Part shown: in pieces, positions 1 to 64,000 of the stretch
How positions within the stretch are numbered: position 1 is the first letter of the stretch
Layout of the letters: each line of letters begins with the position of its first letter
Assembly (NCBI RefSeq): GCF_002278135.3
Contig: NZ_CP029425.2
Location: forward strand, 5,742,001-5,806,000
Length of the DNA: 64,000 bases
Direction of reading: 5' to 3'
From: Bradyrhizobium ottawaense
Lineage (GTDB): Bacteria; Pseudomonadota; Alphaproteobacteria; Rhizobiales; Xanthobacteraceae
Translations under genes and position numbers: made by a program
Notes under the pieces: generated by a model
What the model was told of the DNA's origin: nothing
Seen by the model: the letters and a program-made list of their open reading frames with translations, nothing else
Databases searched by the model: none

Positions 1-514
1 CCTCGATCACGTTGGGCGGGCCGACCCGGGCGAGCGCGCGCGACTTGTCGCCGCCGCCGGGACCGGTCAGCTCGAAAATGGCATCCGCAGCCACCCCCTG
101 GAGCTTCTGCGCGAGGGCCTCGACCTGCCCCGCACTATCGGGGGGCATCCGCGCCAGCGCGGCCTCGAACTCGTTCACCTTGTCCGGTGCGCCGTCGCGG
201 CCGAGCCATTGCCAGATCGGCTGCAGCGAAGTGCGGCGGATCTGGCCGACCCGCAGCGGGACGCCGGCCTCGATCAGGAACGGTTCCAGCGCCTGGAACA
301 ACAGCCGCGACAGATCGTCCGTGCGCGGCGGCGGGGCTTCATCGGCTTCCGACTTGCGGACGATCTTGCGCAACTGCTCGAGCACGAGGGTCGCGACAGC
401 CCTATCCTGGCCGCGCTCGAGCGCGCGCTCGAACTCCCGCATCAGCAGCGCCTGCGCCTGCGGCGGGAGCTGCGCGAGATATTCCCTCAGCCGCTCGATC
501 GATGTCTGGCTCAT
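1..514 (-). CDS. Conserved hypothetical protein (C-terminus beyond window edge)
   Basis: About 171 residues are visible, starting at an ATG whose complement lies at 512-514 (MSQTSIDRLREYLAQLPPQ) and reading open to the window edge. The visible part is mostly helical, with a Leu/Ala/Arg-rich N-terminus (LLMREFERALERG) and a central LFQALEPFLIEAGVPLRVGQ segment. I see no signal peptide, membrane segment or catalytic motif that I recognise. It lies 160 bp downstream of the FeuQ-like kinase on the same strand and could be read from that operon or from its own promoter in the 515-674 gap. Codon use is typical of the window, so I take it as a real gene. The function is unknown. Confidence 0.7.
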   Translation of the reverse strand, partial: MSQTSIERLREYLAQLPPQAQALLMREFERALERGQDRAVATLVLEQLRKIVRKSEADEAPPPRTDDLSRLLFQALEPFLIEAGVPLRVGQIRRTSLQPIWQWLGRDGAPDKVNEFEAALARMPPDSAGQVEALAQKLQGVAADAIFELTGPGGGDKSRALARVGPPNVIE

Positions 515-674
515 GCGCCCGGGTAATGCACGGTAAAATGGCGGACATGGGATGGGTCCGGCGCGATCATAGGAGGCCCCCACTTAAGAAGCCGTTTAGG
601 ACGTCGGAGCGAATCCCACAGGTTTGCTGCGGCCGGGCGTCGGTGAGGACGAATATCCCTGTCGGAACAACGGA

Positions 675-2096
675 TTATACGCCCGGAAGGACCAGCTCGG
701 CACGCAGGCCGCCGGTCGGCGCACCACCGAGCGAGAGGCTGCCGCCATAGAGCGCGGCGAGATCGACCACGATGGACAGGCCCAGCCCCGAGCCGGGCTT
801 GGACTCGTCGAGCCGCTGGCCGCGCCGCGAGACCTGCGCCCGCTCGGCTTCCGACAGGCCGCGGCCGTCGTCATCGACGATGATCCGCAGCCGCGGACCC
901 ACCCCGGCCTGGTGCGGCGCTTCCACGAGGACCTCGATGAAGACGCGCGAGGCCGCCCATTTGCAGGCATTGTCGACGAGATTGCCGACCATCTCCTCCA
1001 GATCCTGCCGCTCGCCGCGAAATTTTGCCGACGGATCGGCCTTGGCGTCGACCATGATGCCACGGTCGCGATGGATCTTCTCCATGGTCCGCCGCAGCGC
1101 CTCGATGGCAGGCGCCACCTCCGTCACCGTCCCAACCACCGAGACCCGCGCCGCGATGCGCGCACGCTCCAGATGATGGGCGACCTGGTCGCGCATCACA
1201 TCCGCCTGCTCCATCACCTTGGCCGCGAAGGGATCGGCGATGTGGGCGCCGGCCTCGTTGACGATGACCGAGAGCGGCGTCTTGATCGCATGGGCGAGAT
1301 TGCCGACATGGGTGCGTGCGCGCTCGACGATTTCGCGATTGGCATCGATCAGCGCGTTGGTCTCGCGCGCCAGTGGCGCGATCTCGACCGGGAATTCGCC
1401 CTCGAGCCGCTCAGCCCGCCCAGAGCGGATATCGGCGATCGATTCCGAGATGCGCTTGAGCGGTGCGAGGCCGAAGCGGACCTGGAACACGGTCGTCAGC
1501 AGCAGCACGATGCCGAGCGCGGTGAAGGTGCCGCCGAGATAGTAGTCGAAACTGCGCGTCTCGTCGAAAATCTCGGTATCGTCGCCGGCGACGCTGACCA
1601 GAAATTTGCCGTCGGCGCCGAGATCGACGGGACGCTCGACCATGCGCAGATTCTGCCCCTCGGGCCCGTCGACATAGGCCAGCCGGATTCCGGCGGCGGT
1701 GAGCTCGGTGCCCTGCTCTTCCAGCTTCGGCAGCTTCTTGTCCCAGAGCGAGCGCGAGGAGCGCACCTCCGGCTTTTCGGTGTCGGTCCGCGTGATCTGC
1801 CAGTACCAGCCGGACAACGGCAGCTCGAACAGCGGCTCGCCGAGCGACTGGAACTGGCGGTCCGGCGGCTCGTCGGGGGTCGCGACCTCGGCGATGAGGG
1901 TGCGGAGATAGAGATTGAGCCGGCGGTCGAAGGCGCGCTCGGTGGCGTTCTTGTAGACCGACGACAGCACCACGCCGGTGATGGCCAGAATCACCACGAG
2001 CCAGGCGGTCGCCGACAGGAACAGGCGAGTCGCAAGCGAACTAGCGGCCATCGGAATGATCCGGGAAGGCGCAGGGTGGCGGGCGTCAGAACTCAT
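675..2096 (-). CDS. feuQ: Sensor histidine kinase, FeuQ/PhoQ type
   Basis: Membrane sensor kinase of the FeuP/FeuQ two-component system, which in Rhizobium relatives controls envelope and osmotic-type responses. From the chosen ATG (MSSDARHP) the 473-residue protein has a membrane segment near 24-46, a periplasmic sensor of about 140 residues and a second membrane segment near 187-207. A HAMP-like linker follows, then an H-box (NLAHAIKTPLSV, His near 267), an N-box (GNLVDNACKWA, near 372) and a G-box (GSGLGLSIVVDL, near 438). HAxKTPLSV is typical of the PhoQ/FeuQ class. It lies directly downstream of the response regulator. The start is uncertain: a TTG at 2132, just after the regulator stop, or an ATG at 2051 are alternatives, and none has a strong ribosome binding site. 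Confidence 0.85.
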   Translation of the reverse strand: MSSDARHPAPSRIIPMAASSLATRLFLSATAWLVVILAITGVVLSSVYKNATERAFDRRLNLYLRTLIAEVATPDEPPDRQFQSLGEPLFELPLSGWYWQITRTDTEKPEVRSSRSLWDKKLPKLEEQGTELTAAGIRLAYVDGPEGQNLRMVERPVDLGADGKFLVSVAGDDTEIFDETRSFDYYLGGTFTALGIVLLLTTVFQVRFGLAPLKRISESIADIRSGRAERLEGEFPVEIAPLARETNALIDANREIVERARTHVGNLAHAIKTPLSVIVNEAGAHIADPFAAKVMEQADVMRDQVAHHLERARIAARVSVVGTVTEVAPAIEALRRTMEKIHRDRGIMVDAKADPSAKFRGERQDLEEMVGNLVDNACKWAASRVFIEVLVEAPHQAGVGPRLRIIVDDDGRGLSEAERAQVSRRGQRLDESKPGSGLGLSIVVDLAALYGGSLSLGGAPTGGLRAELVLPGV

Positions 2097-2145
2097 GTCC
2101 CGGACCAAGGCCCCTGTCAGGCTGCCCGTCAAGCCCCGGAACGCC

Positions 2146-2811
2146 TCAGGCGGCCGGCGGGGTTAGGAGATAGCCGAGGCCGCGGACAGTCTGGATGATG
2201 TCGACGTCGAGCTTCTTGCGGATGCGGCCGACGAACACCTCGATCGTATTCGAGTCGCGGTCGAAGTCCTGGTCGTAGAGGTGCTCGACCAGCTCGGTGC
2301 GCGAGACCACCCGGCCGGAATGGTGCATCAGGTAGGCCAGAAGCCGATATTCGTGTGAGGTCATCTTGACGGGATTGCCTGACACGCTGACGCGGCCGGT
2401 CCTGGTGTCGAGCGTGACGGGGCCGCAGCTGAGCTCGCTCTGGGCATGGCCGGTCGAGCGGCGCAGCAGCGCGCGGATACGGGCCAGCACTTCCTCCAAA
2501 TGGAACGGCTTTGCGACATAGTCGTCGGCGCCGGCATCGAAGCCCTGCACCTTGTCGCTCCAGCGGTCGCGTGCGGTGAGGATCAGGACCGGCATGGTGC
2601 GGCCGTTGCGGCGCCAGGCCTCCAGCACCGAGATGCCGTCCTTCTTCGGCAGGCCGATGTCGAGCACGACGGCATCATACGGCTCGTTATCGCCGAGATA
2701 GTGCCCCTCCTCTCCGTCGAAGGCGCGATCGACGACATAGCCGGCGTCGGTCAACGCCTTGGTGAGCTGGCGATTGAGATCGGGGTCGTCCTCAACAACG
2801 AGCAGGCGCAC
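2146..2811 (-). CDS. feuP: Response regulator FeuP, OmpR/PhoB family
   Basis: Phosphorylation-dependent DNA-binding regulator of 221 residues, the usual length for the family. The receiver domain (1-115) shows the acidic pair EDD at 7-9, the phospho-acceptor Asp in VVLDIGLP near 51, the Thr in ILTARD near 79 and the Lys in VAKPF near 101. The C-terminal winged helix (125-218) has the VFVGRIRKKL recognition helix and the TVRGLGYLL hairpin. The stretch YDQDFDRDSNTIEVF closely matches FeuP proteins of rhizobia. Translation starts at GTG (2809-2811), preceded by GGAGAG at good spacing. It is the first gene of the operon, and its promoter must lie in the 2812-3041 gap. The partner kinase follows 49 bp downstream. 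Confidence 0.9.
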   Translation of the reverse strand: MRLLVVEDDPDLNRQLTKALTDAGYVVDRAFDGEEGHYLGDNEPYDAVVLDIGLPKKDGISVLEAWRRNGRTMPVLILTARDRWSDKVQGFDAGADDYVAKPFHLEEVLARIRALLRRSTGHAQSELSCGPVTLDTRTGRVSVSGNPVKMTSHEYRLLAYLMHHSGRVVSRTELVEHLYDQDFDRDSNTIEVFVGRIRKKLDVDIIQTVRGLGYLLTPPAA

Positions 2812-3041
2812 GCTTCTCTCCAGACATAGGCCGCATCAACACCGCCCCAGATGAGCAATTCCGGCGTGAACTGAATATGAACGCGGGGAACCGGGCGCGT
2901 TACTTTTTGGTCATATACGATGTGTCCGCAGCCCATGCGACTGCGCCCGCCATGCGACCGGACGAGCCGGCAACATGGCGGGCGCAGTGTGCCGCGTCCT
3001 GCGGCAGGTCGGAAGGTCCGCCCTTCCCGTGAATTCGGCCG

Positions 3042-3197
3042 TCAGGTCCGGAAGAACACGAACCAGATGACGGCGAGGATCAGGATCGCAAGCCCGGTCG
3101 AGATGGCGAGCAATGCGGCAACTGACGGCCCAGGTTCGCCCTGACGCGCCTCGGTTGGTGTTTCGACGATCTGACGCTGCTCTCGCGTGGTTGCCAT
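3042..3197 (-). CDS. Small single-pass membrane protein (51 aa)
   Basis: The ATG at 3195-3197 opens a 51-residue protein. A hydrophilic N-terminus of about 24 residues (MATTREQRQIVETPTEARQG) is followed by one strongly hydrophobic segment at about 26-49 (LLAISTGLAILILAVIWFVF). The longer reading frame from 3356 adds a poorly biased, Arg-rich extension and is unlikely to be used. It has no recognisable motif and no obvious operon partner. Both flanks are intergenic, with feuP 230 bp downstream on the same strand and ku divergent upstream. I treat it as a small inner-membrane protein of unknown role. Confidence 0.6.
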   Translation of the reverse strand: MATTREQRQIVETPTEARQGEPGPSVAALLAISTGLAILILAVIWFVFFRT

Positions 3198-3432
3198 GAT
3201 GCCCTCAATCTCTGCGTGTCGCCTCCGATGACCGCGACCTTCTCGCAGCCGTGCATGCGGAGCCAACGCCCGATCCGATGTGATGTTCCGGCTTTTCCCA
3301 CCCAATGGACCGCGACCCCACGCCCGGCGGCCGGTTAACGCAGTTGCAAGATTCAACGCCCGGCCTTGCTATGATTCGCTGTTTCCCGATGGTATCCTCA
3401 TAAGTCTGTCCTTGTTGCGTTTGGAGTAGCCC

Positions 3433-4428
3433 ATGGCCCCCCGCGCCAATTGGAAGGGTTTTCTGCGTTTGTCGCTCGTGACCTGTCCGGTCGCGCTCTA
3501 TCCGGCCACTTCGGATACCGAGAAGGTCTCCTTCAACCAGATCAACCGCAAGACCGGCCACCGGATCAAGTATCTCAAGGTCGACGCCGAGACCGGCGAC
3601 GAGGTGACGTCCGAGGACATCGTCAAGGGCTACAAGGTCGACACCGACACCTATATCGAAGTCACCAAGGACGAGCTCGACGACATCGCGCTCGATTCGA
3701 CCCACACGATCGATATCGACGAGTTCGTGCCGAAGGCCGACATCGACAACCGCTATCTGATCCGCCCCTATTACCTCGTGCCCGACGGCAAGGTCGGCCA
3801 TGACGCCTATGCGGTGATCCGCGAGACCATCCGCAGCATGGACAAGGTCGCGATCGGCCGCGTCGTGCTGACCAACCGCGAGCACATCATCGCGCTGGAG
3901 CCGCTCGAGAGCGGACTGATGGGCACGCTGCTGCGCTATCCCTACGAGGTCCGCAGCGAGACCGAATATTTCGACGACATCCAGGACGTGAAGCTGACCA
4001 GGGACATGCTCGACCTCGCCAAGCACATCGTCGAGAAGAAGTCCGGCGCGTTCGACCCCGAGCTGTTCGAGGACCATTACGAGACCGCGCTGATCGATCT
4101 CATCAACAAGAAGCGCAGCGGCGCCCCGATCACCGCCAAGGCCGCGCCGAAGAGCGGCGGCAACGTCATCAACTTGATGGACGCGCTGAAGAAGAGCATC
4201 GCGAGCGAGAAGGACGCCGCGCCTGCGGCGAAGGTCGCCAAAGAGACCGCGAAAGCCAAGAAGCCGAAGAAGCGCGTCGCGGGCCAGCGCGAGATGCTGC
4301 TGCCGATCGCCGGCAAGGGCGGCAAGGATGCTGCTGCGAAGACGGCGACCAGGGAAGCGACCAGGGAAACTTCGAAGAAGGCCGACAAGCCGGTGCGCGC
4401 GCCTGCTCGGGCGAAGAAGGCCGGCTAG
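3433..4428 (+). CDS. ku: Bacterial Ku, DNA end-binding protein (NHEJ)
   Basis: Homodimeric ring protein that binds DNA double-strand ends and recruits ligase D in bacterial non-homologous end joining. The start ATG follows GGAG. The core Ku fold spans about 1-255 (NWKGFLRLSLVTCPVALYP, then KTGHRIKYLKVDAETGDEV, and later VLTNREHIIALEPLESGLMGTLL). The C-terminal tail from about 235 is rich in Lys and Ala (KAKKPKKR and APARAKKAG), as in rhizobial Ku proteins, where such tails aid DNA binding. At 331 residues it is slightly longer than the minimal family because of this tail. No ligD is in the window, so the partner is encoded elsewhere or the gene is one of several ku paralogues, which are common in rhizobia. 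Confidence 0.95.
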   Translation: MAPRANWKGFLRLSLVTCPVALYPATSDTEKVSFNQINRKTGHRIKYLKVDAETGDEVTSEDIVKGYKVDTDTYIEVTKDELDDIALDSTHTIDIDEFVPKADIDNRYLIRPYYLVPDGKVGHDAYAVIRETIRSMDKVAIGRVVLTNREHIIALEPLESGLMGTLLRYPYEVRSETEYFDDIQDVKLTRDMLDLAKHIVEKKSGAFDPELFEDHYETALIDLINKKRSGAPITAKAAPKSGGNVINLMDALKKSIASEKDAAPAAKVAKETAKAKKPKKRVAGQREMLLPIAGKGGKDAAAKTATREATRETSKKADKPVRAPARAKKAG

Positions 4429-4485
4429 CCGCATCCCCCCGCGATCGCGCCGTGATGCCACACCTCGCCGATCTGGCGGCCTGAC

Positions 4486-4722
4486 ATGCCCTGGTCGAGG
4501 GCGTTCGACGATCCCGTTCGCGTCAGCAACAAGCGCCAGCTGCTGACGCTTCAGGAGGCGGCCGACTACATCATGCGGCTGCCCGAGGACGTCCAGCACG
4601 AGCCGCGCTGGCAGACCGCCATCGAGACCTTGATCAAGGCGGCCGAGACCGGCGGCGGCTGGGTGATGTTCGCCCGCATCGCCATGTTGCGGGCGCTGAA
4701 TGCGGACGACCGGCGCGGATGA
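4486..4722 (+). CDS. Small conserved hypothetical protein (78 aa)
   Basis: A 78-residue soluble protein in good codon context, 57 bp after ku on the same strand. The central part reads LTLQEAADYIMRLPEDVQHE and then WQTAIETLIKAAETGGGW, which looks like two amphipathic helices. It has no signal peptide, cysteines or known catalytic motif. The ribosome binding site is weak. Proteins of this look are widespread in Bradyrhizobium as unnamed small ORFs, but I cannot assign a function. Co-transcription with ku is possible but not shown. Confidence 0.6.
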   Translation: MPWSRAFDDPVRVSNKRQLLTLQEAADYIMRLPEDVQHEPRWQTAIETLIKAAETGGGWVMFARIAMLRALNADDRRG

Positions 4723-4838
4723 GCGCCATGGTGTCCTCGCCGGCCCGTTGGCGAACAGGCTCAACAATTGGTTAAGCGGCGCCGCGATGACGCACTGACG
4801 GGCGCTGTGCCCGCGCAGCCCTGGGGTGGCTTGGCGAT

Positions 4839-4862
4839 ATCGATCCAGTTGCACGGATCGAT
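4839..4862. promoter_or_regulatory. Perfect 8-bp inverted repeat upstream of the pilin gene
   Basis: ATCGATCC (4839-4846) and GGATCGAT (4855-4862) are perfect inverted arms around an 8-base spacer. The site lies about 150 bp before the Flp pilin start, in a gap of 289 bp with no other gene. The A/T-rich TTAATTTAATG just after it could hold promoter elements. An operator role is inference from symmetry and position only. Confidence 0.35.
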
Positions 4863-5011
4863 GGAACCTTAATTTAATGAATGCCGTCGTATGAGCAGTG
4901 GCGCGCTCGCCCGGGCTTAATACTTTTGGCGCGCATGAAGACTTATTCGATCTATTTGCAAGTCCGATAGCGACGCGGCCATACGTTGGATCGGATGAAC
5001 GGGAGTTGGCA

Positions 5012-5176
5012 ATGCGTTTGCTTAGGTCCTTCCTTGCCGATGAGAATGGTGCAACCGCGATCGAGTACGGCCTCATTGCCGCAGGCATCGCGCTGGCGAT
5101 CATAACGGCCGTGAACACCATGGGCGGCGCCCTCCTCAACAACAAGTTTGTCGCGATCAGCACGGGGATAAAGTAG
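5012..5176 (+). CDS. Flp/Fap-type pilin subunit
   Basis: Prepilin of a tight-adherence (Tad/Flp) pilus, 54 residues. The short N-terminal leader ends in the class signature FLADENGATAIEYGLIAAG. The prepilin peptidase would cut between Gly13 and Ala14, leaving Glu18 and Tyr19 of the conserved EY pair at the start of the hydrophobic assembly helix (about 14-38). The ATG at 5012 has a good GGGAG site 7 bases upstream. Longer in-frame starts from 4898 lack the family pattern. No cpa/tad assembly gene is in the window, so this is an isolated pilin gene that must borrow an assembly machine encoded elsewhere. Confidence 0.9.
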   Translation: MRLLRSFLADENGATAIEYGLIAAGIALAIITAVNTMGGALLNNKFVAISTGIK

Positions 5177-5185
5177 CCCGCTCCC

Positions 5186-5217
5186 CGATTTGGCCGGCCA
5201 ACATCGGCGATATCGCC
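5186..5217. terminator. Two adjacent palindromes after the pilin gene
   Basis: Ten bases after the pilin stop there is a perfect 12-bp palindrome, TTGGCCGGCCAA (5190-5201), extended by outer CGAT/ATCG pairing. A second perfect palindrome, GGCGATATCGCC (5206-5217), follows. The first could end the pilin transcript, but no T-tract follows, so classic intrinsic termination is not proven. The rest of the 215-bp gap to the phosphorylase gene shows nothing I recognise. Confidence 0.35.
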
Positions 5218-5391
5218 ACGGCATTCGACTTCCCCTGTCATTTCCAGACCGACGCGCCTGCAGCAGCGCGCCTGCGTGACGGCCCGCCGCAGCCCACCCA
5301 TGTCCCGCGCGCGGGCCATGATCTGGGTCAACAGCATCAGGACGGCGACGTCTAAGCATGGAGGCCGGGTTTCCTCCCTGCCGGCCAGTCC

Positions 5392-6933
5392 ATGCATCCA
5401 GACCTTCCGTACTCCCAATTGAAAATCCGCCGCGTCCGGCTCGATACCGGCCGCGAGAACGTTGTCGTCGTCTCCAGGCAGTCGAAGGCGCTGCGCGCGG
5501 AGATCTTCCGCGGCTTCAGCCGCGTCGAGCTGCGTCAGGGCAGCAAGGTCCTGCTGGCGACGTTGCTGATCACGGACGACGATACGCTGGTGGCCCCGGA
5601 CGAGATCGGACTCTCTGAACCCGCGTTGCGGCGTTTCGGGCAAGGCGCCGGCACGCTGGTCACGGTGAGGCCCGCGGCGCCGCCGGAGAGCCTGGAAGCG
5701 GTGCGCGCGAAGATCCGCGGGCGAACCCTGAGCCCGGCCGAAATCGGCGCGATCATCAACGACCTCGCACATTATCGCTACTCGGACATGGAGATCGCCG
5801 CCTTCCTGATCGGATCGGCGAGCTTCATCACCAGCGACGAGTTGCTTGCCCTCACCGGGGCGATGGCGCAGGCCGGCACGCAATTGGTGTGGCCAACGCC
5901 TGTCGTCGTCGACAAGCATTGCATCGGTGGCATTCCCGGCAATCGCACCTCGATGGTCGTGGTGCCGATCGTCGCCGCCCATGGCCTGCCGATCCCGAAG
6001 ACTTCTTCGCGCGCCATCACTTCGCCTGCCGGCACCGCCGACACGATGGAGGTGCTGGCGCGGGTGAATGTCGGCGTCGAGGAAATGAAGGCGATCGTCT
6101 CGGCCTGCAACGGCTGCCTGATCTGGGGCGGACACGTGAACCTGTCGCCGGCCGACGACGTCCTGATCTCGGTCGAGCGCCCGCTGAGCCTCGATACCCG
6201 CGAGCAGATGGTCGCCTCCATCATGTCCAAGAAGATCGCGGCAGGCTCGACGCATCTGTTGATCGACATTCCGGTCGGGCCGACCGCGAAGGTCACCAAT
6301 GGCGTCGAGGCGATGCGGCTGCGCAAGCTGTTCGAATTCGTCGGCGACCGTTTCGGCCGCACGGTCGAGGTGATCACGACCGACGGAAGCCAGCCGATCG
6401 GCAACGGCATCGGGCCGGTGCTCGAGGCCAATGACGTCATGGCCGTGCTCGGCAACGACAAGGATGCGCCGCGCAACCTGCGCGAGAAATCGCTCCGGCT
6501 CGCCGCCCATCTGCTGGAATACGATCCGAAGCTGCGCGGCGGCGCCGGCTATGCGAGGGCGCGCGAACTGCTCGACAGCGGCGCGGCGCTGAAGCAGATG
6601 CAGAAGATCATCGACGCCCAGGGTCCGTCGACATGCAGCAGCGAGCTCGGATCGCTCAGCTTCGACGTCAAGGCGGCGCATGACGGCACCGTGTCCGCGA
6701 TCGACTGCCTGCGTCTTAACCGCCTCGCCCGCACCGCCGGCGCGCCGCTCGACAAGGGCGCCGGTATCCGCCTGTTCAAGAAGATCGGCGATCGCGTCGA
6801 GCAGGGCGAGCCGCTCTATCGTGTCTACACGTTCGACCGCCCCGAGCATGATCTCGCCGCCGATGCCGCCACCGAGGAGACCGGGTTCGTCGTCAACGGT
6901 CATGACGCCCTGCAAGGCAAGTCGGCGCCGTGA
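5392..6933 (+). CDS. AMP/thymidine phosphorylase family protein (archaeal-type)
   Basis: Nucleoside- or nucleotide-phosphorylase of the DeoA superfamily, 513 residues. The extra N-terminal domain of about 85 residues ([19 protein letters not shown]) is the mark of archaeal AMP phosphorylase rather than classical thymidine phosphorylase, which is about 440 residues. The phosphate-binding signature is [16 protein letters not shown], near 180-195. It differs from the KHSxGG of DeoA but matches the KHxIGGxPGNxT form of AMP phosphorylases. [18 protein letters not shown] follows near 205-222. Known members release the base from NMPs with phosphate to give ribose 1,5-bisphosphate. It heads a tight operon: its TGA overlaps the GTG of the next gene (6930-6933). 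Substrate preference cannot be read from the sequence. Confidence 0.85.
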
Positions 6934-7850
6934 GCACGATCGCGCTTCAGACCCTGCCCGGCGGCAGCGATACGGCAAAGCGCCTCGCGGCGCGGCTCGG
7001 GCTTGCCTGCAGCGAGATCGCCGTGCATCGTTTTCCGGACGGCGAGCTGCGCGTCGCCGTCGCGCCGGCGGCCGACATCACAATCCTCTATGCCCCGCTC
7101 GACCAACCCAACGACAAGCTGATCGCCCTGCTGTTCGCTGCGGAGGCGCTGCGACGCAACGGCGCGAAGCGGCTGGTGCTGGTCGCGCCCTATCTCTGCT
7201 ACATGCGGCAGGATGCTGCATTTCATCCGGGCGAGGCCATCAGCCAGCGGGCCATGGGCAATCTGCTTGCAACGACCGTGGACCGTATCGTCACCGTGGA
7301 TGCGCATTTGCACCGCACCCCCGATATCAGATCGGTCTTTCCGGGTATCGAAGCGGAGAACCTGTCCGCCATGCCAGCGATCGCGAACGCGCTGGCGACG
7401 AGCGGCATCGATCCCGCGACAATCGTGATCGGACCCGACAGGGAGTCCGAGCCCTGGGTGAACGACATCGCGAGCCGGCTGCGACTGCAGCACACGGTGG
7501 CGCAAAAGTCGCGGCACGGCGATCGTTCCGTGGCAATCAGTTTTGCCGATCCCGGCCTGCTCGCGGGACGGCCGGCGCTGCTGGTGGATGACATCGTCTC
7601 CTCCGGGACGACGCTGATGGCCGCGGCGAAGGCCCTGACGGCGATGGGCGCCACCGCCGTCGATGCGGTCATCACGCACGCGCTGTTTCCACCCGCGATG
7701 ACCGTCGCGTTCGCCAGCGCCGGCATCCGGTCAATCCGCTCGACCGACAGCGTTCCGCATCCGACCAACGCGATTTCCCTCGACGAGAGTCTCGCGGCCG
7801 CCTTGCGGTCCGAGCTGACGACGACACTTCCTCCGGAGACGAGGCCATGA
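6930..7850 (+). CDS. Ribose-phosphate pyrophosphokinase-like protein
   Basis: PRPP-synthetase homologue of 306 residues, with the two tandem phosphoribosyltransferase-like halves of the family. It keeps the metal/substrate motif VDAHLHRT (near 120), the flexible-loop Lys/Arg ([11 protein letters not shown], near 190) and the PRPP-binding loop [11 protein letters not shown] (near 215). The ATP loop reads [16 protein letters not shown]. The PGEAIS part resembles the class III (archaeal-type) enzymes and departs from the YARQDRK of the housekeeping enzyme. It starts with GTG overlapping the upstream stop by 4 bases, and its own stop overlaps the next ATG (7847-7850), so the three genes are translationally coupled. 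It is probably a specialised paralogue that makes PRPP from phosphorolysis products. Whether it can act on ribose 1,5-bisphosphate is an open question. Confidence 0.85.
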
Positions 7851-9442
7851 GCATCACCGTTCGATTTTGCGGCGCCGCCCGCACCGTGACCGGTTCGAGC
7901 TATCTGTTCCAGACCGCGACCGGCCGCTTCCTGGTCGATTGCGGCCTGTTCCAGGGCCAGAAGACGCTGAAGGAGCTCAACTACGGCGCCTTTCCGTTCC
8001 GCCCCGCCGATATCGATGCCGTGCTGCTCACGCACGCCCATATCGACCATAGCGGTCTCTTGCCGAAGCTCGTGCGCGCGGGATTCGACGGACCGATCCT
8101 GGCGACGCGCGGCACGATCGACCTCTGCTCCTACATGTTGCCAGACGCCGGCAGCATCCAGGAATCGGAAGTCACGCAGCTCAACCGTCGCAATGCCTCG
8201 CGCGGACGAAAGCAGGTCGCGCCGATCTACACGCAGGCCGATGCCATTGCATCGCTGCAATCGTTTCGCGCGGTCGACTATGAACGCTGGACCGACGTGA
8301 TCCCGGGCGTCCGCGCGCGCTACTGGAACGCCGGCCATCTGCTCGGCTCGGCCTCGATCGAGCTCGAAATCGCCGAACGGGGCGCGCCACGTCCACTGCG
8401 CGTGCTGCTGTCCGGCGATGTCGGGCCGGAGGCCAAGCTGCTGCAGCCCGATCCCGAGGCGCCGGCCGATTTCGACTACGTCATCTCGGAATCGACCTAC
8501 GGCGACCGGCTTCGCGAGGCCACCACACCTGAGCTCCGCCGCAAGCACCTCGCGGCCGAGGTGCGCGATGCCGCGACGGCCGGCGGCGCGCTGTTGATGC
8601 CTGCCTTCGCGGTCGAGCGCACCCAGGAGCTGATCGTCGATCTCGTCGACCTGATGGAGCACGGCGAGATTCCGACCGCACCAATCTTCCTCGATTCTCC
8701 GCTCGCGATCCGCGCCACCGAAGTGTTTCGCCGCCATGCCGAGAGCCTCGACCCGTCCGTCGATGCCGCGCGCCTGCTCAACTCGCCGCATCTCAAATTC
8801 ACCGAGACCGCGGACGAAAGCAAGGCGATCATGCGCCTGTCCGGATTCCATATCATCATCGCCGCGAGCGGCATGTGCGACGCCGGCCGCATTCGCCATC
8901 ATCTGAAGCGCTGGCTGTGGAACGAGCGCGCGACGGTGCTGCTCGCCGGCTTCCAGGCCAACGGCACGCTCGGCCGCTTCCTCCAGAACGGAGCCAAGGC
9001 CGTGCGGATCCAGGGCGAGGAGATCAAGGTCGCGGCTCGCATCCGCATGATCGACGAATATTCCGGCCATGCCGACGGCGCCGGCATCGCCAGCTGGATC
9101 GCGGCGCGCCGACCCATTTCCCGCGGGCTGTTCCTGGTCCATGGCGAGGAAGGCGCGATCGCGGGCCTCGCCGGACGCGTCGCCGAGCGCATCGTTCCGG
9201 CGGCCAGGGTCTACCAGCCGGTGCTCGACGATATCTACGAGCTCGCCGCGCCCGAACCGCGCGTGCTCGACGTCGATCACCGCCGGCGGCTCGCGCCGGA
9301 GGCCGTGACCCGTCTCGACTGGCACAACGAGATGTCGGAGCTCATGCTCGACATCAACGACAGGGTTGGGGCAGCCGCCGACGACCGCGCCCGCGGCGTC
9401 ATCATCCGAAGGCTGCGCCGCGCGCTGGAGGAGAAGGCGTGA
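7847..9442 (+). CDS. Metallo-beta-lactamase fold beta-CASP ribonuclease-like protein
   Basis: 531-residue member of the CPSF73/Ysh1-like beta-CASP family of zinc nucleases. The zinc ligands are visible in LLTHAHIDHSG (near 63-72), WNAGHLLGSAS (His near 163), LSGDVGP (near 188) and the C-terminal YSGHADGAG (near 405). The beta-CASP motifs ESTYGDR, AFAVERTQEL and ASGMCDAGRIRHHL are also present. Family members are exo- or endo-ribonucleases. It extends about 60 residues past the nuclease core with a helical tail. It is the third gene of the coupled trio and follows the PRPP-synthetase-like gene through an ATGA overlap, which suggests that it supplies nucleotides by degrading RNA. Confidence 0.9.
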   Translation: MSITVRFCGAARTVTGSSYLFQTATGRFLVDCGLFQGQKTLKELNYGAFPFRPADIDAVLLTHAHIDHSGLLPKLVRAGFDGPILATRGTIDLCSYMLPDAGSIQESEVTQLNRRNASRGRKQVAPIYTQADAIASLQSFRAVDYERWTDVIPGVRARYWNAGHLLGSASIELEIAERGAPRPLRVLLSGDVGPEAKLLQPDPEAPADFDYVISESTYGDRLREATTPELRRKHLAAEVRDAATAGGALLMPAFAVERTQELIVDLVDLMEHGEIPTAPIFLDSPLAIRATEVFRRHAESLDPSVDAARLLNSPHLKFTETADESKAIMRLSGFHIIIAASGMCDAGRIRHHLKRWLWNERATVLLAGFQANGTLGRFLQNGAKAVRIQGEEIKVAARIRMIDEYSGHADGAGIASWIAARRPISRGLFLVHGEEGAIAGLAGRVAERIVPAARVYQPVLDDIYELAAPEPRVLDVDHRRRLAPEAVTRLDWHNEMSELMLDINDRVGAAADDRARGVIIRRLRRALEEKA

Positions 9443-9475
9443 CGGGACATGACGGCGCTGAAACGCGCCTCTCTC

Positions 9476-9622
9476 TTGTCCCGGACGCGCTGCAGCGTTC
9501 TTACGCTGCTGCGCAGAGCCGGGACCCAGACGGCTGCACATTCCGCCGGTGCATGGGCCCCGGCTCTGCAGCGCACCACGCCGCGGAGATGCGGCGCGCT
9601 GCGCTACGTCCGGGGCACGAGA
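9476..9622. repeat. Palindromic dispersed repeat, copy A
   Basis: About 147 bp bounded by GTCCCGGACGCGCTGCAGCG on the left and GCTACGTCCGGGGCACGAGA on the right, so the ends are inverted. The middle contains GAGCCGGGACCCA and GGGCCCCGGCTCTGCAG, another inverted pair. A second copy in the opposite orientation lies at 63347-63486. The six frames across it are shadow frames without gene-like codon use. I recognise the sequence type as an intergenic repeat common in Bradyrhizobium, which is from memory and not a search. Confidence 0.7.
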
Positions 9623-9639
9623 ACGCCGTTTGGCGATAG

Positions 9640-10300
9640 ACATGGCTGCTCATCCTCGCGGCGCGTTTCGCCCGAGCTTTGCTATCCTCTTCCGCCCTTA
9701 TCTCAGCAAGGGCGCGGGGAAGGCCGGGCGCCGGCTGGCACCCGAGGTCCCGCGTGTGCGAAAGAAACGCGCACGGGGTGGACGACAGGTGATGCCGGTC
9801 GCCCGGCCTTCCCTGCGCGATGGTTTTCACGGTGTCCTTCGTGCTCTCCCCGGGGAGCGATGCACTATTGCCCCCGTCGCCTTGCAGATGGCTGATGCAC
9901 GCGCCCGGTCGGGCCGCCACATCACCGCAAGCCTTGACGCACAGACCCCGGGCGTCAGGACCACACGACTTCTCCGTCCGCGCACATCCCCATCCGCATC
10001 CCCGACGGCTGGCGTGCGCTCGCCATCGGGGCCGAACAAGGACGCTGTCAGCGCCGTGTCGTATCGCGCCTGTCGCTGCTCACGGTTTCCCGCCCTGCAG
10101 CCATCATCGCGCGCCGACGCCGTCGCGGCCACCGCATCCCGGCCCGCGTCTCGTGACGATCGCGAAACGCCCCTCGTGGCGGGCGGGATGTGTCGGCTTG
10201 TACGCCAAAGCAGAATTTCTGTAAATGCGAATATTTTGAGACGTAGCCATAGACCCACCGCTGGTGTGTTTTGCCCGACAGGCAACACACAAGCGATCGT
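9640..10300. repeat. Structured non-coding repeat region, no credible gene
   Basis: No ORF here has the codon bias of neighbouring genes, and overlapping frames are open on both strands because of GC content. Perfect 14-bp arms GGGAAGGCCGGGCG (9717-9730) and CGCCCGGCCTTCCC (9800-9813) enclose 69 bases that contain a smaller hairpin around CGTGTGCG/CGCGCACG. A second strong hairpin lies at 10264-10290 (GTGTG-TT-TTGCC, loop CGACA, GGCAA-CACAC). Stretches such as GGGAGCGATGCACTATTGCC match my memory of a long dispersed Bradyrhizobium repeat. Whether it is transcribed cannot be told from the sequence. Confidence 0.6.
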
Positions 10301-10461
10301 AGCCCCCGATGCCGCGGAGCCGAATTCGAGCGCCGCTCCCACAGATGCATCTTCCCCGGATCCGGCTGCGGAACTTTGACCGCCATGTGAGTCCTGATAG
10401 TCTTCAGCACGGCGTGGCTCGACGAACCATGCTGTCAATCGATGGACCGGAGCTGTTGAAG

Positions 10462-10872
10462 ATGCGGATGAGAAGCGTGACGCTCTTGGCACTCAGCCTC
10501 TTGCTTGCCGGCGTCTGGTCTCAGGACAGCGCGAGGGGACAGACCGCGCCGCCGGTTTCGCTTGCTCCGCCCAAGGCATCGCCGCCACGGGCGAATGCCA
10601 AAAATTCCCCGGCAGCGTCGGACAGGATCTCACCGACACCCCCGACTGGCGGACTTCCACAAGCGCCGAATTCTGCCGCCGACTATGACGGCTTCCGTGC
10701 CACCAGTGACGACAATGACACTCCGGATCGGACGACGCGACCGATCAGGTCGCGCGCGGCAAAGGGCTCCACGCCCAATCCGGATACGCAAGGCAACACG
10801 GCTCAGCAATTGATCGATCAGGAAGATGAGGCGTTGAAGCGCAAGCTGATGATCTGCCGAAACTGCAAGTAG
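10462..10872 (+). CDS. Small secreted Pro/Ala-rich hypothetical protein
   Basis: 136 residues from the ATG at 10462. An N-terminal signal peptide (MRMRSVTLLALSLLLAGVWS, cleavage near SARGQ-T, about 28) is followed by a low-complexity region rich in Pro, Ala, Ser and Thr up to about 110. A charged C-terminal end, LIDQEDEALKRKLMICRNCK, carries two cysteines. The upstream extension to 10309 lies in the repeat region and is unlikely to be coding. Secreted disordered proteins like this are common in rhizobia. The terminal CRNC pair could bind a metal or form a disulfide. The function is unknown. Confidence 0.6.
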   Translation: MRMRSVTLLALSLLLAGVWSQDSARGQTAPPVSLAPPKASPPRANAKNSPAASDRISPTPPTGGLPQAPNSAADYDGFRATSDDNDTPDRTTRPIRSRAAKGSTPNPDTQGNTAQQLIDQEDEALKRKLMICRNCK

Positions 10873-10890
10873 GACGGAGCTTCCCGTCGG

Positions 10891-10967
10891 CCGGATGGAG
10901 CGAAAGCGAAATCCGGGGCCGGCGCAGCGGGTGCAGCTATCCCGGATTGCACTTCGCTCCCTCCGGG
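10891..10967. repeat. BIME-like imperfect inverted repeat
   Basis: Arm one (10891-10917) begins CCGGATGGAGCGAAAGCG. Arm two (10941-10967) begins CCCGGATTGCACTTCGCTCC. The second arm is an imperfect reverse complement of the first over about 26 bases, leaving a loop of 23. It follows the stop of the small secreted protein by 18 bases and could act as a transcription end. Elements of this type are scattered between genes in Bradyrhizobium. Confidence 0.65.
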
Positions 10968-11092
10968 CTATGGCAGCGTGCTGCATAGCTGACCTACCGC
11001 CTCCTTCGCGTCCCGCACTTTACCCTCCCGCAATTTCCTGATCCTCTCTCTCCCCAACGCCGGACCAACCGGCCTGCCCAGGGAGAGACGCC

Positions 11093-12727
11093 ATGAAGCT
11101 CGGCACCGCCATTGCGGAAATCATGCGGCGCGAGGGGATCGAGATCCTCTGCGGCTATCCCGTCAACCATCTGATCGAGCACGCCGCCAAGGCCGAGATC
11201 CGCCCTGTGATGGTGCGGCAGGAGCGCGTCGGCATCCACATGGCGGATGCGATCTCGCGGGTGACGTCGGGACGCAGCATCGGCGCGTTCTGCATGCAGC
11301 ATGGGCCCGGCGCGGAGAACGCGATGGGCGGCGTCGCGCAATGCTTCGGCGAGTCCGTTCCCGTCCTGGTGTTGCCGATGGGCTATCAGCGCCGGCTGGC
11401 GCATATCGAGCCGAACTTCAATTCCAGCGAGGCGATGAAGCCCTTCGCGAAATCGTCCGAGCCGATCATTCTGGCGACCGAGGTCGCCAACATCTTCCGC
11501 CGCGCCTTCACCAAGCTGAAGAACGGCCGCGGCGGCCCCGTGATCGTCGAAATCCCCTCCGACATGTGGAACGAGGAGGTGCCGGAGCCGCTCGACTACA
11601 CGCCGGTGCTGCGCACCCGCTACGGCGCCGACCCCGTGCATGTGAAGGAGGCCGCCTCCCTGCTCGTCAATGCGAAGCGGCCTGTGCTCTATGCCGGCCA
11701 GGGCGTGCATTACGCGCAGGCCTGGCCGCAACTGAAGCGGCTCGCGGAGCGGCTGGCGATTCCCGTCACCACCAGCTTAGGGGGCAAATCCTCGTTCCCG
11801 GAAACCCATCCGCTCTCGCTCGGCTCCGGCGGCCTCGCGGTGCCGCGCGCGGTGCCAAAATTCCTCGCCGAGGCCGACGTCATCCTCGGCATCGGCTGCT
11901 CGTTCACCGAAACGAACTTCGGCATCGCGATGCCGAAGGGCAAGACCATCATCCATTCCACGCTCGATCCCAATCATCTCAACAAGGATGTGGAAGCGAA
12001 AATCGGCCTCGTCGGCGACGCCGGGCTCGTGCTCGACGCGCTGCTGGAGGAGGTCGGCAAGTCCGTCACCGCGGACCGTGATGCCTCCGCGGTCGCGGCC
12101 GAGATCGCGGCCTCGCACAAGGAGTGGCTGGCGAAATGGATGCCGAAGCTCACCAGCAATGACGCCCCCTTGAGCCCCTATCGCGTGCTATGGGACCTGC
12201 AACACACCGTCGACATCGACAACACCATCATCACGCACGATGCCGGCAGTCCGCGCGACCAGCTCTCCCCGTTCTGGAAATCGACGAAACCCCTCACCTA
12301 TCTCGGCTGGGGCAAGACGACGCAACTCGGCTACGGCCTTGGCCTTGCCATGGGCGCCAAGCTCGCAAAGCCCGACAAGCTCTGCATCAATGTCTGGGGC
12401 GATGCGGCGATCGGCTTCACCGGCATGGATTTCGAGACCGCAGTGCGCGAGCGCATCCCGATCATGTCGATCCTGCTCAATAATTTCTCGATGGCGATCG
12501 AGCTGAAGGTGATGCCGGTCTCGACCGAAAAATATCGCTCGACCGACATCTCCGGCGACTATGCCGCGATGGCGCGGGCCTTCGGGGGCTATGGCGAGCG
12601 GGTGACGAGGCCAGAGGACATCATCCCCGCGATCAAACGCGGCATCCAGAAGACGAAGGAAGGCATTCCGGTGCTGCTGGAGTTCATCACCAGCAAGGAG
12701 ACGGAGGTGTCGCGGCCGGGGACGTGA
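11093..12727 (+). CDS. Thiamine-pyrophosphate-requiring enzyme, acetolactate synthase-like
   Basis: 544-residue TPP enzyme of the acetolactate synthase/benzoylformate decarboxylase/oxalyl-CoA decarboxylase superfamily. The N-terminal PYR domain (1-175) has the cofactor-activating Glu in VRQERVGIHMADA (near 43) and QHGPGAENA (near 67). The central domain covers about 190-340. The C-terminal PP domain carries the TPP/Mg signature WGDAAIGFTG followed 20 residues later by SILLNN (about 433-462). The start follows a good GGGAGAG site. It stands alone, with no acetolactate synthase small subunit nearby. The unusual HGPGAENAMGG stretch and lack of partners argue against branched-chain amino acid synthesis. 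The substrate is unknown. Confidence 0.85.
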   Translation: MKLGTAIAEIMRREGIEILCGYPVNHLIEHAAKAEIRPVMVRQERVGIHMADAISRVTSGRSIGAFCMQHGPGAENAMGGVAQCFGESVPVLVLPMGYQRRLAHIEPNFNSSEAMKPFAKSSEPIILATEVANIFRRAFTKLKNGRGGPVIVEIPSDMWNEEVPEPLDYTPVLRTRYGADPVHVKEAASLLVNAKRPVLYAGQGVHYAQAWPQLKRLAERLAIPVTTSLGGKSSFPETHPLSLGSGGLAVPRAVPKFLAEADVILGIGCSFTETNFGIAMPKGKTIIHSTLDPNHLNKDVEAKIGLVGDAGLVLDALLEEVGKSVTADRDASAVAAEIAASHKEWLAKWMPKLTSNDAPLSPYRVLWDLQHTVDIDNTIITHDAGSPRDQLSPFWKSTKPLTYLGWGKTTQLGYGLGLAMGAKLAKPDKLCINVWGDAAIGFTGMDFETAVRERIPIMSILLNNFSMAIELKVMPVSTEKYRSTDISGDYAAMARAFGGYGERVTRPEDIIPAIKRGIQKTKEGIPVLLEFITSKETEVSRPGT

Positions 12728-12821
12728 GATGGGCCTCCGCCGCAACCGCTGGCTCAGGGCGCGGAAGATGTGATAATCCGGGCAGGTGCCGCGCGTGTCG
12801 CGGCATCGAGCCGGATCAGGA

Positions 12822-15800
12822 ATGACGTCCCCTTCCAACGAAATCGAACAACTCGAGCGCCGATTGCTGTCGGCCGCAGCCGAGAACGCGCAGCTGCGCA
12901 GTGAGCTCGCGACTGCGCGGGATCGCCAAAGCGCCAGCGCCGAGATCCTGCGCACCATCGCGGCCTCGCCCTCCGATGCCCGGCCGGTCTTCGAGGCGAT
13001 CGCGTCGAGTTCCAAGCGCTTGCTCGACGGCTTCTCCGCCACCGTGCTTCAATTCATCGGCGACGAGCTGCATCTCGTGGCGTTCACGCCGACCAGTCCG
13101 GAAGCGGACGAAGGGCTCAAGGCGTCGTTCCCGCGCAAGATCGCGGAGTTTCCGACCTTTGCGCTGGTGCGTGGCGGCGAGACGATCCAGTTTCCCGACA
13201 GCGAAGCCGCCGACGTGCCGCAGCTGAACCGCGATCTGGCGCGGCTGCGCGGCTTCCGCAGCGTGCTGTTCATGCCGCTGATGAACCGGGGCACCCCGGT
13301 CGGCATGATCAGCGTCACCCGCGCCCAGCCTGGCGCGTTCACGCCCGACCTCGTGCAGCTGCTCCAGACCCTTGCCGACCAGGCCGTGATCGCGATCGAG
13401 AATGCACGGCTGTTCAACACGACGCGCGAGGCACTGGAGCGCCAGACCGCCACGGCGGACATTTTGAAGGTGATGGCGGCCTCGCCCTCGGACGTGCAGC
13501 CGGTGTTCGAGGCCATTGCGGCCAACGCCAACCGGCTGATCGGTGGCTTCTCCACGGCCGTGCTGCGCTATGTCGACGGTGCTGCGCACCTTGCCGCCTT
13601 CACGCCGACAGATCCGGCCGGCGATCGTGTGCTGCAGGCCTCGTTCCCGGTGCCGTTCGCGCAGTTCCCGCCCTACCAGCTCGTGGCCAAGGGTGCGGCG
13701 GCGCAACTGCCCGACACCGAGCTCGAGCCGGCCGCCCGCGACATCGCCCGCGCCCGCGGCTATCGCAGCATGCTGTTCGCGCCGCTGATGAGCGAGGGCG
13801 AAGCGATCGGCATCATCATCACGACGCGCCGTGCGACCGGCGCCTTCACTGAGCATCATGTGCGGCTGCTGCAGACCTTCGCCGATCAGGCGGTGATCGC
13901 GATCAAGAATGTCAGCCTGTTCAATGCGACGCGGGAGGCGCTGGAGCGTCAGACCGCGACCGCCGACATCCTCAAGGTGATCGCGGCTTCGCCTGCCGAC
14001 GTCACGCCGGTGTTCCAGGCCATCTCCGACAGCGCCAAGGCGCTGATCGGCGGACATTCCTCCGCCGTCACCCGCGTCATCGACGGCCTGCTGCACCTGG
14101 CGGCCTTCACCACCGACAACGAGGCCGGCAACGCGGATCTGCTCAGCTCATTCCCGGCGCCGCTGGCGGCATCCGGCATTCACAGCCGGGTGGCGACGAG
14201 CGGAAAGTTCGCATTCCGCAGCGACATGCAGAACGAAGGCGACCTCACGGACGCCATGAAGGAGCTCGCGCGCACCAGAGGCTATCGCAGCATCCTCGTG
14301 ATCCCGATGCTGCGCGACGGCGTTGCGATCGGCACCATTGGCGTGACGCGGCCCGAGGCCGGTCCTTTCCCGGACAAGGCGATCGCCCTGCTCCAGACCT
14401 TTGCCGACCAGGCGGTGATCGCCATCGAGAACACGCGCCTGTTCAACGAGGTGCAGGCGCGGACGCACGAACTTGCAGAGTCACTGGAGCAGCAGACCGC
14501 GACATCGGAGGTGCTCAGCGTCATCAGCCGATCGGCCGGGGATCTCGCGCCGGTATTCGAGGCGATGCTCAGCAAGGCAATGCAGCTCTGCGGCGCCAGT
14601 TTCGGCGTGCTCAACACCTACGACGGCATGCAGTTCCGCACGGCCGCCACTTACGGCCTGCCGCCTGCCTACGATGAATTCCGGCGCAAGGCGCCCCTCA
14701 ACTATGGTCCGGCCACTGCGCCGGCGCGTCTTTTGAAGGGCGAACCGTTCGTCGAAATCGTCGACCTGCTGGAGTCGGACGTCTATCGCAGCGGTGAGCC
14801 GAATCGTCGGGCGCTGGTCGATCTCGGCGGCGCCCGCTGCCTGCTCGCGGTGCCGTTGCTCCAGGACGAACGCGTGGTCGGCAACGTCATGATCTTCAGG
14901 CAGGAGAACCGACCCTTCTCGGAGAAGCAGATCACCTTGCTGAAGCAGTTCGCGGCGCAAGCCGTGATCGCCATCGAGAACGCGCGGCTGCTCGGTGAAT
15001 TGCGTCAGCGCACCGAGAATTTGACCGAGTCGCTGCAACAACAGACGGCGACTGCCGACGTGCTCAAGGTTATCAGCCGCTCGGCGTTCGACTTGCAGGC
15101 CGTGCTCGATACGCTGGTCGAATCGGCCGCGCGACTATGCGAGGCCGATATGGCGGCGATTACCCGCAAATCCGGCAGCACCTATTTCCGGGCGGGCTCC
15201 TACGGCTTTCCAGCCAAATTCGTCGAATATGTAAGAGATCTTCCGGTCCGGCCGGATAGGCGTACCATCACGGGCAGGACTCTGCTCGGCGACAAGGTTG
15301 TTCATGTCACCGATGTGCTCGAGGACCCCGATTACTCCTTTGAAGGCCAGGAATTGAGCGGAAATCCGCGTAGCTTCCTGGGTGTACCCCTGCTTCGCGA
15401 AGGCAGCACTGTTGGCGCTATTGTTCTCGCACGTCGCGCGATCCGGCCGTTCAGCGAAAAGCAAATCGAACTCGTTACCAGTTTCGCCGACCAAGCCGTC
15501 ATCGCGATCGAGAATGTGCGCCTCTTCGACGAAGTGCAGGACCGCACGCGGGAGCTTGCGAAGTCGCTCGACGATTTGCGCGCGGCGCAGGATCGGCTGG
15601 TCCAGACCGAGAAGCTCGCCTCCCTCGGCCAGCTCACCGCCGGCATCGCGCATGAGATCAAGAACCCGCTCAACTTCGTCAACAATTTTGCCTCGCTGTC
15701 CGCCGAGCTGACCGACGAACTGAACGAGGTGCTCGCGCCCGTGACGCTCGCCGGTGATGTCCGCAGCGAAGTCGACGAGCTCACAGGGCTTCTCAAGGAC

Positions 15801-16400
15801 AATCTCGGGAAAATCGTCCAGCATGGACGGCGCGCCGATTCCATCGTCAAGAACATGCTGCTGCATTCGCGCGAGGGCGGCGGCGAGCATCGGTTGAGCG
15901 ACGTCAACGCCGTAGTCGAGGAGAGCCTCAACCTCGCCTATCACGGCGCACGGGCCGAGAAGCCGCAGTTCGACGTGACGCTGAAGCGCGAGCTCGATCC
16001 GGCGGCAGGCTCGGCCGATGTGTTCCCGCAGGAGATCACCCGGGTGCTGCTGAACCTGATCGGAAACGGATTCCATGCGGTCGCCAGGCGCAAGGCGGAG
16101 ACCGCGGCGACGGGTTACGAGCCGGTCGTGACCGCCGCGACCCGCGACCGCGGCGATCACGTCGAGATCCGCATCCGCGACAACGGCACGGGCATCCCGG
16201 ACGAGGTGAAGGAGAAGATGTTCAATCCATTCTTCACCACCAAGCCGGCCGGTGAAGGCACCGGCCTCGGATTGTCGATGAGCCACGATATCGTGGTGAA
16301 GCAGCATGGCGGCACGATCGACGTCGCGACCACGCCCGGCGAGTTCACCGAATTCACGATTGTGCTGCCGCGCAAGAGCAGCTTTTCGGACAAGCCCTGA
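12822..16400 (+). CDS. Soluble hybrid sensor histidine kinase with five GAF domains
   Basis: 1192 residues with no membrane segment. A short coiled coil (5-40) is followed by five GAF sensor domains at roughly 45-195, 212-365, 380-540, 557-720 and 740-900. Each is joined to the next by a near-repeated linker: [14 protein letters not shown] twice, then variants [12 protein letters not shown] and [12 protein letters not shown]. After a coiled coil comes the dimerisation/phospho-acceptor domain (H-box [16 protein letters not shown], His near 943) and an HATPase domain with the N-box [12 protein letters not shown] (near 1075) and G-boxes ending [13 protein letters not shown] (near 1145). No receiver domain or response regulator is adjacent. 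GAF ligands cannot be read. The ATG at 12822 follows CAGGA. The frame from 12786 is an unlikely extension. Confidence 0.9.
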
Positions 16401-16427
16401 GGACAACTTCGCCCGGGAGGCGTTTTG

Positions 16428-18128
16428 ATGAATCTGGCGCGGTTCATTCGGCGACAACTCCTCTCGCTATCCGGCGTCGGCCTCATGCTCGGTGCGCTGT
16501 TCTTCGCGGCTGCACTGACGCCGACGCTGATCCCCAGGAGCTATCTCACGCAAGGTGTCCTCGCCGGCGGCTGCTTTGCGATCGGCTATTTCGCCGGCGT
16601 GCTGTGGCGGCGGCTGTGGCACTATCTCGAGCTGCCCGAGCCTTCGGCGCGCGCCAGATCGATTGCGAATGCGCTGGCGGCAGTTGGTTGCCTGCTCGTC
16701 GTCATCGTCTTCCTGTGGCGCGCAGCCGAATGGCAGAACTCGATCCGCGCCGTGATGAAGATGGCGCCGGTCGAGACCGCGCATCCGCTCAAGGTCTGCG
16801 TCATCGCCCTGGTCAGTTTCGTCGTGCTGCTGGTGCTGGGACGGCTGTTCGCACTCCTCGCCCGCTTCCTCGCCACGCATACGAGGCGCGTCATTCCGCG
16901 GAAACTCGCCAACGTCATCGGCGTACTCGCCGCAGGCCTGCTGCTCTGGTCGATCGCCAGCAATGTCCTGATCAACACGGCGTTTCGCGCACTCGATTCG
17001 TCCTTCCGCGAGCTCGACGCCTTGCACGAGCCCGAGCGGCCGCAACCGACCGCCGCCGATCGGACGGGAAGCCCGGCGTCGCTGGTGAAGTGGAACGAGC
17101 TCGGACGCACGGGACGCCGGTTCATTGCCTCGGGTCCGAACGCAACCGAGATCAGTGCCGTCAGCGGAAGGCCGGCGCAGGACCCGGTCCGGGTCTATGT
17201 CGGCCTCGCCGGCGGCGCCACCGCGCAGGCGCGCGCCAGGCTTGCGCTCGAGGAGCTCAAGCGCCAGCGCGGTTTTGATCGCAAGATCCTGATCGTCGTC
17301 ACGCCGACCGGCACCGGCTGGATCGACCCTGCTGCGATGGACACGGTCGAATATCTCCACCATGGCGACGTCGCCAGCGTTGCGATGCAGTACTCCTATC
17401 TCAACAGCCCGATGTCGCTGTTGTTTCAGCCCGAATACGGCGCGGAGGCGGCGCGCGCGCTGTTCGCGGAGATCTACGGCTATTGGACGACGCTGCCGAG
17501 GGACAAGCGGCCGAAGCTGTATCTGCACGGGCTCAGCCTCGGCGCCATGAATTCGGAGAAATCCGCGGAACTGTTCGAGATGATCGGCGATCCCATCGCC
17601 GGCGCGCTATGGAGCGGGGCGCCGTTCGAGAGCCGCCTGTGGCGCTCGATCACGGCGAACCGCAATCCGGGATCGCCGGCGTGGCTGCCGCAATTCCGCG
17701 ACAACCGCTTCGTGCGCTTCATGAACCAGAACGGATCGACGGTTCCGGCAGACGCGCCGTGGGGTCCGATGCGCGTCGTCTACCTGCAATATGCCAGCGA
17801 CGCGATCACCTTCTTCGCCTATCGCGATGCCTACCAGGCCCCGGCCTGGATGAGCGCGCCGCGCGGGCCGGACGTGTCCCCGGAGCTGCGATGGTATCCG
17901 ATCGTGACGATGCTCCAGCTCGCCCTCGACATGGCGGTTGCGACCAACACGCCGATGGGCTTTGGCCATGTCTATGCGCCCGAGCATTATGTCGATGCCT
18001 GGATCGCGGTGACCGATGTCCATGACTGGTCCGCCGAGGGGCTGGCACAGCTCAAAGCGCAGCTTGCGGCGAAAGCCCGGAAGACGGGCGCGGGCAATAT
18101 CGACGACGATTCCGACCGCGGCGGCTAG
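16428..18128 (+). CDS. Membrane-anchored alpha/beta-hydrolase family protein
   Basis: 566 residues. The N-terminal third holds several membrane segments (about 12-32, 38-56, 78-97, 118-140 and 158-180, as in LMLGALFFAAALTPTLIP). The C-terminal half is an alpha/beta hydrolase with the nucleophile elbow LHGLSLGAMNSE (Ser near 370). This arrangement matches the Abhydrolase_9 family with its own N-terminal membrane domain. The start ATG follows GGGAGG. The TTG three bases earlier is less likely. It begins 28 bp after the GAF kinase and may share its transcript. It ends 4 bp from the convergent DHA2 exporter. Substrates of this family are not firmly known; a lipid or ester is likely. Confidence 0.8.
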   Translation: MNLARFIRRQLLSLSGVGLMLGALFFAAALTPTLIPRSYLTQGVLAGGCFAIGYFAGVLWRRLWHYLELPEPSARARSIANALAAVGCLLVVIVFLWRAAEWQNSIRAVMKMAPVETAHPLKVCVIALVSFVVLLVLGRLFALLARFLATHTRRVIPRKLANVIGVLAAGLLLWSIASNVLINTAFRALDSSFRELDALHEPERPQPTAADRTGSPASLVKWNELGRTGRRFIASGPNATEISAVSGRPAQDPVRVYVGLAGGATAQARARLALEELKRQRGFDRKILIVVTPTGTGWIDPAAMDTVEYLHHGDVASVAMQYSYLNSPMSLLFQPEYGAEAARALFAEIYGYWTTLPRDKRPKLYLHGLSLGAMNSEKSAELFEMIGDPIAGALWSGAPFESRLWRSITANRNPGSPAWLPQFRDNRFVRFMNQNGSTVPADAPWGPMRVVYLQYASDAITFFAYRDAYQAPAWMSAPRGPDVSPELRWYPIVTMLQLALDMAVATNTPMGFGHVYAPEHYVDAWIAVTDVHDWSAEGLAQLKAQLAAKARKTGAGNIDDDSDRGG

Positions 18129-18132
18129 GCGC

Positions 18133-19716
18133 CTACTCCGCCATCTCCACCGGCTGCGCCGTGGCGGGACCGGCCAGCGGCCGCTCCTCCATCGCGATCA
18201 GGCACAGCGCGGCAATGGTCATCAGCGCGGTGGCGGCGCCGAACACGTAGCGGAACGCGTGGCGCATGTCCTCAGCGGGAATGGCGACGGCGCCCGCGGC
18301 GTGGTGCTCGCCGGCGAGCGGAACGTCGATGCCGAGCGCGATCAGCAGGATCGCGGCGAACGCGGCGACCGTGAACGAGGACATCAGCGAGCGGAAGAAG
18401 TTCATCGCGCCGGTGATGGTGCCGACCTGCGGGCGCGCCACCGAGTTCTGCAGCGAGACCACGCACACCGGGAAGGTGGTGCCGAGCCCGAGCGCGAACG
18501 CCGCCATCAGCGTGAGCAAGCCCCACAGCGGCAGAGTGGTGAGCGTGAGGCCGAGGCCGCACAGCGCGGCCCAGGACGTGCCGATGATGGCGACGCGCTT
18601 GTAGTGTTTTGCACGGGCCATGGTGCGGCCGGCGACGGCCGCGCCGACGGTCGAGACCGCCGCGAGCGGGATCAGCGCAAGGCCGGCCTCGCTTGCGGTG
18701 AGGTGGTAGACCGACTCGTAATAAAGCGGCAGCTGCACGGTGAGGCCGGTGATCGCACCGAGCCCGCAGCCGCCGGCGGTCAGCGCGAACGGCGCCACCG
18801 ATCCGGTCAGCAGCTTCAACGGCAGGAACGGCTCGTCGGCCCGCCGGGCGTGCCACACGAAGCTGACGGCGAGCGCGACGGCGCCGCCCACCATCGCAAG
18901 CACGGTCGGCGACAGCCAGGGATAGCGCGTACCGCCCCAGGTCAGCACCAGCATGAAGACGACGGCGGACGCCATCAGCAAAACGCCGCCGAGCCAATCG
19001 ACCTTGCGCTTGCGGTGGAACACCGGGATCTTCTTCATCTTCGGCAGCAGCATCACGATGGCCGCGGCCGCGAGCGGCAGGTTGATCCAGAAGATCATCG
19101 ACCAATGCAGATGCTCGGCGAACACACCGCCGATGACCGGGCCCAAAATCCCGCCGACCATCCAGACGCTGGAGAAATAGGCCTGGTACTGGCCGCGCTC
19201 GCGCGGGGATACGACGTCGGAGATCACGGTCTGCACGACAGGCATGATGCCGCCGCCGCCGAGCCCCTGAAGGCCGCGCGCCAAAATCAGCATCGGCATG
19301 TTCGGCGCGATCGCGCACAGCACCGAGCCCGCCACGAACAGGCTGAGCGAGATGATGATCATGACGCGGCGGCCGTAGATGTCGCTGAGCGTGCCGAACA
19401 CCGGCGCGACCGCGGTCGAGGCGAGCAGATAGGCGGTGATGACCCAGGAGAGATTGGAGACGTCCTGGAACTGGCGCCCGATGGTCGGCAGCGCGGTCGC
19501 CACGATGGTCTGGTCGAGCGCTGCCAGGAACATCGTCAGCATCAGGCTGATGACGATGGTGCGGACCTCGTCCTGTGACAGCGGCACCGGCGGCGCGATC
19601 GACGGCGCGTCATCGACGCTGATGACTTCGCTCGGAAGCCGGGACAGCTCCTCGGCGATATCGTCAGGCAAAGTCTGGATGTCGGCAGAACTGCTCTGCC
19701 GGTCGAACTTGTTCAT
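18133..19716 (-). CDS. MFS multidrug exporter, DHA2 (14-TM) family
   Basis: Proton-driven drug exporter of the inner membrane, 527 residues, the right size for 14 membrane helices. Family marks include LDQTIVATALPTIGRQF in helix 1, the A-loop motif GTLSDIYGRRVMII, and the helix-4/5 region LARGLQGLGGGGIMPVVQ followed by VSPRERGQYQ. The cytosolic N-terminus of about 50 residues is longer than usual and acidic. I start at the ATG whose complement is 19714-19716 (MNKFDRQSS), after GAGCGAG; the frame runs to 19752. No regulator or periplasmic adaptor is adjacent. It may be co-transcribed with the YcgN gene 163 bp upstream. Confidence 0.88.
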   Translation of the reverse strand: MNKFDRQSSSADIQTLPDDIAEELSRLPSEVISVDDAPSIAPPVPLSQDEVRTIVISLMLTMFLAALDQTIVATALPTIGRQFQDVSNLSWVITAYLLASTAVAPVFGTLSDIYGRRVMIIISLSLFVAGSVLCAIAPNMPMLILARGLQGLGGGGIMPVVQTVISDVVSPRERGQYQAYFSSVWMVGGILGPVIGGVFAEHLHWSMIFWINLPLAAAAIVMLLPKMKKIPVFHRKRKVDWLGGVLLMASAVVFMLVLTWGGTRYPWLSPTVLAMVGGAVALAVSFVWHARRADEPFLPLKLLTGSVAPFALTAGGCGLGAITGLTVQLPLYYESVYHLTASEAGLALIPLAAVSTVGAAVAGRTMARAKHYKRVAIIGTSWAALCGLGLTLTTLPLWGLLTLMAAFALGLGTTFPVCVVSLQNSVARPQVGTITGAMNFFRSLMSSFTVAAFAAILLIALGIDVPLAGEHHAAGAVAIPAEDMRHAFRYVFGAATALMTIAALCLIAMEERPLAGPATAQPVEMAE

Positions 19717-19879
19717 CTCGCTCGGATGCCGTGTGGCGGCACAACGCCGCAAAGGATTCGTTCTATGCAGCCCAATGTAGACAGCAAAGTTTGTCCCGGG
19801 CAGGCACCGCGGCGCATGGGTGCATCCCGCCCCCGGGCCATCCCGAAGACGTGATCGCCGCGCAAGACCTGACGGCAGC

Positions 19880-20395
19880 TCAGTCCTTCGGACGTCGCTT
19901 CAGGCGGGCTCGTTTCGGCAGCAGCGCCGGCCATTGCACGATGTGGTCCTCGAGCTCCTCGTCCGGGATCTCGTCCTCGCTGCCTTCCACCCGTCCGCGC
20001 ACGGAGACGCCGGCGTCATGCACCGTGTTTGGATCACCGGAGACCAGCGGATGCCACCAATAGAGATCGCGCCCTTCGGCGACCAGCTTGTAGCCGCAGC
20101 TCGGCGGCAGCCAGTTCAGGGTGCGGACATTGGCCGGCGTCAGGCGGACGCAGTCGGGAACCTTGTCGGAGCGATTCGGATAGTCCTTGCAGGCGCAGCT
20201 CATCCCATCGAGCAGCTTGCAGCCGATATGGGTGAAATAGATCTGCCCGGTGTCCTCGTCCTCGAGCTTGTTCAGGCAGCAGCGCCCGCAGCCGTCGCAC
20301 AGGCTTTCCCATTCGCCCGCCGACATCTCTTCCAACGTCTTGGTTTTCCAGAAGAATCCTTCCTGGCCTGAAGGTCGTTTGGGAACTGCGGTCAT
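19880..20395 (-). CDS. YcgN/UPF0260 family cysteine-cluster protein
   Basis: 171-residue cytosolic protein of the YcgN family. The conserved cysteines appear as [13 protein letters not shown] (near 31-43), [20 protein letters not shown] (near 55-74), VPDCVRL (near 80) and LPPSCGYKL (near 96). This matches a zinc- or iron-binding cysteine cluster (CxxCGRCC family). The C-terminus is basic ([11 protein letters not shown]). The start ATG (complement 20393-20395) gives the usual family length; the frame to 20467 is an artefact. The biochemical role of the family is unknown. It is divergent from the PBP1A gene across a 294-bp gap. Confidence 0.88.
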
Positions 20396-20689
20396 GCGCC
20401 TCAACAAAAGTTCGAAAGAGCTACGGCTCGAGCCATCTAGGGCGTGCGGCCGGGGTGGTGCAAGCAACCGACCTTTGAGGCCCGTAATGATCCGGGGTCA
20501 ATTAGGCCTGTTGTTCAAAATCGCGAGCGTGACCATTGGTTTATGGGCCCCGCTCGGCTAGAAGGAACAGCAAGCCCCTCGGATGCTGGCCGGGCGCCTT
20601 GGGTTTGCCGCAACATTCCCTCAAGACGTCTCGATGCCGCCCCCGGCCGGGTGCTTGAACGCTTTCGAACCAAGCCTCAAGGGTTCTAG

Positions 20690-22978
20690 GTGCGCCAGAT
20701 CATACCACCGCATTGGAAGCAGAAGGTCCGGAATTTCTTCCTGGACCTCGATGCGCGCATCGACTCCTCGCTGTTCTCCTCGGCCAAGGGCATCCGCGAG
20801 CTCTACGAGCGCTACTCGACCTTCATGGACCGCTTCTATGTCGGGCGCTGGAAGCGCTGGGTGTTCATCGAGCCGCTGTCGGAGGCCGCCACCCTCGGCC
20901 TCGGCGGCCTGGTCGTGATGCTCACCCTCGCCATCCCCGCCTTCCGCGAGACCGCGGACGAGGACTGGCTGAAGAAGTCCGATCTCGCCGTGAGCTTCCT
21001 CGACCGCTACGGCAACCCGATCGGCAGCCGCGGCATCAAGCACAACGACTCGATCCCGCTGGAAGATTTCCCGGACGTGCTGATCAAGGCGACGCTGGCG
21101 ACCGAGGACCGTCGCTTCTACGAGCATTTCGGCATCGACATCGCCGGCACCGCGCGCGCGCTCGTGACCAACGCGCAGGCCGGCGGCGTCCGCCAGGGCG
21201 GCTCCTCGATCACCCAGCAGCTCGCCAAGAACCTGTTCCTCAGCAACGAGCGCACCATCGAGCGCAAGGTCAACGAGGCCTTCCTCGCGGTCTGGCTGGA
21301 ATGGCGCCTGACCAAGAACGAGATCCTCAAGCTCTATCTGGACCGCGCCTATATGGGCGGTGGCACCTTCGGCGTCGACGGCGCGGCACATTTCTACTTC
21401 AACAAGTCCGCGCGCGACGTGACGCTGGCGGAAGCTGCGATGCTCGCCGGCCTGTTCAAGGCCCCGACCAAATACGCCCCGCACATCAACCTGCCCGCCG
21501 CCCGCGCCCGCGCCAACGTCGTGCTCGACAACCTCGTCGATGCCGGCTTCATGACCGAGGGCCAGGTGTTCGGCGCCCGTCGCAATCCGGCCTTCGCGGT
21601 CGATCGCCGCGACGAGGCTTCGCCGAACTACTATCTCGACTACGCCTTCGACGAGATGCGCAAGCTGGTCGACACTTTCCCGAAGTCCTACACCGAGCGC
21701 GTCTTCGTGGTGCGCCTCGCCATCGACACCAACGTGCAGAAGGCCGCCGAAGACGCGGTCGAGAACCAGCTACGCCAGTTCGGCCGCGATTATCACGCAA
21801 CGCAAGCGGCGACCGTGGTGTCCGATCTCGACGGCGGCATCCGCGCCATGGTCGGCGGCCGCGACTATGGCGCCAGCCAGTTCAACCGCGCCACCGACGC
21901 CTACCGCCAGCCGGGCTCCTCGTTCAAGCCCTACGTCTACACCACCGCGCTGCTGAACGGTTTTACGCCGAACTCGATCGTGGTCGACGGCCCGGTCTGC
22001 ATCGGCAATTGGTGCCCGCAGAACTATGGCCATTCCTATTCCGGCTCGGTGACGCTGACGCAGGCGATCACGCGCTCGATCAACGTCGTGCCGGTGAAGC
22101 TGTCGATCGCGATCGGCCAGAAGGAGCAGCCGAAGGCGCCGAACCCGGCCAAGATCGGCCGCGCCAAGATCGTCGAAGTCGCGCGCCGCTTCGGCCTCAA
22201 GGCGCCGCTGCCCGACACGCCGTCGCTGCCGATCGGCTCGGACGAAGTCACCGTGCTCGAGCACGCGGTCGCCTACGCGACCTTCCCCAACCGCGGCAAG
22301 GCGGTGACGCCGCATTCGGTGCTCGAAGTGCGCACCGGCGCCGGCGACCTCGTCTGGCGCTGGGACCGCGACGGGCCGAAGCCGCGGCAGGCGATCCCCG
22401 CCTCCGTGGCCGCCGACATGGCGGGCATGATGAGCCACGTCGTCAGCGAAGGCACCGCGCGCCGTGCCGCGCTCGACGGCATTCCGACCGCGGGCAAGAC
22501 CGGCACGACCAACGCGTATCGCGACGCCTGGTTCGTCGGCTACACCGGCAATTTCACCTGCGCGGTCTGGTACGGCAACGACGACTACTCGCCGACCAAC
22601 CGCATGACCGGCGGCTCGCTGCCGGCGCAGACCTGGCACGACATCATGCTCGCGGCGCATCAGGGCGTCGAGGTCCGGGAGATCCCCGGCATCGGCATGG
22701 GCCAGAAGCTGCCGCCGCAGCATGTGAGCAACGCGCAGGCCAACGCGGCGCCGAAGGTGCTGGAGACCAAGCCGGGTCCGCCGCCGGTGCTGACCAAGCG
22801 CGGCGCCGACATCCTGGTGCGCGTCGAGAAGCTGCTGGATGACGCTGCCAAGACGGCGAAGAAATCGGCCGATGCCGACACCAAGGCGGCGAGGCCGCCC
22901 TCGGCGACGAGCGCGCTCGCCTTCCCGCAGAACTATGCGGAAGAGAATGCCAACGCCTCCGCCCCGCGCAAGAACTGA
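20690..22978 (+). CDS. Bifunctional penicillin-binding protein 1A (transglycosylase/transpeptidase)
   Basis: Class A PBP for peptidoglycan synthesis, 762 residues. A cytosolic segment of about 60 residues precedes one membrane anchor (near 64-84, LGLGGLVVMLTLAIPAF). The glycosyltransferase domain (100-270) shows the catalytic Glu in TEDRRFYEHFGID (near 139), then RQGGSSITQQLAKNLFL and the second Glu region KNEILKLYLDRAY. The transpeptidase domain (370-650) has the SxxK nucleophile in PGSSFKPYVYTTAL (near 408), the SxN-type motif RSINVVPVK and the KTGTT box (near 603). The tail is Ala/Lys-rich. The start is a GTG at 20690 with a weak ribosome binding site, so the first residues are uncertain. 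Confidence 0.92.
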   Translation: MRQIIPPHWKQKVRNFFLDLDARIDSSLFSSAKGIRELYERYSTFMDRFYVGRWKRWVFIEPLSEAATLGLGGLVVMLTLAIPAFRETADEDWLKKSDLAVSFLDRYGNPIGSRGIKHNDSIPLEDFPDVLIKATLATEDRRFYEHFGIDIAGTARALVTNAQAGGVRQGGSSITQQLAKNLFLSNERTIERKVNEAFLAVWLEWRLTKNEILKLYLDRAYMGGGTFGVDGAAHFYFNKSARDVTLAEAAMLAGLFKAPTKYAPHINLPAARARANVVLDNLVDAGFMTEGQVFGARRNPAFAVDRRDEASPNYYLDYAFDEMRKLVDTFPKSYTERVFVVRLAIDTNVQKAAEDAVENQLRQFGRDYHATQAATVVSDLDGGIRAMVGGRDYGASQFNRATDAYRQPGSSFKPYVYTTALLNGFTPNSIVVDGPVCIGNWCPQNYGHSYSGSVTLTQAITRSINVVPVKLSIAIGQKEQPKAPNPAKIGRAKIVEVARRFGLKAPLPDTPSLPIGSDEVTVLEHAVAYATFPNRGKAVTPHSVLEVRTGAGDLVWRWDRDGPKPRQAIPASVAADMAGMMSHVVSEGTARRAALDGIPTAGKTGTTNAYRDAWFVGYTGNFTCAVWYGNDDYSPTNRMTGGSLPAQTWHDIMLAAHQGVEVREIPGIGMGQKLPPQHVSNAQANAAPKVLETKPGPPPVLTKRGADILVRVEKLLDDAAKTAKKSADADTKAARPPSATSALAFPQNYAEENANASAPRKN

Positions 22979-22987
22979 TCGAAACAA

Positions 22988-23566
22988 GTGCGGCTGATCC
23001 TGATCACATTGACGGCCCTTCTGCTCGCGACGGTGGTCGGCTTGGGCGCGACCTGGATGACGACGACGCGCGGCACCGAGATCGGCGCGCTGACCATCGG
23101 CGCCTGGACCGCGCGCCCGCGCACCGGCACCGCCGACGTCGATCCCTATTCGCGCGCCACCATCGTGCGCAACGGCGAGCTGCCGATCGGCACCGGCGAC
23201 GGCGTCGCCTTCACCGCCACCACCGACGACAAGAAGAAGGCGCTCGACGGCCGCTGCGACGTGATCGTCTCCGGCGTGACGCCGCCGGCGCGATTCTGGA
23301 CGCTGACGCTGTACGACCGCAAGGGCCATCTCGTCGCCAATTCGCTTGCCCGCTACGGCTTCACCAGCCAGGAGATCGTGCGGCAGTCGGACGGTTCGTT
23401 CGAGATCCGCATCGCCTCGCGCTCGCGCGCCGGCAACTGGCTGCCGACCGGCGGCATCGAGCGCTACGCCCTGATGCTGCGGCTCTACGACACCCCGGTC
23501 GGCGTTGCCACGCGCACCCAGCGCGATGCGCCGATGCCCACCATCACGACGGCGGGCTGCTCATGA
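22988..23566 (+). CDS. DUF1214 domain protein, signal-anchored
   Basis: 192 residues starting at GTG. An N-terminal signal or anchor segment (LILITLTALLLATVVGLGAT, about 3-22) precedes a DUF1214 beta-rich domain with the typical VIVSGVTPPARFWTLTLYDRKG and YDTPVG segments. In many proteobacteria DUF1254 and DUF1214 lie in one polypeptide. Here they are two genes: this one ends in an ATGA overlap (23563-23566) with the DUF1254 gene. It begins 9 bp after the PBP1A stop and is probably in the same transcript. The family is periplasmic and of unknown activity. Confidence 0.8.
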   Translation: MRLILITLTALLLATVVGLGATWMTTTRGTEIGALTIGAWTARPRTGTADVDPYSRATIVRNGELPIGTGDGVAFTATTDDKKKALDGRCDVIVSGVTPPARFWTLTLYDRKGHLVANSLARYGFTSQEIVRQSDGSFEIRIASRSRAGNWLPTGGIERYALMLRLYDTPVGVATRTQRDAPMPTITTAGCS

Positions 23567-24147
23567 TCCGCCTCTTGTTCACCGTCGTTGCCGGCGTGGT
23601 GCTGGGCCTCGTGGTCCACCTCGTCAGCGTGCTGGCGCTGCCGCGGATCGCGACGCAGGATGCCTATTCGCGACTGACGCCGATGACGAAGCTCAATGGC
23701 GTCAGCCAGCTTCCCCTCGCCGATCCGCAGACGTCACCGATGCCGTTCATGGACCCGGCCTTTGCGCTGGCGATCTGCCGGTATGACCTCACAAGCGGGC
23801 CGATCAAGCTGACGGTGCCGGTGAGCCAGGCCTACACCTCGGTGTCGTTCTACACCCGCAACGAGATCGCCTATTACGCCATCAACGACCGCTCGGCGGG
23901 CCGCAAGGTGATCGAGCTCGACCTGATGACGGAAGCGCAGCACAACGAGCTGCCCGAGGACGAAGAGGTCACCGCCGCCGACCGCCTGATCATCGATTCC
24001 CCCAGCACCACCGGCCTGATCGTGATGAAGGCGCTCGCCCCCGAGCCCGGCCTGATGCCGCAGGCGCAGGCGACGCTTGCGGCCGCGAGCTGCGGCCCGC
24101 AGACCGAGCCGCCGGCCAAGGCCGAGGCGCCGCGCGGCCGGCGCTGA
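23563..24147 (+). CDS. DUF1254 domain protein, signal-anchored
   Basis: 194 residues with an N-terminal anchor (LLFTVVAGVVLGLVVHLVSVLAL, about 4-26). A single domain follows, with the DUF1254 features CRYDLTSGPIKLTVPVSQ and YTSVSFYTRNEIAYYAINDR. The C-terminal 25 residues are Pro/Ala/Arg-rich and look disordered. Translation is coupled to the DUF1214 gene through ATGA. It completes a PBP1A-DUF1214-DUF1254 gene string, which hints at a cell-envelope role, but the function is unknown. Confidence 0.8.
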   Translation: MIRLLFTVVAGVVLGLVVHLVSVLALPRIATQDAYSRLTPMTKLNGVSQLPLADPQTSPMPFMDPAFALAICRYDLTSGPIKLTVPVSQAYTSVSFYTRNEIAYYAINDRSAGRKVIELDLMTEAQHNELPEDEEVTAADRLIIDSPSTTGLIVMKALAPEPGLMPQAQATLAAASCGPQTEPPAKAEAPRGRR

Positions 24148-24149
24148 GC

Positions 24150-24194
24150 GGGGCTGTTCAGGCGTTCGCAAAACAAAAGCGCGAAAACAACCCC
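24150..24194. terminator. Candidate hairpin between convergent genes
   Basis: GGGGCTGTT (24150-24158) can pair with AACAACCCC (24186-24194) with one mismatch, and TTCGC (24165-24169) with GCGAA (24181-24185), around an A-rich loop. It lies between the DUF1254 stop and the convergent MFS stop. No clear T-run follows on either strand, so termination is only likely by position. Confidence 0.3.
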
Positions 24195-24218
24195 ATGCAC
24201 AGTAGCGGATGCATCTCC

Positions 24219-25589
24219 TCAGATGCCGGAACTCGCCGTTTCGGCTTTCATCGCGGCCTGATGCATATCGATGACCGCCACCGCGATGAACGTAATCGCG
24301 ACGCAGAAGGCGATGACGGCGAAGAACATGGTCGCACCGTAGTTGAGTGCGAATGTGCCGATATACGCGCTGACAATGGCCCCCGCTCGGCCGAAGCCGG
24401 CGGCCGCACCGACACCGGTCGACCGGACGTTGGTTGGATAGATGTGGGCCGCCAGCGCATAGAGAGAGCCCTGCGCGCCGAGCAGACAGAAGCCTTCGAT
24501 GCACAAGAGAGCCATGAGCAGCGGCTGGGTTTCGGTCGATAGCGGTATCGATGCCAGGATCACTGCGCCGAAGGTTGCTGCGCCGGCAACAGTCAGGATC
24601 GCAACGCGCGTTCCATACCTGCCGATCGCCCAACCGGTGACGATGCAGCCACCGACGCCCCCGAAGTTGAACAGTGCCAGACCGAAGCTCGCCGTCTGCA
24701 CGTCAAAACCCTTGCCGGTCAAAAGAGTGGGAGCCCACGCGTAGAGGACGTAGACCGGCAACAAACAGAAGAAGAACGCGATCCAGAGCGCCGTCGTCGT
24801 ACGACGAAATCCGCCAGTGAACAATGCGGTGAGCGAAGCACGTTCGACACCGACGTCGCGCCGGTCGATGAAGGCTTTGGAAGCGGCAGCGGCCTGGTCC
24901 AGGATCCGAACGGATTTCGCCACCCTTTCCATGTCAGCGCCACGCGCCAATAGATATTGCGGCGATTCCGGCAGTGCGAACATCAGGACCGCTGCGACGA
25001 TCACCGGCAACACGCCGCTGACCACGAAGAGCATGCGCCAACCATATTCGGGCTGCAGCTGAGCGGCGATCAGGCCACCAATCATGCCTCCGATGGGGAT
25101 GCAGACAATGCCCAGCATCACGGAAAGACTGCGATTCCGCCTAGGCGTGAATTCTGCGGTCAACGCGGTCGCCGCCGGAAGGGCACCGCCAAGTCCAAGG
25201 CCCGCCAGGAAACGATACAAGCCGACCTCGCCGACACCATGAGCGACCGCAATCGCAAAGGTCGCCGCACCAAACAGGAAGACGGATGCGATGAGGGCAA
25301 CCTTGCGTCCGAGCCAGTCGCCGACGACGCCCCCGATCGGCGTGCCGATCGTCATGCCCACGAAGCCCAACGCGAGGGCCGGAGCGAAATCGCTGCGCGT
25401 GACGCTCCACTCCTTGATCATCGATGGTATGGCGAAGCCGAGAATTTGATTGTCCAGACCGTCGAGGACGATGGCGAGAGCGCAGAGCAGGAGCACCTGC
25501 TTTCGCGAGGCGTTCCACGTCCCCTCCTCTGCGAGCGAACCGATGTCGATAACCCGCTGCTGCGGTGCGTCCAGGACCTGTGTCGTCAC
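24219..25589 (-). CDS. MFS transporter, aromatic acid:H+ symporter type
   Basis: Inner-membrane importer of 456 residues with 12 predicted helices. AAHS-family marks are LDGLDNQILGFAIPSM in helix 1 (acidic DGxD pattern), VGDWLGRKVALIAS in the 2-3 loop, and RFLAGLGLGGALPAATALTAEF after helix 4. I choose the GTG at 25587-25589 because GGGGGAGAACGAAC precedes it at proper spacing and MTTQVLDAPQQ gives a normal N-terminus; the frame to 25778 runs into the folD gene. It is the last gene of the purU-methyltransferase-folD unit, 101 bp after folD. The context suggests uptake of a methoxylated aromatic acid. Confidence 0.85.
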   Translation of the reverse strand: MTTQVLDAPQQRVIDIGSLAEEGTWNASRKQVLLLCALAIVLDGLDNQILGFAIPSMIKEWSVTRSDFAPALALGFVGMTIGTPIGGVVGDWLGRKVALIASVFLFGAATFAIAVAHGVGEVGLYRFLAGLGLGGALPAATALTAEFTPRRNRSLSVMLGIVCIPIGGMIGGLIAAQLQPEYGWRMLFVVSGVLPVIVAAVLMFALPESPQYLLARGADMERVAKSVRILDQAAAASKAFIDRRDVGVERASLTALFTGGFRRTTTALWIAFFFCLLPVYVLYAWAPTLLTGKGFDVQTASFGLALFNFGGVGGCIVTGWAIGRYGTRVAILTVAGAATFGAVILASIPLSTETQPLLMALLCIEGFCLLGAQGSLYALAAHIYPTNVRSTGVGAAAGFGRAGAIVSAYIGTFALNYGATMFFAVIAFCVAITFIAVAVIDMHQAAMKAETASSGI

Positions 25590-25690
25590 GTTCGTTCTCC
25601 CCCTTTTGTAAACGCTTTCGAATATCTCTGCTTGGGCGACCGCAACTCGGCCGCCCAATTCTCGCCAGGCAGTTTGGTCCGGGGCTCCAG

Positions 25691-26599
25691 TCAGGCAGCC
25701 GACGTCACGTCCGCCTCTTTCGCCTTCGACCGGGCGGCTTCCATTCGGGCCGCGCCCAACGTGTTGGCGAGCAGACACGCGATGGTCATCGGCCCGACGC
25801 CGCCCGGGACAGGCGTGATCGCGCCGGCGACCTCAATCGCCTCGTCGAAAGCGACATCGCCGACAAGCCTCTGGGTTCCTGAACCGGACTTGATGCGAGT
25901 GATGCCGACGTCGATGACCGTTGCGCCTGGCTTGATGAAATGACCGCGGATCAGGCCTGGAACGCCGGTTGCGACAACGAGGATGTCGGCTTGCCTGCAG
26001 CGCCGTTCCAGATCGGTGGTCCGAACGTGCGCGATGGAGACCGTGCACATCTCTTGCAACAGCAGCCGCGCCATCGGCCGGCCCACGACGTTCGATGCTC
26101 CCACAACCAGTGCTCCGAGGCCGGCGATGTTGTCGTGCACCGATTTGATCAAACGCAGGATGCCTAGAGGCGTGCACGGAACCAAGGCGCCTTCCATTCC
26201 GGCGGCCGTCCGCCCCACGTTCAACGGATTGAATCCATCGACATCCTTGTCGGGCCGGATAGCCGTCACGACGCGCGCGGCATCGATCTGAGGGGGCAAC
26301 GGAAACTGAACCAATATCCCGCTCACCGCGGGATCGCGGTTCAACTGCTCGATCAAGTCGAGCAACAACCGCTCCGGCGTGTCCGCAGCGAGCACGAACC
26401 GGCGTGATCGCATGCCAACAGCTTCGGTCTGCCGCACCTTGTTCGAGACATAGACGTGGCTGGCGGGGTCGCCGCCGATCAGCACGACGGCCAACTCCGG
26501 GACCGCCGCGCCGCCGGCAACCAGGGCGGCGACGCCTTTGGCCACTTCATTCCGAACCTCGGCAGCGAGCGCCCTTCCATCGATGATGCGCGCGGACAT
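25691..26599 (-). CDS. folD: FolD: methylene-THF dehydrogenase / methenyl-THF cyclohydrolase
   Basis: Interconverts 5,10-methylene-, 5,10-methenyl- and 10-formyl-tetrahydrofolate with NADP. The 302-residue protein shows the substrate-binding and catalytic region [17 protein letters not shown] (Lys near 55), [13 protein letters not shown] (near 100), the NADP loop [13 protein letters not shown] (near 170) and the C-terminal [18 protein letters not shown] (near 265). The ATG complement at 26597-26599 gives the family length. It lies 7 bp after the methyltransferase gene, so it serves one-carbon oxidation in this operon and is probably a second folD copy beside a housekeeping gene. Confidence 0.95.
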
Positions 26600-26606
26600 G
26601 GGCAGG

Positions 26607-27887
26607 TCAGACCTTGGAGAGATCAGCGCGACGGTTGTCCTTCTTGTAGGGCGCCGGCGCCACCTTCGCGCGGATCTGCTTTTGCCGACGTCCGGGCTCG
26701 CCCCAGACCACGACGACCTCATTGCCAATCTCGGAATGATCGACGTCGATGGTGCAGAGCGACAACATTTCGCGGAAGAAGTAGCTATATCCCCGCGACG
26801 TCGTCACGCCGACGTCCTTTCCGCCACTCAGCACGCGGTCGGCGTACATGAAGCCGCGCTGGTCGCGAGGCATCTCCATGTACTGGTACGGGTCATGCTC
26901 CTTCTGAAAGAGGGAGGCGTGAACGTCGGCCACGTCGTCTCCGTTCCAGACGAGCGTGCGGATCACGCGCTTTGGATGGGCAACTTCGTCCTCGAGCGCC
27001 GCGCGTCCGATGAACTCATGATCGAACTTGATGTTCTTGGCCCAGCCCAGCTCGACCGGGCTCCGGTACCAGTCACGGACGTCGTCCGACTGGAAGCTGC
27101 CTGCGATGTTGAAGGTCGACGCGAACCCCGGCATCGCTGCGCGGAACTCATCCTGATACTCCTTCATGTCCTCGTCGAAGATCGCGGGCATGTAGTCGGT
27201 GACGATCGTCGGGAAGCAGGCCTCGAGATGGTTGATGAAGATCGCGCGGCCGCCTATCCGGCGCAGGCCGAACTCCTGGCCGGCAGCGACGATGGCGTCG
27301 TAGACGGCCGCCGCCTGCCCCATAGGCCCCTGAAGCTCGAAGCCGATCTCGCCAGACATGCCCTGTCGCAGCGCGAGCATCTTGCAACCGGCAATCTCGA
27401 TCTCGCCCGAATGCATGAACTTGACGTCTCGCAGCGACTGCTTCGCGACTTTTTCAAGAAGCGCGAGCGACGTCGGCCCCTGGACTTGAAAATTGAACCA
27501 GTCATCGGCCGCGGACGTCACCCTGTAGTCGCCGTGCCGGCGGATGTAGTCGACCCAGAATGTGCCGCGACCGAACAACATGAACTCGTCTTCGGACAAC
27601 CGCGTCAGGATGCCCTCGGCGATGACTTTTCCCTGCTTTGTCGTATGAACGACGTGCTTGGACTGACGGATGTCGAACTTCTGGAAGCTGTTGACGGAAG
27701 TATCCGAGAAAAGCTTCAGGGCGTCGGATCCCTTGAAGCGCCGCTCCCAGAGGAACGACCAGTCGCCGATCGCGCAGGTCTCCTTCCACGACATGCTCTC
27801 GTCGATCCAGTCCGTGTATTCGGGAAGGCCCCAACGCGAGGTGAAATAGCCTTCGGGTGTCTTGCGCATGCCCTTGGGGGTCAACAT
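26607..27887 (-). CDS. THF-dependent aminomethyltransferase-family protein (probable O-demethylase)
   Basis: 426-residue GcvT/YgfZ-fold protein. It carries the folate-binding core of glycine-cleavage T proteins ([13 protein letters not shown], near 195, and [21 protein letters not shown], near 285). It lacks the rest of a glycine-cleavage system nearby. The N-terminus ([24 protein letters not shown], read in two parts) resembles LigM/DesA and dicamba methyltransferase-type proteins, which move a methyl group from an aromatic methoxyl to THF. Neighbours support this: purU upstream by 16 bp, folD downstream by 7 bp, and an aromatic-acid-type importer. The ATG at 27885-27887 follows GGAG. DMSP or dimethylglycine demethylation are alternative roles. 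Confidence 0.75.
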
Positions 27888-27903
27888 CGTCGTGCTCCGT
27901 TTC

Positions 27904-28776
27904 TCAATTAGAGAAGACGATCGTTCGATCGCCGTTGATGATGACGCGGTCCTCGAGGAAGAGATGGACCGCGCGCGAAAGGACACGCCGTTCGATGTCG
28001 CGCCCCTTCCGGACCAGATCGTCCGGCGTATCGCGGTGGCTGACCCGTTCGACGTCCTGTTCGATGATCGGCCCCTCGTCCAGATCGCTCGTCGCGAAAT
28101 GCGCGGTCGCTCCGATCAGCTTCACGCCGCGCGCGTGCGCCTGGTGATAGGGTTTTGCGCCCTTGAACCCCGGCAGGAAGCTATGGTGGATGTTGATGCA
28201 ACGGCCATGGAGATGGCGCGAGAGATCATCCGAGAGGATCTGCATGTAACGCGCGAGAACGACGAGATCGGCATTCGTCATCGCGACAAGCGCCTTGATC
28301 TGCGCTTCCTGCTCCATCTTGGTTTCCTTCGTAACCGGAAGGTGATGGAAAGGGATGTCGCCGACGAGACTGACGGCAAGGGCCGAACGCGGATGGTTGG
28401 AAACGATTCCGACGACGTCCATCTGAAGTTCGCCGAGCCTGTGGCGATAGAGGAGATCGCCCAGGCAGTGATCGAATTTGGAGACGAACAGGAGCACGCG
28501 CTTGCGTTCGGCCTGGGATCGGAGCTTCCACTCCATGCCGAACCTCCGGGCAATGACCTCAAGGCCTGCTCGCGCCTTCTGCGCGCCCCCTTCCGACAGT
28601 GTGACACCGACCCTCATGAAGAAGCGTTCGCTCATGATCTCGTCGACCTGCGCCGCCTCGATGATGTTGCCGCCGTTCTCGAACAGACAGCGCGAAACGT
28701 CGGCGACAATCCCCGGCACATCGCGGCACGACAGGGTCAGGATGTATTGAGAGCTTCCAGCAAGTTCAGGCTGCAT
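27904..28776 (-). CDS. purU: Formyltetrahydrofolate deformylase PurU
   Basis: Hydrolyses 10-formyl-THF to formate and THF. The 290-residue protein has an N-terminal ACT domain (about 8-85, with [22 protein letters not shown]) and a C-terminal formyltransferase-like hydrolase domain. The catalytic Asn-His motif reads [17 protein letters not shown] (near 198-214) and the catalytic Asp follows in [16 protein letters not shown] (near 230). It is the first gene of the operon, directly facing a LysR gene across 234 bp. With folD it would turn the methyl-derived one-carbon unit into formate and regenerate free THF for the methyltransferase. A MetF-type methyl-THF oxidase, needed between the two, is not in the window. 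Confidence 0.93.
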
Positions 28777-28970
28777 CTACGGACGATTCCTCGCGCCACG
28801 CGCGGTCGTGGTCCGACGCACCGACGTGGTGAGCGGATGTGGGAAAGGTGAGAGTCTGACTGAGGCAGGGGACCGGACCAGCCTGTACGGCCGGCGACCT
28901 ACGGCTTTGATTTCACTCCCAAAGTCGCCCCTGCGGGGGCGTTGCGGAGACCATCGCGCATAAAGCCGTC

Positions 28971-28994
28971 ATTGAAAATCCGGCATTATTCAAT
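28971..28994. promoter_or_regulatory. Inverted repeat upstream of lysR, candidate operator
   Basis: ATTGAA (28971-28976) and TTCAAT (28989-28994) are perfect inverted arms 12 bases apart. The site lies 16 bp before the LysR start and 194 bp before purU. Size and position fit a LysR autoregulatory/recall site for the divergent promoters. The role is inferred. Confidence 0.4.
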
Positions 28995-29010
28995 ACAAGC
29001 TATCAATGTG

Positions 29011-30018
29011 ATGGATATCAGACGGCTCGACCTGAACCTTCTTCTGCTGCTCGACGGGCTCTTCCGCACCCAGAACCTGTCGGCGCTCTCCCGTGAGCTC
29101 GGAATGAGCCAGCCGATGGCCAGCACCGGTCTGCGAAAGCTGCGGGATTTCTTTGGCGATCCCCTGTTTCTCTCGACCGGGCGCGGCATGCGGCCAACGC
29201 CCTTCGCGGAATCAATCGCGGAGGCCGTGCGGACAGTGCTCTCCACCGTCGATCAGCAGATACTCCGCAAGCCGCGTTTCGTGCCGGAAGAGAGCGACCG
29301 CGTGTTCACGGTCACAACCTCGGATATTGGCGTCCTGATTTTCATCCCGCCGATCCTCCAACGCATTCGCAGCATGGCTCCCGGAGCGAGCTTGCGGTGC
29401 CTGCCGACGTCGCACGAGGATCTGGAAGACGCGCTCGAAAGCGGCGAGATCGATCTGGCGATAGGCTATTTTCCGGACCTCGTCGGTCCGAACATCGTGA
29501 CAGAGGATCTGTTCGATCATCCCTTCACCAGCATCGTCCGAAAGGATCATCCAACGATCGGCGACACCCTCTCGCTCGAACAGTTTCTCGCCGCGGACCA
29601 TATCGTCGTAAACCAGCAGGGGCGCAGTCAGGAGATCTTCGAAAGGCGCGTTCGCGAGCTCAAGCTGCAACGCCGCGTCGTGCTGCACCTGCCGCATTTC
29701 ATGAGCGTGCCGCAATTGATTGCGACGAGCGACATGATCTCCACCGTGCCGTTCTCGCTCGGGGCCTGGTACGCGAACGCCGGGCTGAAGCTGCTGCCCC
29801 CGCCGGTCTCGATACCTCTCATCGAGCTGAAGCAGCACTGGCACCGGCGGATGGACAACGAACCCGCCGTGCGATGGCTTCAAACAATCGTGGCCGAGGA
29901 GCTCCGGGACCGCGACCCCGCGCTGGCGATGTCGGCCGATTATGCCAAGTCGCGCGCCAAAGCCGCGGCACCCGTCGCCGGGCGGTCTGCGACAACGATC
30001 GCCTCACGGCGGCGGTAA
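29011..30018 (+). CDS. LysR-family transcriptional regulator (NodD-like group)
   Basis: 335 residues. The winged HTH (1-60) reads MDIRRLDLNLLLLLDGLF, then SRELGMSQPMASTGLRKLRD and DPLFLSTGRGMRPT, in the style of the NodD/PNR-like branch that senses aromatic compounds. The effector domain (about 95-305) contains TTSDIGVLIFIPPIL and GEIDLAIGYFPD. The start ATG at 29011 is preceded by an in-frame GTG at 29008; the extension to 28942 is unlikely. It is divergent from purU, so it most likely controls the O-demethylation operon in response to its substrate. The C-terminal 25 residues are Ala/Arg-rich and beyond the normal fold. Confidence 0.88.
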   Translation: MDIRRLDLNLLLLLDGLFRTQNLSALSRELGMSQPMASTGLRKLRDFFGDPLFLSTGRGMRPTPFAESIAEAVRTVLSTVDQQILRKPRFVPEESDRVFTVTTSDIGVLIFIPPILQRIRSMAPGASLRCLPTSHEDLEDALESGEIDLAIGYFPDLVGPNIVTEDLFDHPFTSIVRKDHPTIGDTLSLEQFLAADHIVVNQQGRSQEIFERRVRELKLQRRVVLHLPHFMSVPQLIATSDMISTVPFSLGAWYANAGLKLLPPPVSIPLIELKQHWHRRMDNEPAVRWLQTIVAEELRDRDPALAMSADYAKSRAKAAAPVAGRSATTIASRRR

Positions 30019-30213
30019 CACCCCGCTGCCGAGCTGGACGATCTTCAACCCTCGCACGGTGGGACAGTGATCTCGTGCATCAGCGGGGAAAATGCAGTGA
30101 ACGCGGTCTTGGCATTTAACGCTGCTGGAAAGATCAAGACCCTGAGCTGTGGTCCGCCAGCACCAACTCATGCGTCATGTCGTCTTTGACGCGGTGCGGC
30201 GCCGGCGACCATT

Positions 30214-30429
30214 TCATCCATATTCCGGTGCCAGACGCCAGTTCGCGGTGCGGGTGGCCGGTTCGTCGACCCAGGCTTCCCGCGCGAACCACGCGTGATC
30301 GGTGCGGCAGATCGGACACCGGGTGCGGGAGAAAAACACCGCGCGGCGTCCAAAGCTCTCGCGATCAGTCTTGATGCCGGTGGGAATCGCGTGTCCGGTT
30401 TGTGGACATTTGACCATGACCATTCCCAT
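30214..30429 (-). CDS. Small zinc-ribbon-like hypothetical protein (71 aa)
   Basis: 71 residues from the ATG at 30427-30429, which follows a strong GGGAGG. Two paired-cysteine elements are spaced like a rudimentary zinc ribbon: a single Cys in MVKCPQTGHAIPTG (near 8) and CPICRTDHAWF (near 42-45). The rest is polar, ending RLAPEYG. Similar short proteins with MxxKCPxTGxxIPTGI are frequent in rhizobia and have no assigned role. Longer frames here (from 30531 and 30608) lack a plausible start. Flanking gaps of about 200 bp on each side show no gene. Confidence 0.7.
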   Translation of the reverse strand: MGMVMVKCPQTGHAIPTGIKTDRESFGRRAVFFSRTRCPICRTDHAWFAREAWVDEPATRTANWRLAPEYG

Positions 30430-30638
30430 GTTGCCCTCCCTTGCGATTTGTCTTTGTTGTGGTTTGCAGAAAAGCACCGACCGGTTGGAATGCGCCTCTC
30501 GTCGGTGCGAGGCCTGATAGGCATCGCGCACCTTGTTGGTCGAGCATGGGGCAGTGGGGCGTGCTCGCTCAGTTGGGCGTGATCCAACCAGCCGGATCTC
30601 CTCTTCAAACGAATCCGAATGTGAAATTGAACGCGCTT

Positions 30639-31106
30639 TTAGCCGCCTGGGTGGAGGACCCTGGTGAAGTGCTTCCTGATCGGCTCACCCGTTTCCGTCG
30701 CGAGCTTCTGGGCAAGCCCCCACAACTCCCTGTTCTGGTCAGAGGCGGTGTCGAAAGCCTTGCGCGCGTGCGCCGCCGACAATGTATAGGCATCGGTCGC
30801 GGACTTGCTGCCGAACAGATGGACGAAGAAATCGAGCGCAGAAGCGGCATTGGCGTTTGAGATTTCGAACACCTTGAGCCCGTAGTCGGTCGTGCATCTC
30901 GCATTGCTCGAATAGGTCTCACGCAGCGTCTGCGTCATCTCTTCCGATGCGGCCTTGATCTTCTCGCAGCCTTCCCGTGCGCGGGCGAGGCCCTGCTCGG
31001 CAAGCTCGCGCCCCACGCCAGGCAACATGACCTTCGAGAAATCCAACCATGGCATCGCGAAAACGTTCGTTCCGTTCGGCGGCAGTTTCGTTTGGCTTTC
31101 AGTCAC
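30639..31106 (-). CDS. Phasin family protein
   Basis: Polyhydroxyalkanoate-granule surface protein, 155 residues, largely helical. It shows the Phasin_2-type pattern: MPWLDFSKVMLPGVG at the N-terminus, long heptad-like stretches (ARAREGCEKIKAASEEMTQT) and the conserved VFEISNANAASALDFFVHL with AKSATDAYTLSAAHARKAF-like sequence after it (here GSKSATDAYTLSAAHARK). It starts at GTG (31104-31106) after AAGGAA. No PHA synthase or depolymerase is adjacent. Phasin genes are often scattered in Bradyrhizobium, so this is probably one of several. Confidence 0.88.
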   Translation of the reverse strand: MTESQTKLPPNGTNVFAMPWLDFSKVMLPGVGRELAEQGLARAREGCEKIKAASEEMTQTLRETYSSNARCTTDYGLKVFEISNANAASALDFFVHLFGSKSATDAYTLSAAHARKAFDTASDQNRELWGLAQKLATETGEPIRKHFTRVLHPGG

Positions 31107-31912
31107 GCAACATTTCCTTTCTCAAGCGAAAGCATTCCTCGCAACGCTCGCTTGCGTCACGAGAGCTCACGCTCCGTGTTCGATCAGATTTTGGATGAGC
31201 CTTGATCCAGCCCCGACCCGGCACGACTTTGTGCTGCGAGAAGCGGGAAGTCGGTTCGGTTTGTGACTCTCGCTCAAACTTTTTTTGGGATTGTCAACAC
31301 AGACGAAGGTATGTCGCGGAGTGACTGTGCATAACAGGGAAATCGCAAGGGGCAGGAAGTTCCTTCCTTAGCGAAGCCTTGCAAAGGAGCTTCGCGCTAG
31401 CTGCGTTGGGATGCGCTACGTTTGCGCAAGAACGGACATCACGCGACGTGCCGGCGACGGTAGCTTGCAAGCCTCGAGCCGCTACCCTTCTGCTTCACCC
31501 TGCCTATCGCTCACGGGCTACTTTCGGACCAAACGAAACCGGCGGAGTGTGCTGGCGGAGTTCCTGAACGGCCCCTTCAGTAGCTTGTGCTCATCATCGC
31601 GCCGATCGCGGTGAAGGGCATGGTTCGCGCAACTCTCTCACCGCAGCGTTTGCCGCGCCCCGGAAATTGGAACCCCTATGGTGTTACCCATACGCATTTT
31701 GCAATTGTGCCACACAGCGCTTGAATCTAAGTCCTGAATGATGGCGTAAGACAAAACGTCGCCTCGCGGCCGCGTGTGTTCGGAGTTTTATTTTTGAAAC
31801 TGAGAGCTTACGCGGCTGGATTCGATTTCGGAGCGCGAGGCGTACGCGGTTTCAAACAAAGTTCGAGTTTGCCGTCCTGTGCCGCTCGAAATGCGGTTCG
31901 CGGTGGACTACG
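31107..31912. other. 806-bp intergenic stretch without a convincing gene
   Basis: Only short frames with poor codon bias are open here (for example 31379-31567, whose start MQRSFALAALGC looks signal-like by chance). Base composition is lower in GC than the flanks, most clearly at 31265-31290 and 31735-31860. A CTTTTTTTGGG run at 31277-31287 and a GGAAG-TTC-CTTCC palindrome near 31357-31369 stand out. It must hold the promoters of the phasin gene (minus strand) and the Crp/Fnr gene (plus strand). I recognise no RNA gene. Confidence 0.5.
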
Positions 31913-32626
31913 GTGACGCATCCCAGCGGAATTGGTAACCGACTTCTCGCAGCCCTACCGGTGGCAGATTTCGGTCTGCTTGCATCCGAGCTGGAGATGG
32001 TCGCGCTCGATCGGGACGCGGTCATCTCGCGGGCGGGTGACCAGACCGAGCACGTCCTCTTCCCTCATAGTGGGGCCATTTCGGTGATGATCGACATGGC
32101 GAACGGGCAGACGGTCGCCAGCGTTGCGATAGGGCGCGAGGGAGCAGTAGGCACCCTTTCCGTTCTGGGGCCGTCCCCTGCGGCCGTTACCGCCGTCGTT
32201 CGTGCAGCCGGCACCGCCTCGCGGATCCCCGTATCGCGATTCCACGCGGCTTTTAGCCGTAGCCCCGCGATCCGCCACGCTGTCCAGCTTCACTTCAAGG
32301 CGATGCTGATACAGCTACAAATCGGCGGAGCCTGCAATGCGCTGCATCCGGTCCAAGCCCGCATGGCACGCTGGCTGCTCCATCTTCACGACCGCGTCGA
32401 CCACGACGTCCTCCCGCTCACGCAGGAGACGCTTTCGCAAATACTGGGTGTGCGACGGACGACGGTGACGCTCCTGATGCGCAATCTGCGTGCTTCCGGA
32501 GCGATCAGATCTGAACGGCGAGGCGAAATCGAGATCGACCCATCGCGGCTCGCAGCGGCGGCGTGCGAATGCCGCGACACCATGCGTCTCGAAGTCGACG
32601 ATATCTTTTCTATCGATCCAGCCTGA
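31913..32626 (+). CDS. Crp/Fnr-family transcriptional regulator
   Basis: 237 residues. The cyclic-nucleotide-binding-like fold (about 15-130) contains LFPHSGAISVMIDMANGQTVA and IGREGAVGTLSVLG. The long dimer helix follows, and then the Crp-type HTH (160-225) with LPLTQETLSQILGVRRTTVTLLM-type recognition sequence. Fnr N-terminal cysteines are absent, so it is not an oxygen-sensing Fnr. The cAMP-contact RS/T pair of Crp is not conserved either. It starts at a GTG at 31913 with a weak ribosome binding site. This branch (with the VRRTTVT helix) is common in multiple copies in Bradyrhizobium. The effector is unknown. Confidence 0.88.
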   Translation: MTHPSGIGNRLLAALPVADFGLLASELEMVALDRDAVISRAGDQTEHVLFPHSGAISVMIDMANGQTVASVAIGREGAVGTLSVLGPSPAAVTAVVRAAGTASRIPVSRFHAAFSRSPAIRHAVQLHFKAMLIQLQIGGACNALHPVQARMARWLLHLHDRVDHDVLPLTQETLSQILGVRRTTVTLLMRNLRASGAIRSERRGEIEIDPSRLAAAACECRDTMRLEVDDIFSIDPA

Positions 32627-32771
32627 ACTCGCGTTTGGTTCTGCCGAGGCACATTTGAGCGTGACGATGACCGGTTTAGCCCGAAGTGCCGACGCCAAAG
32701 CGAGGATAGACATCCGGCGCCAGGGGCAGAGGTCGACAAGGCGCGCGGGCTGTTGCCGTCGCAGCGTCTGA

Positions 32772-33197
32772 CTATCTCTCCTCGGTCGGATGCACCCATT
32801 TGTACGGCGTGATGCTTCGCGTGGCCGTCAGCTTGATCATGTGGACGGGCGGCGCGGAACGTCCCTTTCGGCATGACCGGCACTTGAGCGAGGCTTCCAG
32901 CTTCCAGATCGGCGTATCGCGGGGACGGCGGATTGCGTCGAGCGGCAGGCTCGCACGCGCCTTGCACCTGTTGCACTCGACCTCGAGCCAGCCCATGCCG
33001 CCGTTCAGGCATTGGCCGATCGTCGGCGAGGGCTGTGAGGGACCACCATAACCTTCCATGCGGACCGACCAGGCTTCGGCTTCGGCGCGGTCGGCCTCGC
33101 GAACGGCCTTTTTGGCCTCCTCGCGCGCGTGCTTGGCCGAAATTTCCGCACCCAGAATTCGGCCGCTCCAGATGACCTCGCGTGATTTGGTGCTCAT
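32772..33197 (-). CDS. Hypothetical protein with C-terminal CxxC pairs
   Basis: 141 residues. The N-terminal half is a charged helix (SAKHAREEAKKAVREADRAE, about 20-40). The C-terminal half carries VECNRCKARASLPL and LKCRSCRKGR, two CxxC pairs about 30 residues apart that look like a zinc ribbon. It ends with MIKLTATRSITPYKWVHP. I recall close relatives in many Bradyrhizobium genomes, often as several copies, always without function. The ATG complement is at 33195-33197. It is isolated between the Crp/Fnr gene and the ars-linked transporters. Confidence 0.75.
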   Translation of the reverse strand: MSTKSREVIWSGRILGAEISAKHAREEAKKAVREADRAEAEAWSVRMEGYGGPSQPSPTIGQCLNGGMGWLEVECNRCKARASLPLDAIRRPRDTPIWKLEASLKCRSCRKGRSAPPVHMIKLTATRSITPYKWVHPTEER

Positions 33198-33414
33198 GCC
33201 GTCATCAAAGCTGCGCCCGATGGCGCTGGCAAATTATCGATCGCTAGTAGGTTGAGCGCGCAATTCGATACTGCGGGTCGTGGGTGTGGAAAACTGAGGC
33301 TGAAGATCCCGTGGCGAAGCCGCGGCACCGGCGATGGCGGAGCGCCACCATCGAAAGTCGTCACGCCCGCGGGGGACAATCCGGCGTAGGGCTTCTATGC
33401 CGAAGCAAGTGGGC

Positions 33415-34620
33415 TCACGATGGCTGCTTGCCGGCATGGTCCCGCCGCGACCACAGCAGCGCCAGCGGCCCCAGCGCAATTCCGGCTGCCAGAACGATAA
33501 ACACCAGCAGCCAGCCGTTCGCGCTCTGCGGACCGCCGGCCATGTCGAGTGCGACGCCGGTTCCCCATGCGCCGGCGGCTGACAAGCCGAAGCCGACCGT
33601 GGAATGCAGGGCCAGCGTTGCACCGCGATGCTCGGCGATTGCCGCGGCCGACATCCCTGCGGTCAACGCACCCGAATCTGCCGGCACCGTCAGGCCGTAG
33701 AGCATCAGCAGCAGCGCGAGCACCCATGCCGGCGCCGTTGCGTTGAGGCCGATCACGAGCGCGACGCTGGCTGACGCGATCATCACCACCGTGATGGCGC
33801 GATGCCGTCCGAACTTCAGGGCTGCCTCGTTGCCGAGGATGCTTGCGGGCATCGAGATCACCGCGAAGCAGAAGCTCATCAGCACGGGCGTCATCCAGGA
33901 CGGCCCGCCCTGATGCGCAACGACGAAGGTCCAGAACCCGACCAGCCAGGTGCGAATGCCATAGAGCTCGAAGCAGTGCGCGCCGTAACCGAGGATGTAG
34001 CCGAGCGCCTCGCGATTGGCGAAGACAGGCGCGAAATTCAGCAGCCGCCCCGTCTTCGGGACAGGCCGGCGGCCCTCGATCAGGAGGCACGCAACCACCA
34101 TCGCGATGGGGCCGACGCCGGTGACGTAGAACGCGGTCCGCCATCCCCAGCGATCGGCGAGGACTTGCGCAACCAGGAACGACAGGCCGACGCCGACCGA
34201 GAAGCTCGAGGTGTACAGCGTCACCGCCCGCGAGGTGTCGCCGGCAGGCAACCGGTCCGTCAGCGCCTTCAGCCCCGGCATGTAGGCGCCGGCGAAGCCC
34301 AATCCTGCGAGCGACCAGATCAGTGTGCCCGACCAGAACCCCTGGGCAAAAATGCCGAAGGCCATGGTCGCAAGTCCGCTAACGATGGAGCCCCACAGCA
34401 GCACGATCCGCGCGTCGATGCGATCGGTCAGCGTCGTCAGCACCGGCACCGCCAGCATGTAGCCGAACGCATAGCCGCTCGCCATCAGCCCGCCTTCGGC
34501 GGCAGACAGCCCCCACGCCGGCATCAGATGCTGCGCCAAATTCGCCGACAGCGTGACGTGCGGCAGCAGATTGCCGAGCTGGCCGATACACATCACCGCA
34601 ATCAGCGCCCCCCCGCTCAA
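33415..34620 (-). CDS. MFS transporter at the end of the ars operon
   Basis: About 401 residues with 12 predicted helices, such as LAVPVLTTLTDRIDARIVLLWG with the 2-3 loop motif and AGLGFAGAYMPGLKALTDRL after helix 4. The pattern is CynX/NimT-like. The frame opens at TTG (34618-34620), eight codons after an in-frame stop. A downstream ATG at codon 9 would remove part of helix 1, so TTG is the better choice, with GGAGG about 16 bases upstream. It lies 28 bp after a second MFS gene and the flavoprotein gene on the same strand. The substrate is unknown; the context suggests export of an arsenic species or its product. Confidence 0.78.
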   Translation of the reverse strand: MSGGALIAVMCIGQLGNLLPHVTLSANLAQHLMPAWGLSAAEGGLMASGYAFGYMLAVPVLTTLTDRIDARIVLLWGSIVSGLATMAFGIFAQGFWSGTLIWSLAGLGFAGAYMPGLKALTDRLPAGDTSRAVTLYTSSFSVGVGLSFLVAQVLADRWGWRTAFYVTGVGPIAMVVACLLIEGRRPVPKTGRLLNFAPVFANREALGYILGYGAHCFELYGIRTWLVGFWTFVVAHQGGPSWMTPVLMSFCFAVISMPASILGNEAALKFGRHRAITVVMIASASVALVIGLNATAPAWVLALLLMLYGLTVPADSGALTAGMSAAAIAEHRGATLALHSTVGFGLSAAGAWGTGVALDMAGGPQSANGWLLVFIVLAAGIALGPLALLWSRRDHAGKQPS

Positions 34621-34648
34621 GCTCCGAATGCTCGCCTCCCCTCAGTCC

Positions 34649-35836
34649 CTATCTCGTCTGGTCTGCACGCAGCAACAGAAGCGCAAAAAACGCGGAGATA
34701 GAAGCCAGCGCGCTGATCCATAGCGCGCTGCTGCCAAAATGCTCCACCATCAGCCCGAGTGCGAGTGGCGCGAGCGCGCCGGTGGCCCGCGACGGCAACG
34801 AGATCATGCCGACCCGTCTGCCAAAGCCCGCCGGCCCGAACAACGCCAGGGGAAGCGTACCGCGGGCAATGGTGATGATGCCGTTGCCCGCGCCATAGAG
34901 CACCGTGAAAGTCGATGCGAGGAAGGGGCCGCCCGCGACCAATGCAACAACCCCGATCGGATTCATGAGCATGGCGAGCCGCGCCGACAACAGCGGATGA
35001 AACCGGCCGAGCCATCCTGCTTCCAGCAGGCGGGCACCGACCTGCGCGGGCCCGACCAGGGCTCCTGCGAGCAAGGCCTGCGCCGGCGTCGCGCCGAACG
35101 CGACCAGCATGGTCGGCAGAATGGCCGAGACACCCGAGCTGACGAAGCTTGCCGCCGCGAACATGTAAGCCAGCAGCACCATCGCGAACGTCTCGCTCTG
35201 CCGTCCGGATCTTTGGCTCGCGCCAGGATCCGATCGCGGCTGCTGGTCCAATGGAACGGCGCGCGGCAGCGACAGATTGAGCGGCAACGCCAGGCAGAGA
35301 TGGATCGCCGCCCACACCTGGCAGGCGACGCGCCAGTCATACTCGGAGGCCAGCCACGTCGTGAGGGGCCAGCCAAGCGTGCTGGCGAAACCCGCGATCA
35401 GGGTGATGCCGGTGATGGTTCGCCGCGCGTTGCTGCCGTAGATGCGCGCAAGCGTCGCGAAGGCCGCTTCGTAAAGGCCCATGCCCATGCCGATCCCGAG
35501 CAACACCCAGGCCGCAACCAGCACCGCAATGCCATGAGCCACAGACAGGAGGAGCAAGCCTGCCACGAAGACGAGGTTCGAAACGGCAAGCAGACCGCGC
35601 CCTCCGAACGTATCGATGGCATGCCCCACGCGCGGCCCGAGCAGGCCGGAGACGACGAGCGCTCCCGACAGCGCGCCGAACACATAGGTCGGCGCAAGAC
35701 CGAGATCGCGCGCAATCGGCGCGGCCAGGATGGCAGGGAGATAGTAGCTCGACGCCCACGCAATGGTCTGCGCGGTTCCGAGTGCGACGACAATGGCGAG
35801 CGGACCGGCCACCCGGTCCGCCGGGACCTGCGTCAT
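34649..35836 (-). CDS. MFS transporter coupled to the ars flavoprotein
   Basis: 395 residues with 12 predicted helices. Typical segments are LGTAQTIAWASSYYLPAIL in helix 1, LGPRVGHAIDTFGGRGLLAVS at the 2-3 loop, and GIGMGMGLYEAAFATLARIYG around helices 4-5. The chosen ATG (35834-35836) overlaps the flavoprotein stop as ATGA, so the two are translationally coupled. An ATG four codons earlier is possible. Tight pairing with a flavoprotein, downstream of an ArsR gene, suggests that it moves the product or substrate of that enzyme. It is not obviously ArsJ or ArsK by the motifs I can read. Confidence 0.8.
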   Translation of the reverse strand: MTQVPADRVAGPLAIVVALGTAQTIAWASSYYLPAILAAPIARDLGLAPTYVFGALSGALVVSGLLGPRVGHAIDTFGGRGLLAVSNLVFVAGLLLLSVAHGIAVLVAAWVLLGIGMGMGLYEAAFATLARIYGSNARRTITGITLIAGFASTLGWPLTTWLASEYDWRVACQVWAAIHLCLALPLNLSLPRAVPLDQQPRSDPGASQRSGRQSETFAMVLLAYMFAAASFVSSGVSAILPTMLVAFGATPAQALLAGALVGPAQVGARLLEAGWLGRFHPLLSARLAMLMNPIGVVALVAGGPFLASTFTVLYGAGNGIITIARGTLPLALFGPAGFGRRVGMISLPSRATGALAPLALGLMVEHFGSSALWISALASISAFFALLLLRADQTR

Positions 35837-37194
35837 GAGCAGCCGCACCCCGCGCGACCTGCCTTCTTGGCGGTTTCATCGTCAGCACAGCAGGCTGACG
35901 GCTCCTCCTTCGCCGGCCCGCCGCAGCATCCCGCTCCCGCCGTCTCGACACCGCCGCGCGTGCAGACGCCGGTCTCCGGCAGCACGAGCTCGACCCGTGC
36001 CGCAGCCGCCTTGTCGCCGGCGATGTCGGCGACGATCGAGCGGACCTGCTCGTATCCGGTCATCATCAGGAAGGTCGGCGCACGGCCGTAGGACTTCATG
36101 CCGGCGAGATAGAAGCCCGGCTCGTCATGCGCGAGCTCGCGCGCCCCGTGCGGCCGAACCGTGCCGCAGCTATGCTCGTTGGGATCGATCAGAGGCGCGA
36201 GCGCGGCCGGAGCCTCGATCGCCGGATCGAGCCGCAGCCGCAGCTCGGACAGGAACGAAAGATCGGGACGGAAGCCGGTAGAGACAATCAGTTCGTCCGC
36301 CACCACACTCTGCGCACCGCAGCAGCTGCCTGCCGAAATCCTGAGACGGCCTTCGGAGTCCGACAGATGCGTGACGCCGAAGCCTGTTTCGACCCTGATC
36401 TTTCCGGCAGCGACGAGCGCGGCGAAGGTGGAGCCCAGCTCGCCGCGCGCGGCAAGCTTGTCATTGCTGCCGCCCCCGAACGCCTTTGCGGGATCGGTGC
36501 CACGCAACAGCCATATCGCTTGCGTGCCTGATACCTCGCCCGCGAGCCGCACGAGATCGATCAGAGTGCCCAAAGCGGAATGGCCGGCACCGAGCACGGC
36601 AACGGTCTTGCCGGCATATCTGGCGCGCTCAGTGCCCTGCACATCCGGCATGCCATAGGCGATGCGGCCGGCGCGTTCGCGTTCGCCGATCGCGGGCAAA
36701 CCGTTGCTGCCGGCGGGGTTGGGAGAGAACCACGTGCCTGACACGTCGATGACGGCATCGGCGCGAAGCACCTCGGGGCCTTTGCCATTCTGATAGCGAA
36801 TTTCGAACGGCGCCTGCTCCCTGCCCTTCGTCTTCGCCTTGTCGAAGCCGGCGCGGCTGATCGCCGTGACCCGGCTCGACGTCCGGATCGCCTCACGCAG
36901 CGGCGTGCGCGTTGCGAGCGGGGTGAGATATCGGTCGATCAGCTCGCCGCCGGTCGGATAGGCGTGAGGGTCCGGTGAATTCCACCCCGTCGGCGCGAGC
37001 AGCCGCGCCGCCGCCTTGTCGACATTGTATTCCCACGGCGAGAACAGCTGGACATGCTGCCACTGACGGACCGCGTGGGCGGCTTCGGGCCCGGCCTCGA
37101 GCACGATCGGGGACATACCGCGCTCGAGCACATGCGCAGCTGCAGCGAGACCAACAGGCCCGGCTCCGATGATGGCAACCGTCTTGGCGTTCAT
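35833..37194 (-). CDS. FAD-dependent oxidoreductase with cysteine-rich tail, ars-associated
   Basis: 453-residue flavin enzyme of the ArsO/flavin-monooxygenase-like class. It has an FAD-binding GxGxxG (IIGAGPVGLAAAAHVLE, 7-23), an NADPH-binding site (VLGAGHSALGTLIDLVRL, near 205-222) and a late motif VSTGFRPDLSFL (near 315). The C-terminal 40 residues hold seven cysteines (GAGCCGG, SACCAD and AGCGCS), which could bind As(III) or Cu. The start ATG at 37192-37194 follows GGGAG. It lies 50 bp after arsR, with an operator-like sequence between them. It probably oxidises or otherwise modifies an arsenic or thiol compound; the reaction is not known. Confidence 0.8.
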   Translation of the reverse strand: MNAKTVAIIGAGPVGLAAAAHVLERGMSPIVLEAGPEAAHAVRQWQHVQLFSPWEYNVDKAAARLLAPTGWNSPDPHAYPTGGELIDRYLTPLATRTPLREAIRTSSRVTAISRAGFDKAKTKGREQAPFEIRYQNGKGPEVLRADAVIDVSGTWFSPNPAGSNGLPAIGERERAGRIAYGMPDVQGTERARYAGKTVAVLGAGHSALGTLIDLVRLAGEVSGTQAIWLLRGTDPAKAFGGGSNDKLAARGELGSTFAALVAAGKIRVETGFGVTHLSDSEGRLRISAGSCCGAQSVVADELIVSTGFRPDLSFLSELRLRLDPAIEAPAALAPLIDPNEHSCGTVRPHGARELAHDEPGFYLAGMKSYGRAPTFLMMTGYEQVRSIVADIAGDKAAAARVELVLPETGVCTRGGVETAGAGCCGGPAKEEPSACCADDETAKKAGRAGCGCS

Positions 37195-37210
37195 TCCCAC
37201 TTCTCCCATC

Positions 37211-37231
37211 TTTCTAGAATCATCGAATAAT
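37211..37231. promoter_or_regulatory. ArsR-box candidate, copy 1 (arsR-flavoprotein gap)
   Basis: TTTCTAGAAT followed by CATCGAATAAT matches the sequence at 37604-37624 at 18 of 21 positions. It sits 17 bp upstream of the flavoprotein start, where a repressor could control the arm holding the oxidoreductase and transporters separately from arsR itself. Confidence 0.5.
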
Positions 37232-37244
37232 TGGCTCCGAAAAA

Positions 37245-37562
37245 TCAGGCCGCCGTTTGTGTATTCTTGCATCCGACTTCGTCGGCGCAGCACTCCGAGG
37301 CCAGGAAATCCACCAAGCCCCGCATCGCGTCAAAGTTTGCGTGGCAGATCAGGGTCGTCGATTCCCTGACCTGGCTGACCAGCCCGACCGCAACCAGGGT
37401 CTTGATGTGATGCGACAGCGTCGAGGCCGGAATCTTCAGCTTGTCCTGCAGGCGGCCAACGGGCATGCCCGCGTGTCCGGCCCGGACCAGGGCCCGGTAG
37501 ATTTGAAGCCGGGTTTGATTGCCCAGGGCCTCCAGACGTGCTGCTGCGTCGGCGATCTTCAT
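37245..37562 (-). CDS. arsR: ArsR repressor, C-terminal CC-x5-C sensor type
   Basis: 105-residue winged-helix repressor that releases DNA on binding As(III). The HTH lies at about 34-66 (VGRLQDKLKIPASTLSHHIK). The metal site is C-terminal: Cys91-Cys92 and Cys98 in SECCADEVGC. This is the same CC-x5-C spacing as the Acidithiobacillus ferrooxidans ArsR, rather than the helix-4 CxC type of E. coli. The ATG at 37560-37562 gives the family length; the frame to 38009 is antisense to the second arsR. It is divergent from arsR2-arsC-acr3 across 126 bp and precedes the flavoprotein arm. Confidence 0.92.
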   Translation of the reverse strand: MKIADAAARLEALGNQTRLQIYRALVRAGHAGMPVGRLQDKLKIPASTLSHHIKTLVAVGLVSQVRESTTLICHANFDAMRGLVDFLASECCADEVGCKNTQTAA

Positions 37563-37603
37563 GGTGCCAGGCTGCGCTCGTTCACGCCGGTCGTCAAACC
37601 ATA

Positions 37604-37624
37604 TTTCTAGAATATTCGAATTAT
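37604..37624. promoter_or_regulatory. ArsR-box candidate, copy 2 (divergent ars promoter region)
   Basis: TTTCTAGAATATTCGAATTA at 37604-37623 recurs with three changes at 37211-37231. It lies 41 bp before the start of the minus-strand arsR and 65 bp before the plus-strand arsR, so it could control both directions. AATATT/TTCGAA self-complementary blocks fit a dimeric repressor. Confidence 0.5.
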
Positions 37625-37669
37625 CTTCCGACCGGCATGAATCAGATTCAGATTGACGGCCCGGCGATA

Positions 37670-37695
37670 TTTCCATACATCTGGATATATGGAAA
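37670..37695. promoter_or_regulatory. Inverted repeat covering the start codon of the second arsR
   Basis: TTTCCATA (37670-37677) and TATGGAAA (37688-37695) are perfect arms 10 bases apart, and the second arm contains the ATG at 37689. No ribosome binding site precedes this ATG. A repressor bound here would block transcription start, and the message may be leaderless. The symmetry is seen; the role is inferred. Confidence 0.5.
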
Positions 37696-38051
37696 ACGAA
37701 GAAGCCGTCCTCGCCCTCGCCGCACTGGCCCAACCGACCCGCCTGGAGGCATTCCAGACGCTGGTCAGGCACGAGCCCGAAGGCCTTGCAGCGGGCGACC
37801 TCGCCCGTCTGCTGGAAGTTCCCCAGAACACGCTGTCGGCGCATTTGGCGATCCTGACCCGGGCACGCCTCGTCTCCTCCGAGCGGCACAGCCGCTCGAT
37901 CGTCTACCGCGCCAATCTCGGCGAATTCCGCGACGTCACGCTCTTCCTGCTGCGCGATTGCTGCGGCGGACGGCCGGAGGTCTGCGATCCCGTCGTCGAG
38001 ACGCTGCAAGCCTGCTGCTCGCCAAAACGGAAGGAGCGAAGCCGTGCCTGA
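37689..38051 (+). CDS. ArsR-family repressor, second type (CCGGxPExC)
   Basis: 120 residues. The HTH region (about 30-65) reads GDLARLLEVPQNTLSAHLAIL. The putative As(III) site is C-terminal, in RDCCGGRPEVC (near 89-99), plus ACCSPK near 108. This cysteine arrangement differs from the other ArsR, so the two probably read different signals or promoters. I choose the ATG at 37689, which lies inside a perfect inverted repeat. A TTG at 37653 is the only longer option. Its last codons overlap the GTG of arsC (38044), so it is the first gene of the arsR-arsC-acr3-arsC unit. Confidence 0.88.
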   Translation: MENEEAVLALAALAQPTRLEAFQTLVRHEPEGLAAGDLARLLEVPQNTLSAHLAILTRARLVSSERHSRSIVYRANLGEFRDVTLFLLRDCCGGRPEVCDPVVETLQACCSPKRKERSRA

Positions 38052-38571
38052 CCAAATCTACAATGTGCTGTTTCTGTGCACCGGCAATTCGGCGCGATCC
38101 ATCCTGGCCGAGTCGATCCTTTGGAAAGACGGCACCGGCCGCTTTCGGGCCTTCTCCGCCGGCAGCGCGCCAAAGGGCACGGTGCATCCGCTTGCGCTGC
38201 GCACGCTTGAGAGCACGGACTACCCCGTCGACGGGCTACGCTCGAAAAGCTGGCTGGAATTCGCGAGCGCCGATGCGCCCGTGATGGATTTCGTCTTCAC
38301 CGTTTGTGACAACGCGGCCGGAGAAGCCTGCCCGATCTGGCCGGGCCAGCCGATGACGGCGCATTGGGGCATTGAGGACCCTGCCGCGACCGAAGGTTCC
38401 GAGCTGGAGAAGCAGGCGGCGTTCGTCACTGCGTTCCGACATCTCAAGAACCGGATCGACACCTTCGTGAACTTGCCGCTGAGGGGCATCGACAAGCTGT
38501 CGCTCGGCACCAGGCTGCGCGAGATCGGCCGCTCCGAGGGCGCGACGTCAGGCAGAAGCGACGTGGCGTGA
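38044..38571 (+). CDS. arsC: Arsenate reductase, low-molecular-weight phosphatase type
   Basis: Reduces arsenate to arsenite in the cytosol. The 175-residue protein has the CX5R phosphate/arsenate loop LFLCTGNSARS (Cys12, Arg18). The general-acid region is around FTVCDNAAGEACPIWPG, with the further cysteines C84 and C91 that the thioredoxin-type mechanism needs. The C-terminal 25 residues are variable. It starts at GTG, overlapping the upstream arsR by 8 bases, and its stop overlaps the GTG of acr3 (38568-38571). It is a different family from the ArsC at 39646. Confidence 0.9.
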   Translation: MPDQIYNVLFLCTGNSARSILAESILWKDGTGRFRAFSAGSAPKGTVHPLALRTLESTDYPVDGLRSKSWLEFASADAPVMDFVFTVCDNAAGEACPIWPGQPMTAHWGIEDPAATEGSELEKQAAFVTAFRHLKNRIDTFVNLPLRGIDKLSLGTRLREIGRSEGATSGRSDVA

Positions 38572-39629
38572 CAATGAGCATCTTCGAACGATACCTCACT
38601 CTGTGGGTTGCACTGTGCATCGTCGTCGGCGTCGCACTGGGACACGTCATGCCCGGTTTCTTCGGCGCGATCGCAGCCGCCGAGGTCGCCAAGGTCAACC
38701 TGCCGGTGGCGGTGCTGATCTGGCTGATGATCGTGCCCATGCTGCTGAAGATCGACTTCGGCGCGTTGGGCGAGGTGCGGAAGCATTGGCGCGGCGTCGG
38801 CGTCACCCTTTTCATCAATTGGGCCGTAAAACCGTTCTCGATGGCGCTGCTGGGCTCTTTCTTCATCGGCCACCTCTTCGCACCGTGGCTGCCGTCCGGC
38901 CAGATCTCGTCCTACATCGCCGGCTTGATCCTGCTGGCGGCGGCGCCTTGCACCGCGATGGTGTTCGTGTGGTCCAATTTGTGCGAGGGGGAGCCTCACT
39001 ACACGCTGAGCCAGGTCGCCCTGAACGACGTGATCATGGTGTTCCTGTTCGCGCCGCTGGTGGGACTGCTGCTTGGCGTGGCCTCGATCAGTGTCCCCTG
39101 GGGCACGCTGCTGCTCTCCGTTCTGCTCTATATCGTGGTTCCCGTAATCGTTGCTCAGCTGTGGCGCAAGGTGCTGCTGCGCGGAGGCGACGACGGCTTC
39201 AACCGCGCCATGCGGATGCTGCAGCCTGTGTCGCTAGTTGCGCTCCTCGCCACATTGGTGCTGCTGTTCGGCTTCCAGGGCGAGCAGATCGTCCGGCAGC
39301 CACTCGTCATTGCCATCCTTGCCGTGCCGATTCTGGTGCAGGTCTATTTCAATGCGGGCCTCGCCTATTGGCTGAGCCGGCGGTTCGGCGTGGCCTGGTG
39401 CGTTGCGGCTCCGGCCGCTCTCATCGGCGCGAGCAACTTCTTCGAGCTGGCGGTCGCCGCCGCGATCAGCTTGTTCGGCCTCGACTCCGGCGCTGCGCTG
39501 GCGACCGTGGTCGGCGTTCTCGTCGAGGTCCCGGTGATGCTGTCCGTCGTCCGCATCGTCAAGGCGACAAGGGGCTGGTACGAGGCCGGCGCTGGCAAAG
39601 TCCCGACGGCCTTGGAAGCCCACCGGTGA
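38568..39629 (+). CDS. acr3: ACR3-family arsenite efflux permease
   Basis: Exports arsenite through the inner membrane. The 353-residue protein has ten predicted helices. Family marks include FERYLTLWVALCIVVGVALG at the N-terminus, GLILLAAAPCTAMVFVWSNL (conserved Cys near 127, essential in studied ACR3 proteins) and ALIGASNFFELAVAAAISLFG near 283-303. Translation may start at the GTG at 38568, overlapping the arsC stop, or at the ATG at 38574. It does not need an ATPase partner. Its place between two arsC genes makes the role clear. Confidence 0.95.
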   Translation: MTMSIFERYLTLWVALCIVVGVALGHVMPGFFGAIAAAEVAKVNLPVAVLIWLMIVPMLLKIDFGALGEVRKHWRGVGVTLFINWAVKPFSMALLGSFFIGHLFAPWLPSGQISSYIAGLILLAAAPCTAMVFVWSNLCEGEPHYTLSQVALNDVIMVFLFAPLVGLLLGVASISVPWGTLLLSVLLYIVVPVIVAQLWRKVLLRGGDDGFNRAMRMLQPVSLVALLATLVLLFGFQGEQIVRQPLVIAILAVPILVQVYFNAGLAYWLSRRFGVAWCVAAPAALIGASNFFELAVAAAISLFGLDSGAALATVVGVLVEVPVMLSVVRIVKATRGWYEAGAGKVPTALEAHR

Positions 39630-39645
39630 GACATGGAGACCGACC

Positions 39646-40047
39646 ATGAGCGTCACGATCTACCACAATCCCGACTGCGGTACCTCGCGCAACACGCTGG
39701 CGATGATCCGGCAGAGCGGCGCCGAGCCCATCGTCATCGAATATCTGAAGACGCCGCCGTCCCGCGAGAAGCTGCTCGAGCTCGTCAAGGCGATGGGCAT
39801 TTCCGTCCGCGCGCTGCTGCGCGAGAAGGGCACGCCGTTTCGCAATCTCGGCCTCGATGATCCCAAATGGACCGATGACGAGCTGATCGATCAGATGCTC
39901 GCGCATCCCATCCTGATCAACCGCCCGATCGTGGTGACGGCGAAGGGCACGCGATTGTGCCGGCCCTCGGAAGCGGTCATCGATCTGCTGGATCATCCGG
40001 TCGGCCGGTTCGTGAAGGAAGACGGCGAAGTGGTCGGAGCGCGCTGA
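39646..40047 (+). CDS. arsC: Arsenate reductase, glutaredoxin-dependent type
   Basis: 133-residue ArsC of the Spx/ArsC family. The catalytic Cys lies in IYHNPDCGTSRNTLAMI (Cys11), and the substrate-binding Arg residues lie in LREKGTPFR and LINRPIVVTAKGTRLCRPSE (near 60, 93 and 106). It uses glutathione and glutaredoxin, unlike the phosphatase-type ArsC upstream. It starts 16 bp after acr3 with AGACCGACC before the ATG. Two unrelated arsenate reductases in one operon give redundancy under different thiol conditions. Confidence 0.95.
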   Translation: MSVTIYHNPDCGTSRNTLAMIRQSGAEPIVIEYLKTPPSREKLLELVKAMGISVRALLREKGTPFRNLGLDDPKWTDDELIDQMLAHPILINRPIVVTAKGTRLCRPSEAVIDLLDHPVGRFVKEDGEVVGAR

Positions 40048-40169
40048 GCCGGCTCCGATGGCAGCAGCTGTCAGGCGACAGTAGGACGCAACTTCAAATC
40101 GCTTGCAGCGTTGAAGCCGCACCTCTCGAGAGCTATCGATCGGCAAGATCGATCCATCGGGAGGAACGC

Positions 40170-40577
40170 ATGAGCACCATCACCGGCGGCTGTCACTGCG
40201 GCGCAATCCGTTACGAGGTCGAGGGCGACGCGATCGTGCATGCGCTGTGCCACTGCCGCGACTGCCGGCTTCACGCCGGCGCTCCGGTCGTCGGCTGGAC
40301 GATGTATCCGGAGAGCGCTCTCAAGGTGACCAAGGGCGAGCCCAAGATCTACAATTCCTCGGAACACGGCCGGCGGCACTTTTGCGGCCATTGCGGCACC
40401 GGCCTGTTCTATGTCAATGCCGACATGCTGCCGGGGGTCATCGACATCCAGAGCGCGACTTACGATGATCCCGAGGCCGTGCCGGCGACGATGCACATCC
40501 AGGTCGCCGAGCGGCTTCGCTGGATGGAGCATGCGCACGAACTGCCGGCGTTCGAGCGCTATCCTCCCCAGCCCTAG
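40170..40577 (+). CDS. GFA-family zinc protein (CENP-V/glutathione-dependent formaldehyde-activating fold)
   Basis: 135 residues from the ATG at 40170 after a strong GGGAGG. Zinc-binding cysteines are seen as GGCHCGAIRYE (8-10), LCHCRDCRLH (28-33) and FCGHCGTGLF (near 74-77), the full set for the GFA fold. Members act on or bind glutathione adducts. Lying 122 bp after the glutaredoxin-type arsC, it may belong to the ars transcript and help thiol metabolism, though GFA proteins are common in many contexts. Confidence 0.88.
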   Translation: MSTITGGCHCGAIRYEVEGDAIVHALCHCRDCRLHAGAPVVGWTMYPESALKVTKGEPKIYNSSEHGRRHFCGHCGTGLFYVNADMLPGVIDIQSATYDDPEAVPATMHIQVAERLRWMEHAHELPAFERYPPQP

Positions 40578-40608
40578 CGGCGAGAGGCGATGCCGGCACA
40601 GCTTCGCA

Positions 40609-41496
40609 TCAGCTCCTCGTGCTGGCCGTCTTGTCCAGCGCGGCACGCAGGCCATTCGCCAGCTTGACCGCGTCGTCGTTGGCCCAGAAATGCATGAAGA
40701 ACAGCCGCGGCTGCTCGTCCAGCATGTGGCTGTGCAGCGCGGTCACCTCGATGCCGTGCGTGCGCAGCGCCACGATGACCGGGTTCACCTCGTCGCTGGT
40801 CAGGACGAAATCGCCGGTGATGGCGGCCTTGCCTCCTCCGGTCGGCTGGAAGTTGATGGCGATCGCAACGCCCATCGCACCGACGGGGGTCAGCAGCATG
40901 CCGTCCTCCGTGATCGGGTCGCGCCGCTTGACGTTGAACTGGTAGACGCCGCCGTTGGCCTGCCCCTTGACGCCGATGACCTGATCGAGCTTGGCGGTGT
41001 CGAGGTCGATGGCAGGCGGCGGGCCCGCCGGCGCCGCGACCGTCAAGGGAGTCTTGCTTTCGGCCAGCGCATCGTGGATCGCCGAGGCCAGCTTGACGGG
41101 ATCGCCGTGTCCGGCGACGTGCATGTAAAACGTCGCCGGGCTCGCGCGCAGCAGATGATTGTGCACGGCGGTGATCTCCAGACCGCTCGCGATCATCTTC
41201 GCCATCACGGGATTGACCTCGGTCTCGAGGAGCACGAGATCGCCCATGACCATGGCACCGCCATGCGCGGGCTTGAACGCGAGCCAGCCGCCGAGCGCCA
41301 GCGCCGGCTTGATCGTCACCCCGTCCAGGGTCACGGTGAGATCGGTGCGGGGAAAGCCGTAGCGGTGGACGTCGTCCGCAACGGCGGGCTTGCGGCCCAG
41401 CGTCTCGTCAACCTTATTCCAATCGGGATCCTGCGCATGAGCGCCCGCGATGAGGCAGGCACTGACGCCGATCAGCGCCGAGATGATCTTTCGCAT
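40609..41496 (-). CDS. Secreted DUF1259 domain protein
   Basis: 295 residues with a signal peptide (MRKIISALIGVSACLIAGAH, cleavage near AHA-Q). Two copies of a DUF1259-like unit follow (about 28-145 and 165-285). Each contains the same order of motifs: LDQVIG/VDETLG, GDLVLLETEVNPVM / GDFVLTSDEVNPVI, and AVHNHLLRASPATFYMH / ALHSHMLDEQPRLFFMH. The paired HNH/HSH histidines could bind a metal. The start ATG (41494-41496) follows GAGGAG. It is 38 bp after a PepSY gene on the same strand. No enzymatic role is established for the family. Confidence 0.82.
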   Translation of the reverse strand: MRKIISALIGVSACLIAGAHAQDPDWNKVDETLGRKPAVADDVHRYGFPRTDLTVTLDGVTIKPALALGGWLAFKPAHGGAMVMGDLVLLETEVNPVMAKMIASGLEITAVHNHLLRASPATFYMHVAGHGDPVKLASAIHDALAESKTPLTVAAPAGPPPAIDLDTAKLDQVIGVKGQANGGVYQFNVKRRDPITEDGMLLTPVGAMGVAIAINFQPTGGGKAAITGDFVLTSDEVNPVIVALRTHGIEVTALHSHMLDEQPRLFFMHFWANDDAVKLANGLRAALDKTASTRS

Positions 41497-41534
41497 TGCT
41501 CTGCTCCTCAAGCTGGATTTCAGCCGTCAGCGTC

Positions 41535-41768
41535 TCACTTCTGCTCCTTGATCTGGCCGGCGCTGTCGACGACGAGCCGCACGTCCTTGCCGTTCTTCAC
41601 GGCTTTTGCGGTCATGCCCTCGGCGGTCGATTTGATGTCGCTGACCTGCGTGTAGCCGGCCGCCTGGATTTTGGCGACGACCTCCTCTTGTGTCAGAGCG
41701 CGTGCGCTCGACAGCCCGCTGGCGATCGCCAGAAAGAGGATGGTGTGAAAGATGACCTTTGTCCGCAT
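41535..41768 (-). CDS. Small secreted PepSY-like protein
   Basis: 77 residues. A signal peptide (MRTKVIFHTILFLAIASGLSSA, cleavage near ARA-L) precedes one PepSY-like domain (LTQEEVVAKIQAAGYTQVS, then VKNGKDVRLVVDSAGQIKEQ). PepSY domains inhibit peptidases or sense envelope conditions. The ATG at 41766-41768 has a GGAGAATGTC context. It probably shares a transcript with the DUF1259 gene just downstream. Confidence 0.8.
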   Translation of the reverse strand: MRTKVIFHTILFLAIASGLSSARALTQEEVVAKIQAAGYTQVSDIKSTAEGMTAKAVKNGKDVRLVVDSAGQIKEQK

Positions 41769-42183
41769 GACATTCTCCTGGCGTCTCCTGCCCCAGGGTC
41801 GTTTTCGGCGCGGCGCGACGGGACCACGCCAACGCGCTTCGGCGCCGCCGCTGCGCACGAATGGAAAATTACGATTTGTCTGATGAGATTGGGAAACGAT
41901 GACATGCTGCGCCCTTGGTGATCAGGACGCGATGCTTGGGCATGTCGCCTCGCGGGGAGATCGCAAATCCCCGTCACGTCGAATAGAAACCCGGGTGGCC
42001 CAGCTGTCAACACGCGCATGGCCGAGGCGCGTCACGAAGAGTTCACTCGGAACGGAACCGCACCAACCGGCATCTTGAAACGACCGGACGATCTCATTAG
42101 GGTTCGTCACGTGGGGACGAAGCAGACTCCCCGTGAGACCCCGGTCCAAGCTCTGCGCAGCACGCCATTCGTGGAGCTTGCGC
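41769..42183. other. 415-bp intergenic region, no gene seen
   Basis: It lies between the divergent PepSY gene (minus) and the ATP-grasp-like gene (plus). The open frames (41693-42019 and 41922-42320 on minus, 42018-42581 on plus) have poor codon bias or overlap real genes. It must hold both promoters. An A/T-rich block, GGAAAATTACGATTTGTCT near 41863-41882, is the best promoter candidate for the minus strand. I see no RNA gene or repeat. Confidence 0.45.
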
Positions 42184-43260
42184 ATGGACACCGAACGACA
42201 CCCTTCCCCCCGCCAAACACTGGCCATCCTCTCACGCGGCGATGCCGCCGCGTGCCGCGACACGACGGCGCAAAACAGCCGCTTCGTCCGCGTCTTCGAG
42301 GCCCTCGCCGCCCTCGGCATCGACGCGCACCCCGTGATCTACGACGAAAGCTTCGCAGGTGCAGTCCGCGACCAATTGCTCGCGGCCGACGGCGTGCTGG
42401 TCTGGGTCGATCCGATCCACCAGGGCAAGACGCGCGCCGAGCTCGATCCCCTGCTGCGCGACGTCGCGGCGCAGGGACCGTGGGTGAGCGCCCATCCCGA
42501 CGTGATCCTGAAGATGGGCGTCAAGGAGGTGCTTTACCGCACGCGTCACCTCGGCTGGGGCGCCGACACGCATCGCTATGACACCGCCGCGGCGTTCCGC
42601 GCCGAATTTCCCTCGCGCCTTCGGGCGGACGGCCCCCGCGTGCTCAAGCAAAATCGCGGCAATGGCGGCCAGGGCGTCTGGAAGGTCGAAGCGCTTCCGC
42701 ACACGAACGAGACGGTTCGTGTACTCCATGCCCAGCGCGGGAGCCGGCCCGAGGACATCAGGTTCGACGAGCTGGTGGCGCGCTGCGCGCCGTATTTCGG
42801 ATGGGGCGGCTGCATCATCGACCAGGCGTTTCAACCACGCCTGCCCGACGGGATGATCCGCTGCTACATGAGCGGCGCGAGGGTCGCGGGCTTTGGGCAC
42901 CAATTGATCAAGGCCCTGATCCCGCCGCCGCCGGAAGGCCCCGACGCGCCCGAGGCGCAACCGGGGCCGCGCATCATGCACGGGCCTGATGCTCCGCCGT
43001 TCCAGGCGCTGCGAAGGTCGATGGAGGACGAATGGACGCCGCAGATGATGGAAACGCTCGGTATCGATGAATTGTCACTGCCGGTGATCTGGGATGCGGA
43101 TTTCCTGTGCGGGCCGCCGGATGCGGCGGGCGCCGACACCTACGTGCTGTGCGAGATCAACGCGAGCTCCTGCTTTGCGATCCCCGAGGAAGCGCCAGCG
43201 GCGATCGCACGAACGGTGACGCACCGCCTGCTGCGGAGCCGGGAGGCACGGTCCGGCTGA
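42184..43260 (+). CDS. Cj0069-family protein, ATP-grasp-like fold
   Basis: 358 residues. The sequence resembles the Cj0069 family (uncharacterised). It has an N-terminal alpha/beta domain (ILSRGDAAACRDTT; VLVWVDPIHQGKTRAELDPLL), a middle section with Lys and Gly-rich loop VLKQNRGNGGQGVWKVE (near 155-171), and a late acidic/Asn region YVLCEINASSCFAIPEEAP (near 320-338). The Lys-Gly loop and EIN motif together are what ATP-grasp ligases use for ATP and Mg2+. I choose the ATG at 42184 (MDTERHPS); the frame to 42133 is less likely. The substrate is unknown, and it is isolated between PepSY and the cus operon. Confidence 0.72.
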   Translation: MDTERHPSPRQTLAILSRGDAAACRDTTAQNSRFVRVFEALAALGIDAHPVIYDESFAGAVRDQLLAADGVLVWVDPIHQGKTRAELDPLLRDVAAQGPWVSAHPDVILKMGVKEVLYRTRHLGWGADTHRYDTAAAFRAEFPSRLRADGPRVLKQNRGNGGQGVWKVEALPHTNETVRVLHAQRGSRPEDIRFDELVARCAPYFGWGGCIIDQAFQPRLPDGMIRCYMSGARVAGFGHQLIKALIPPPPEGPDAPEAQPGPRIMHGPDAPPFQALRRSMEDEWTPQMMETLGIDELSLPVIWDADFLCGPPDAAGADTYVLCEINASSCFAIPEEAPAAIARTVTHRLLRSREARSG

Positions 43261-43283
43261 GAGCCGGATGACGTCTCGCGATC

Positions 43284-46200
43284 CTATTCGGCGGCTTGCG
43301 GAGCGCGCATGCCGTTCTCCGTTTCAACGGCAGGCTGGTCGGCGAGCGCCGGTTGCTCGCCATCAGGCAGCCCCCGCCCCTTCACCAGCCCGAAGATCGC
43401 CGGGATCACGATCAGCGTCAGCAATGTCGACGAGATCATCCCGCCGATCATCGGCAGCGCGATGCGCTGCATGATTTCGGATCCCGCGCCGGTGCTCCAC
43501 ATGATCGGCAGCAGGCCCGCCATGATGGCGACCACCGTCATCATCTTGGGCCGGACGCGCTCGACCGCGCCCACCATGATGGCGTCATGGAGATCGCGCC
43601 GGGTGAAGACCCCGCCCTCGGCGTCGCGCCTCGCCTTCATCTCGGCCAGCGCGTGATCGAGGTAGATCAGCATCACGACCCCGGTCTCGGCAGCAACGCC
43701 GGCGAGCGCGATGAAGCCGACGGCGACCGCGACGGACAGGTTGAAGCCAAACCACCACATCATCCAGATGCCGCCGACCAGCGCGAAAGGCAGCGACAGC
43801 ATCACGATCAGCGTCTCGGTCAACGCCCTGAAGTTCAGGTAGAGCAGCAGGAAGATGATCGTGAGCGTGACGGGCACGACGATCTTGAGGCGCGCCGCCG
43901 CGCGCTGGAGATATTCGTACTGGCCGCTCCAGACGACATAGGTGCCGGCGGGAAACTGGATGCTCTCCGTCACCGCGCGTTGCGCATCCGCGACGTAGCT
44001 GCCGATGTCGCGATCGCGGATGTCGACATAGATGTAGGTCGCCAGCTGGCCGTTCTCGGTCCGGATCGAGGTCGGCCCCCGCGCCGGCTCGACCTTGGCG
44101 ACCTCGCCGAGCGGCACGGCACCGCCCGCCGGCATCGGCACCAGGATATCGCTCGCGATCGCCTTGGGATTGTCGCGCAGGTCACGCGGATAGCGCATGT
44201 TCACCGTGAAGCGCTGGCGGCCTTCCACGGTCGTCGTGACCGTCTGGCCGCCGAGCGCGGCCGCGATGGTGTCCTGAACGTCCTGGATCAAAATGCCGTA
44301 GCGCGCGAGCGCCTCGCGGTCCGGGACGATCTCGAGATAGTAGCCGCCGATACCGCGCTCGGCGTAGGCCGACGACGTGCCCGGGACAGTCTTGATCACC
44401 CGCTCGACCTGCCGCGCCAGCCGGTCGATCTCGACGAGGTCGGTGCCCATGACCTTGACGCCGACAGGCGTGCGGATGCCCGTCGACAACATGTCGATGC
44501 GGGCCTTGATCGGCATGGTCCAGGCGTTCGAGACGCCGGGGAACTGCAGCGCCTTGTCCATCTCCGCGATCAGGCTGTCGATGGTGACACCGGGACGCCA
44601 CTGCTCTTTCGGCTTCAGATTGACCACCGTCTCGAACATTTCGGTCGGTGCCGGATCGGTCGCGGTCGCCGCCCGTCCCGCCTTGCCGTAGACGGAGGCG
44701 ACCTCGGGGAACGACTTGATGATGCGATCCTGCGTCTGCATCAGCTCGGCCGCCTTGGTCACGGAGATGCCGGGCAGCGTCGTCGGCATGTAGAGCAACG
44801 TGCCCTCGTTCAGCGCCGGCATGAACTCGGTGCCGAGCTGCCGCGCCGGCCATGTCGTGACGGCGAGGATTGCGAGGCAGGCCAGGATCACTGGCGTCCT
44901 GGCGCGAAGCACGCCCTTGATCACGGGCCGGTAGATCCAGATCAGGAAACGATTGATGACATTTTTGCTCTCCGGGACGATCCGGCCGCGGACGAAGATC
45001 ACCATCAGCGCCGGCACCAGCGTGACGGACAAGAGGGCAGCGGCGGCCATCGAGAAGGTCTTGGTGAACGCCAGCGGGCTGAACAGCCGCCCCTCCTGCG
45101 ATTCCAGCGTGAAGATCGGCATGAACGACACGGTGATGATCAGCAGGCTGAAGAACAGCGCGGGGCCGACCTCCGCGGCGGCATCGATCAGGATCTGCAC
45201 GCGGGACTGATCGGGCCTTGCCCGCTCGAGATGCTTGTGGGCGTTCTCGATCATGACGATCGCGGCATCGACCATGGCGCCGATCGCAATCGCGATGCCG
45301 CCAAGACTCATGATGTTGGAGCCGAGACCGAGCAGTTTCATGGCGCCGAATGCCATCAGCACGCCGACCGGCAGCATCAGGATCGCGACCAGCGCGCTGC
45401 GGACGTGCAGCAGGAACACCATGCAGACCAGCGCGACGACGATGCTCTCCTCGAACAGCGTGTGCTTGAGCGTGTCGATGGCCGCGTAGATCAGGTTCGA
45501 GCGATCGTAGACCGGGACGATTTCGACCGATTTCGGCAGGCTGCTCGCGATCTCCTTGAAGCGCTTCTTGACGTTCTCGATGACGTCGAGCGCGTTGACG
45601 CCGAAGCGCTGCAGCACGATGCCGCTGGCGACTTCGCCCTCGCCGTTCAGCTCGGTGATGCCCCTGCGCTCGTCCGGTCCGAGCTCGACATTGGCGACGT
45701 CGCGGAGCAGCACCGGCGTTCCGCCGGAGGTCTTCAGCACGATGTTGCCGAGATCGTTGATGCTCTTGATATAGCCCTTGCCGCGGATGACGTATTCGAA
45801 CTCGGCGAGCTCGACGGTGCGCCCGCCGACATCGGCGTTGCTGGCGCGGATCGCCTCACGAATTTTTTGCATGCTGATGCCGCGATCGCGCATCCGCTGC
45901 GGGTCGAGCACCACGTTGTACTGCTTGACGAAGCCGCCGATGCTGGCGACCTCGGCGACGCCTTCGGCCTTGGCCAGCGCGAACTTCAGATTCCAGTCCT
46001 GGATCGTGCGGGTGTCCGCCAAGTTCAATTCCTTCGACAGGACCGCATACTGGTAGACCCAGCCGACGCCGGTGGCGTCGGGACCGATGGTCGGGGTGAC
46101 GCCGGCAGGAAGCCGCGAAGCCGCGCCGTTCAAAAATTCCAGGACGCGCGAGCGCGCCCAATAGATGTCGGTGCCGTCCTCGAAGATCACGTAGACGAAC

Positions 46201-46472
46201 GAGGCGCCGAAGAAGGAGAAGCCGCGCACGACTTTCGATTTCGGCACGGTCAGCATCGCCGTCGTCAAGGGATAGGTGACCTGGTCCTCGATCACCTGCG
46301 GCGCCTGGCCGGGATATTCGGTGTAGACGATGACCTGGGTGTCGGAGAGATCAGGGATCGCATCCAGCGGCAGATGGATCAGCGCATAGAGACCGGCGGC
46401 GGCCGCAAAACCGGTGCCGAACAGCACCAGCAGCAAATTGCGCGCCGACCAGGCGATGATGCGGGCGATCAT
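43284..46472 (-). CDS. cusA: CusA-type copper/silver RND efflux pump
   Basis: Trimeric inner-membrane proton antiporter of the HME-RND family, 1062 residues with the normal two sets of six helices. The CusA-specific helix-4 region reads IAIAIGAMVDAAIVMIENAH, with the proton-relay Asp in MVDA (near 405). The N-terminus (IARIIAWSARNLLLVLFGTG) and periplasmic segments (LPAGVTPTIGPDATGVGWVYQ region) match the family. Methionine-rich periplasmic and membrane positions are consistent with Cu(I)/Ag(I). The start ATG overlaps the stop of cusB by 4 bases (46469-46472). No outer-membrane cusC is adjacent, so a shared TolC-type channel is needed. Confidence 0.95.
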   Translation of the reverse strand: MIARIIAWSARNLLLVLFGTGFAAAAGLYALIHLPLDAIPDLSDTQVIVYTEYPGQAPQVIEDQVTYPLTTAMLTVPKSKVVRGFSFFGASFVYVIFEDGTDIYWARSRVLEFLNGAASRLPAGVTPTIGPDATGVGWVYQYAVLSKELNLADTRTIQDWNLKFALAKAEGVAEVASIGGFVKQYNVVLDPQRMRDRGISMQKIREAIRASNADVGGRTVELAEFEYVIRGKGYIKSINDLGNIVLKTSGGTPVLLRDVANVELGPDERRGITELNGEGEVASGIVLQRFGVNALDVIENVKKRFKEIASSLPKSVEIVPVYDRSNLIYAAIDTLKHTLFEESIVVALVCMVFLLHVRSALVAILMLPVGVLMAFGAMKLLGLGSNIMSLGGIAIAIGAMVDAAIVMIENAHKHLERARPDQSRVQILIDAAAEVGPALFFSLLIITVSFMPIFTLESQEGRLFSPLAFTKTFSMAAAALLSVTLVPALMVIFVRGRIVPESKNVINRFLIWIYRPVIKGVLRARTPVILACLAILAVTTWPARQLGTEFMPALNEGTLLYMPTTLPGISVTKAAELMQTQDRIIKSFPEVASVYGKAGRAATATDPAPTEMFETVVNLKPKEQWRPGVTIDSLIAEMDKALQFPGVSNAWTMPIKARIDMLSTGIRTPVGVKVMGTDLVEIDRLARQVERVIKTVPGTSSAYAERGIGGYYLEIVPDREALARYGILIQDVQDTIAAALGGQTVTTTVEGRQRFTVNMRYPRDLRDNPKAIASDILVPMPAGGAVPLGEVAKVEPARGPTSIRTENGQLATYIYVDIRDRDIGSYVADAQRAVTESIQFPAGTYVVWSGQYEYLQRAAARLKIVVPVTLTIIFLLLYLNFRALTETLIVMLSLPFALVGGIWMMWWFGFNLSVAVAVGFIALAGVAAETGVVMLIYLDHALAEMKARRDAEGGVFTRRDLHDAIMVGAVERVRPKMMTVVAIMAGLLPIMWSTGAGSEIMQRIALPMIGGMISSTLLTLIVIPAIFGLVKGRGLPDGEQPALADQPAVETENGMRAPQAAE

Positions 46473-47887
46473 TTGCGCTCTCCCGCCGCATGGCCCGCAT
46501 CGGACGCCTGAGGCGCTCCTTCCGCAAAACCCTTGAGCGCGGCCTTCAGATTGCTTTCCGCATCGATCAGGAAGGTGGCGGATGTGACCACTGCCTCGCC
46601 GTCGGCAAGCCCGTCCCGCACCTCGATGTAGCCGCCGCCACGCCGGCCGAGCTTCACCTCGCGCGGCTCGAAGCGCCCTTTCCCCTTGTCGACGAGGACG
46701 GCCTGCCGCGCGCCGGTGTCGAGCACCGCGCTATCCGGTATCGCCAGCACGGGCGCGGCGTCGGCCGTGTCGATCTCGGCATCGACATACATGTCCGGCA
46801 GCAGCGCCGCATCGGGATTGGCAAGCTCGATCCGGACGCGAACGGTCCTTGTCTCCCGGTTCACCTGCGGATAGACCACGGCGATGTGGCCGCTGAAGAT
46901 GCGGCCGGGAAAGCTCCGCGCGCGCACCGCCACGGACTGCCCCACCGCGATATGACCGAGATCGCGTTCGGCGATATCGACGAGGGCCCAGACGACCGAG
47001 GTGTCCGCAATCCGGAACAGCACGTCGCCGGGATTGGCGCGCATGCCTTCGATCGCGTTGCGCTCGAGCACGATGCCGTCGCGCGGCGCCGACCAATGGA
47101 TGGTGACGGGCGCGAGGCGCGTCTTCTCCATCTCGGCGATGACCTGCTCGGGCACGTCGAGATTGACCAGCCGTTGCCGCGAGCCGCGGCCATACATCTC
47201 GACGCCGCCCACCGTCTTGGAGGTGATCGTCGCAAGATATTCCGCGGCCGCGGACGCAACCGCCGAACTGTAGATCTCCATCAGCGGCTGGCCCGCCTTC
47301 ACGCGCGTGCCGGTGGTGACGTCGGCGACCTTCTGCACGAAGCTTTCGGCGCGCATCGCGATGACAGAGACGCGGCGCTCGTCGAGCTGGATCGTGCCGG
47401 GTGCCTTGACCGTGACGCGGATCGTCCGTCGCTCGACCGGCTCGGATTTCACGCCGGTGCGCTGGATCTTGCCCGGCGAGAGCTTGACCGTGCCGTCGTC
47501 GGCCTCGTCGCCTTCGTAGACGGGGACGTAGTTCATCCCCATCGGGTCCTTCTTCGGCACCGGCGAGGTGTCGGGCAGGCCCATGGGGTTGCGGTAGTAC
47601 AGGATTTTTCGCGAGGAAGTCGCCTGCGGTGGCTTTGGTGCCGTCGCAGGCGCCTGACCGTCTTCATAGACCGGCAGATAATCCCGGCCACGGTCGTCCT
47701 GCTTCGGACTAGCGGACCAGAGTGGCGCGCCGCTGGGGTCACGATAGTAGAGCGGAGTTCGGTCCGCTTGAGCTGCAGCCGGGGTCGCCTCGGCATGAGC
47801 GGACCAGCGTCCGTGCGAGGACCAGTATGCGCCCACGGCCAGGCCACCGGCCAGCGCGAGAAGTGTCAGGAGACGCAGCGTCTTCAT
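46469..47887 (-). CDS. cusB: CusB-type periplasmic adaptor with two N-terminal metal-binding repeats
   Basis: 472-residue membrane-fusion protein that joins CusA to the outer-membrane channel and hands over metal. A signal anchor (LLTLLALAGGLAVGAYW, 5-21) is followed by two heavy-metal-binding repeats: LYYRDPSGAPLWSASPKQDD near 46, and LYYRNPMGLPDTSPVPKKDP near 94, ending MGMNYVPVYEG. Only the second keeps the Met residues; the first has lost them. The barrel-sandwich and beta-barrel parts follow (VKAPGTIQLDERRV; MEIYSSAVASAAAEYLATI; IHWSAPRDGIVLERNAIEGM). I start at the ATG at 47885-47887; a GTG at 47911 is also open. Confidence 0.93.
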   Translation of the reverse strand: MKTLRLLTLLALAGGLAVGAYWSSHGRWSAHAEATPAAAQADRTPLYYRDPSGAPLWSASPKQDDRGRDYLPVYEDGQAPATAPKPPQATSSRKILYYRNPMGLPDTSPVPKKDPMGMNYVPVYEGDEADDGTVKLSPGKIQRTGVKSEPVERRTIRVTVKAPGTIQLDERRVSVIAMRAESFVQKVADVTTGTRVKAGQPLMEIYSSAVASAAAEYLATITSKTVGGVEMYGRGSRQRLVNLDVPEQVIAEMEKTRLAPVTIHWSAPRDGIVLERNAIEGMRANPGDVLFRIADTSVVWALVDIAERDLGHIAVGQSVAVRARSFPGRIFSGHIAVVYPQVNRETRTVRVRIELANPDAALLPDMYVDAEIDTADAAPVLAIPDSAVLDTGARQAVLVDKGKGRFEPREVKLGRRGGGYIEVRDGLADGEAVVTSATFLIDAESNLKAALKGFAEGAPQASDAGHAAGERK

Positions 47888-47966
47888 GGTGTGTCTTCGC
47901 GCGCTTGGCACGCGTCCATGTGAGGGGAAGGAGAAAATTCGGACGCCGCAAGCAGCGTCCGCACGC

Positions 47967-48359
47967 TCACTTGGTCGCCGTGACGATCACCTTGCCGGTG
48001 ACGGTCTCGGACTCGCCCTGCACTTTCGCCGACAGCGTCACCTGATAGCGGCCGGCCATCGGCAGGTCCGTCCGGAAGGCGTAGACGCCCGGCTCCTGCG
48101 ACGGAAGCGGCGCGACCGCCGATTCCATCTCGGCCATCCCGTCCGGGGCCATGTCGACGCGGGTCTTGAAGATGACGGCGTCCGCCACCGGCTTGCCGGT
48201 TTGCTTGTTGGTCAGGCGAATCGAGAGCGTGACGTCGTCGCCCTTCTTCATTTGCGCAGTGACGGGCTCGAAGGCGTAGTCACTGGGGCCCGCCATCGCG
48301 GCGGAGGCGGCAAGCGAAAGGGTGGCGGCGAGCGCCGCGGTGCTGAATTTGGAAAGCAT
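47967..48359 (-). CDS. Secreted FixH/YtkA-like domain protein in the cus operon
   Basis: 130 residues with a clear signal peptide (MLSKFSTAALAATLSLAASA, cleavage near AMA-G). A single Ig-like beta domain follows (KKGDDVTLSIRLTNKQTGKP and PGVYAFRTDLPMAGRYQVTL) of the YtkA/FixH kind found beside copper-handling systems. Met residues (AQMKK, DMAPDGMAEME) could help bind copper. The ATG at 48357-48359 follows AGGAC. It lies 79 bp before cusB and 101 bp after the frameshifted leader gene, so it is likely in the same transcript. It may be a periplasmic copper carrier. Confidence 0.8.
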   Translation of the reverse strand: MLSKFSTAALAATLSLAASAAMAGPSDYAFEPVTAQMKKGDDVTLSIRLTNKQTGKPVADAVIFKTRVDMAPDGMAEMESAVAPLPSQEPGVYAFRTDLPMAGRYQVTLSAKVQGESETVTGKVIVTATK

Positions 48360-48460
48360 TGTCCTGTCCTCATGATCTGATTTTTCGCCGTGGCGCATGA
48401 AGCGCGCACGTCAGTTGTCGTCGCGCGCAAACGTGCTGCGCGCGTTCGGCTGTTGCGAGA

Positions 48461-48824
48461 TCAGATTCGAGGAGGTCGGAAGGGAGGACTGCTGCCGCGG
48501 ACGGAGACGACCTGATCCTCGGGGATGGCGATCGTGCTCACCGCTACGGCGAAATGCCCGAAGACGACGGGCCTGATGGCATCGAGCGCGATGGTGCCGC
48601 CGACGCAGCAGAAACCCATCCCGCATTTGTAGCCGATAGTCTGGGAGGGCGTCCCCTTCATGTCGGGGGCAATCGTCCATCGCCATCCCGGCGTCGCTGC
48701 CCATCTGCATGGTCGCCGGCATATCGTCCGACGACATGGCAAGCCCGGATGCGGACGCGCCAACGGGCAGCATCGCCAGGGATATGGCGATTGCGAATGC
48801 CAGGATGGTACGGACGAGGCGCAT
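48461..48824 (-). pseudogene. Frameshifted leader gene of the cus operon
   Basis: The frame from ATG 48822-48824 encodes a signal peptide (RTILAFAIAISLAMLPVGAS) and a Met/Asp-rich segment (MSSDDMPATMQMGSDAGM) up to MAMDDCP. It then turns into Arg-rich nonsense. The other frame takes over at once with DMKGTPSQTIGYKCGMGFCC and continues with gene-like sequence to a stop at 48461 (SSPPFRPPRI). Removing one base from the C5 run (G5 on the plus strand, 48665-48669) restores one protein of about 120 residues. It is either a disrupted gene, a slippery phase-variable gene or a sequencing error. The intact product would be a secreted Met/Cys-rich protein, probably copper-linked. Confidence 0.72.
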
Positions 48825-48836
48825 CTTTATCGAGTT

Positions 48837-48849
48837 ACCTTATCAAGGT
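48837..48849. promoter_or_regulatory. ACCTT-ATC-AAGGT inverted repeat at the cus promoter
   Basis: A perfect 5-3-5 inverted repeat, 12 bp upstream of the first ATG of the cus operon. ACCTT/AAGGT half-sites resemble those of MerR-family copper regulators (CueR), but the spacer here is shorter than the usual CueR box, so the assignment is weak. Confidence 0.3.
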
Positions 48850-48955
48850 CGCAGCGTAACTCTCGTAGCATATCCCAGTGCCGGTGGCGCTTGTTGATCC
48901 GGATCAAGCATTCGTGACCAGGGCCGGCCGGTACCGACCCTGCCGCCGGCCCGGG

Positions 48956-49930
48956 TCAGATCTTCGGGATCTTCGCGCGCTCGACCACGCCGGTCCATTT
49001 GGCGATCTCGGTCTCGATCAGCTTCTTCATCTCCTCCGGCGAGCTGCCGCGGACCTCGCCGCCGACGGCGGTCTCCAGACGCTGCCTGAGCTCGGGATCC
49101 CCGAGTGCGTCCAGCGTCGCGGCATTGAGCGCGGCGATGATGGCGGACGGCGTTCCCTTGGGCGCCAGCAGGCCAGCCCAGGTGCGCACGTCGTAGCCCT
49201 TGATGCCGGCTTCCTGCACGGTCGGGACATCGGGCAGCAACGCAGTGCGCGTCGGCGAGGTCACCGCCAGGCCACGGATCGCGCCGCTCTGGATCTGCGG
49301 GGCCAGCAGCACGGGCGTGCCGACGATGACGGGAACGTCACCACCGAGCAGCGCGGTGGTGGACTGCGAATCGCCGCGATACGGCACGTGCACGATCTCG
49401 ATGCCGGCTGTGGCGTTGAGCAATTCTCCCGCAAGATGATGCGTGCTGCCGAAGCCGACCGATCCGAAGCTGAGTGAACCCGGCTTGGCCTTGGCCATGG
49501 CGATGAGCTCACCCAGCGATTTTGCGGGATAGTCGCTGCGCACGGCGATGACGAGCGCGTAGTAGACCAGCGTCGAAATCATCTCGAAGCTTTCGGCCGG
49601 CTGATAGGCGAGACTCTTGTAGGTCGCCGCGGAAATCGCGTGCGCACCGGTGACGAGGCCGAGCGTATAACCGTCGGGCGCCGCCTTGGCGACCGCATCC
49701 GCCGCGATGTTGCCGCCGGCGCCCGGCTTGGCCTCGACGATGATCGGCTGCCCGAGCTTCTTCGACAGCCCGTCGGCGATGATTCGCGACAACGTGTCGG
49801 CGGCGCCGCCGGCGGCAAAGCCATGCAGCAGGCGGATCGGACGCGACGGATAATTGTCCGCCCATGCAGGGGTCACCAGACAACCACCGAACAGAAAAAT
49901 GGCCGCAGCAAGCCGCTTCATCCCTCGCAT
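48956..49930 (-). CDS. Bug-family (tripartite tricarboxylate) solute-binding protein
   Basis: 324-residue periplasmic receptor with a signal peptide (RLAAAIFLFGGCLVTPAWA, cleavage near AWA-D). The Bug signatures are DNYPSRPIRLLHGFAAGGAAD, LGQPIIVEAKPGAGGNIAAD (near 60-80) and VPYRGDSQSTTALLGGDV (near 180). Such receptors bind carboxylates, often aromatic or amino-acid derivatives. The matching TctA/TctB membrane genes are not in the window, which is common for Bug orphans in rhizobia. The ATG (49928-49930) follows GGGAG. It lies 67 bp after the VOC dioxygenase gene, so it probably brings in or senses the substrate of that pathway. Confidence 0.9.
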   Translation of the reverse strand: MRGMKRLAAAIFLFGGCLVTPAWADNYPSRPIRLLHGFAAGGAADTLSRIIADGLSKKLGQPIIVEAKPGAGGNIAADAVAKAAPDGYTLGLVTGAHAISAATYKSLAYQPAESFEMISTLVYYALVIAVRSDYPAKSLGELIAMAKAKPGSLSFGSVGFGSTHHLAGELLNATAGIEIVHVPYRGDSQSTTALLGGDVPVIVGTPVLLAPQIQSGAIRGLAVTSPTRTALLPDVPTVQEAGIKGYDVRTWAGLLAPKGTPSAIIAALNAATLDALGDPELRQRLETAVGGEVRGSSPEEMKKLIETEIAKWTGVVERAKIPKI

Positions 49931-49997
49931 GGATGCTCTCCCTCAATTGTTATGTCGTTGGCCACAGCGCGTGCGGCGTCTTCAAGTCATGATCGCG

Positions 49998-50912
49998 CTA
50001 ACGCGCGAACTCCGTGCATTCAGGCGACGGCGGCATACCCCAGACGTCACGCGGCAGCCCGACCCATATCTTCGGCCGCTGCGGGCGATCGCGATGCCAG
50101 GGACGCGGCTCGAAATAGCCGAGCTCCTCGTCCACCATCCGGTCGAGGTCATGAAACAACTCGACCAGATGCCCATCGGGATTGCGGTGATAGATCGCCG
50201 TGTTGTGCCCGGGGCCGTGACGCACCGGTCCCCAAAGCACCGGGAGCTTGTGACGCGCGAGATGGTCGCAGGCCCGATGCATGTGGTCGGGGCCCCGCAG
50301 TTCGAACGCAAAATGATGCAGACCGCGGCCAGGCGCGAGCGCAAAATTCAACGTGTGATGCTCGAAGCCGCTGCGCATGAAGACGAAGCGGTCCTCAATC
50401 CAGTCGGATACCCGCAGGCCCATCACCTTCGCGTAAAACTCCGAAGCGGCCTTGGGATCGGGCGTGCGAAGGGCGACATGGCCGAGCTTGGCGACAGCGA
50501 GGCCACCGATCCGCTCCTGCGCGGGCGTGGGCGTCCAGCTCTGGATCAGCTCGAAGCGCGTGCCCTCTGGATCCGTGAACGACAGCAGCCGGGACACACC
50601 CGGCAGGGGATCGCTCCGAAGCTCGGGCCGTAAGTCCGCCTGCTTCAGCGCGGCGCCCAGCGCCTCGATCTGGACCTCCGGGGAGATCTCAAAGGCGATG
50701 CTGCTCAGTGCGGCATCGCCGGGCTCGATCACGAGCGAGAGCTGCTCGGAATCGCTGGCGAGGAAAATGCGATTTCCATCGCGGGCAACGAGGCCAAGTC
50801 CGATCACGCCGCGATAATAGTCGAGCAGCCGCTCCGGATCGGGCGAGGTGAAGGTCGCGTGTCGCAGCCGGGTGAAGCGTGCAATGGGTGCTTGTGTCAT
50901 CGTGCGGTCCAT
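49998..50912 (-). CDS. VOC-family extradiol (catechol 2,3-) dioxygenase-like protein
   Basis: 304 residues with two vicinal-oxygen-chelate domains. The N-domain begins RHATFTSPDPERLLDYY. The C-domain carries the iron ligands of type I extradiol enzymes: His in LGHVALRTPDPKAASEFY (near 150), His in GLHHFAFELRG (near 212) and Glu in DGHLVELFHDLD (near 264). Ring cleavage of a catechol-like compound is the likely reaction. Starts at 50912 and 50900 are both possible. It follows the quinone oxidoreductase gene by 4 bases and faces the GntR gene beyond it. The exact substrate is not readable. Confidence 0.85.
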   Translation of the reverse strand: MDRTMTQAPIARFTRLRHATFTSPDPERLLDYYRGVIGLGLVARDGNRIFLASDSEQLSLVIEPGDAALSSIAFEISPEVQIEALGAALKQADLRPELRSDPLPGVSRLLSFTDPEGTRFELIQSWTPTPAQERIGGLAVAKLGHVALRTPDPKAASEFYAKVMGLRVSDWIEDRFVFMRSGFEHHTLNFALAPGRGLHHFAFELRGPDHMHRACDHLARHKLPVLWGPVRHGPGHNTAIYHRNPDGHLVELFHDLDRMVDEELGYFEPRPWHRDRPQRPKIWVGLPRDVWGMPPSPECTEFAR

Positions 50913-50916
50913 CCCC

Positions 50917-51909
50917 TCATGGAATCATGATGATCTTGCCGAGCGCGGAGCCCTGCTCCAGCAACGTATGCGCCTTGCTGACTTCGTCGAGCCTCAGTAC
51001 CGCCGAGATCGCCGGCTTGATCGCATTGCGGCTCAAGGCCTCGATCACGCTGCGCATCAGGGCACGGCGTCCGTCACGATCGTGGTCGTAGATGTGGAAG
51101 GAGAAGCAGCGGATCGCCGGACAGATGTCGAGATGATCGCGCATCGCCGCCATCAGATTTTCTTCCGGCAAACCGGCGAAGGCGTTGTAGGACAGCAGCG
51201 TGCCCCATTTGCCGAGCGCGCCGAGATAAGAGGTGAACTCGGGCCCGCAGACGTGATCGAGAAAGAGGCCGACGCCCTCGCCATCCGTCAGTTCGCGGGT
51301 GCGCGCCACGACATCCTCGCTCCGGTAGAAGATGACGTGATCGGCGCCGTTCGCCTTGGCGAACGCGGCCTTCTCTTCAGTCGAGACCGTGCCGATGACG
51401 GTCATCCCGGCAAGCTTGGCCAGCTGCACCAGCGCCGTGCCGACGCCGCCGGCCGCGCCGATCACCAGCGCGCTTGCGGGCGCGCGCGGATGGCGGCACT
51501 CGTGCAGCAGTGCGTAAGCGACCTGGTAGTTCGACAAGCACACGGCCGCTTGCAGATCGACATTGTCCGGCAGCGCGTGAACGGCATCCGCGGGCGCGAC
51601 CACGACGTCGGCATAGCAGCCGCCGCGCTGGGACAGATCGCGCGCGCTCAGCAGCACCTTCTGGCCGATGGCAAAGCCCTCGACGCCGGACCCGAGCGCG
51701 GAAATGCGCCCCGCGACGTCGTTGCCGGGATTGGCCGGCAGCGGCGGCATCCATTTGTAGACGCCGCGCCGGATCAGCACGTCGGGTTGACCGACCCCGA
51801 ACGCCTCGGCCCGGATTTGCACCTGGCCGGCTCCGGGCAGAGGCACCGGAAGCTCGACCAATTCGAGTGCATCCGGCCCACCCGGCTGACGCACCAGCAC
51901 CGCCCTCAT
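50917..51909 (-). CDS. Quinone oxidoreductase-like MDR dehydrogenase
   Basis: 330-residue medium-chain reductase of the QOR/zeta-crystallin type. It shows the GroES-like N-domain (VRQPGGPDALELVELPVP; NPGNDVAGRISALGSGVEGF) and the NADPH-binding loop LVIGAAGGVGTALVQLAKLAG (read near 150-170). The structural and catalytic zinc cysteines of alcohol dehydrogenases are absent. It is the first gene of the minus-strand unit, starting 26 bp from the palindrome ATTTTCGAAAAT that it shares with the FAH promoter. It would reduce a quinone or an enone in the pathway. Confidence 0.85.
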   Translation of the reverse strand: MRAVLVRQPGGPDALELVELPVPLPGAGQVQIRAEAFGVGQPDVLIRRGVYKWMPPLPANPGNDVAGRISALGSGVEGFAIGQKVLLSARDLSQRGGCYADVVVAPADAVHALPDNVDLQAAVCLSNYQVAYALLHECRHPRAPASALVIGAAGGVGTALVQLAKLAGMTVIGTVSTEEKAAFAKANGADHVIFYRSEDVVARTRELTDGEGVGLFLDHVCGPEFTSYLGALGKWGTLLSYNAFAGLPEENLMAAMRDHLDICPAIRCFSFHIYDHDRDGRRALMRSVIEALSRNAIKPAISAVLRLDEVSKAHTLLEQGSALGKIIMIP

Positions 51910-51934
51910 GACTTCACGCGCTCCCTGGGACCAT

Positions 51935-51964
51935 ATTTTCGAAAATCATACCGTTTACGAAAAT
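51935..51964. promoter_or_regulatory. GntR operator candidate, copy 1
   Basis: The perfect 12-bp palindrome ATTTTCGAAAAT (51935-51946) is followed 11 bases later by a half-site CGAAAAT (51958-51964). The same arrangement recurs at 52764-52794. It lies in the gap between the dehydrogenase gene and the divergent gntR, so it can control both. Confidence 0.65.
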
Positions 51965-52021
51965 TATTGCAAGATGGTCGTTAGCGCGGCATGTTGAGGC
52001 ATCGATTCAGCGACAGGTCCC

Positions 52022-52723
52022 ATGCCCGAGAGCGCCGTCCGCCCCCGCAAGGAATTCGGCAAGACCATCGCCGCCGACATCACGCATCGGCTGCGCGAGG
52101 AGATCATTGCCTGCGCCCTTCCGCCCGGCGAGCCGCTGCGCTTCGACGTGCTGCGCGAACGCTTCGGCGCCAGTTTTACCACGCTGCGCGAGGCGCTGAC
52201 CGCGCTCGCCGCCGAAGGCCTGGTCGATGCCCAGGAGCAGCGCGGCTTTCGCGTGGCGCCGGTCAGCCGCCAGGATCTGGTGGAGGTCACCGATGCAAGG
52301 GTGCTGATCGAGGTGGAATTGATCCGCCGCTCGATCGAGCGGGGCGATGACGATTGGGAAATCGCCGTGATCTCCACACTGCACCGATTGAAGCGGATCG
52401 AGCAGCGCGATCCCGAGCATCCCCTGCGCGATCCCGAGTGGAAGATCGCGCATCGCCAGTTCCACCAGGCGCTGGTCTCCGCCTGCGGCTCGGCGACGCT
52501 GCTCGCCATTCGCGCCGAGCTGTTCGACCGTGCCGAACGCTACCGGCATCTCTCCGCCAATTTCAGGCCGCGCCCGCGCGACAAGGCCGGCGAGCACCAG
52601 GCGATCATGCAGGCCGCCATCTCACGCAACGCGGATCTCGCCGTGCAGTTGATCGAGACCCATATCCGCTCGACCTCCGACAACGTCGCCAAATACGCCG
52701 GCCATCTGCTCGACGCCGAATAG
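52022..52723 (+). CDS. GntR-family regulator, FadR/FCD type
   Basis: 233 residues. The N-terminal winged helix (about 12-75) reads KTIAADITHRLREEIIACAL, PPGEPLRFDVLRERFGASFTT (near 35-55) and LREALTALAAEGLVDAQEQRGF. The C-terminal all-helical FCD effector domain (90-220) has the metal/ligand residues in DPEWKIAHRQFHQALVSACG (near 140-158) and GEHQAIMQAAISRN. FCD regulators bind carboxylates and lift repression. It lies between two copies of one palindrome, one on each side, and thus probably controls both flanking transcripts and itself. The ATG at 52022 is preceded by CAGGTCCC. Confidence 0.9.
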   Translation: MPESAVRPRKEFGKTIAADITHRLREEIIACALPPGEPLRFDVLRERFGASFTTLREALTALAAEGLVDAQEQRGFRVAPVSRQDLVEVTDARVLIEVELIRRSIERGDDDWEIAVISTLHRLKRIEQRDPEHPLRDPEWKIAHRQFHQALVSACGSATLLAIRAELFDRAERYRHLSANFRPRPRDKAGEHQAIMQAAISRNADLAVQLIETHIRSTSDNVAKYAGHLLDAE

Positions 52724-52763
52724 GCGACCTGCATTTTCACGCGGCGGGCTTGCGCCCGGCCTA

Positions 52764-52794
52764 ATTTTCGAAAATAATACATCAGATCGAAAAT
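52764..52794. promoter_or_regulatory. GntR operator candidate, copy 2
   Basis: ATTTTCGAAAAT (52764-52775) is followed 12 bases later by CGAAAAT (52788-52794), 21 bp before the FAH start. It is the same palindrome plus half-site as at 51935-51964, with the half-site shifted by one base. Confidence 0.65.
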
Positions 52795-52815
52795 CAAAAC
52801 CGTTAGGGCGAAATC

Positions 52816-53679
52816 ATGAAGCTGCTGTCGTTCTTGGATGGAAATCGGGAAAGCTGGGGCGCCGTTGTCGAAAATCGCGTGGTGGATCTGGGCCGCGCCC
52901 TGCCCCAGTACCCCACGCTCGCGGACTTTCTCGGCAGCGATGACTACGCCAAGCGCGAGGCGATCGTCGCCGGGCACAAGCCCACGTTGGCGCTGAGCGA
53001 CGTCAAATACCTGCCGGTGATCCCGCGGCCCGAGAAGATCGTCTGCGCCGTGCGCAATTATCTCGACCACCACAACGAAGCCGTGGCGTTCGGCATGAAG
53101 CGCGAGATCACGGAATTTCCGCCGATCTTCCTGCGGGTCTGGCGTTCCCAGGTTGCTCACAACGCGCCGGTGATCCGGCCGAAGGTCTCGGACAATTTCG
53201 ATTGGGAGGGCGAGCTCGCCGTCGTCATCGGCAAGGGCGGCCGTCATATCAGCCAGACTGATGCATGGAATCATGTCGCGGGCTATTCGATCTACAACGA
53301 CGTCAGCGTGCGCGACTGGCAGCGCCACGCCCAGCAGATCGCCTCCGGCAAGAACTTCGTCGGCACCGGCCCGTTCGGACCGTGGCTGGTCACGCCGGAC
53401 GAGATCGGCGATCCCACGAAGCTCAAGCTGGAGACGCGCGTCAACGGCGCGACCGTGCAGTCCTCCGACACCTCGATGCTGATCTTCTCGATCCCGCGGC
53501 TGATCGAATATTGCTCGACGATCTTCGATCTCGTCCCCGGCGACGTCATCGCCACCGGCACGCCGGCCGGCGTCGGCTTCACCCGCAAGCCGCCGATCTT
53601 CCTCAAGCCCGGCGACGTGGTCGAGGTCGAGATCGAGAACATCGGCGTGCTCAGCAATCCCGTCGTGGACGAGGCCTAG
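52816..53679 (+). CDS. Fumarylacetoacetate hydrolase-family protein
   Basis: 287-residue member of the FAH superfamily (hydrolases, isomerases and decarboxylases acting on beta-diketones and ring-cleavage products). An N-terminal extension of about 70 residues precedes the FAH core. Metal-binding acidic residues are visible in FDWEGELAVVIGKGGRHIS (near 133-151), with further core motifs in GYSIYNDVSVRDWQ (near 160) and VIATGTPAGVGFTRKPP (near 246-262). It would act downstream of the extradiol dioxygenase. It is controlled by the operator 21 bp upstream and is followed 7 bp later by the AA_synth gene. Confidence 0.9.
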   Translation: MKLLSFLDGNRESWGAVVENRVVDLGRALPQYPTLADFLGSDDYAKREAIVAGHKPTLALSDVKYLPVIPRPEKIVCAVRNYLDHHNEAVAFGMKREITEFPPIFLRVWRSQVAHNAPVIRPKVSDNFDWEGELAVVIGKGGRHISQTDAWNHVAGYSIYNDVSVRDWQRHAQQIASGKNFVGTGPFGPWLVTPDEIGDPTKLKLETRVNGATVQSSDTSMLIFSIPRLIEYCSTIFDLVPGDVIATGTPAGVGFTRKPPIFLKPGDVVEVEIENIGVLSNPVVDEA

Positions 53680-53686
53680 CTTCAGC

Positions 53687-54268
53687 ATGTCGTCCTACGA
53701 TATTCGCAAGACCGCGCTCAGCGTCGAGACCATCTGGCATGAGCGCGGCCCACGACTGGAGAAGCCGCTGCTGGTCGGAACTGCCGTCGCGGTGATCTGC
53801 AATCCCTTCGCCGGCCGCTATGAGCCCGATCTGATGCCGTTCCAGGCGGCCTTGCGTGAGCTCGGACGCGAGCTCGCTGGCGCGCTGATCGCACAGCTCG
53901 GCGGTGCGCCGCGGATCGAAGCCTATGGCAAGGGCATCATCGTCGGCGAAGACGGCGAGCTCGAGCATGGCGCCGTCTGGCATGAAGCCGGCGGTCACGG
54001 CATGCGCGAGGTGCTGGGTCAACCCAAAGCAATCGTGCCGGCGGCGAAGACCATCGGCGGTCCGGGCACGCGCCTGATGGTGCCGCTCGGCCACATCCAC
54101 GCCGCCTATGTCCGCAGCCATTTCGGCACCGCGGAGATGACGCTGTGGGACGCGCCGCGGCGCGACGAGATCGCCTTCGGCCTCGTGATGGCGACCGGCG
54201 GCCGCCCGCATGCCCGCATCGGCGGCCTCGAGGCGTCGGAGATCTCCGTGCATGACGGGCAGCGCTGA
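53687..54268 (+). CDS. AA_synth (DUF1185) family protein
   Basis: 193 residues. The family pattern is seen in IRKTALSVETIWHERGPRLEK-like sequence at the start, AVAVICNPFAGRYEPDLM (near 33-50), GKGIIVGEDGELEHGAVWH (near 79-97) and LGHIHAAYVRSHF (near 142). PF06684 proteins are called amino acid synthesis proteins but have no proven reaction. They occur often beside FAH hydrolases and Bug receptors in catabolic clusters. The four conserved His residues (WHE, EHG, WHEAGGH, HIH) suggest a metal site. It is the last gene of the plus-strand unit and converges on the TRAP permease gene. Confidence 0.82.
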   Translation: MSSYDIRKTALSVETIWHERGPRLEKPLLVGTAVAVICNPFAGRYEPDLMPFQAALRELGRELAGALIAQLGGAPRIEAYGKGIIVGEDGELEHGAVWHEAGGHGMREVLGQPKAIVPAAKTIGGPGTRLMVPLGHIHAAYVRSHFGTAEMTLWDAPRRDEIAFGLVMATGGRPHARIGGLEASEISVHDGQR

Positions 54269-54286
54269 GCGCCGCCCGTCTCCGCG

Positions 54287-56179
54287 TCACAGGAAGCCGG
54301 TCGAGATCCACGGGATCGCCGCGACGATCAGCGTGCCGATCAGCAGGGCCACGATATAGCCGACGATCGGCTTGATACCCTCGTCGGGACTGATGCGGCT
54401 GATGGCGCAGGCCGCGTAATAGCCGACCCCGAATGGCGGGGCGAACAGGCCGATACCCATCGCGAGCACGACGACCATCGCGTAGTGCACTTCGTGCACG
54501 CCGACCTGGCGGGCGATCGGAAACAATAGCGGCCCGAACAGGACGATGGCGGGGATGCCTTCCAGCACGCTGCCCAGAATGACGAAGGCGAGGATCGTCA
54601 CGCCGAGAAAGACAGGCGTTCCGCCCGGCAGCGCCGTCATGAACTTTGCAAGCGAGGCCGAGAAACCCGATTGCGTCAGAGCCCACGCCATCCCTGTCGC
54701 AGCGCCGATGATCAGCAGGATCGCGCCGGACAATGACGCGGTCTCCACCAGCATTGGGTAGAGGCGGCGCCAGGAGAACTGACGATAAATCAGGAGCCCG
54801 GTGAGCACCGAGTAGACGATGCCGATGGTCGAAACTTCGGTCGCGGTGGCGACGCCCTCGACCACCGCGGCGCGGATGACGAAGGGCAGCGCCATTGCCG
54901 GGATGGCAATGACGAAGGCGCGGGCGATCTCCCTCCCCGTGGCCCGCTTCACATGCGACAGGTCCTCGCCCCGGTATCGCCACCAGACCACGGCGCAGAG
55001 ACCGATGGCGAGCACGATGCCGGGCAGCAGCCCCCCGGTGAACAACGCCGCGATCGACACGCCCGTCACCGAGCCGATGGTGATCAAGACGAGCGACGGC
55101 GGAATGGTCTCGGTCTGGGCCCCGGTCGCCGCGAGCAGCGCCACGAGATCACCGGGCCTGGCGCCGCGCTTGGTCATCTCCGGAAACAGCACCGGCGCCA
55201 CGGCGGCCATGTCCGCCGCCTTCGAGCCGGAGATGCCCGACACCAGGTACATTGCGCCGACCAGCACATAATGCAGGCCGCCGCGCACGTGGCCGAGCAG
55301 GCTGGCGAGAAAGCCGACCATGGCCCGCGCCATGCCGGTCATCTCGATCAGCAGGCCGAGGAACACGAAGAGCGGCACGGCCAGCAGGATCAGATGGCTC
55401 ATGCCTTCGTCCATGCGACCAATGATGACCGCATCGGGCGTGTTCGTCGTCAGCGCCAGATATCCGACGGTGGCAAGACCGAAGGCAAAGGCGATCGGCA
55501 CCGCCGCCAGCACCATGGCGCCGACGATGACCACGAAGAAGATCAGCAGGTTGAGATTGCCGAGCGGTTTCAATACCGGCGCGATGAGGACGAGCGCGGC
55601 GATGATGCCGGCGACGAGCGCCCCAGCCGCGAGCAGGCTGCGCAGGCTCGAGATGCGGGCGAGCCGCAGGACCGCCGCGACCAGCATCAATCCGATGCCA
55701 ACGGGTAACGCGGCAGCCCGCCAGCTGTTGACGATTTCGAGCGCCGGGGTCGTGACGAACACCTCGTCGGCCGCGAACTCGTAGGCAGGGTGGACCACCA
55801 GCAGCAGGAATGCCAGCGATGCCGCGGCGGCAACGACGTCCAGGAAGGCACGTGCGTCGGGACGGAGCATGCCGATGATGGCCGTCATCCGCATGTGCTC
55901 ACCGCGCTGGAACGCGATCACCGATCCCAGCATGGCGAGCCACAGGAACAGGATGCCGGCAAGCTCATCCACCCAGATGATCGGAGCGTGAAAGACATAT
56001 CGTCCGACGATGCCGGCCGACAAAACGACGATCTCGGCGAGCACCAGGAGCGCCGCCGGGATCGCAACCACATGACCAAGCACCCTGTTGGCCGCGACGG
56101 CCCAGCGGTGCACACCGGATTGAGGCGCCGCACCCGCGGCGCCCTGATCGATCCCAGGCATATGGTTGATCGCGGTCAT
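54287..56179 (-). CDS. TRAP transporter permease, fused DctQ-DctM
   Basis: 630-residue fusion of the small (DctQ, about 20-185) and large (DctM, about 205-630) TRAP membrane subunits. The DctQ part shows GRYVFHAPIIWVDELAGILFLW (near 60-80) and MRMTAIIGMLRPDARAFLD. The DctM part has AFGLATVGYLAL, LAVPLFVFLGLLIEMTGMAR (near 270) and AATGAQTETIPPSLVLITIGSV (near 353). It drives uptake of an organic anion with Na+. The ATG overlaps the stop of the receptor gene by 4 bases (56176-56179). The ligand is not readable; see the linked transketolase genes. Confidence 0.92.
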   Translation of the reverse strand: MTAINHMPGIDQGAAGAAPQSGVHRWAVAANRVLGHVVAIPAALLVLAEIVVLSAGIVGRYVFHAPIIWVDELAGILFLWLAMLGSVIAFQRGEHMRMTAIIGMLRPDARAFLDVVAAAASLAFLLLVVHPAYEFAADEVFVTTPALEIVNSWRAAALPVGIGLMLVAAVLRLARISSLRSLLAAGALVAGIIAALVLIAPVLKPLGNLNLLIFFVVIVGAMVLAAVPIAFAFGLATVGYLALTTNTPDAVIIGRMDEGMSHLILLAVPLFVFLGLLIEMTGMARAMVGFLASLLGHVRGGLHYVLVGAMYLVSGISGSKAADMAAVAPVLFPEMTKRGARPGDLVALLAATGAQTETIPPSLVLITIGSVTGVSIAALFTGGLLPGIVLAIGLCAVVWWRYRGEDLSHVKRATGREIARAFVIAIPAMALPFVIRAAVVEGVATATEVSTIGIVYSVLTGLLIYRQFSWRRLYPMLVETASLSGAILLIIGAATGMAWALTQSGFSASLAKFMTALPGGTPVFLGVTILAFVILGSVLEGIPAIVLFGPLLFPIARQVGVHEVHYAMVVVLAMGIGLFAPPFGVGYYAACAISRISPDEGIKPIVGYIVALLIGTLIVAAIPWISTGFL

Positions 56180-57201
56180 GACAGCTTGCCCGCCGCTTTC
56201 TCGAGCTGAGTCCAGGCCTCATCGCCAAACTTGGCCCTCCAGTCGGCGTAAAAGCTGGTCTTCGCCAGGGCCTGGCGGAATGCGCCGCGGTCGACGTCGA
56301 TGAACTGCATGCCCTTGGCGGTCAGGTCGGAGCGCAAGGACTCGCTGAGCTTGGCGACGTCCGCACGCTCGTCCTTGGCCGAGCGATCCAGCTCGCGTGT
56401 CACGATCTGCTGCACATCCTTCGGCAGCTTTTCGAAGGCGCGCTTGTTGCCGAGGATCCAGTAATTGTCCCAGACATGCCCGGTCAGGGAACAGGTCTTC
56501 TGCACCTCGTACAGCCGGGCCGTCGCGATGATCGGCAGCGGATTTTCCTGACCGTCGACCACCTTGGTCTGGAGCGCGGAGTAAACCTCGTTGAAATTGA
56601 TCGGCGCGGGGCCTGCCCCGAGCGCCTGGAACAACGACGTCAGATTGGGAGCGGCCGGCACGCGCAGCTTGAAGTTCTTGAGATCGTCCGGCGTCCTGAT
56701 CTCGCGGCCGGACGACGTGACGTGGCGGAAGCCGTTATCCCAGGGGCTCGACACCGCCATGATCGGCGTGCGCGCGATCTGCGCGCGGATATAGGCGCCG
56801 AGCTCGCCATCCATCGCCTTCCAGACCGCGTCATAGTTCGTGAAGAGAAAGCCGAGGTTGACGATGCCTGCGGCCGGCACCAGCGTCGCGAGGATCAGCG
56901 AGGACAGGTTGAAGAACTCGACGCCGCCGTTGCGGACCTGCGTCAACAGGTCGGTATCCGATCCGAGCTGGTTCGCCGGGAACAGATTGATCTCGAGCCG
57001 GCCGCTCGTCGCCTCGCGAATGCGGTCGGCAGCTTCCTTGGCGCGGATGTTGACGGGGTGCGTCGGATCCTGCCCCGTCGCAAGCTTGTAGGTGAATTCC
57101 GCGGCCGAGGCCGGGCGGGTGAGAATGGCACATAGCGGCACGGCGGCGCCGGCCATGAGCAACTTGCGGCGGCTGAGAGTTATCGGCTTGCGCAAGGTCA
57201 T
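56176..57201 (-). CDS. TRAP transporter substrate-binding protein, DctP type
   Basis: 341-residue periplasmic receptor. A twin-arginine-like signal (LSRRKLLMAGAAVPLCAILT, about 9-28) is followed by the DctP fold: KLATGQDPTHPVNIRAKEAAD, LEINLFPANQLGSDTDLL (near 72) and GREIRTPDDLKNFKLRVPAAP (near 165). The Arg in KLRVP normally anchors a carboxylate or ulosonate-type ligand. Asn/Tyr residues in WDNYWILGNKRAFEKLP lie near 250. The ATG (57199-57201) follows GGAGGAAAC. It is co-transcribed with the permease and with the transketolase genes 160 bp upstream. Confidence 0.92.
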   Translation of the reverse strand: MTLRKPITLSRRKLLMAGAAVPLCAILTRPASAAEFTYKLATGQDPTHPVNIRAKEAADRIREATSGRLEINLFPANQLGSDTDLLTQVRNGGVEFFNLSSLILATLVPAAGIVNLGFLFTNYDAVWKAMDGELGAYIRAQIARTPIMAVSSPWDNGFRHVTSSGREIRTPDDLKNFKLRVPAAPNLTSLFQALGAGPAPINFNEVYSALQTKVVDGQENPLPIIATARLYEVQKTCSLTGHVWDNYWILGNKRAFEKLPKDVQQIVTRELDRSAKDERADVAKLSESLRSDLTAKGMQFIDVDRGAFRQALAKTSFYADWRAKFGDEAWTQLEKAAGKLS

Positions 57202-57361
57202 CGTTTCCTCCTGTCGAGCATGGATTGGTTGATCTAAAGGCGGCTCTTCACCGCCCGTGTTGCTGCTGGCCGGCTCTCGATGCGCCGGCATTGGACAGCA
57301 GCCGTCGTGCTTCGCAGCGGCGCTACGAAGCATGTCCGTCGTGGATCGGGAAGACGGGCTG

Positions 57362-58372
57362 CTAGCGCAGCCACTCCTTGATCTGCCGCTTCACTTCCGC
57401 CGTCGAGATGCCGTAGCGGTCGTGCAGCGTCGGCAGCGCGCCGGCGGCGAGAAACTCGTCGGGAAGTCCGATCTGCCGGAACGCGGGATGAACGCCCGCG
57501 CGCATCAGCAGCGTCGCCACGGCCTCGCCGAGCCCGCCGATCACGGTGTGATTCTCGGCGACGACGACGAGGCGGCCGGGCTTGCCCGCTTCGCGCAGGA
57601 TCGCTTCGGTGTCGAGCGGCTTGATGGTCGGAACGTGCAGGACAGCCGCATCAATGCGGTCATCCGACAAGGCCTGGGCCGCCTCCAGCGCGCGCATGGT
57701 CATGATGCCCGAGGAGATGATCAGGACGTCGCCACCGTCACGAAGCAACGCAGCCTTGCCGAGCTCGAACCGGTAATTGTACTCGTCGAGCACCAGCGGC
57801 ACCTGTCCGCGCAGCAGGCGCATATAGACCGGTCCGCGATGCGCGGCGATCGCCGGCACGACCTGCTCGATCTCGTGCGCATCGCAGGGATCGATCACCG
57901 TCATGTTCGGCATCGCGCGGAACAGGGCGAGATCCTCGGCCGCCTGGTGGCTGGGTCCATAGCCCGAGGTCAGGCCGGGCAGCGCGCAGGCGATCTTCAC
58001 GTTGCGGTCTTCTTCCGCAATGGTCTGGTGGATGAAGTCGTAAGCCCGGCGCGACGCGAACACCGCGTAGGTCGTCGCGAACGGCATGAAGCCTTCGGCG
58101 GCGAGCCCCGAGGCTGCGGCGAACAGCAGCTGCTCGGCCATGCCCATCTGGTAGTAACGATCGGGAAAAGCCTGCGCGAAGATGTGCAGGTCGGTGTATT
58201 TGCCGAGATCGGCGGTCATGCCGACCACGTCCTCGCGGCTGCGGGCGAGCTCGACGAGCGCGTGGCCGAAGGGCGCGGGCTTGGTGCGCTGGCCCTCCGC
58301 TGCGATCGAGGCGATCATGGCCGACGTGGTCAGGCGCGGCTTTGCCGAGGGGGTCGATCCGGCGGACTTCAT
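57362..58372 (-). CDS. Transketolase-like protein, C-terminal (Pyr) subunit
   Basis: 336 residues equal to the middle and C-terminal parts of a transketolase. The Pyr domain has the cofactor-activating Glu in YYQMGMAEQLLFAAASGLA (near 76-94) and the substrate-side loop PGLTSGYGPSHQAAEDLALF (near 130-149). The C-terminal domain has IDPCDAHEIEQ and AENHTVIGGLGEAVATLLM. It starts at the ATG 58370-58372, which overlaps the N-subunit stop as ATGA. Split transketolases occur in DXS-like and apulose/ketose pathways. With the N-subunit it makes an alpha2beta2-type enzyme, substrate unknown. Confidence 0.88.
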   Translation of the reverse strand: MKSAGSTPSAKPRLTTSAMIASIAAEGQRTKPAPFGHALVELARSREDVVGMTADLGKYTDLHIFAQAFPDRYYQMGMAEQLLFAAASGLAAEGFMPFATTYAVFASRRAYDFIHQTIAEEDRNVKIACALPGLTSGYGPSHQAAEDLALFRAMPNMTVIDPCDAHEIEQVVPAIAAHRGPVYMRLLRGQVPLVLDEYNYRFELGKAALLRDGGDVLIISSGIMTMRALEAAQALSDDRIDAAVLHVPTIKPLDTEAILREAGKPGRLVVVAENHTVIGGLGEAVATLLMRAGVHPAFRQIGLPDEFLAAGALPTLHDRYGISTAEVKRQIKEWLR

Positions 58373-59214
58373 GGCTGGTCTCCCGCGTTCAGTGCAGACA
58401 GCGCGAGCTGCCATTCATGCGGCTCGACGCGAATGAAATGGTTCTTCTCACGCTGCTCCAGGAAGGGAACGCCCCTGCCCATCAACGTGTCGGCGACGAT
58501 CATGCGAGGCTTCGGCTCGGCATGCGCCGTCGCGGCATCGAAAGCCCCCACCACTGCGTCGAGATCGTTGCCATCGACGCGCTGCACGAACCAGCCGAAG
58601 GCCTCGAGCTTATCGACCAGCGGCTCGAAGCCGAGCATCTGCTTGGAGGGACCGTCGGCCTGCTGATTGTTGACGTCGACGATTGCGATGATGTTGTCGA
58701 GCTTGTGATGGGCAGCAGACATGATGGCTTCCCATTTCGAGCCCTCGTCGAGCTCGCCGTCGGAGAACAGCGTGAAAATGCGCGCCGCCGATTTCTTGCG
58801 CTTCAGCCCGAGCGCCATGCCGACGGCAATGCCAAGGCCAAGGCCGAGCGAGCCGCCGGACATCTCCATGCCCGGGGTGTAGGAGGCCATGCCCGACATC
58901 GGCAGACGGCTCTCGTCGAAGCCATAGGTCGCGAGTTCCGCTTCCGGAATGATCCCGGCCTCGATCAGCGCCGCATAAAGTGCGATCGCATAGTGTCCGT
59001 TCGACAGCAGAAAGCGGTCGCGGCCTTCCCAGACCGGATCTTCAGCGCGAAAGCGCATCGCGTGGAAATAGGCCACCGCCAGCACGTCGGCGATGTCGAG
59101 CGCCTGGGCGATATAGCCCTGGCCCTGAACCTCGCCCATCAGCAAGGCGTTGCGGCGGATATTGCGGGCGCGCTGTGCCAGCGACGGTGCGTTCGGGAGT
59201 GTCGGTCTTGCCAT
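58369..59214 (-). CDS. Transketolase-like protein, N-terminal (TPP-binding) subunit
   Basis: 281 residues equal to the TPP-binding PP domain of transketolase. The key motifs are FLLSNGHYAIALYAAL (His near 74), MSGGSLGLGLGIAVGMALG (near 116-134) and the TPP/Mg signature LFSDGELDEGSKWEAIM (near 148-164), ending about 30 residues on at IVDVNNQQADG. A perfect AAGGAGATATACATGG ribosome binding site precedes it. It is followed by the C-terminal subunit through ATGA and preceded 17 bp upstream by an SDR. It acts in the cytosol on a ketose or ketose phosphate. Confidence 0.9.
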   Translation of the reverse strand: MARPTLPNAPSLAQRARNIRRNALLMGEVQGQGYIAQALDIADVLAVAYFHAMRFRAEDPVWEGRDRFLLSNGHYAIALYAALIEAGIIPEAELATYGFDESRLPMSGMASYTPGMEMSGGSLGLGLGIAVGMALGLKRKKSAARIFTLFSDGELDEGSKWEAIMSAAHHKLDNIIAIVDVNNQQADGPSKQMLGFEPLVDKLEAFGWFVQRVDGNDLDAVVGAFDAATAHAEPKPRMIVADTLMGRGVPFLEQREKNHFIRVEPHEWQLALSALNAGDQP

Positions 59215-59231
59215 GTATATCTCCTTCTCGC

Positions 59232-59993
59232 CTAGTGGATCAGCATGCCGCCGTTCACGTCGATGACCGCACCGGTGACGTAGGCCGACAGGTCCGAGGC
59301 GAGGAAGGTGTAGATGCCCGCGACGTCGGCGGCCTCGCCGAGGCGGCCGAGCGGTATGCCCTCGAGGATCTTCGTCCGCATCTCGTCGGTGAGCTTGCCC
59401 GCGGTGATATCGGTGCCGATCAGGCCCGGCGTCACGCAGTTGACGCGGATACCGTCGGGCCCGAATTCGCGGGCCATCGCCTTGGCGAGGCCGAGCACGC
59501 CGGCCTTGGCTGCCGAGTAATGCGGTCCGCCGAAGATGCCGCCGCCGCGCTGGGCGGAGACCGACGACATGCACGCGATCGACCCGCTCCTGCGCTTGCG
59601 CATATGCGGGATCACCGCCTGCGACAGGAACAGGATGCCCTTCAAATTGACGTCCTGGATACGGTCCCAATCTTCAGGGGTGATGTCGAGAAGCTTCACC
59701 GGCTGCGTCACGCCCGCATTGTTGATGAGGATGTCGATCTGACCGAATTTCGCGATGACCGCTTCAACGGTCTTGATGCAGGCCTGCTTGTCGGTGACGT
59801 CCAAGGCGAGGCCAAGATGCGGCTCGCCAGTGCCGGATTCGAGTCCGCGCGCGGCGGCTTCCGCGGCTGAACCGTCGATGTCGAGAATGGCGACCCGGGC
59901 GCCTTCGGCCGCAAAGCGGCGGGCCGTTGCAAGGCCGATGCCCCGCGGCGAGGCCGCTCCGGTGATGATGGCTGTCTTGCCGCGTAGCAGCAT
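59232..59993 (-). CDS. Short-chain dehydrogenase/reductase
   Basis: 253-residue classical SDR, NAD(P)-dependent. It shows the cofactor motif AIITGAASPRGIGLATARRF (Gly-rich, 9-25), the NNAG motif (ILINNAGVTQP, near 92), Ser in CMSSVSAQRG (near 142), and the catalytic YSAAKAG with Tyr near 157 and Lys near 161. The start ATG (59991-59993) follows GGGAGG. It is the first gene of the SDR-transketolase-TRAP operon and faces a LysR gene. It most likely oxidises a polyol or reduces a ketose that then feeds the transketolase. Confidence 0.92.
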   Translation of the reverse strand: MLLRGKTAIITGAASPRGIGLATARRFAAEGARVAILDIDGSAAEAAARGLESGTGEPHLGLALDVTDKQACIKTVEAVIAKFGQIDILINNAGVTQPVKLLDITPEDWDRIQDVNLKGILFLSQAVIPHMRKRRSGSIACMSSVSAQRGGGIFGGPHYSAAKAGVLGLAKAMAREFGPDGIRVNCVTPGLIGTDITAGKLTDEMRTKILEGIPLGRLGEAADVAGIYTFLASDLSAYVTGAVIDVNGGMLIH

Positions 59994-60101
59994 TGTGATC
60001 CTCCCTGAATGGCTGTTGCCGGCACCGACGGCGCCACTGTTCTTGACCCGTTGATTATGCCCCTGCCTCGTTTCCGACAAACGCGCTGTTGTCTTGCATA
60101 G

Positions 60102-60116
60102 GTGAATTTGGTTCAC
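60102..60116. promoter_or_regulatory. LysR operator candidate: GTGAA-TTTGG-TTCAC
   Basis: A perfect 15-bp inverted repeat that contains the LysR consensus T-N11-A (TGAATTTGGTTCA). It lies between the SDR gene and the LysR gene, 108 bp from the SDR start and 7 bp before the first LysR ATG, or 25 bp before the second ATG at 60142. Confidence 0.65.
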
Positions 60117-60123
60117 TCGTCGG

Positions 60124-61044
60124 ATGCTGCTGTCCAGTATTATGATATCATCCATCCGCGCGTTCGAGGCGGCCGCACGCACCGGCTCGTTCCGGGATGC
60201 GGCGAACGAACTTCATTTGACGCCGAGCGCGGTGAGCCACGCCATCCGCAAGCTCGAAAGCGCGATGGGCACGATATTGTTCGAGCGGAGCGCCCGCGCC
60301 GTCCGTCTGACGCCGGCGGGCGAGAACCTGATGCGTCATGCCGGCGCCGCCTTCGACAATCTGCGCCGCGGGATCGAAGAGGTCGCGGGCCGCGGCCCGC
60401 AATTGCTGAGAGTGCACTGCGCGCCGAGCTTTGCCGCGCAGTGGCTCGCCCCGCGCCTTGCCCGCTTCATGGCCGCAGAGCCCCAGCTCGAGGTCCGGCT
60501 CGCCGCCAGCACGGAATATGCCCGGTTCAGCAACGACGATTTCGACATCGACATCGTCTACGGGCAGCCGAGAGCCGAGGGAGTCGAGGTCATTCCGCTC
60601 GGCGAAGAGACCGTGACGCCGCTCTGCACGCCCGAGCTCGCGAAGAAAATCCGCAAGCCGAAGGACCTGCTCGATCAGGTGCTGATCCGCTCGGAAGTGA
60701 AGCAGGTGCAGTGGCACCAATGGTTCACCGCCAACGGGCTCGAGGCGCCTGCCATTCATGGCATGCGCTTCGATCGCAGCTTCCTGGCGATTGCGATGGC
60801 GTCGAGCGGCCTCGGCGTGACGCTGGAGTCAACCCGGCTTGCCGAACGCGAGATCGCCACAAGGCGGCTGGTTGCCCCCCTCGCCGGACGCTCCGTCGAC
60901 ATCCGCTATATCGGCCACCATCTGGTGTTCCCGCGCGCGAGCCAGCAGCGGCGACCGATCCGCGTCTTCGCCGAGTGGATCACGCGGGAGGTCGCGGTTG
61001 CCGGCCCGGCTTCAAGCCGATCGAGAGTCAAGTCGACGGGCTGA
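60124..61044 (+). CDS. LysR-family regulator, GcvA-like
   Basis: 306 residues. The HTH (about 7-65) reads SSIRAFEAAARTGSFRDAAN, LHLTPSAVSHAIRKLESAMG and LFERSARAVRLTPAGENLM, typical of the GcvA branch. The effector domain starts near 97 (LRVHCAPSFAAQWLAPRLARF) and includes NDDFDIDIVYGQP and MASSGLGVTLEST. It faces the SDR-transketolase-TRAP operon across 130 bp, with a perfect T-N11-A palindrome between them, and so most likely controls it. An ATG at 60142 would give a 300-residue protein and leave more room for the operator. The C-terminal 15 residues are outside the fold. Confidence 0.9.
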   Translation: MLLSSIMISSIRAFEAAARTGSFRDAANELHLTPSAVSHAIRKLESAMGTILFERSARAVRLTPAGENLMRHAGAAFDNLRRGIEEVAGRGPQLLRVHCAPSFAAQWLAPRLARFMAAEPQLEVRLAASTEYARFSNDDFDIDIVYGQPRAEGVEVIPLGEETVTPLCTPELAKKIRKPKDLLDQVLIRSEVKQVQWHQWFTANGLEAPAIHGMRFDRSFLAIAMASSGLGVTLESTRLAEREIATRRLVAPLAGRSVDIRYIGHHLVFPRASQQRRPIRVFAEWITREVAVAGPASSRSRVKSTG

Positions 61045-61088
61045 CGGCTCCGACCGCTCAATACGTGCCGCCGAAGCGTCTTTTCTGC

Positions 61089-61850
61089 TCAGCCCTTCGA
61101 AACCACCGCGCGCCCATAGGGCGGTTGTGCCTGGACCGGCGGATTGGCGGTCTGGGCGGCAAGCTCGCCGATCAGGCGGTCGGCGTCGGCGGCCATGCCG
61201 TCAGGGGCCTGGATCACCAGGCGTTCGAGCGCCCAGCGATAGGACGAGATGCGCTGCTCCAGGCATTGCTGCACCCACTGCACGATCAGCGAGTTCTCCT
61301 GCATGCGCGCGACCGCGTCGTCCCTCTCTCTCGGCGAGAGCGCGGAGACGCGCGCCATGCTGGCGTTGCGCTTCCTGTCGAGGTCGATGACGCGGATCGC
61401 GGATGCGAAGAACGGCTCGAAGCGGGTGATGTCGTTGCGGACGTCCTCGATCAGCTGCGCATAGCGCGAGGAATGCGAGCGGTGCGGCTCATCGATCAGC
61501 GTGCGGCCGTACATGGTGCGGTCGAACACGATCTTCTGCCGCCAGGGTGACGGCATCGCCTTGTAGTCGCCGAACACGCTCTTCCAGGCGGGGCGCGACA
61601 GCGGCGGCTCGATCATGGGATAGGCGAGGTCGCGCAGCTGGCGCTCCTCGTCGGTGAGCTGGAATTGCGAGGGTTTCAGACCGACGCTGGAGGTGACCTC
61701 CTCGCCGAGCCAGCGATGCATGTCGTCGCTGCGCATGTCGGCGCGGGTGCGGCCGAAATCGCCGCCGCTACAGGCACCGAGCGCAGCGCCAAGCATCGTG
61801 AGCAGCACGGCCGATCGGACAGACCGGATCTGGCGGATGGTGTCCGGCAT
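61089..61850 (-). CDS. Hypothetical lipoprotein (253 aa)
   Basis: 253 residues with a lipoprotein signal (SAVLLTMLGAALGAC, lipobox LGAC, lipidated Cys near 27). The rest is a soluble, mainly helical domain with many conserved-looking charged and aromatic residues (LTDEERQLRDLAYPMIEPPL; YGRTLIDEPHRSHSSRYAQL; LSPRERDDAVARMQENSLI; VQQCLEQRISSYRWALERL). I do not recognise the domain. It lies 15 bp after a small gene on the same strand. It is probably a periplasmic lipoprotein, conserved in Bradyrhizobium, of unknown role. Confidence 0.78.
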   Translation of the reverse strand: MPDTIRQIRSVRSAVLLTMLGAALGACSGGDFGRTRADMRSDDMHRWLGEEVTSSVGLKPSQFQLTDEERQLRDLAYPMIEPPLSRPAWKSVFGDYKAMPSPWRQKIVFDRTMYGRTLIDEPHRSHSSRYAQLIEDVRNDITRFEPFFASAIRVIDLDRKRNASMARVSALSPRERDDAVARMQENSLIVQWVQQCLEQRISSYRWALERLVIQAPDGMAADADRLIGELAAQTANPPVQAQPPYGRAVVSKG

Positions 61851-61865
61851 TGCAAGAGCCCGGAA

Positions 61866-62054
61866 TCAGCGACGGCGACGACGGCGCCCCGGCGCTGTGC
61901 CCTGCTCCGGCCCGTGATCGCCGCTGGTTTCGTCTGCCTCGCGCTCGATACGGATGACGGGAAGGATCAGGATCGTTCCCATGTCCGCGCGCGGAGCGAC
62001 ATCCCCCGACGAGCCCACCCGGCGACCGGCCGGAAATTCAATGATGGTCCCCAT
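61866..62054 (-). CDS. Small protein with duplicated MGTI motif (62 aa)
   Basis: 62 residues from the ATG at 62052-62054. The sequence begins MGTIIEFPAGRRVGSSGD and repeats the theme at 25 with MGTILILPVIRIEREAD. Its C-terminus is a poly-Arg tail (PGRRRRRR). It has no signal peptide or known motif. A TTG at 62069 would add five residues. It lies 15 bp upstream of the lipoprotein gene and may be co-translated. The internal duplication is the only structural hint; the second MGTI could also be an internal start. Confidence 0.6.
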   Translation of the reverse strand: MGTIIEFPAGRRVGSSGDVAPRADMGTILILPVIRIEREADETSGDHGPEQGTAPGRRRRRR

Positions 62055-62307
62055 GTCAGCTCTCTTCAATTGCCGCGCGACCGAGCGCGCTCATGCAACA
62101 TGCATTCATTAAGATCAGTTCATGGTTAACGGGGTGTAAACGTCGCGGTCGGACCGTAACCGCACGGGCCGCCCGCGACGTCCCGTTGCGGCACGAGATC
62201 GCTCCAAATCGAGCGTTCGGCTTCACGCCTCGTTTTCCTTAACGAGCCTTTAAAGGAGCCTGCGATAGGCTGGCGGGCAGTATCTCTTCCAGGTCGCGTA
62301 TCTCTCC

Positions 62308-63285
62308 ATGACCAAGTCGCTGTTTCCCGGATTCGACGGGCTGATGTCGCTCTCCCGTCGCGAAGGCGTCGATGTTCGGCCGACGCTGCTGCGCGTGCTG
62401 ACCGACCTCTATGTGCAGACCCGCATCCACAGTGACGACGAGCAGCGCCAGTTCACCGAGCTTGCAACGCGGCTGATCGACCAGGTCGACGATGCGACCC
62501 GCGCGGCCATCAAGGCCAAGCTCGCGATCTATCCGTCGACGCCCGTCCCGGTTCTCCAGAAGCTCGGGCTGGTTGCCGCACATGAAGGCCGCAGGGTTCC
62601 ACTGGCGCGTGAAATCCCCACGCCCGCACCCGCCCCCGCGCCGGCCCGCACGCCGACCGACGCCGAGCTGCGCATGGCCGCGAACATGGCGATGCAGCCG
62701 AAGGACGCCGCCGAGATCCACGACATGTTCTTCCGCGCCGGCGCCTCCGAGCGCGCGCTGATCCTGCACAACCTGGCGCAGACCCCGCTGAAGGCGGCGC
62801 CCCGCATTCCGACCGTGCGCGCCAAGCGCGCGATTCAGATCCTGGAGATGGCGGCGATCGCGGGCGACGTCGAGAATTTCACCCTCGAGCTCGGCGACAG
62901 CCTGATCCTGCCCTCGCGCGTCGCGGCCCAGATCGTCGACGATGCCGGCGGCGAGGCGCTCGCGGTCGCCGCGCGCGCGCTCGACATGCCGAGCCCCAAC
63001 TTCCAGCGCATCCTGCTGTTCTTCAAGCCGGAGATCGGCACGTCCGTGAACGAGGTCTACCGGCTATCGCGGCTCTACGATCGTCTCAACGACCGCTCGG
63101 CGCTGGTGATGCTGGCAGCCTGGCGCGGCTCGACGCTCGCCGTCACCCGCGCAAAGTACCAGTCGTCACTGCATGACGGCGAACGCCAGCGCGCCCGCGC
63201 GGGCGCAAGCCAGACGCGGCCGGGCGTGCAGCCCGGCGCAATGCCGCCGCGCCGCACCGGCACCGACGGGTCGTCGGAGCGTTGA
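62308..63285 (+). CDS. DUF2336 domain protein
   Basis: 325 residues. The N-terminal half is helical with the DUF2336 pattern (FPGFDGLMSLSRREGVDVRP; LLRVLTDLYVQTRIHSDDEQ; TELATRLIDQVDDATRAAI; LAIYPSTPVPVLQKLG). A Pro/Ala linker (about 106-118) follows, then a second helical unit with MFFRAGASERALILHNL and ILEMAAIAGDVENFTLELG. The last 30 residues are polar and disordered. These are HEAT-like repeat proteins frequent in alphaproteobacteria and of unknown function. The ATG at 62308 has no strong ribosome binding site. The 253-bp gap upstream contains CCTTTAAAGG (62247-62256) and is otherwise unremarkable. Confidence 0.82.
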   Translation: MTKSLFPGFDGLMSLSRREGVDVRPTLLRVLTDLYVQTRIHSDDEQRQFTELATRLIDQVDDATRAAIKAKLAIYPSTPVPVLQKLGLVAAHEGRRVPLAREIPTPAPAPAPARTPTDAELRMAANMAMQPKDAAEIHDMFFRAGASERALILHNLAQTPLKAAPRIPTVRAKRAIQILEMAAIAGDVENFTLELGDSLILPSRVAAQIVDDAGGEALAVAARALDMPSPNFQRILLFFKPEIGTSVNEVYRLSRLYDRLNDRSALVMLAAWRGSTLAVTRAKYQSSLHDGERQRARAGASQTRPGVQPGAMPPRRTGTDGSSER

Positions 63286-63346
63286 ACAACTCGCGCTGAG
63301 GGAGATCCCGCGTCGTCCAAGCTCGTCATTGCGAGCGCAGCGCGCA

Positions 63347-63486
63347 GTCGTGCCCCGGACGCAGCGCAGCGCCCCTCCGGCGATGCGCTGCTGAGCCGGG
63401 GCCCATCTCTCCGCCTTCGTTGATGCAGCCTTATGGGTCTCGGCTCTGCACGGCAACGCTGGCGCGTCGCCGCTTGTCCGGGACAC
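63347..63486. repeat. Palindromic dispersed repeat, copy B (inverted)
   Basis: About 140 bp, from TCGTGCCCCGGACGCAGCGC to GCTTGTCCGGGACAC. It is the inverse of copy A at 9476-9622: the left end of B matches the reverse complement of the right end of A, and GAGCCGGGGCCCAT corresponds to GGGCCCCGGCTCTGC. It fills most of the 203-bp gap between the DUF2336 stop and the DUF1491 stop and could end both convergent transcripts. Confidence 0.7.
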
Positions 63487-63488
63487 AG

Positions 63489-63833
63489 CTACGCCTTCGC
63501 AAGCTCGAGGAAATGCCGTCCGGCACGATCCTCGGTCTCGACGATCCAGGCGTCCGGATCGAAGCGGATTTCCTTCGTCAGCCGCTCCTCGATCGTGTGC
63601 TCGGGCAGAGGTTGCTGCGCGACCGGCACGAAGAAGCGATCGACGGGGCGGCCGTCGTCGTAAGAGGTCTGCGGCGCCGGCGCGTACAGCATCGCATGGC
63701 CGTCGAGCAGCGACACTTTCACGAACACCGCGCCCGCCTCCTCGGCACCGCGACGGCGCACCGCGCCGAACACGCCCTCGGTCTGGCACCGGCGCAGGTA
63801 AGCCGCCACCCATATGTTGGATTTCAAACGCAT
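63489..63833 (-). CDS. DUF1491 family protein
   Basis: 114 residues. The family pattern is clear: MRLKSNIWVAAYLRRCQTEG, then AGAVFVKVSLLDGHAMLYAP (near 34-53) and ERLTKEIRFDPDAWIVETED (near 82-101). It is a small cytosolic alpha/beta protein with no known activity, widespread in Rhizobiales. The ATG complement is at 63831-63833. It lies 53 bp downstream of the partial membrane-protein gene at the window edge. Confidence 0.85.
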   Translation of the reverse strand: MRLKSNIWVAAYLRRCQTEGVFGAVRRRGAEEAGAVFVKVSLLDGHAMLYAPAPQTSYDDGRPVDRFFVPVAQQPLPEHTIEERLTKEIRFDPDAWIVETEDRAGRHFLELAKA

Positions 63834-63886
63834 GAGTCGAACGATAGGCCAGCGTGACGCGCGCCGCCAGTCTCAGCGTCCGATTG

Positions 63887-64000
63887 TCACGCCTTGCTTA
63901 CACCTTGCCCGCCGTTGATCTGGCGTGCGACGAGGTATGACAGCGGCATCGCAAGTGCGAATCCCACGGCGACCGCATAGGGGATGTTCCTGATCGCGTC
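63887..64000 (-). CDS. C-terminus of a membrane protein (start beyond window)
   Basis: The last 37 residues of a gene that begins outside the window: the frame reads NIPYAVAVGFALAMPLSYLV, then ARQINGGQGVSKA and a TGA (63887-63889). One hydrophobic segment of about 18 residues precedes a short polar tail, so the C-terminus is a membrane helix with a small tail. Too little is seen to name the family. Confidence 0.55.
   Translation of the reverse strand, partial: DAIRNIPYAVAVGFALAMPLSYLVARQINGGQGVSKA

Follow-up and report, generated by a model that had tools for sequence, protein, structure and literature searches.

An operon of three overlapping genes in Bradyrhizobium ottawaense probably dismantles RNA building blocks for their ribose at low oxygen. 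It lies in a window of 64,000 nucleotides (the whole stretch of DNA analysed, on contig NZ_CP029425.2), where three open reading frames fill positions 5392-9442 of the + strand and are joined by a GTGA and then an ATGA overlap. The sequence-only reading had already proposed an overlapping trio of NMP phosphorylase, PRPP-synthetase-like protein and beta-CASP protein, which the ORF coordinates and family matches confirm. The features are as follows:

5318..5331, + strand: FixK2/FNR-type box ATGATCTGGGTCAA, starting 74 bases ahead of the NMPP start codon (conservation, published identical 14-mer)
5392..6933, + strand: NMPP, putative archaeal-type nucleoside 5'-monophosphate phosphorylase ("putative thymidine phosphorylase", type 2), 513 aa (TIGR02645, 4ga5)
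6930..6933, + strand: 4-base stop/start overlap GTGA, NMPP/PRS2 (ORF coordinates)
6930..7850, + strand: PRS2, PRPP-synthetase-fold paralogue (PRK07199 subfamily) with a rebuilt pyrophosphate loop D170-x-E172-S173, 306 aa (NF005537)
7847..7850, + strand: 4-base stop/start overlap ATGA, PRS2/beta-CASP (ORF coordinates)
7847..9442, + strand: beta-CASP metallo-beta-lactamase-fold nuclease-like protein with HAHIDH, 531 aa (Pfam domains, TTHA0252)

On balance, we lean towards an operon that is induced at low oxygen by a FixK2/FNR-type regulator and recovers the ribose and phosphate of RNA or NMPs. We infer each catalytic step. The beta-CASP protein, judging from its fold and motifs, would cut RNA towards 5'-NMPs. 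NMPP, by its strong similarity to a characterised archaeal enzyme, would convert NMP and Pi to the base and ribose 1,5-bisphosphate (R15P). PRS2, to judge from its co-occurrence with NMPP, would move the carbon of R15P into the R5P/PRPP pool, and PRPP or R5P would be reused or burnt via phosphoketolase and acetate kinase, two enzymes whose operon FixK2 targets in B. diazoefficiens. The three other readings of PRS2 discussed below compete with this step only. The interpretation in the sequence-only reading is thus partly supported: the gene families, the conserved unit and the use at low oxygen stood, while the conversion of R15P to PRPP by PRS2 is now doubtful, and both the use in dormancy and the feeding of NMPs by the nuclease are conjectural.

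In the open-access literature we found no paper on the chemistry of the operon and no assays of NMPP, PRS2 or the beta-CASP protein. PMC9700705 describes nucleotide breakdown by way of R15P in archaea and mentions hints from metagenomes that some bacteria have it too. The operon, which lies in a soil genus that can be cultured and is subject to a known oxygen control, would be a widespread proteobacterial form in which another enzyme takes the second step; if this is right, RNA could serve microaerobic rhizobia as a source of carbon, phosphate and perhaps ATP.

Conservation and low-oxygen control

The sequence-only reading had proposed a search for the unit in other genomes, and it was found far beyond close relatives. 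PRS2 is adjacent in 120 of 172 NMPP loci, the beta-CASP gene in 89 and both in 64; on the NMPP tree, adjacency changes 18 times for PRS2 and 21 times for the beta-CASP gene (scored as up, down or absent). Among 299 Pseudomonadota genomes, PRS2 and an NMPP above the cut-off occur in the same 34 (Fisher 1e-45, uncorrected for kinship), and 31 of the 32 PRS2-bearing genomes among 385 from alphaproteobacteria also carry NMPP. Because the pair or trio recurs among the 172 loci and PRS2 and NMPP share the same 34 of 299 genomes, the grouping goes beyond chance. In Bradyrhizobium sp. Rc3b, NMPP and nuclease are 98% identical and lie without PRS2 between them, and no PRS2 was found genome-wide. Where PRS2 stands alone, as in Azospirillum and genomes like it, we saw no informative neighbour.

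The sequence ATGATCTGGGTCAA occurs once in the window, and 12 aligned upstream regions from Bradyrhizobium or same-genus loci share it as their conserved block. The operon has the upstream FixK2 box by which membership in a FixK2/FNR regulon was judged. The identical 14-mer is printed as a FixK2 box at -74 of bll3117-bll3116-bll3115 of B. diazoefficiens (PMC9104804, Table 2), an operon with the same annotated genes in the same order, likened here by annotation. Its expression is given as FixK2-dependent and induced in microoxia (PMC9104804, PMC6515984), as is FixK2-dependent microoxic expression of the phosphoketolase-acetate kinase operon bll2518-bll2517 in the same species and sources. The rows of PMC6515984 used here list the trio without bacteroid induction and without a FixK2-target mark. 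The regulon entry for bll3117-bll3115 consists of table rows, which propose no pathway. More widely, 30 of 75 lineages have an FNR-like box (at most 2 mismatches) upstream, where single-base shuffles would lead one to expect 7.3. The box and the published behaviour of the same-ordered operon support both the earlier suggestion of a use at low oxygen and the view that the operon is under low-oxygen control of the FixK2/FNR type.

The phosphorylase and the exits for its product

NMPP scores 745 bits against TIGR02645 (putative thymidine phosphorylase, cut-off 434.6) and 488.4 bits against the AMP-phosphorylase equivalog TIGR03327, which is under the cut-off of 535. Among solved chains it is closest to 4ga5 (E 4e-102, about 42% identity), deposited as "Putative thymidine phosphorylase" and, as we take it, the AMP phosphorylase of T. 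kodakarensis. At 98 family-conserved columns, NMPP is identical to 4ga5 in 79 and to both thymidine-phosphorylase-type proteins used in 48, and its residues thus follow the archaeal enzyme rather than thymidine phosphorylase. The TIGR02645 score, the 4ga5 match and the 79 columns support the claim of an archaeal-type NMP phosphorylase. By this likeness NMPP would phosphorolyse 5'-NMPs to R15P; the product is also suggested by fusions of NMPP to PhnN at four loci (L075, L163, L181, L183; one change on the tree). In public databases, one entry already carries the name "putative Ribose 1,5-bisphosphate phosphokinase PhnN / thymidine phosphorylase".

In the archaeal NMP shunt or pentose bisphosphate pathway, the T. 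kodakarensis NMP phosphorylase TK0352 is followed by R15P isomerase and type III RuBisCO (PMC9700705). The first enzyme is of the same family as NMPP and shares its conserved active-site blocks, but what follows differs, with PRS2, PhnN or other partners in place of the archaeal exit. As to the co-occurrence with R15P isomerase that had been raised earlier, none scored over the cut-off in 46 NMPP-bearing genomes. The only IF-2B match in this genome reaches 137.6 bits (isomerase cut-off 314.1) and adjoins an MtnP-like gene; it reads as MtnA. Neither RuBisCO nor IF-2B gave a match near NMPP in the 157 loci searched (for RuBisCO by tblastn at E <= 1e-4, querying with the RuBisCO of this genome). 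The absence of the archaeal exit is thus supported. The earlier statement that neither gene is present holds within the window and, for an isomerase over the cut-off, genome-wide; it does not hold for RuBisCO, whose large subunit is encoded elsewhere in this genome, away from the operon.

The sequence-only reading let PRS2 turn R15P into PRPP, a reaction for which PhnN is the known enzyme (PMC9700705). Since the genome has RuBisCO and, elsewhere, PhnN as well, this is a proposal only, and we regard it as distinctly improbable. The E. coli R15P phosphokinase PhnN handles the expected product of NMPP, and three of the four fusions with NMPP adjoin NadC, a PRPP user, which speaks for the proposal. 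PhnN has a P-loop kinase fold, to which PRS2 is unrelated. Against it, Prs enzymes attach a diphosphoryl group to a C1 hydroxyl that must be free, and R15P has no such hydroxyl. In the first 46 NMPP-bearing genomes PhnN was over the cut-off in 9/9 without PRS2 and in 7/37 with it, which favoured the proposal. However, in a wider sample, where the PhnN search scored 8 candidates per genome, the pattern dissolved (9/27 without PRS2, 6/31 with it, and a background of 49/327 in genomes without NMPP). Pooling gives 17/35 against 11/61 in 96 genomes (Fisher p = 0.002), whereas the phylogenetic independent-pairs sign test has a median p of 1, and PRS2 and PhnN were rejected as interchangeable partners. 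PRS2 was not found in 27 of 58 NMPP-bearing alphaproteobacteria, and in 18 of these 27 (several of them incomplete assemblies) PhnN was not found either; R15P must leave by another route there, which weighs against the favoured scheme.

The PRPP-synthetase-like protein

PRS2 scores 396 bits against NF005537/PRK07199 (cut-off 322). Its best solved relative is 1u9y, which is presumably archaeal, and its ATP loop resembles YARQDKKFNPGEAIS of that chain, unlike the loop of the housekeeping Prs that the genome also encodes; the earlier description of a non-housekeeping ATP loop is borne out. With Prs (EC 2.7.6.1) it has in common the fold family, the ATP loop FPDGE, RQD, the catalytic His/Lys/Arg and the R5P loop. 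When 88 PRS2 were aligned with 19 housekeeping Prs, F35, D37, E39, R93, Q94, D95, H126, D170, K193, R195, D220, D221 and T228 were each present in at least 87 of the 88, so that the ATP, R5P and catalytic residues of a PRPP synthetase are retained. By alignment, D170, D220, D221, T228 and H126 (for H131) equal residues that are described as binding R5P, Mg and ADP in E. coli PRPS (PMC9232217).

The differences from Prs lie at three places. At position 172-173, Gly-Gly is found in 19/19 housekeeping Prs and in 1dkr, and G-A in 1u9y and 4twb; PRS2 breaks this D-x-G-(G/A) motif with E172 (87/88) and S173 (83/88). We assume that this is the loop that holds the pyrophosphate in Prs, its place in PRS2 being read from the alignment. 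The pair H128-R129 is new in PRS2. Finally, G101 (88/88) replaces an arginine (19/19 housekeeping Prs) that answers, by alignment, to Arg105 of the regulatory (allosteric) loop described for E. coli PRPS (PMC6332680).

The retained residues, the lost regulatory arginine and the NCBI subfamily name, ribose-phosphate diphosphokinase, would fit a true PRPP synthetase free of allosteric regulation (R5P + ATP -> PRPP + AMP), which could provide PRPP to re-salvage the bases released by NMPP, or AMP for NMPP. We consider this possible but rather unlikely, given that the genome already has a housekeeping Prs, that the pyrophosphate loop is altered and that PRS2 depends almost strictly on NMPP (34/34 PRS2-bearing genomes in the phylum set, 31/32 in the class set), in which it also differs from Prs.

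The same loop, with the R5P, Mg and ADP-binding residues kept and the tie to NMPP as maker of R15P, suggests an R15P:AMP phosphotransferase (R15P + AMP -> R5P + ADP), in effect the Prs reaction in reverse, with one phosphate on C1. The C1 phosphate would be saved as ADP, and R5P would pass to phosphoketolase and acetate kinase in a fermentation of RNA ribose. Phosphoketolase and acetate kinase genes are indeed among the operon neighbours; phosphoketolase occurs in 6 of 172 NMPP loci, all of them PRS2 clusters, with 5 changes on the tree (raw counts), which suggests a catabolic sink in a minority of loci. We nevertheless judge this activity unlikely, since we know of no precedent for the reaction, its equilibrium is probably unfavourable unless pulled, and the loop's role is taken from general knowledge of Prs, with its position from alignment rather than structure. 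The bolder claim, that PRS2 founds a new enzyme class and that bacteria at low oxygen use their own RNA for fermentation under FixK2/FNR control, is speculative and decidedly unlikely. The route would run from RNA via NMP, R15P, R5P (phosphate saved as ADP), xylulose-5-P and acetyl-P to ATP and, needing no RuBisCO, would parallel in bacteria the NMP shunt of archaea.

If PRS2 does depart from Prs, a PRPP synthetase annotation may hide a different activity in many proteins. Among the 7,998 scored, 4,241 relatives lie at E <= 1e-40; the best 120 were inspected, and true Prs may be among the others.

The beta-CASP protein and the direction of flow

The third protein was described earlier as a beta-CASP RNase-like zinc protein, in agreement with its domains (Lactamase_B, Beta-Casp and RMMBL, all above Pfam cut-offs), its best solved relative, RNase TTHA0252 (E 5e-67), and its zinc motif. 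Among 53 homologues of 400-560 aa, HxHxDH is present in 53, E[ST]TYG in 48, SGM in 52 and SxHAD in 46; the third protein thus combines the HxHxDH motif and beta-CASP domain expected of a ribonuclease. The MBL, beta-CASP and RMMBL domains and the zinc motif are common to TTHA0252, aCPSF1/FttA and type VII Cas14. In contrast to these, the third protein lies in a metabolic operon, and it scores far under both equivalog cut-offs (252 bits against 580 for aCPSF1, 325 against 800 for Cas14).

The putative link from nuclease via NMPs to NMPP is drawn from gene order, and the beta-CASP gene is non-adjacent in 83 of 172 NMPP loci, so that NMPP can do without RNA being supplied. Phosphorylase reactions can also run in reverse, and both points would suit an operon that makes or repairs nucleotides, with NMPP running backwards (base + R15P -> NMP) and the nuclease acting on one particular RNA or on something other than RNA. 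This appears quite improbable to us: a casual look beside the operon showed no R15P-making enzyme, and the phosphoketolase and acetate kinase genes nearby speak for breakdown, as in the salvage of ribose that we favour. Another neighbour of some operons, first taken for "PPDK", is a PEP synthase in the one copy checked (L099).

The gene trio and its conservation

Three plus-strand genes (5392-9442) are joined by overlaps, as the sequence-only reading had seen, GTGA at the first junction and ATGA at the second:

5392-6933, +, archaeal-type NMP phosphorylase (NMPP), 'putative thymidine phosphorylase'; TIGR02645 745 bits, cut-off 434.6
6930-7850, +, PRPP-synthetase homologue of the PRK07199 subfamily (PRS2); 396 bits, cut-off 322
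7847-9442, +, beta-CASP metallo-beta-lactamase protein (nuclease); Pfam domains, no equivalog passed

In structure-chain searches, the best solved relatives were 4ga5/4ga4 for NMPP (which we take to be the T. kodakarensis AMP phosphorylase), 1u9y for PRS2 (presumably an archaeal PRPP synthetase, Prs) and RNase TTHA0252 for the beta-CASP protein. The AMP-phosphorylase equivalog TIGR03327 gave NMPP 488 bits, under its cut-off of 535. The beta-CASP protein scored higher with a type VII CRISPR Cas14 model (325 bits) than with aCPSF1 (252), both under cut-off. Upstream of the operon lies a Ku gene of non-homologous end joining (3433-4428), and the Ku cluster recurs with the operon in 12 loci (Bradyrhizobium where named). 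A gene for a thiamine-diphosphate enzyme (11093-12727) lies 1.65 kb downstream; it scores 941 bits with the PRK06154 equivalog, whose cut-off is 607, and is probably separate.

The trio is conserved beyond the named close relatives of the window, which are Bradyrhizobium. A scan of genome contigs for the operon pattern gave at least 586 matches; the 80 named loci retained include Bradyrhizobium, Rhodopseudomonas, Azospirillum, sphingomonads, Caulobacteraceae, Gammaproteobacteria and others. Of 172 NMPP loci, 120 have PRS2 within 1.5 kb on the same strand, 89 have a beta-CASP gene so placed (downstream in 65, upstream in 24), and 64 have both; some species are present twice, and absences are overcounted because some contigs end near the gene. 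NMPP-PRS2 pairs occur without the nuclease and NMPP-nuclease pairs without PRS2. On the NMPP tree (168 rows), PRS2 adjacency changed 18 times, with L068 and L069 scored as PRS2-bearing though a phosphoketolase intervenes, and beta-CASP adjacency 21 times; the unit has thus been disrupted on repeated occasions, and retained or re-formed. Bradyrhizobium sp. Rc3b keeps NMPP and nuclease genes at 98% identity, with PRS2 missing from precisely the space between them (L077 11500-11600), and a genome-wide search did not find it.

Among 299 Pseudomonadota genomes, TIGR02645 passed its cut-off in 34, and PRS2 was found at E <= 1e-60 in the identical 34, 33 of which pass PRS2's own cut-off (Fisher 1e-45, kinship ignored). 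Two further genomes of this set had NMPP-like matches below cut-off, one a PhnN fusion and the other seemingly cut short, and PRS2 was not found in them. In 385 alphaproteobacteria, 58 had NMPP at E <= 1e-110, with 54 passing the cut-off, and 32 had PRS2 at E <= 1e-55; NMPP is present in 31 of those 32, and the exception, G383, supplied locus L193, which has PRS2 without NMPP and was left out of the 172. Seven loci from alphaproteobacterial genomes of 1.4-2.2 Mb (L166, L172, L178, L171, L176, L158, L160) have NMPP, but neither PRS2, the nuclease nor PhnN matched in the fetched stretch. At L076 (9098-10969), the NMPP match covers the first part alone, followed by unrelated sequence, and the gene seems cut short.

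Evidence for low-oxygen control

The guess of a role at low oxygen gained support from the upstream region. Twelve aligned operons (Bradyrhizobium and same-genus loci) share the conserved block CATGATcTgggTCAA, and the window contains a single occurrence of the following 14-mer:

5318-5331, FixK2-box sequence ATGATCTGGGTCAA, 74 bases before the NMPP start codon

The same 14-mer is given at -74 as the FixK2 box for the same-ordered B. diazoefficiens operon bll3117-bll3116-bll3115 in the excerpted Table 2 of PMC9104804. On fixK2 deletion at 0.5% O2, that table reports changes of -6.6 for bll3117, described as a thymidine phosphorylase family protein, and of -30.6 for bll3115, described as having an MBL fold. 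There, bll3116 appears solely in the operon column; ppsA (-14.2) and the bll2518-bll2517 operon of phosphoketolase and acetate kinase (about -10) are listed too. The excerpted Table 2 of PMC6515984, where bll3116 is named ribose-phosphate pyrophosphokinase, reports log2 changes under microoxia (bll3115, 2.9; bll3116, 4.4; bll3117, 2.1) and additional fold changes (15.4, 7.7 and 5.1), taken here as protein and transcript; this excerpt gives the three genes neither bacteroid induction nor a FixK2-target mark.

TTGAT-N4-ATCAA was found upstream with up to two mismatches in 30 of 75 lineages (7.3 expected from single-base shuffles) and at one mismatch in 10 (0.5 expected). The 75 regions were drawn from 99 clusters at 75% identity, leaving out those with the nuclease upstream or fewer than 300 bases of upstream sequence. 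An earlier, kinship-blind count gave 49/114 upstream regions versus 181/971 control ORFs. The operon is a real, widely conserved, oxygen-controlled proteobacterial unit built on an archaeal-type NMP phosphorylase, its activities being predicted.

The NMPP product and its exits

Among 105 NMPPs, 98 alignment columns are conserved at 97% or more; chain 4ga5 shares 79 of these, and 48 are shared by both of two thymidine-phosphorylase-type proteins picked by motif. The expected product is ribose 1,5-bisphosphate (R15P). In the genome (a single contig of 8.59 Mb), the search did not find the archaeal way out of R15P, because the sole IF-2B protein gave 137.6 bits with the R15P isomerase model (cut-off 314.1); it adjoins an MtnP-like gene and was read by eye as MtnA. 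The statement that neither the isomerase nor the RuBisCO gene is here is true of the window; in the whole genome, no isomerase was found over cut-off, and one RuBisCO large subunit is encoded elsewhere, after an aldolase-like gene (read by eye). With the genome's RuBisCO and MtnA as queries, no match was found in 157 loci. R15P isomerase was likewise over cut-off in 0/46 NMPP+ genomes, 17 of which had no relative even at E <= 1e-5.

Elsewhere, the genome does have PhnN (223 bits, cut-off 156), the known kinase for converting R15P to PRPP. NMPP is fused to PhnN in four loci (L075, L163, L181, L183; PhnN part 164-192 bits, cut-off 156), a single change on the NMPP tree; the phosphorylase part of L075 is under the TIGR02645 cut-off and over that of NF003338. 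Public databases already contain such fusions, and one entry's name gives both activities. Three of the four adjoin NadC (TIGR00078 over cut-off):

L163 7141-10079, PhnN-NMPP fusion gene
L183 6320-9233, PhnN-NMPP fusion gene
L075 6925-9577, PhnN-NMPP fusion gene

This arrangement looks like an NMP-to-PRPP-to-NaMN cassette. In some Burkholderiales, phnN neighbours nadC according to an excerpted published survey (PMC11452294). PhnN also adjoins NMPP, in divergent orientation, in two further loci. TRAP/TAXI-like transporter genes were seen by eye further out in L163 and L183. A first sample suggested that PRS2 and PhnN substitute for each other, but the pattern did not hold in a larger sample and under phylogenetic testing.

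The PRPP-synthetase-like partner and possible carbon fate

The outline of the sequence-only reading is largely right; its weak point is the PRPP step, given the altered PRS2 loop and the PhnN in the genome, which also encodes a housekeeping Prs elsewhere. The alignment combined 88 PRS2 and 19 housekeeping Prs, 18 of them taken from NMPP+ genomes and one from the window's own genome. Conservatively read, PRS2 would be a true but unregulated Prs: the ATP loop, RQD, H126, K193, R195, D170, D220, D221 and T228 are kept, and position 101, which by alignment would fall in the E. coli allosteric-site loop, is Gly in 88/88 versus Arg in 19/19 Prs. In E. coli, the excerpted sources have Arg102-Arg105 of this loop lining the allosteric site (PMC6332680), D170 coordinating Mg with the C1-C3 hydroxyls of ribose 5-phosphate (R5P), D220, D221, T225 and T228 binding R5P, and H131 touching the ADP phosphate and Mg (PMC9232217).

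The loop after D170 differs: PRS2 has E172 (87/88) and S173 (83/88) where housekeeping Prs have Gly-Gly (19/19) and chains 1u9y and 4twb Gly-Ala. From Prs structures, we take the 170s loop to hold pyrophosphate. New constants are W176 (84/88), H128 (88/88) and R129 (87/88). Because this loop is altered, normal diphosphoryl transfer by PRS2 may be lost; on a bolder reading, PRS2 would act on the single C1 phosphate of a compound such as R15P and pass it to AMP.

A phosphoketolase lies within 6.5 kb in 6/172 loci (counted without a chance control), always in clusters with PRS2, and its presence requires five changes on the NMPP tree. It is canonical in L049 and L086; the others form a divergent phosphoketolase-like family in NMPP/PRS2 operons:

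L068 11346-13742
L069 4803-7181
L062 4712-7066
L072 4934-7600

The L068 protein, the one checked by HMM, reaches 120 bits with its best model (cut-off 962) and is 24% identical to that of L049. Acetate kinase occurs within 12 kb in 5/172 loci; of four checked against the TIGR00016 cut-off, three pass, and that of L072 falls short. These neighbours point to R5P being broken down, with base salvage not the sole purpose. The L068 genes run PRS2-phosphoketolase-nuclease-NMPP; the first of them overlap, and only a few bases separate the next two.
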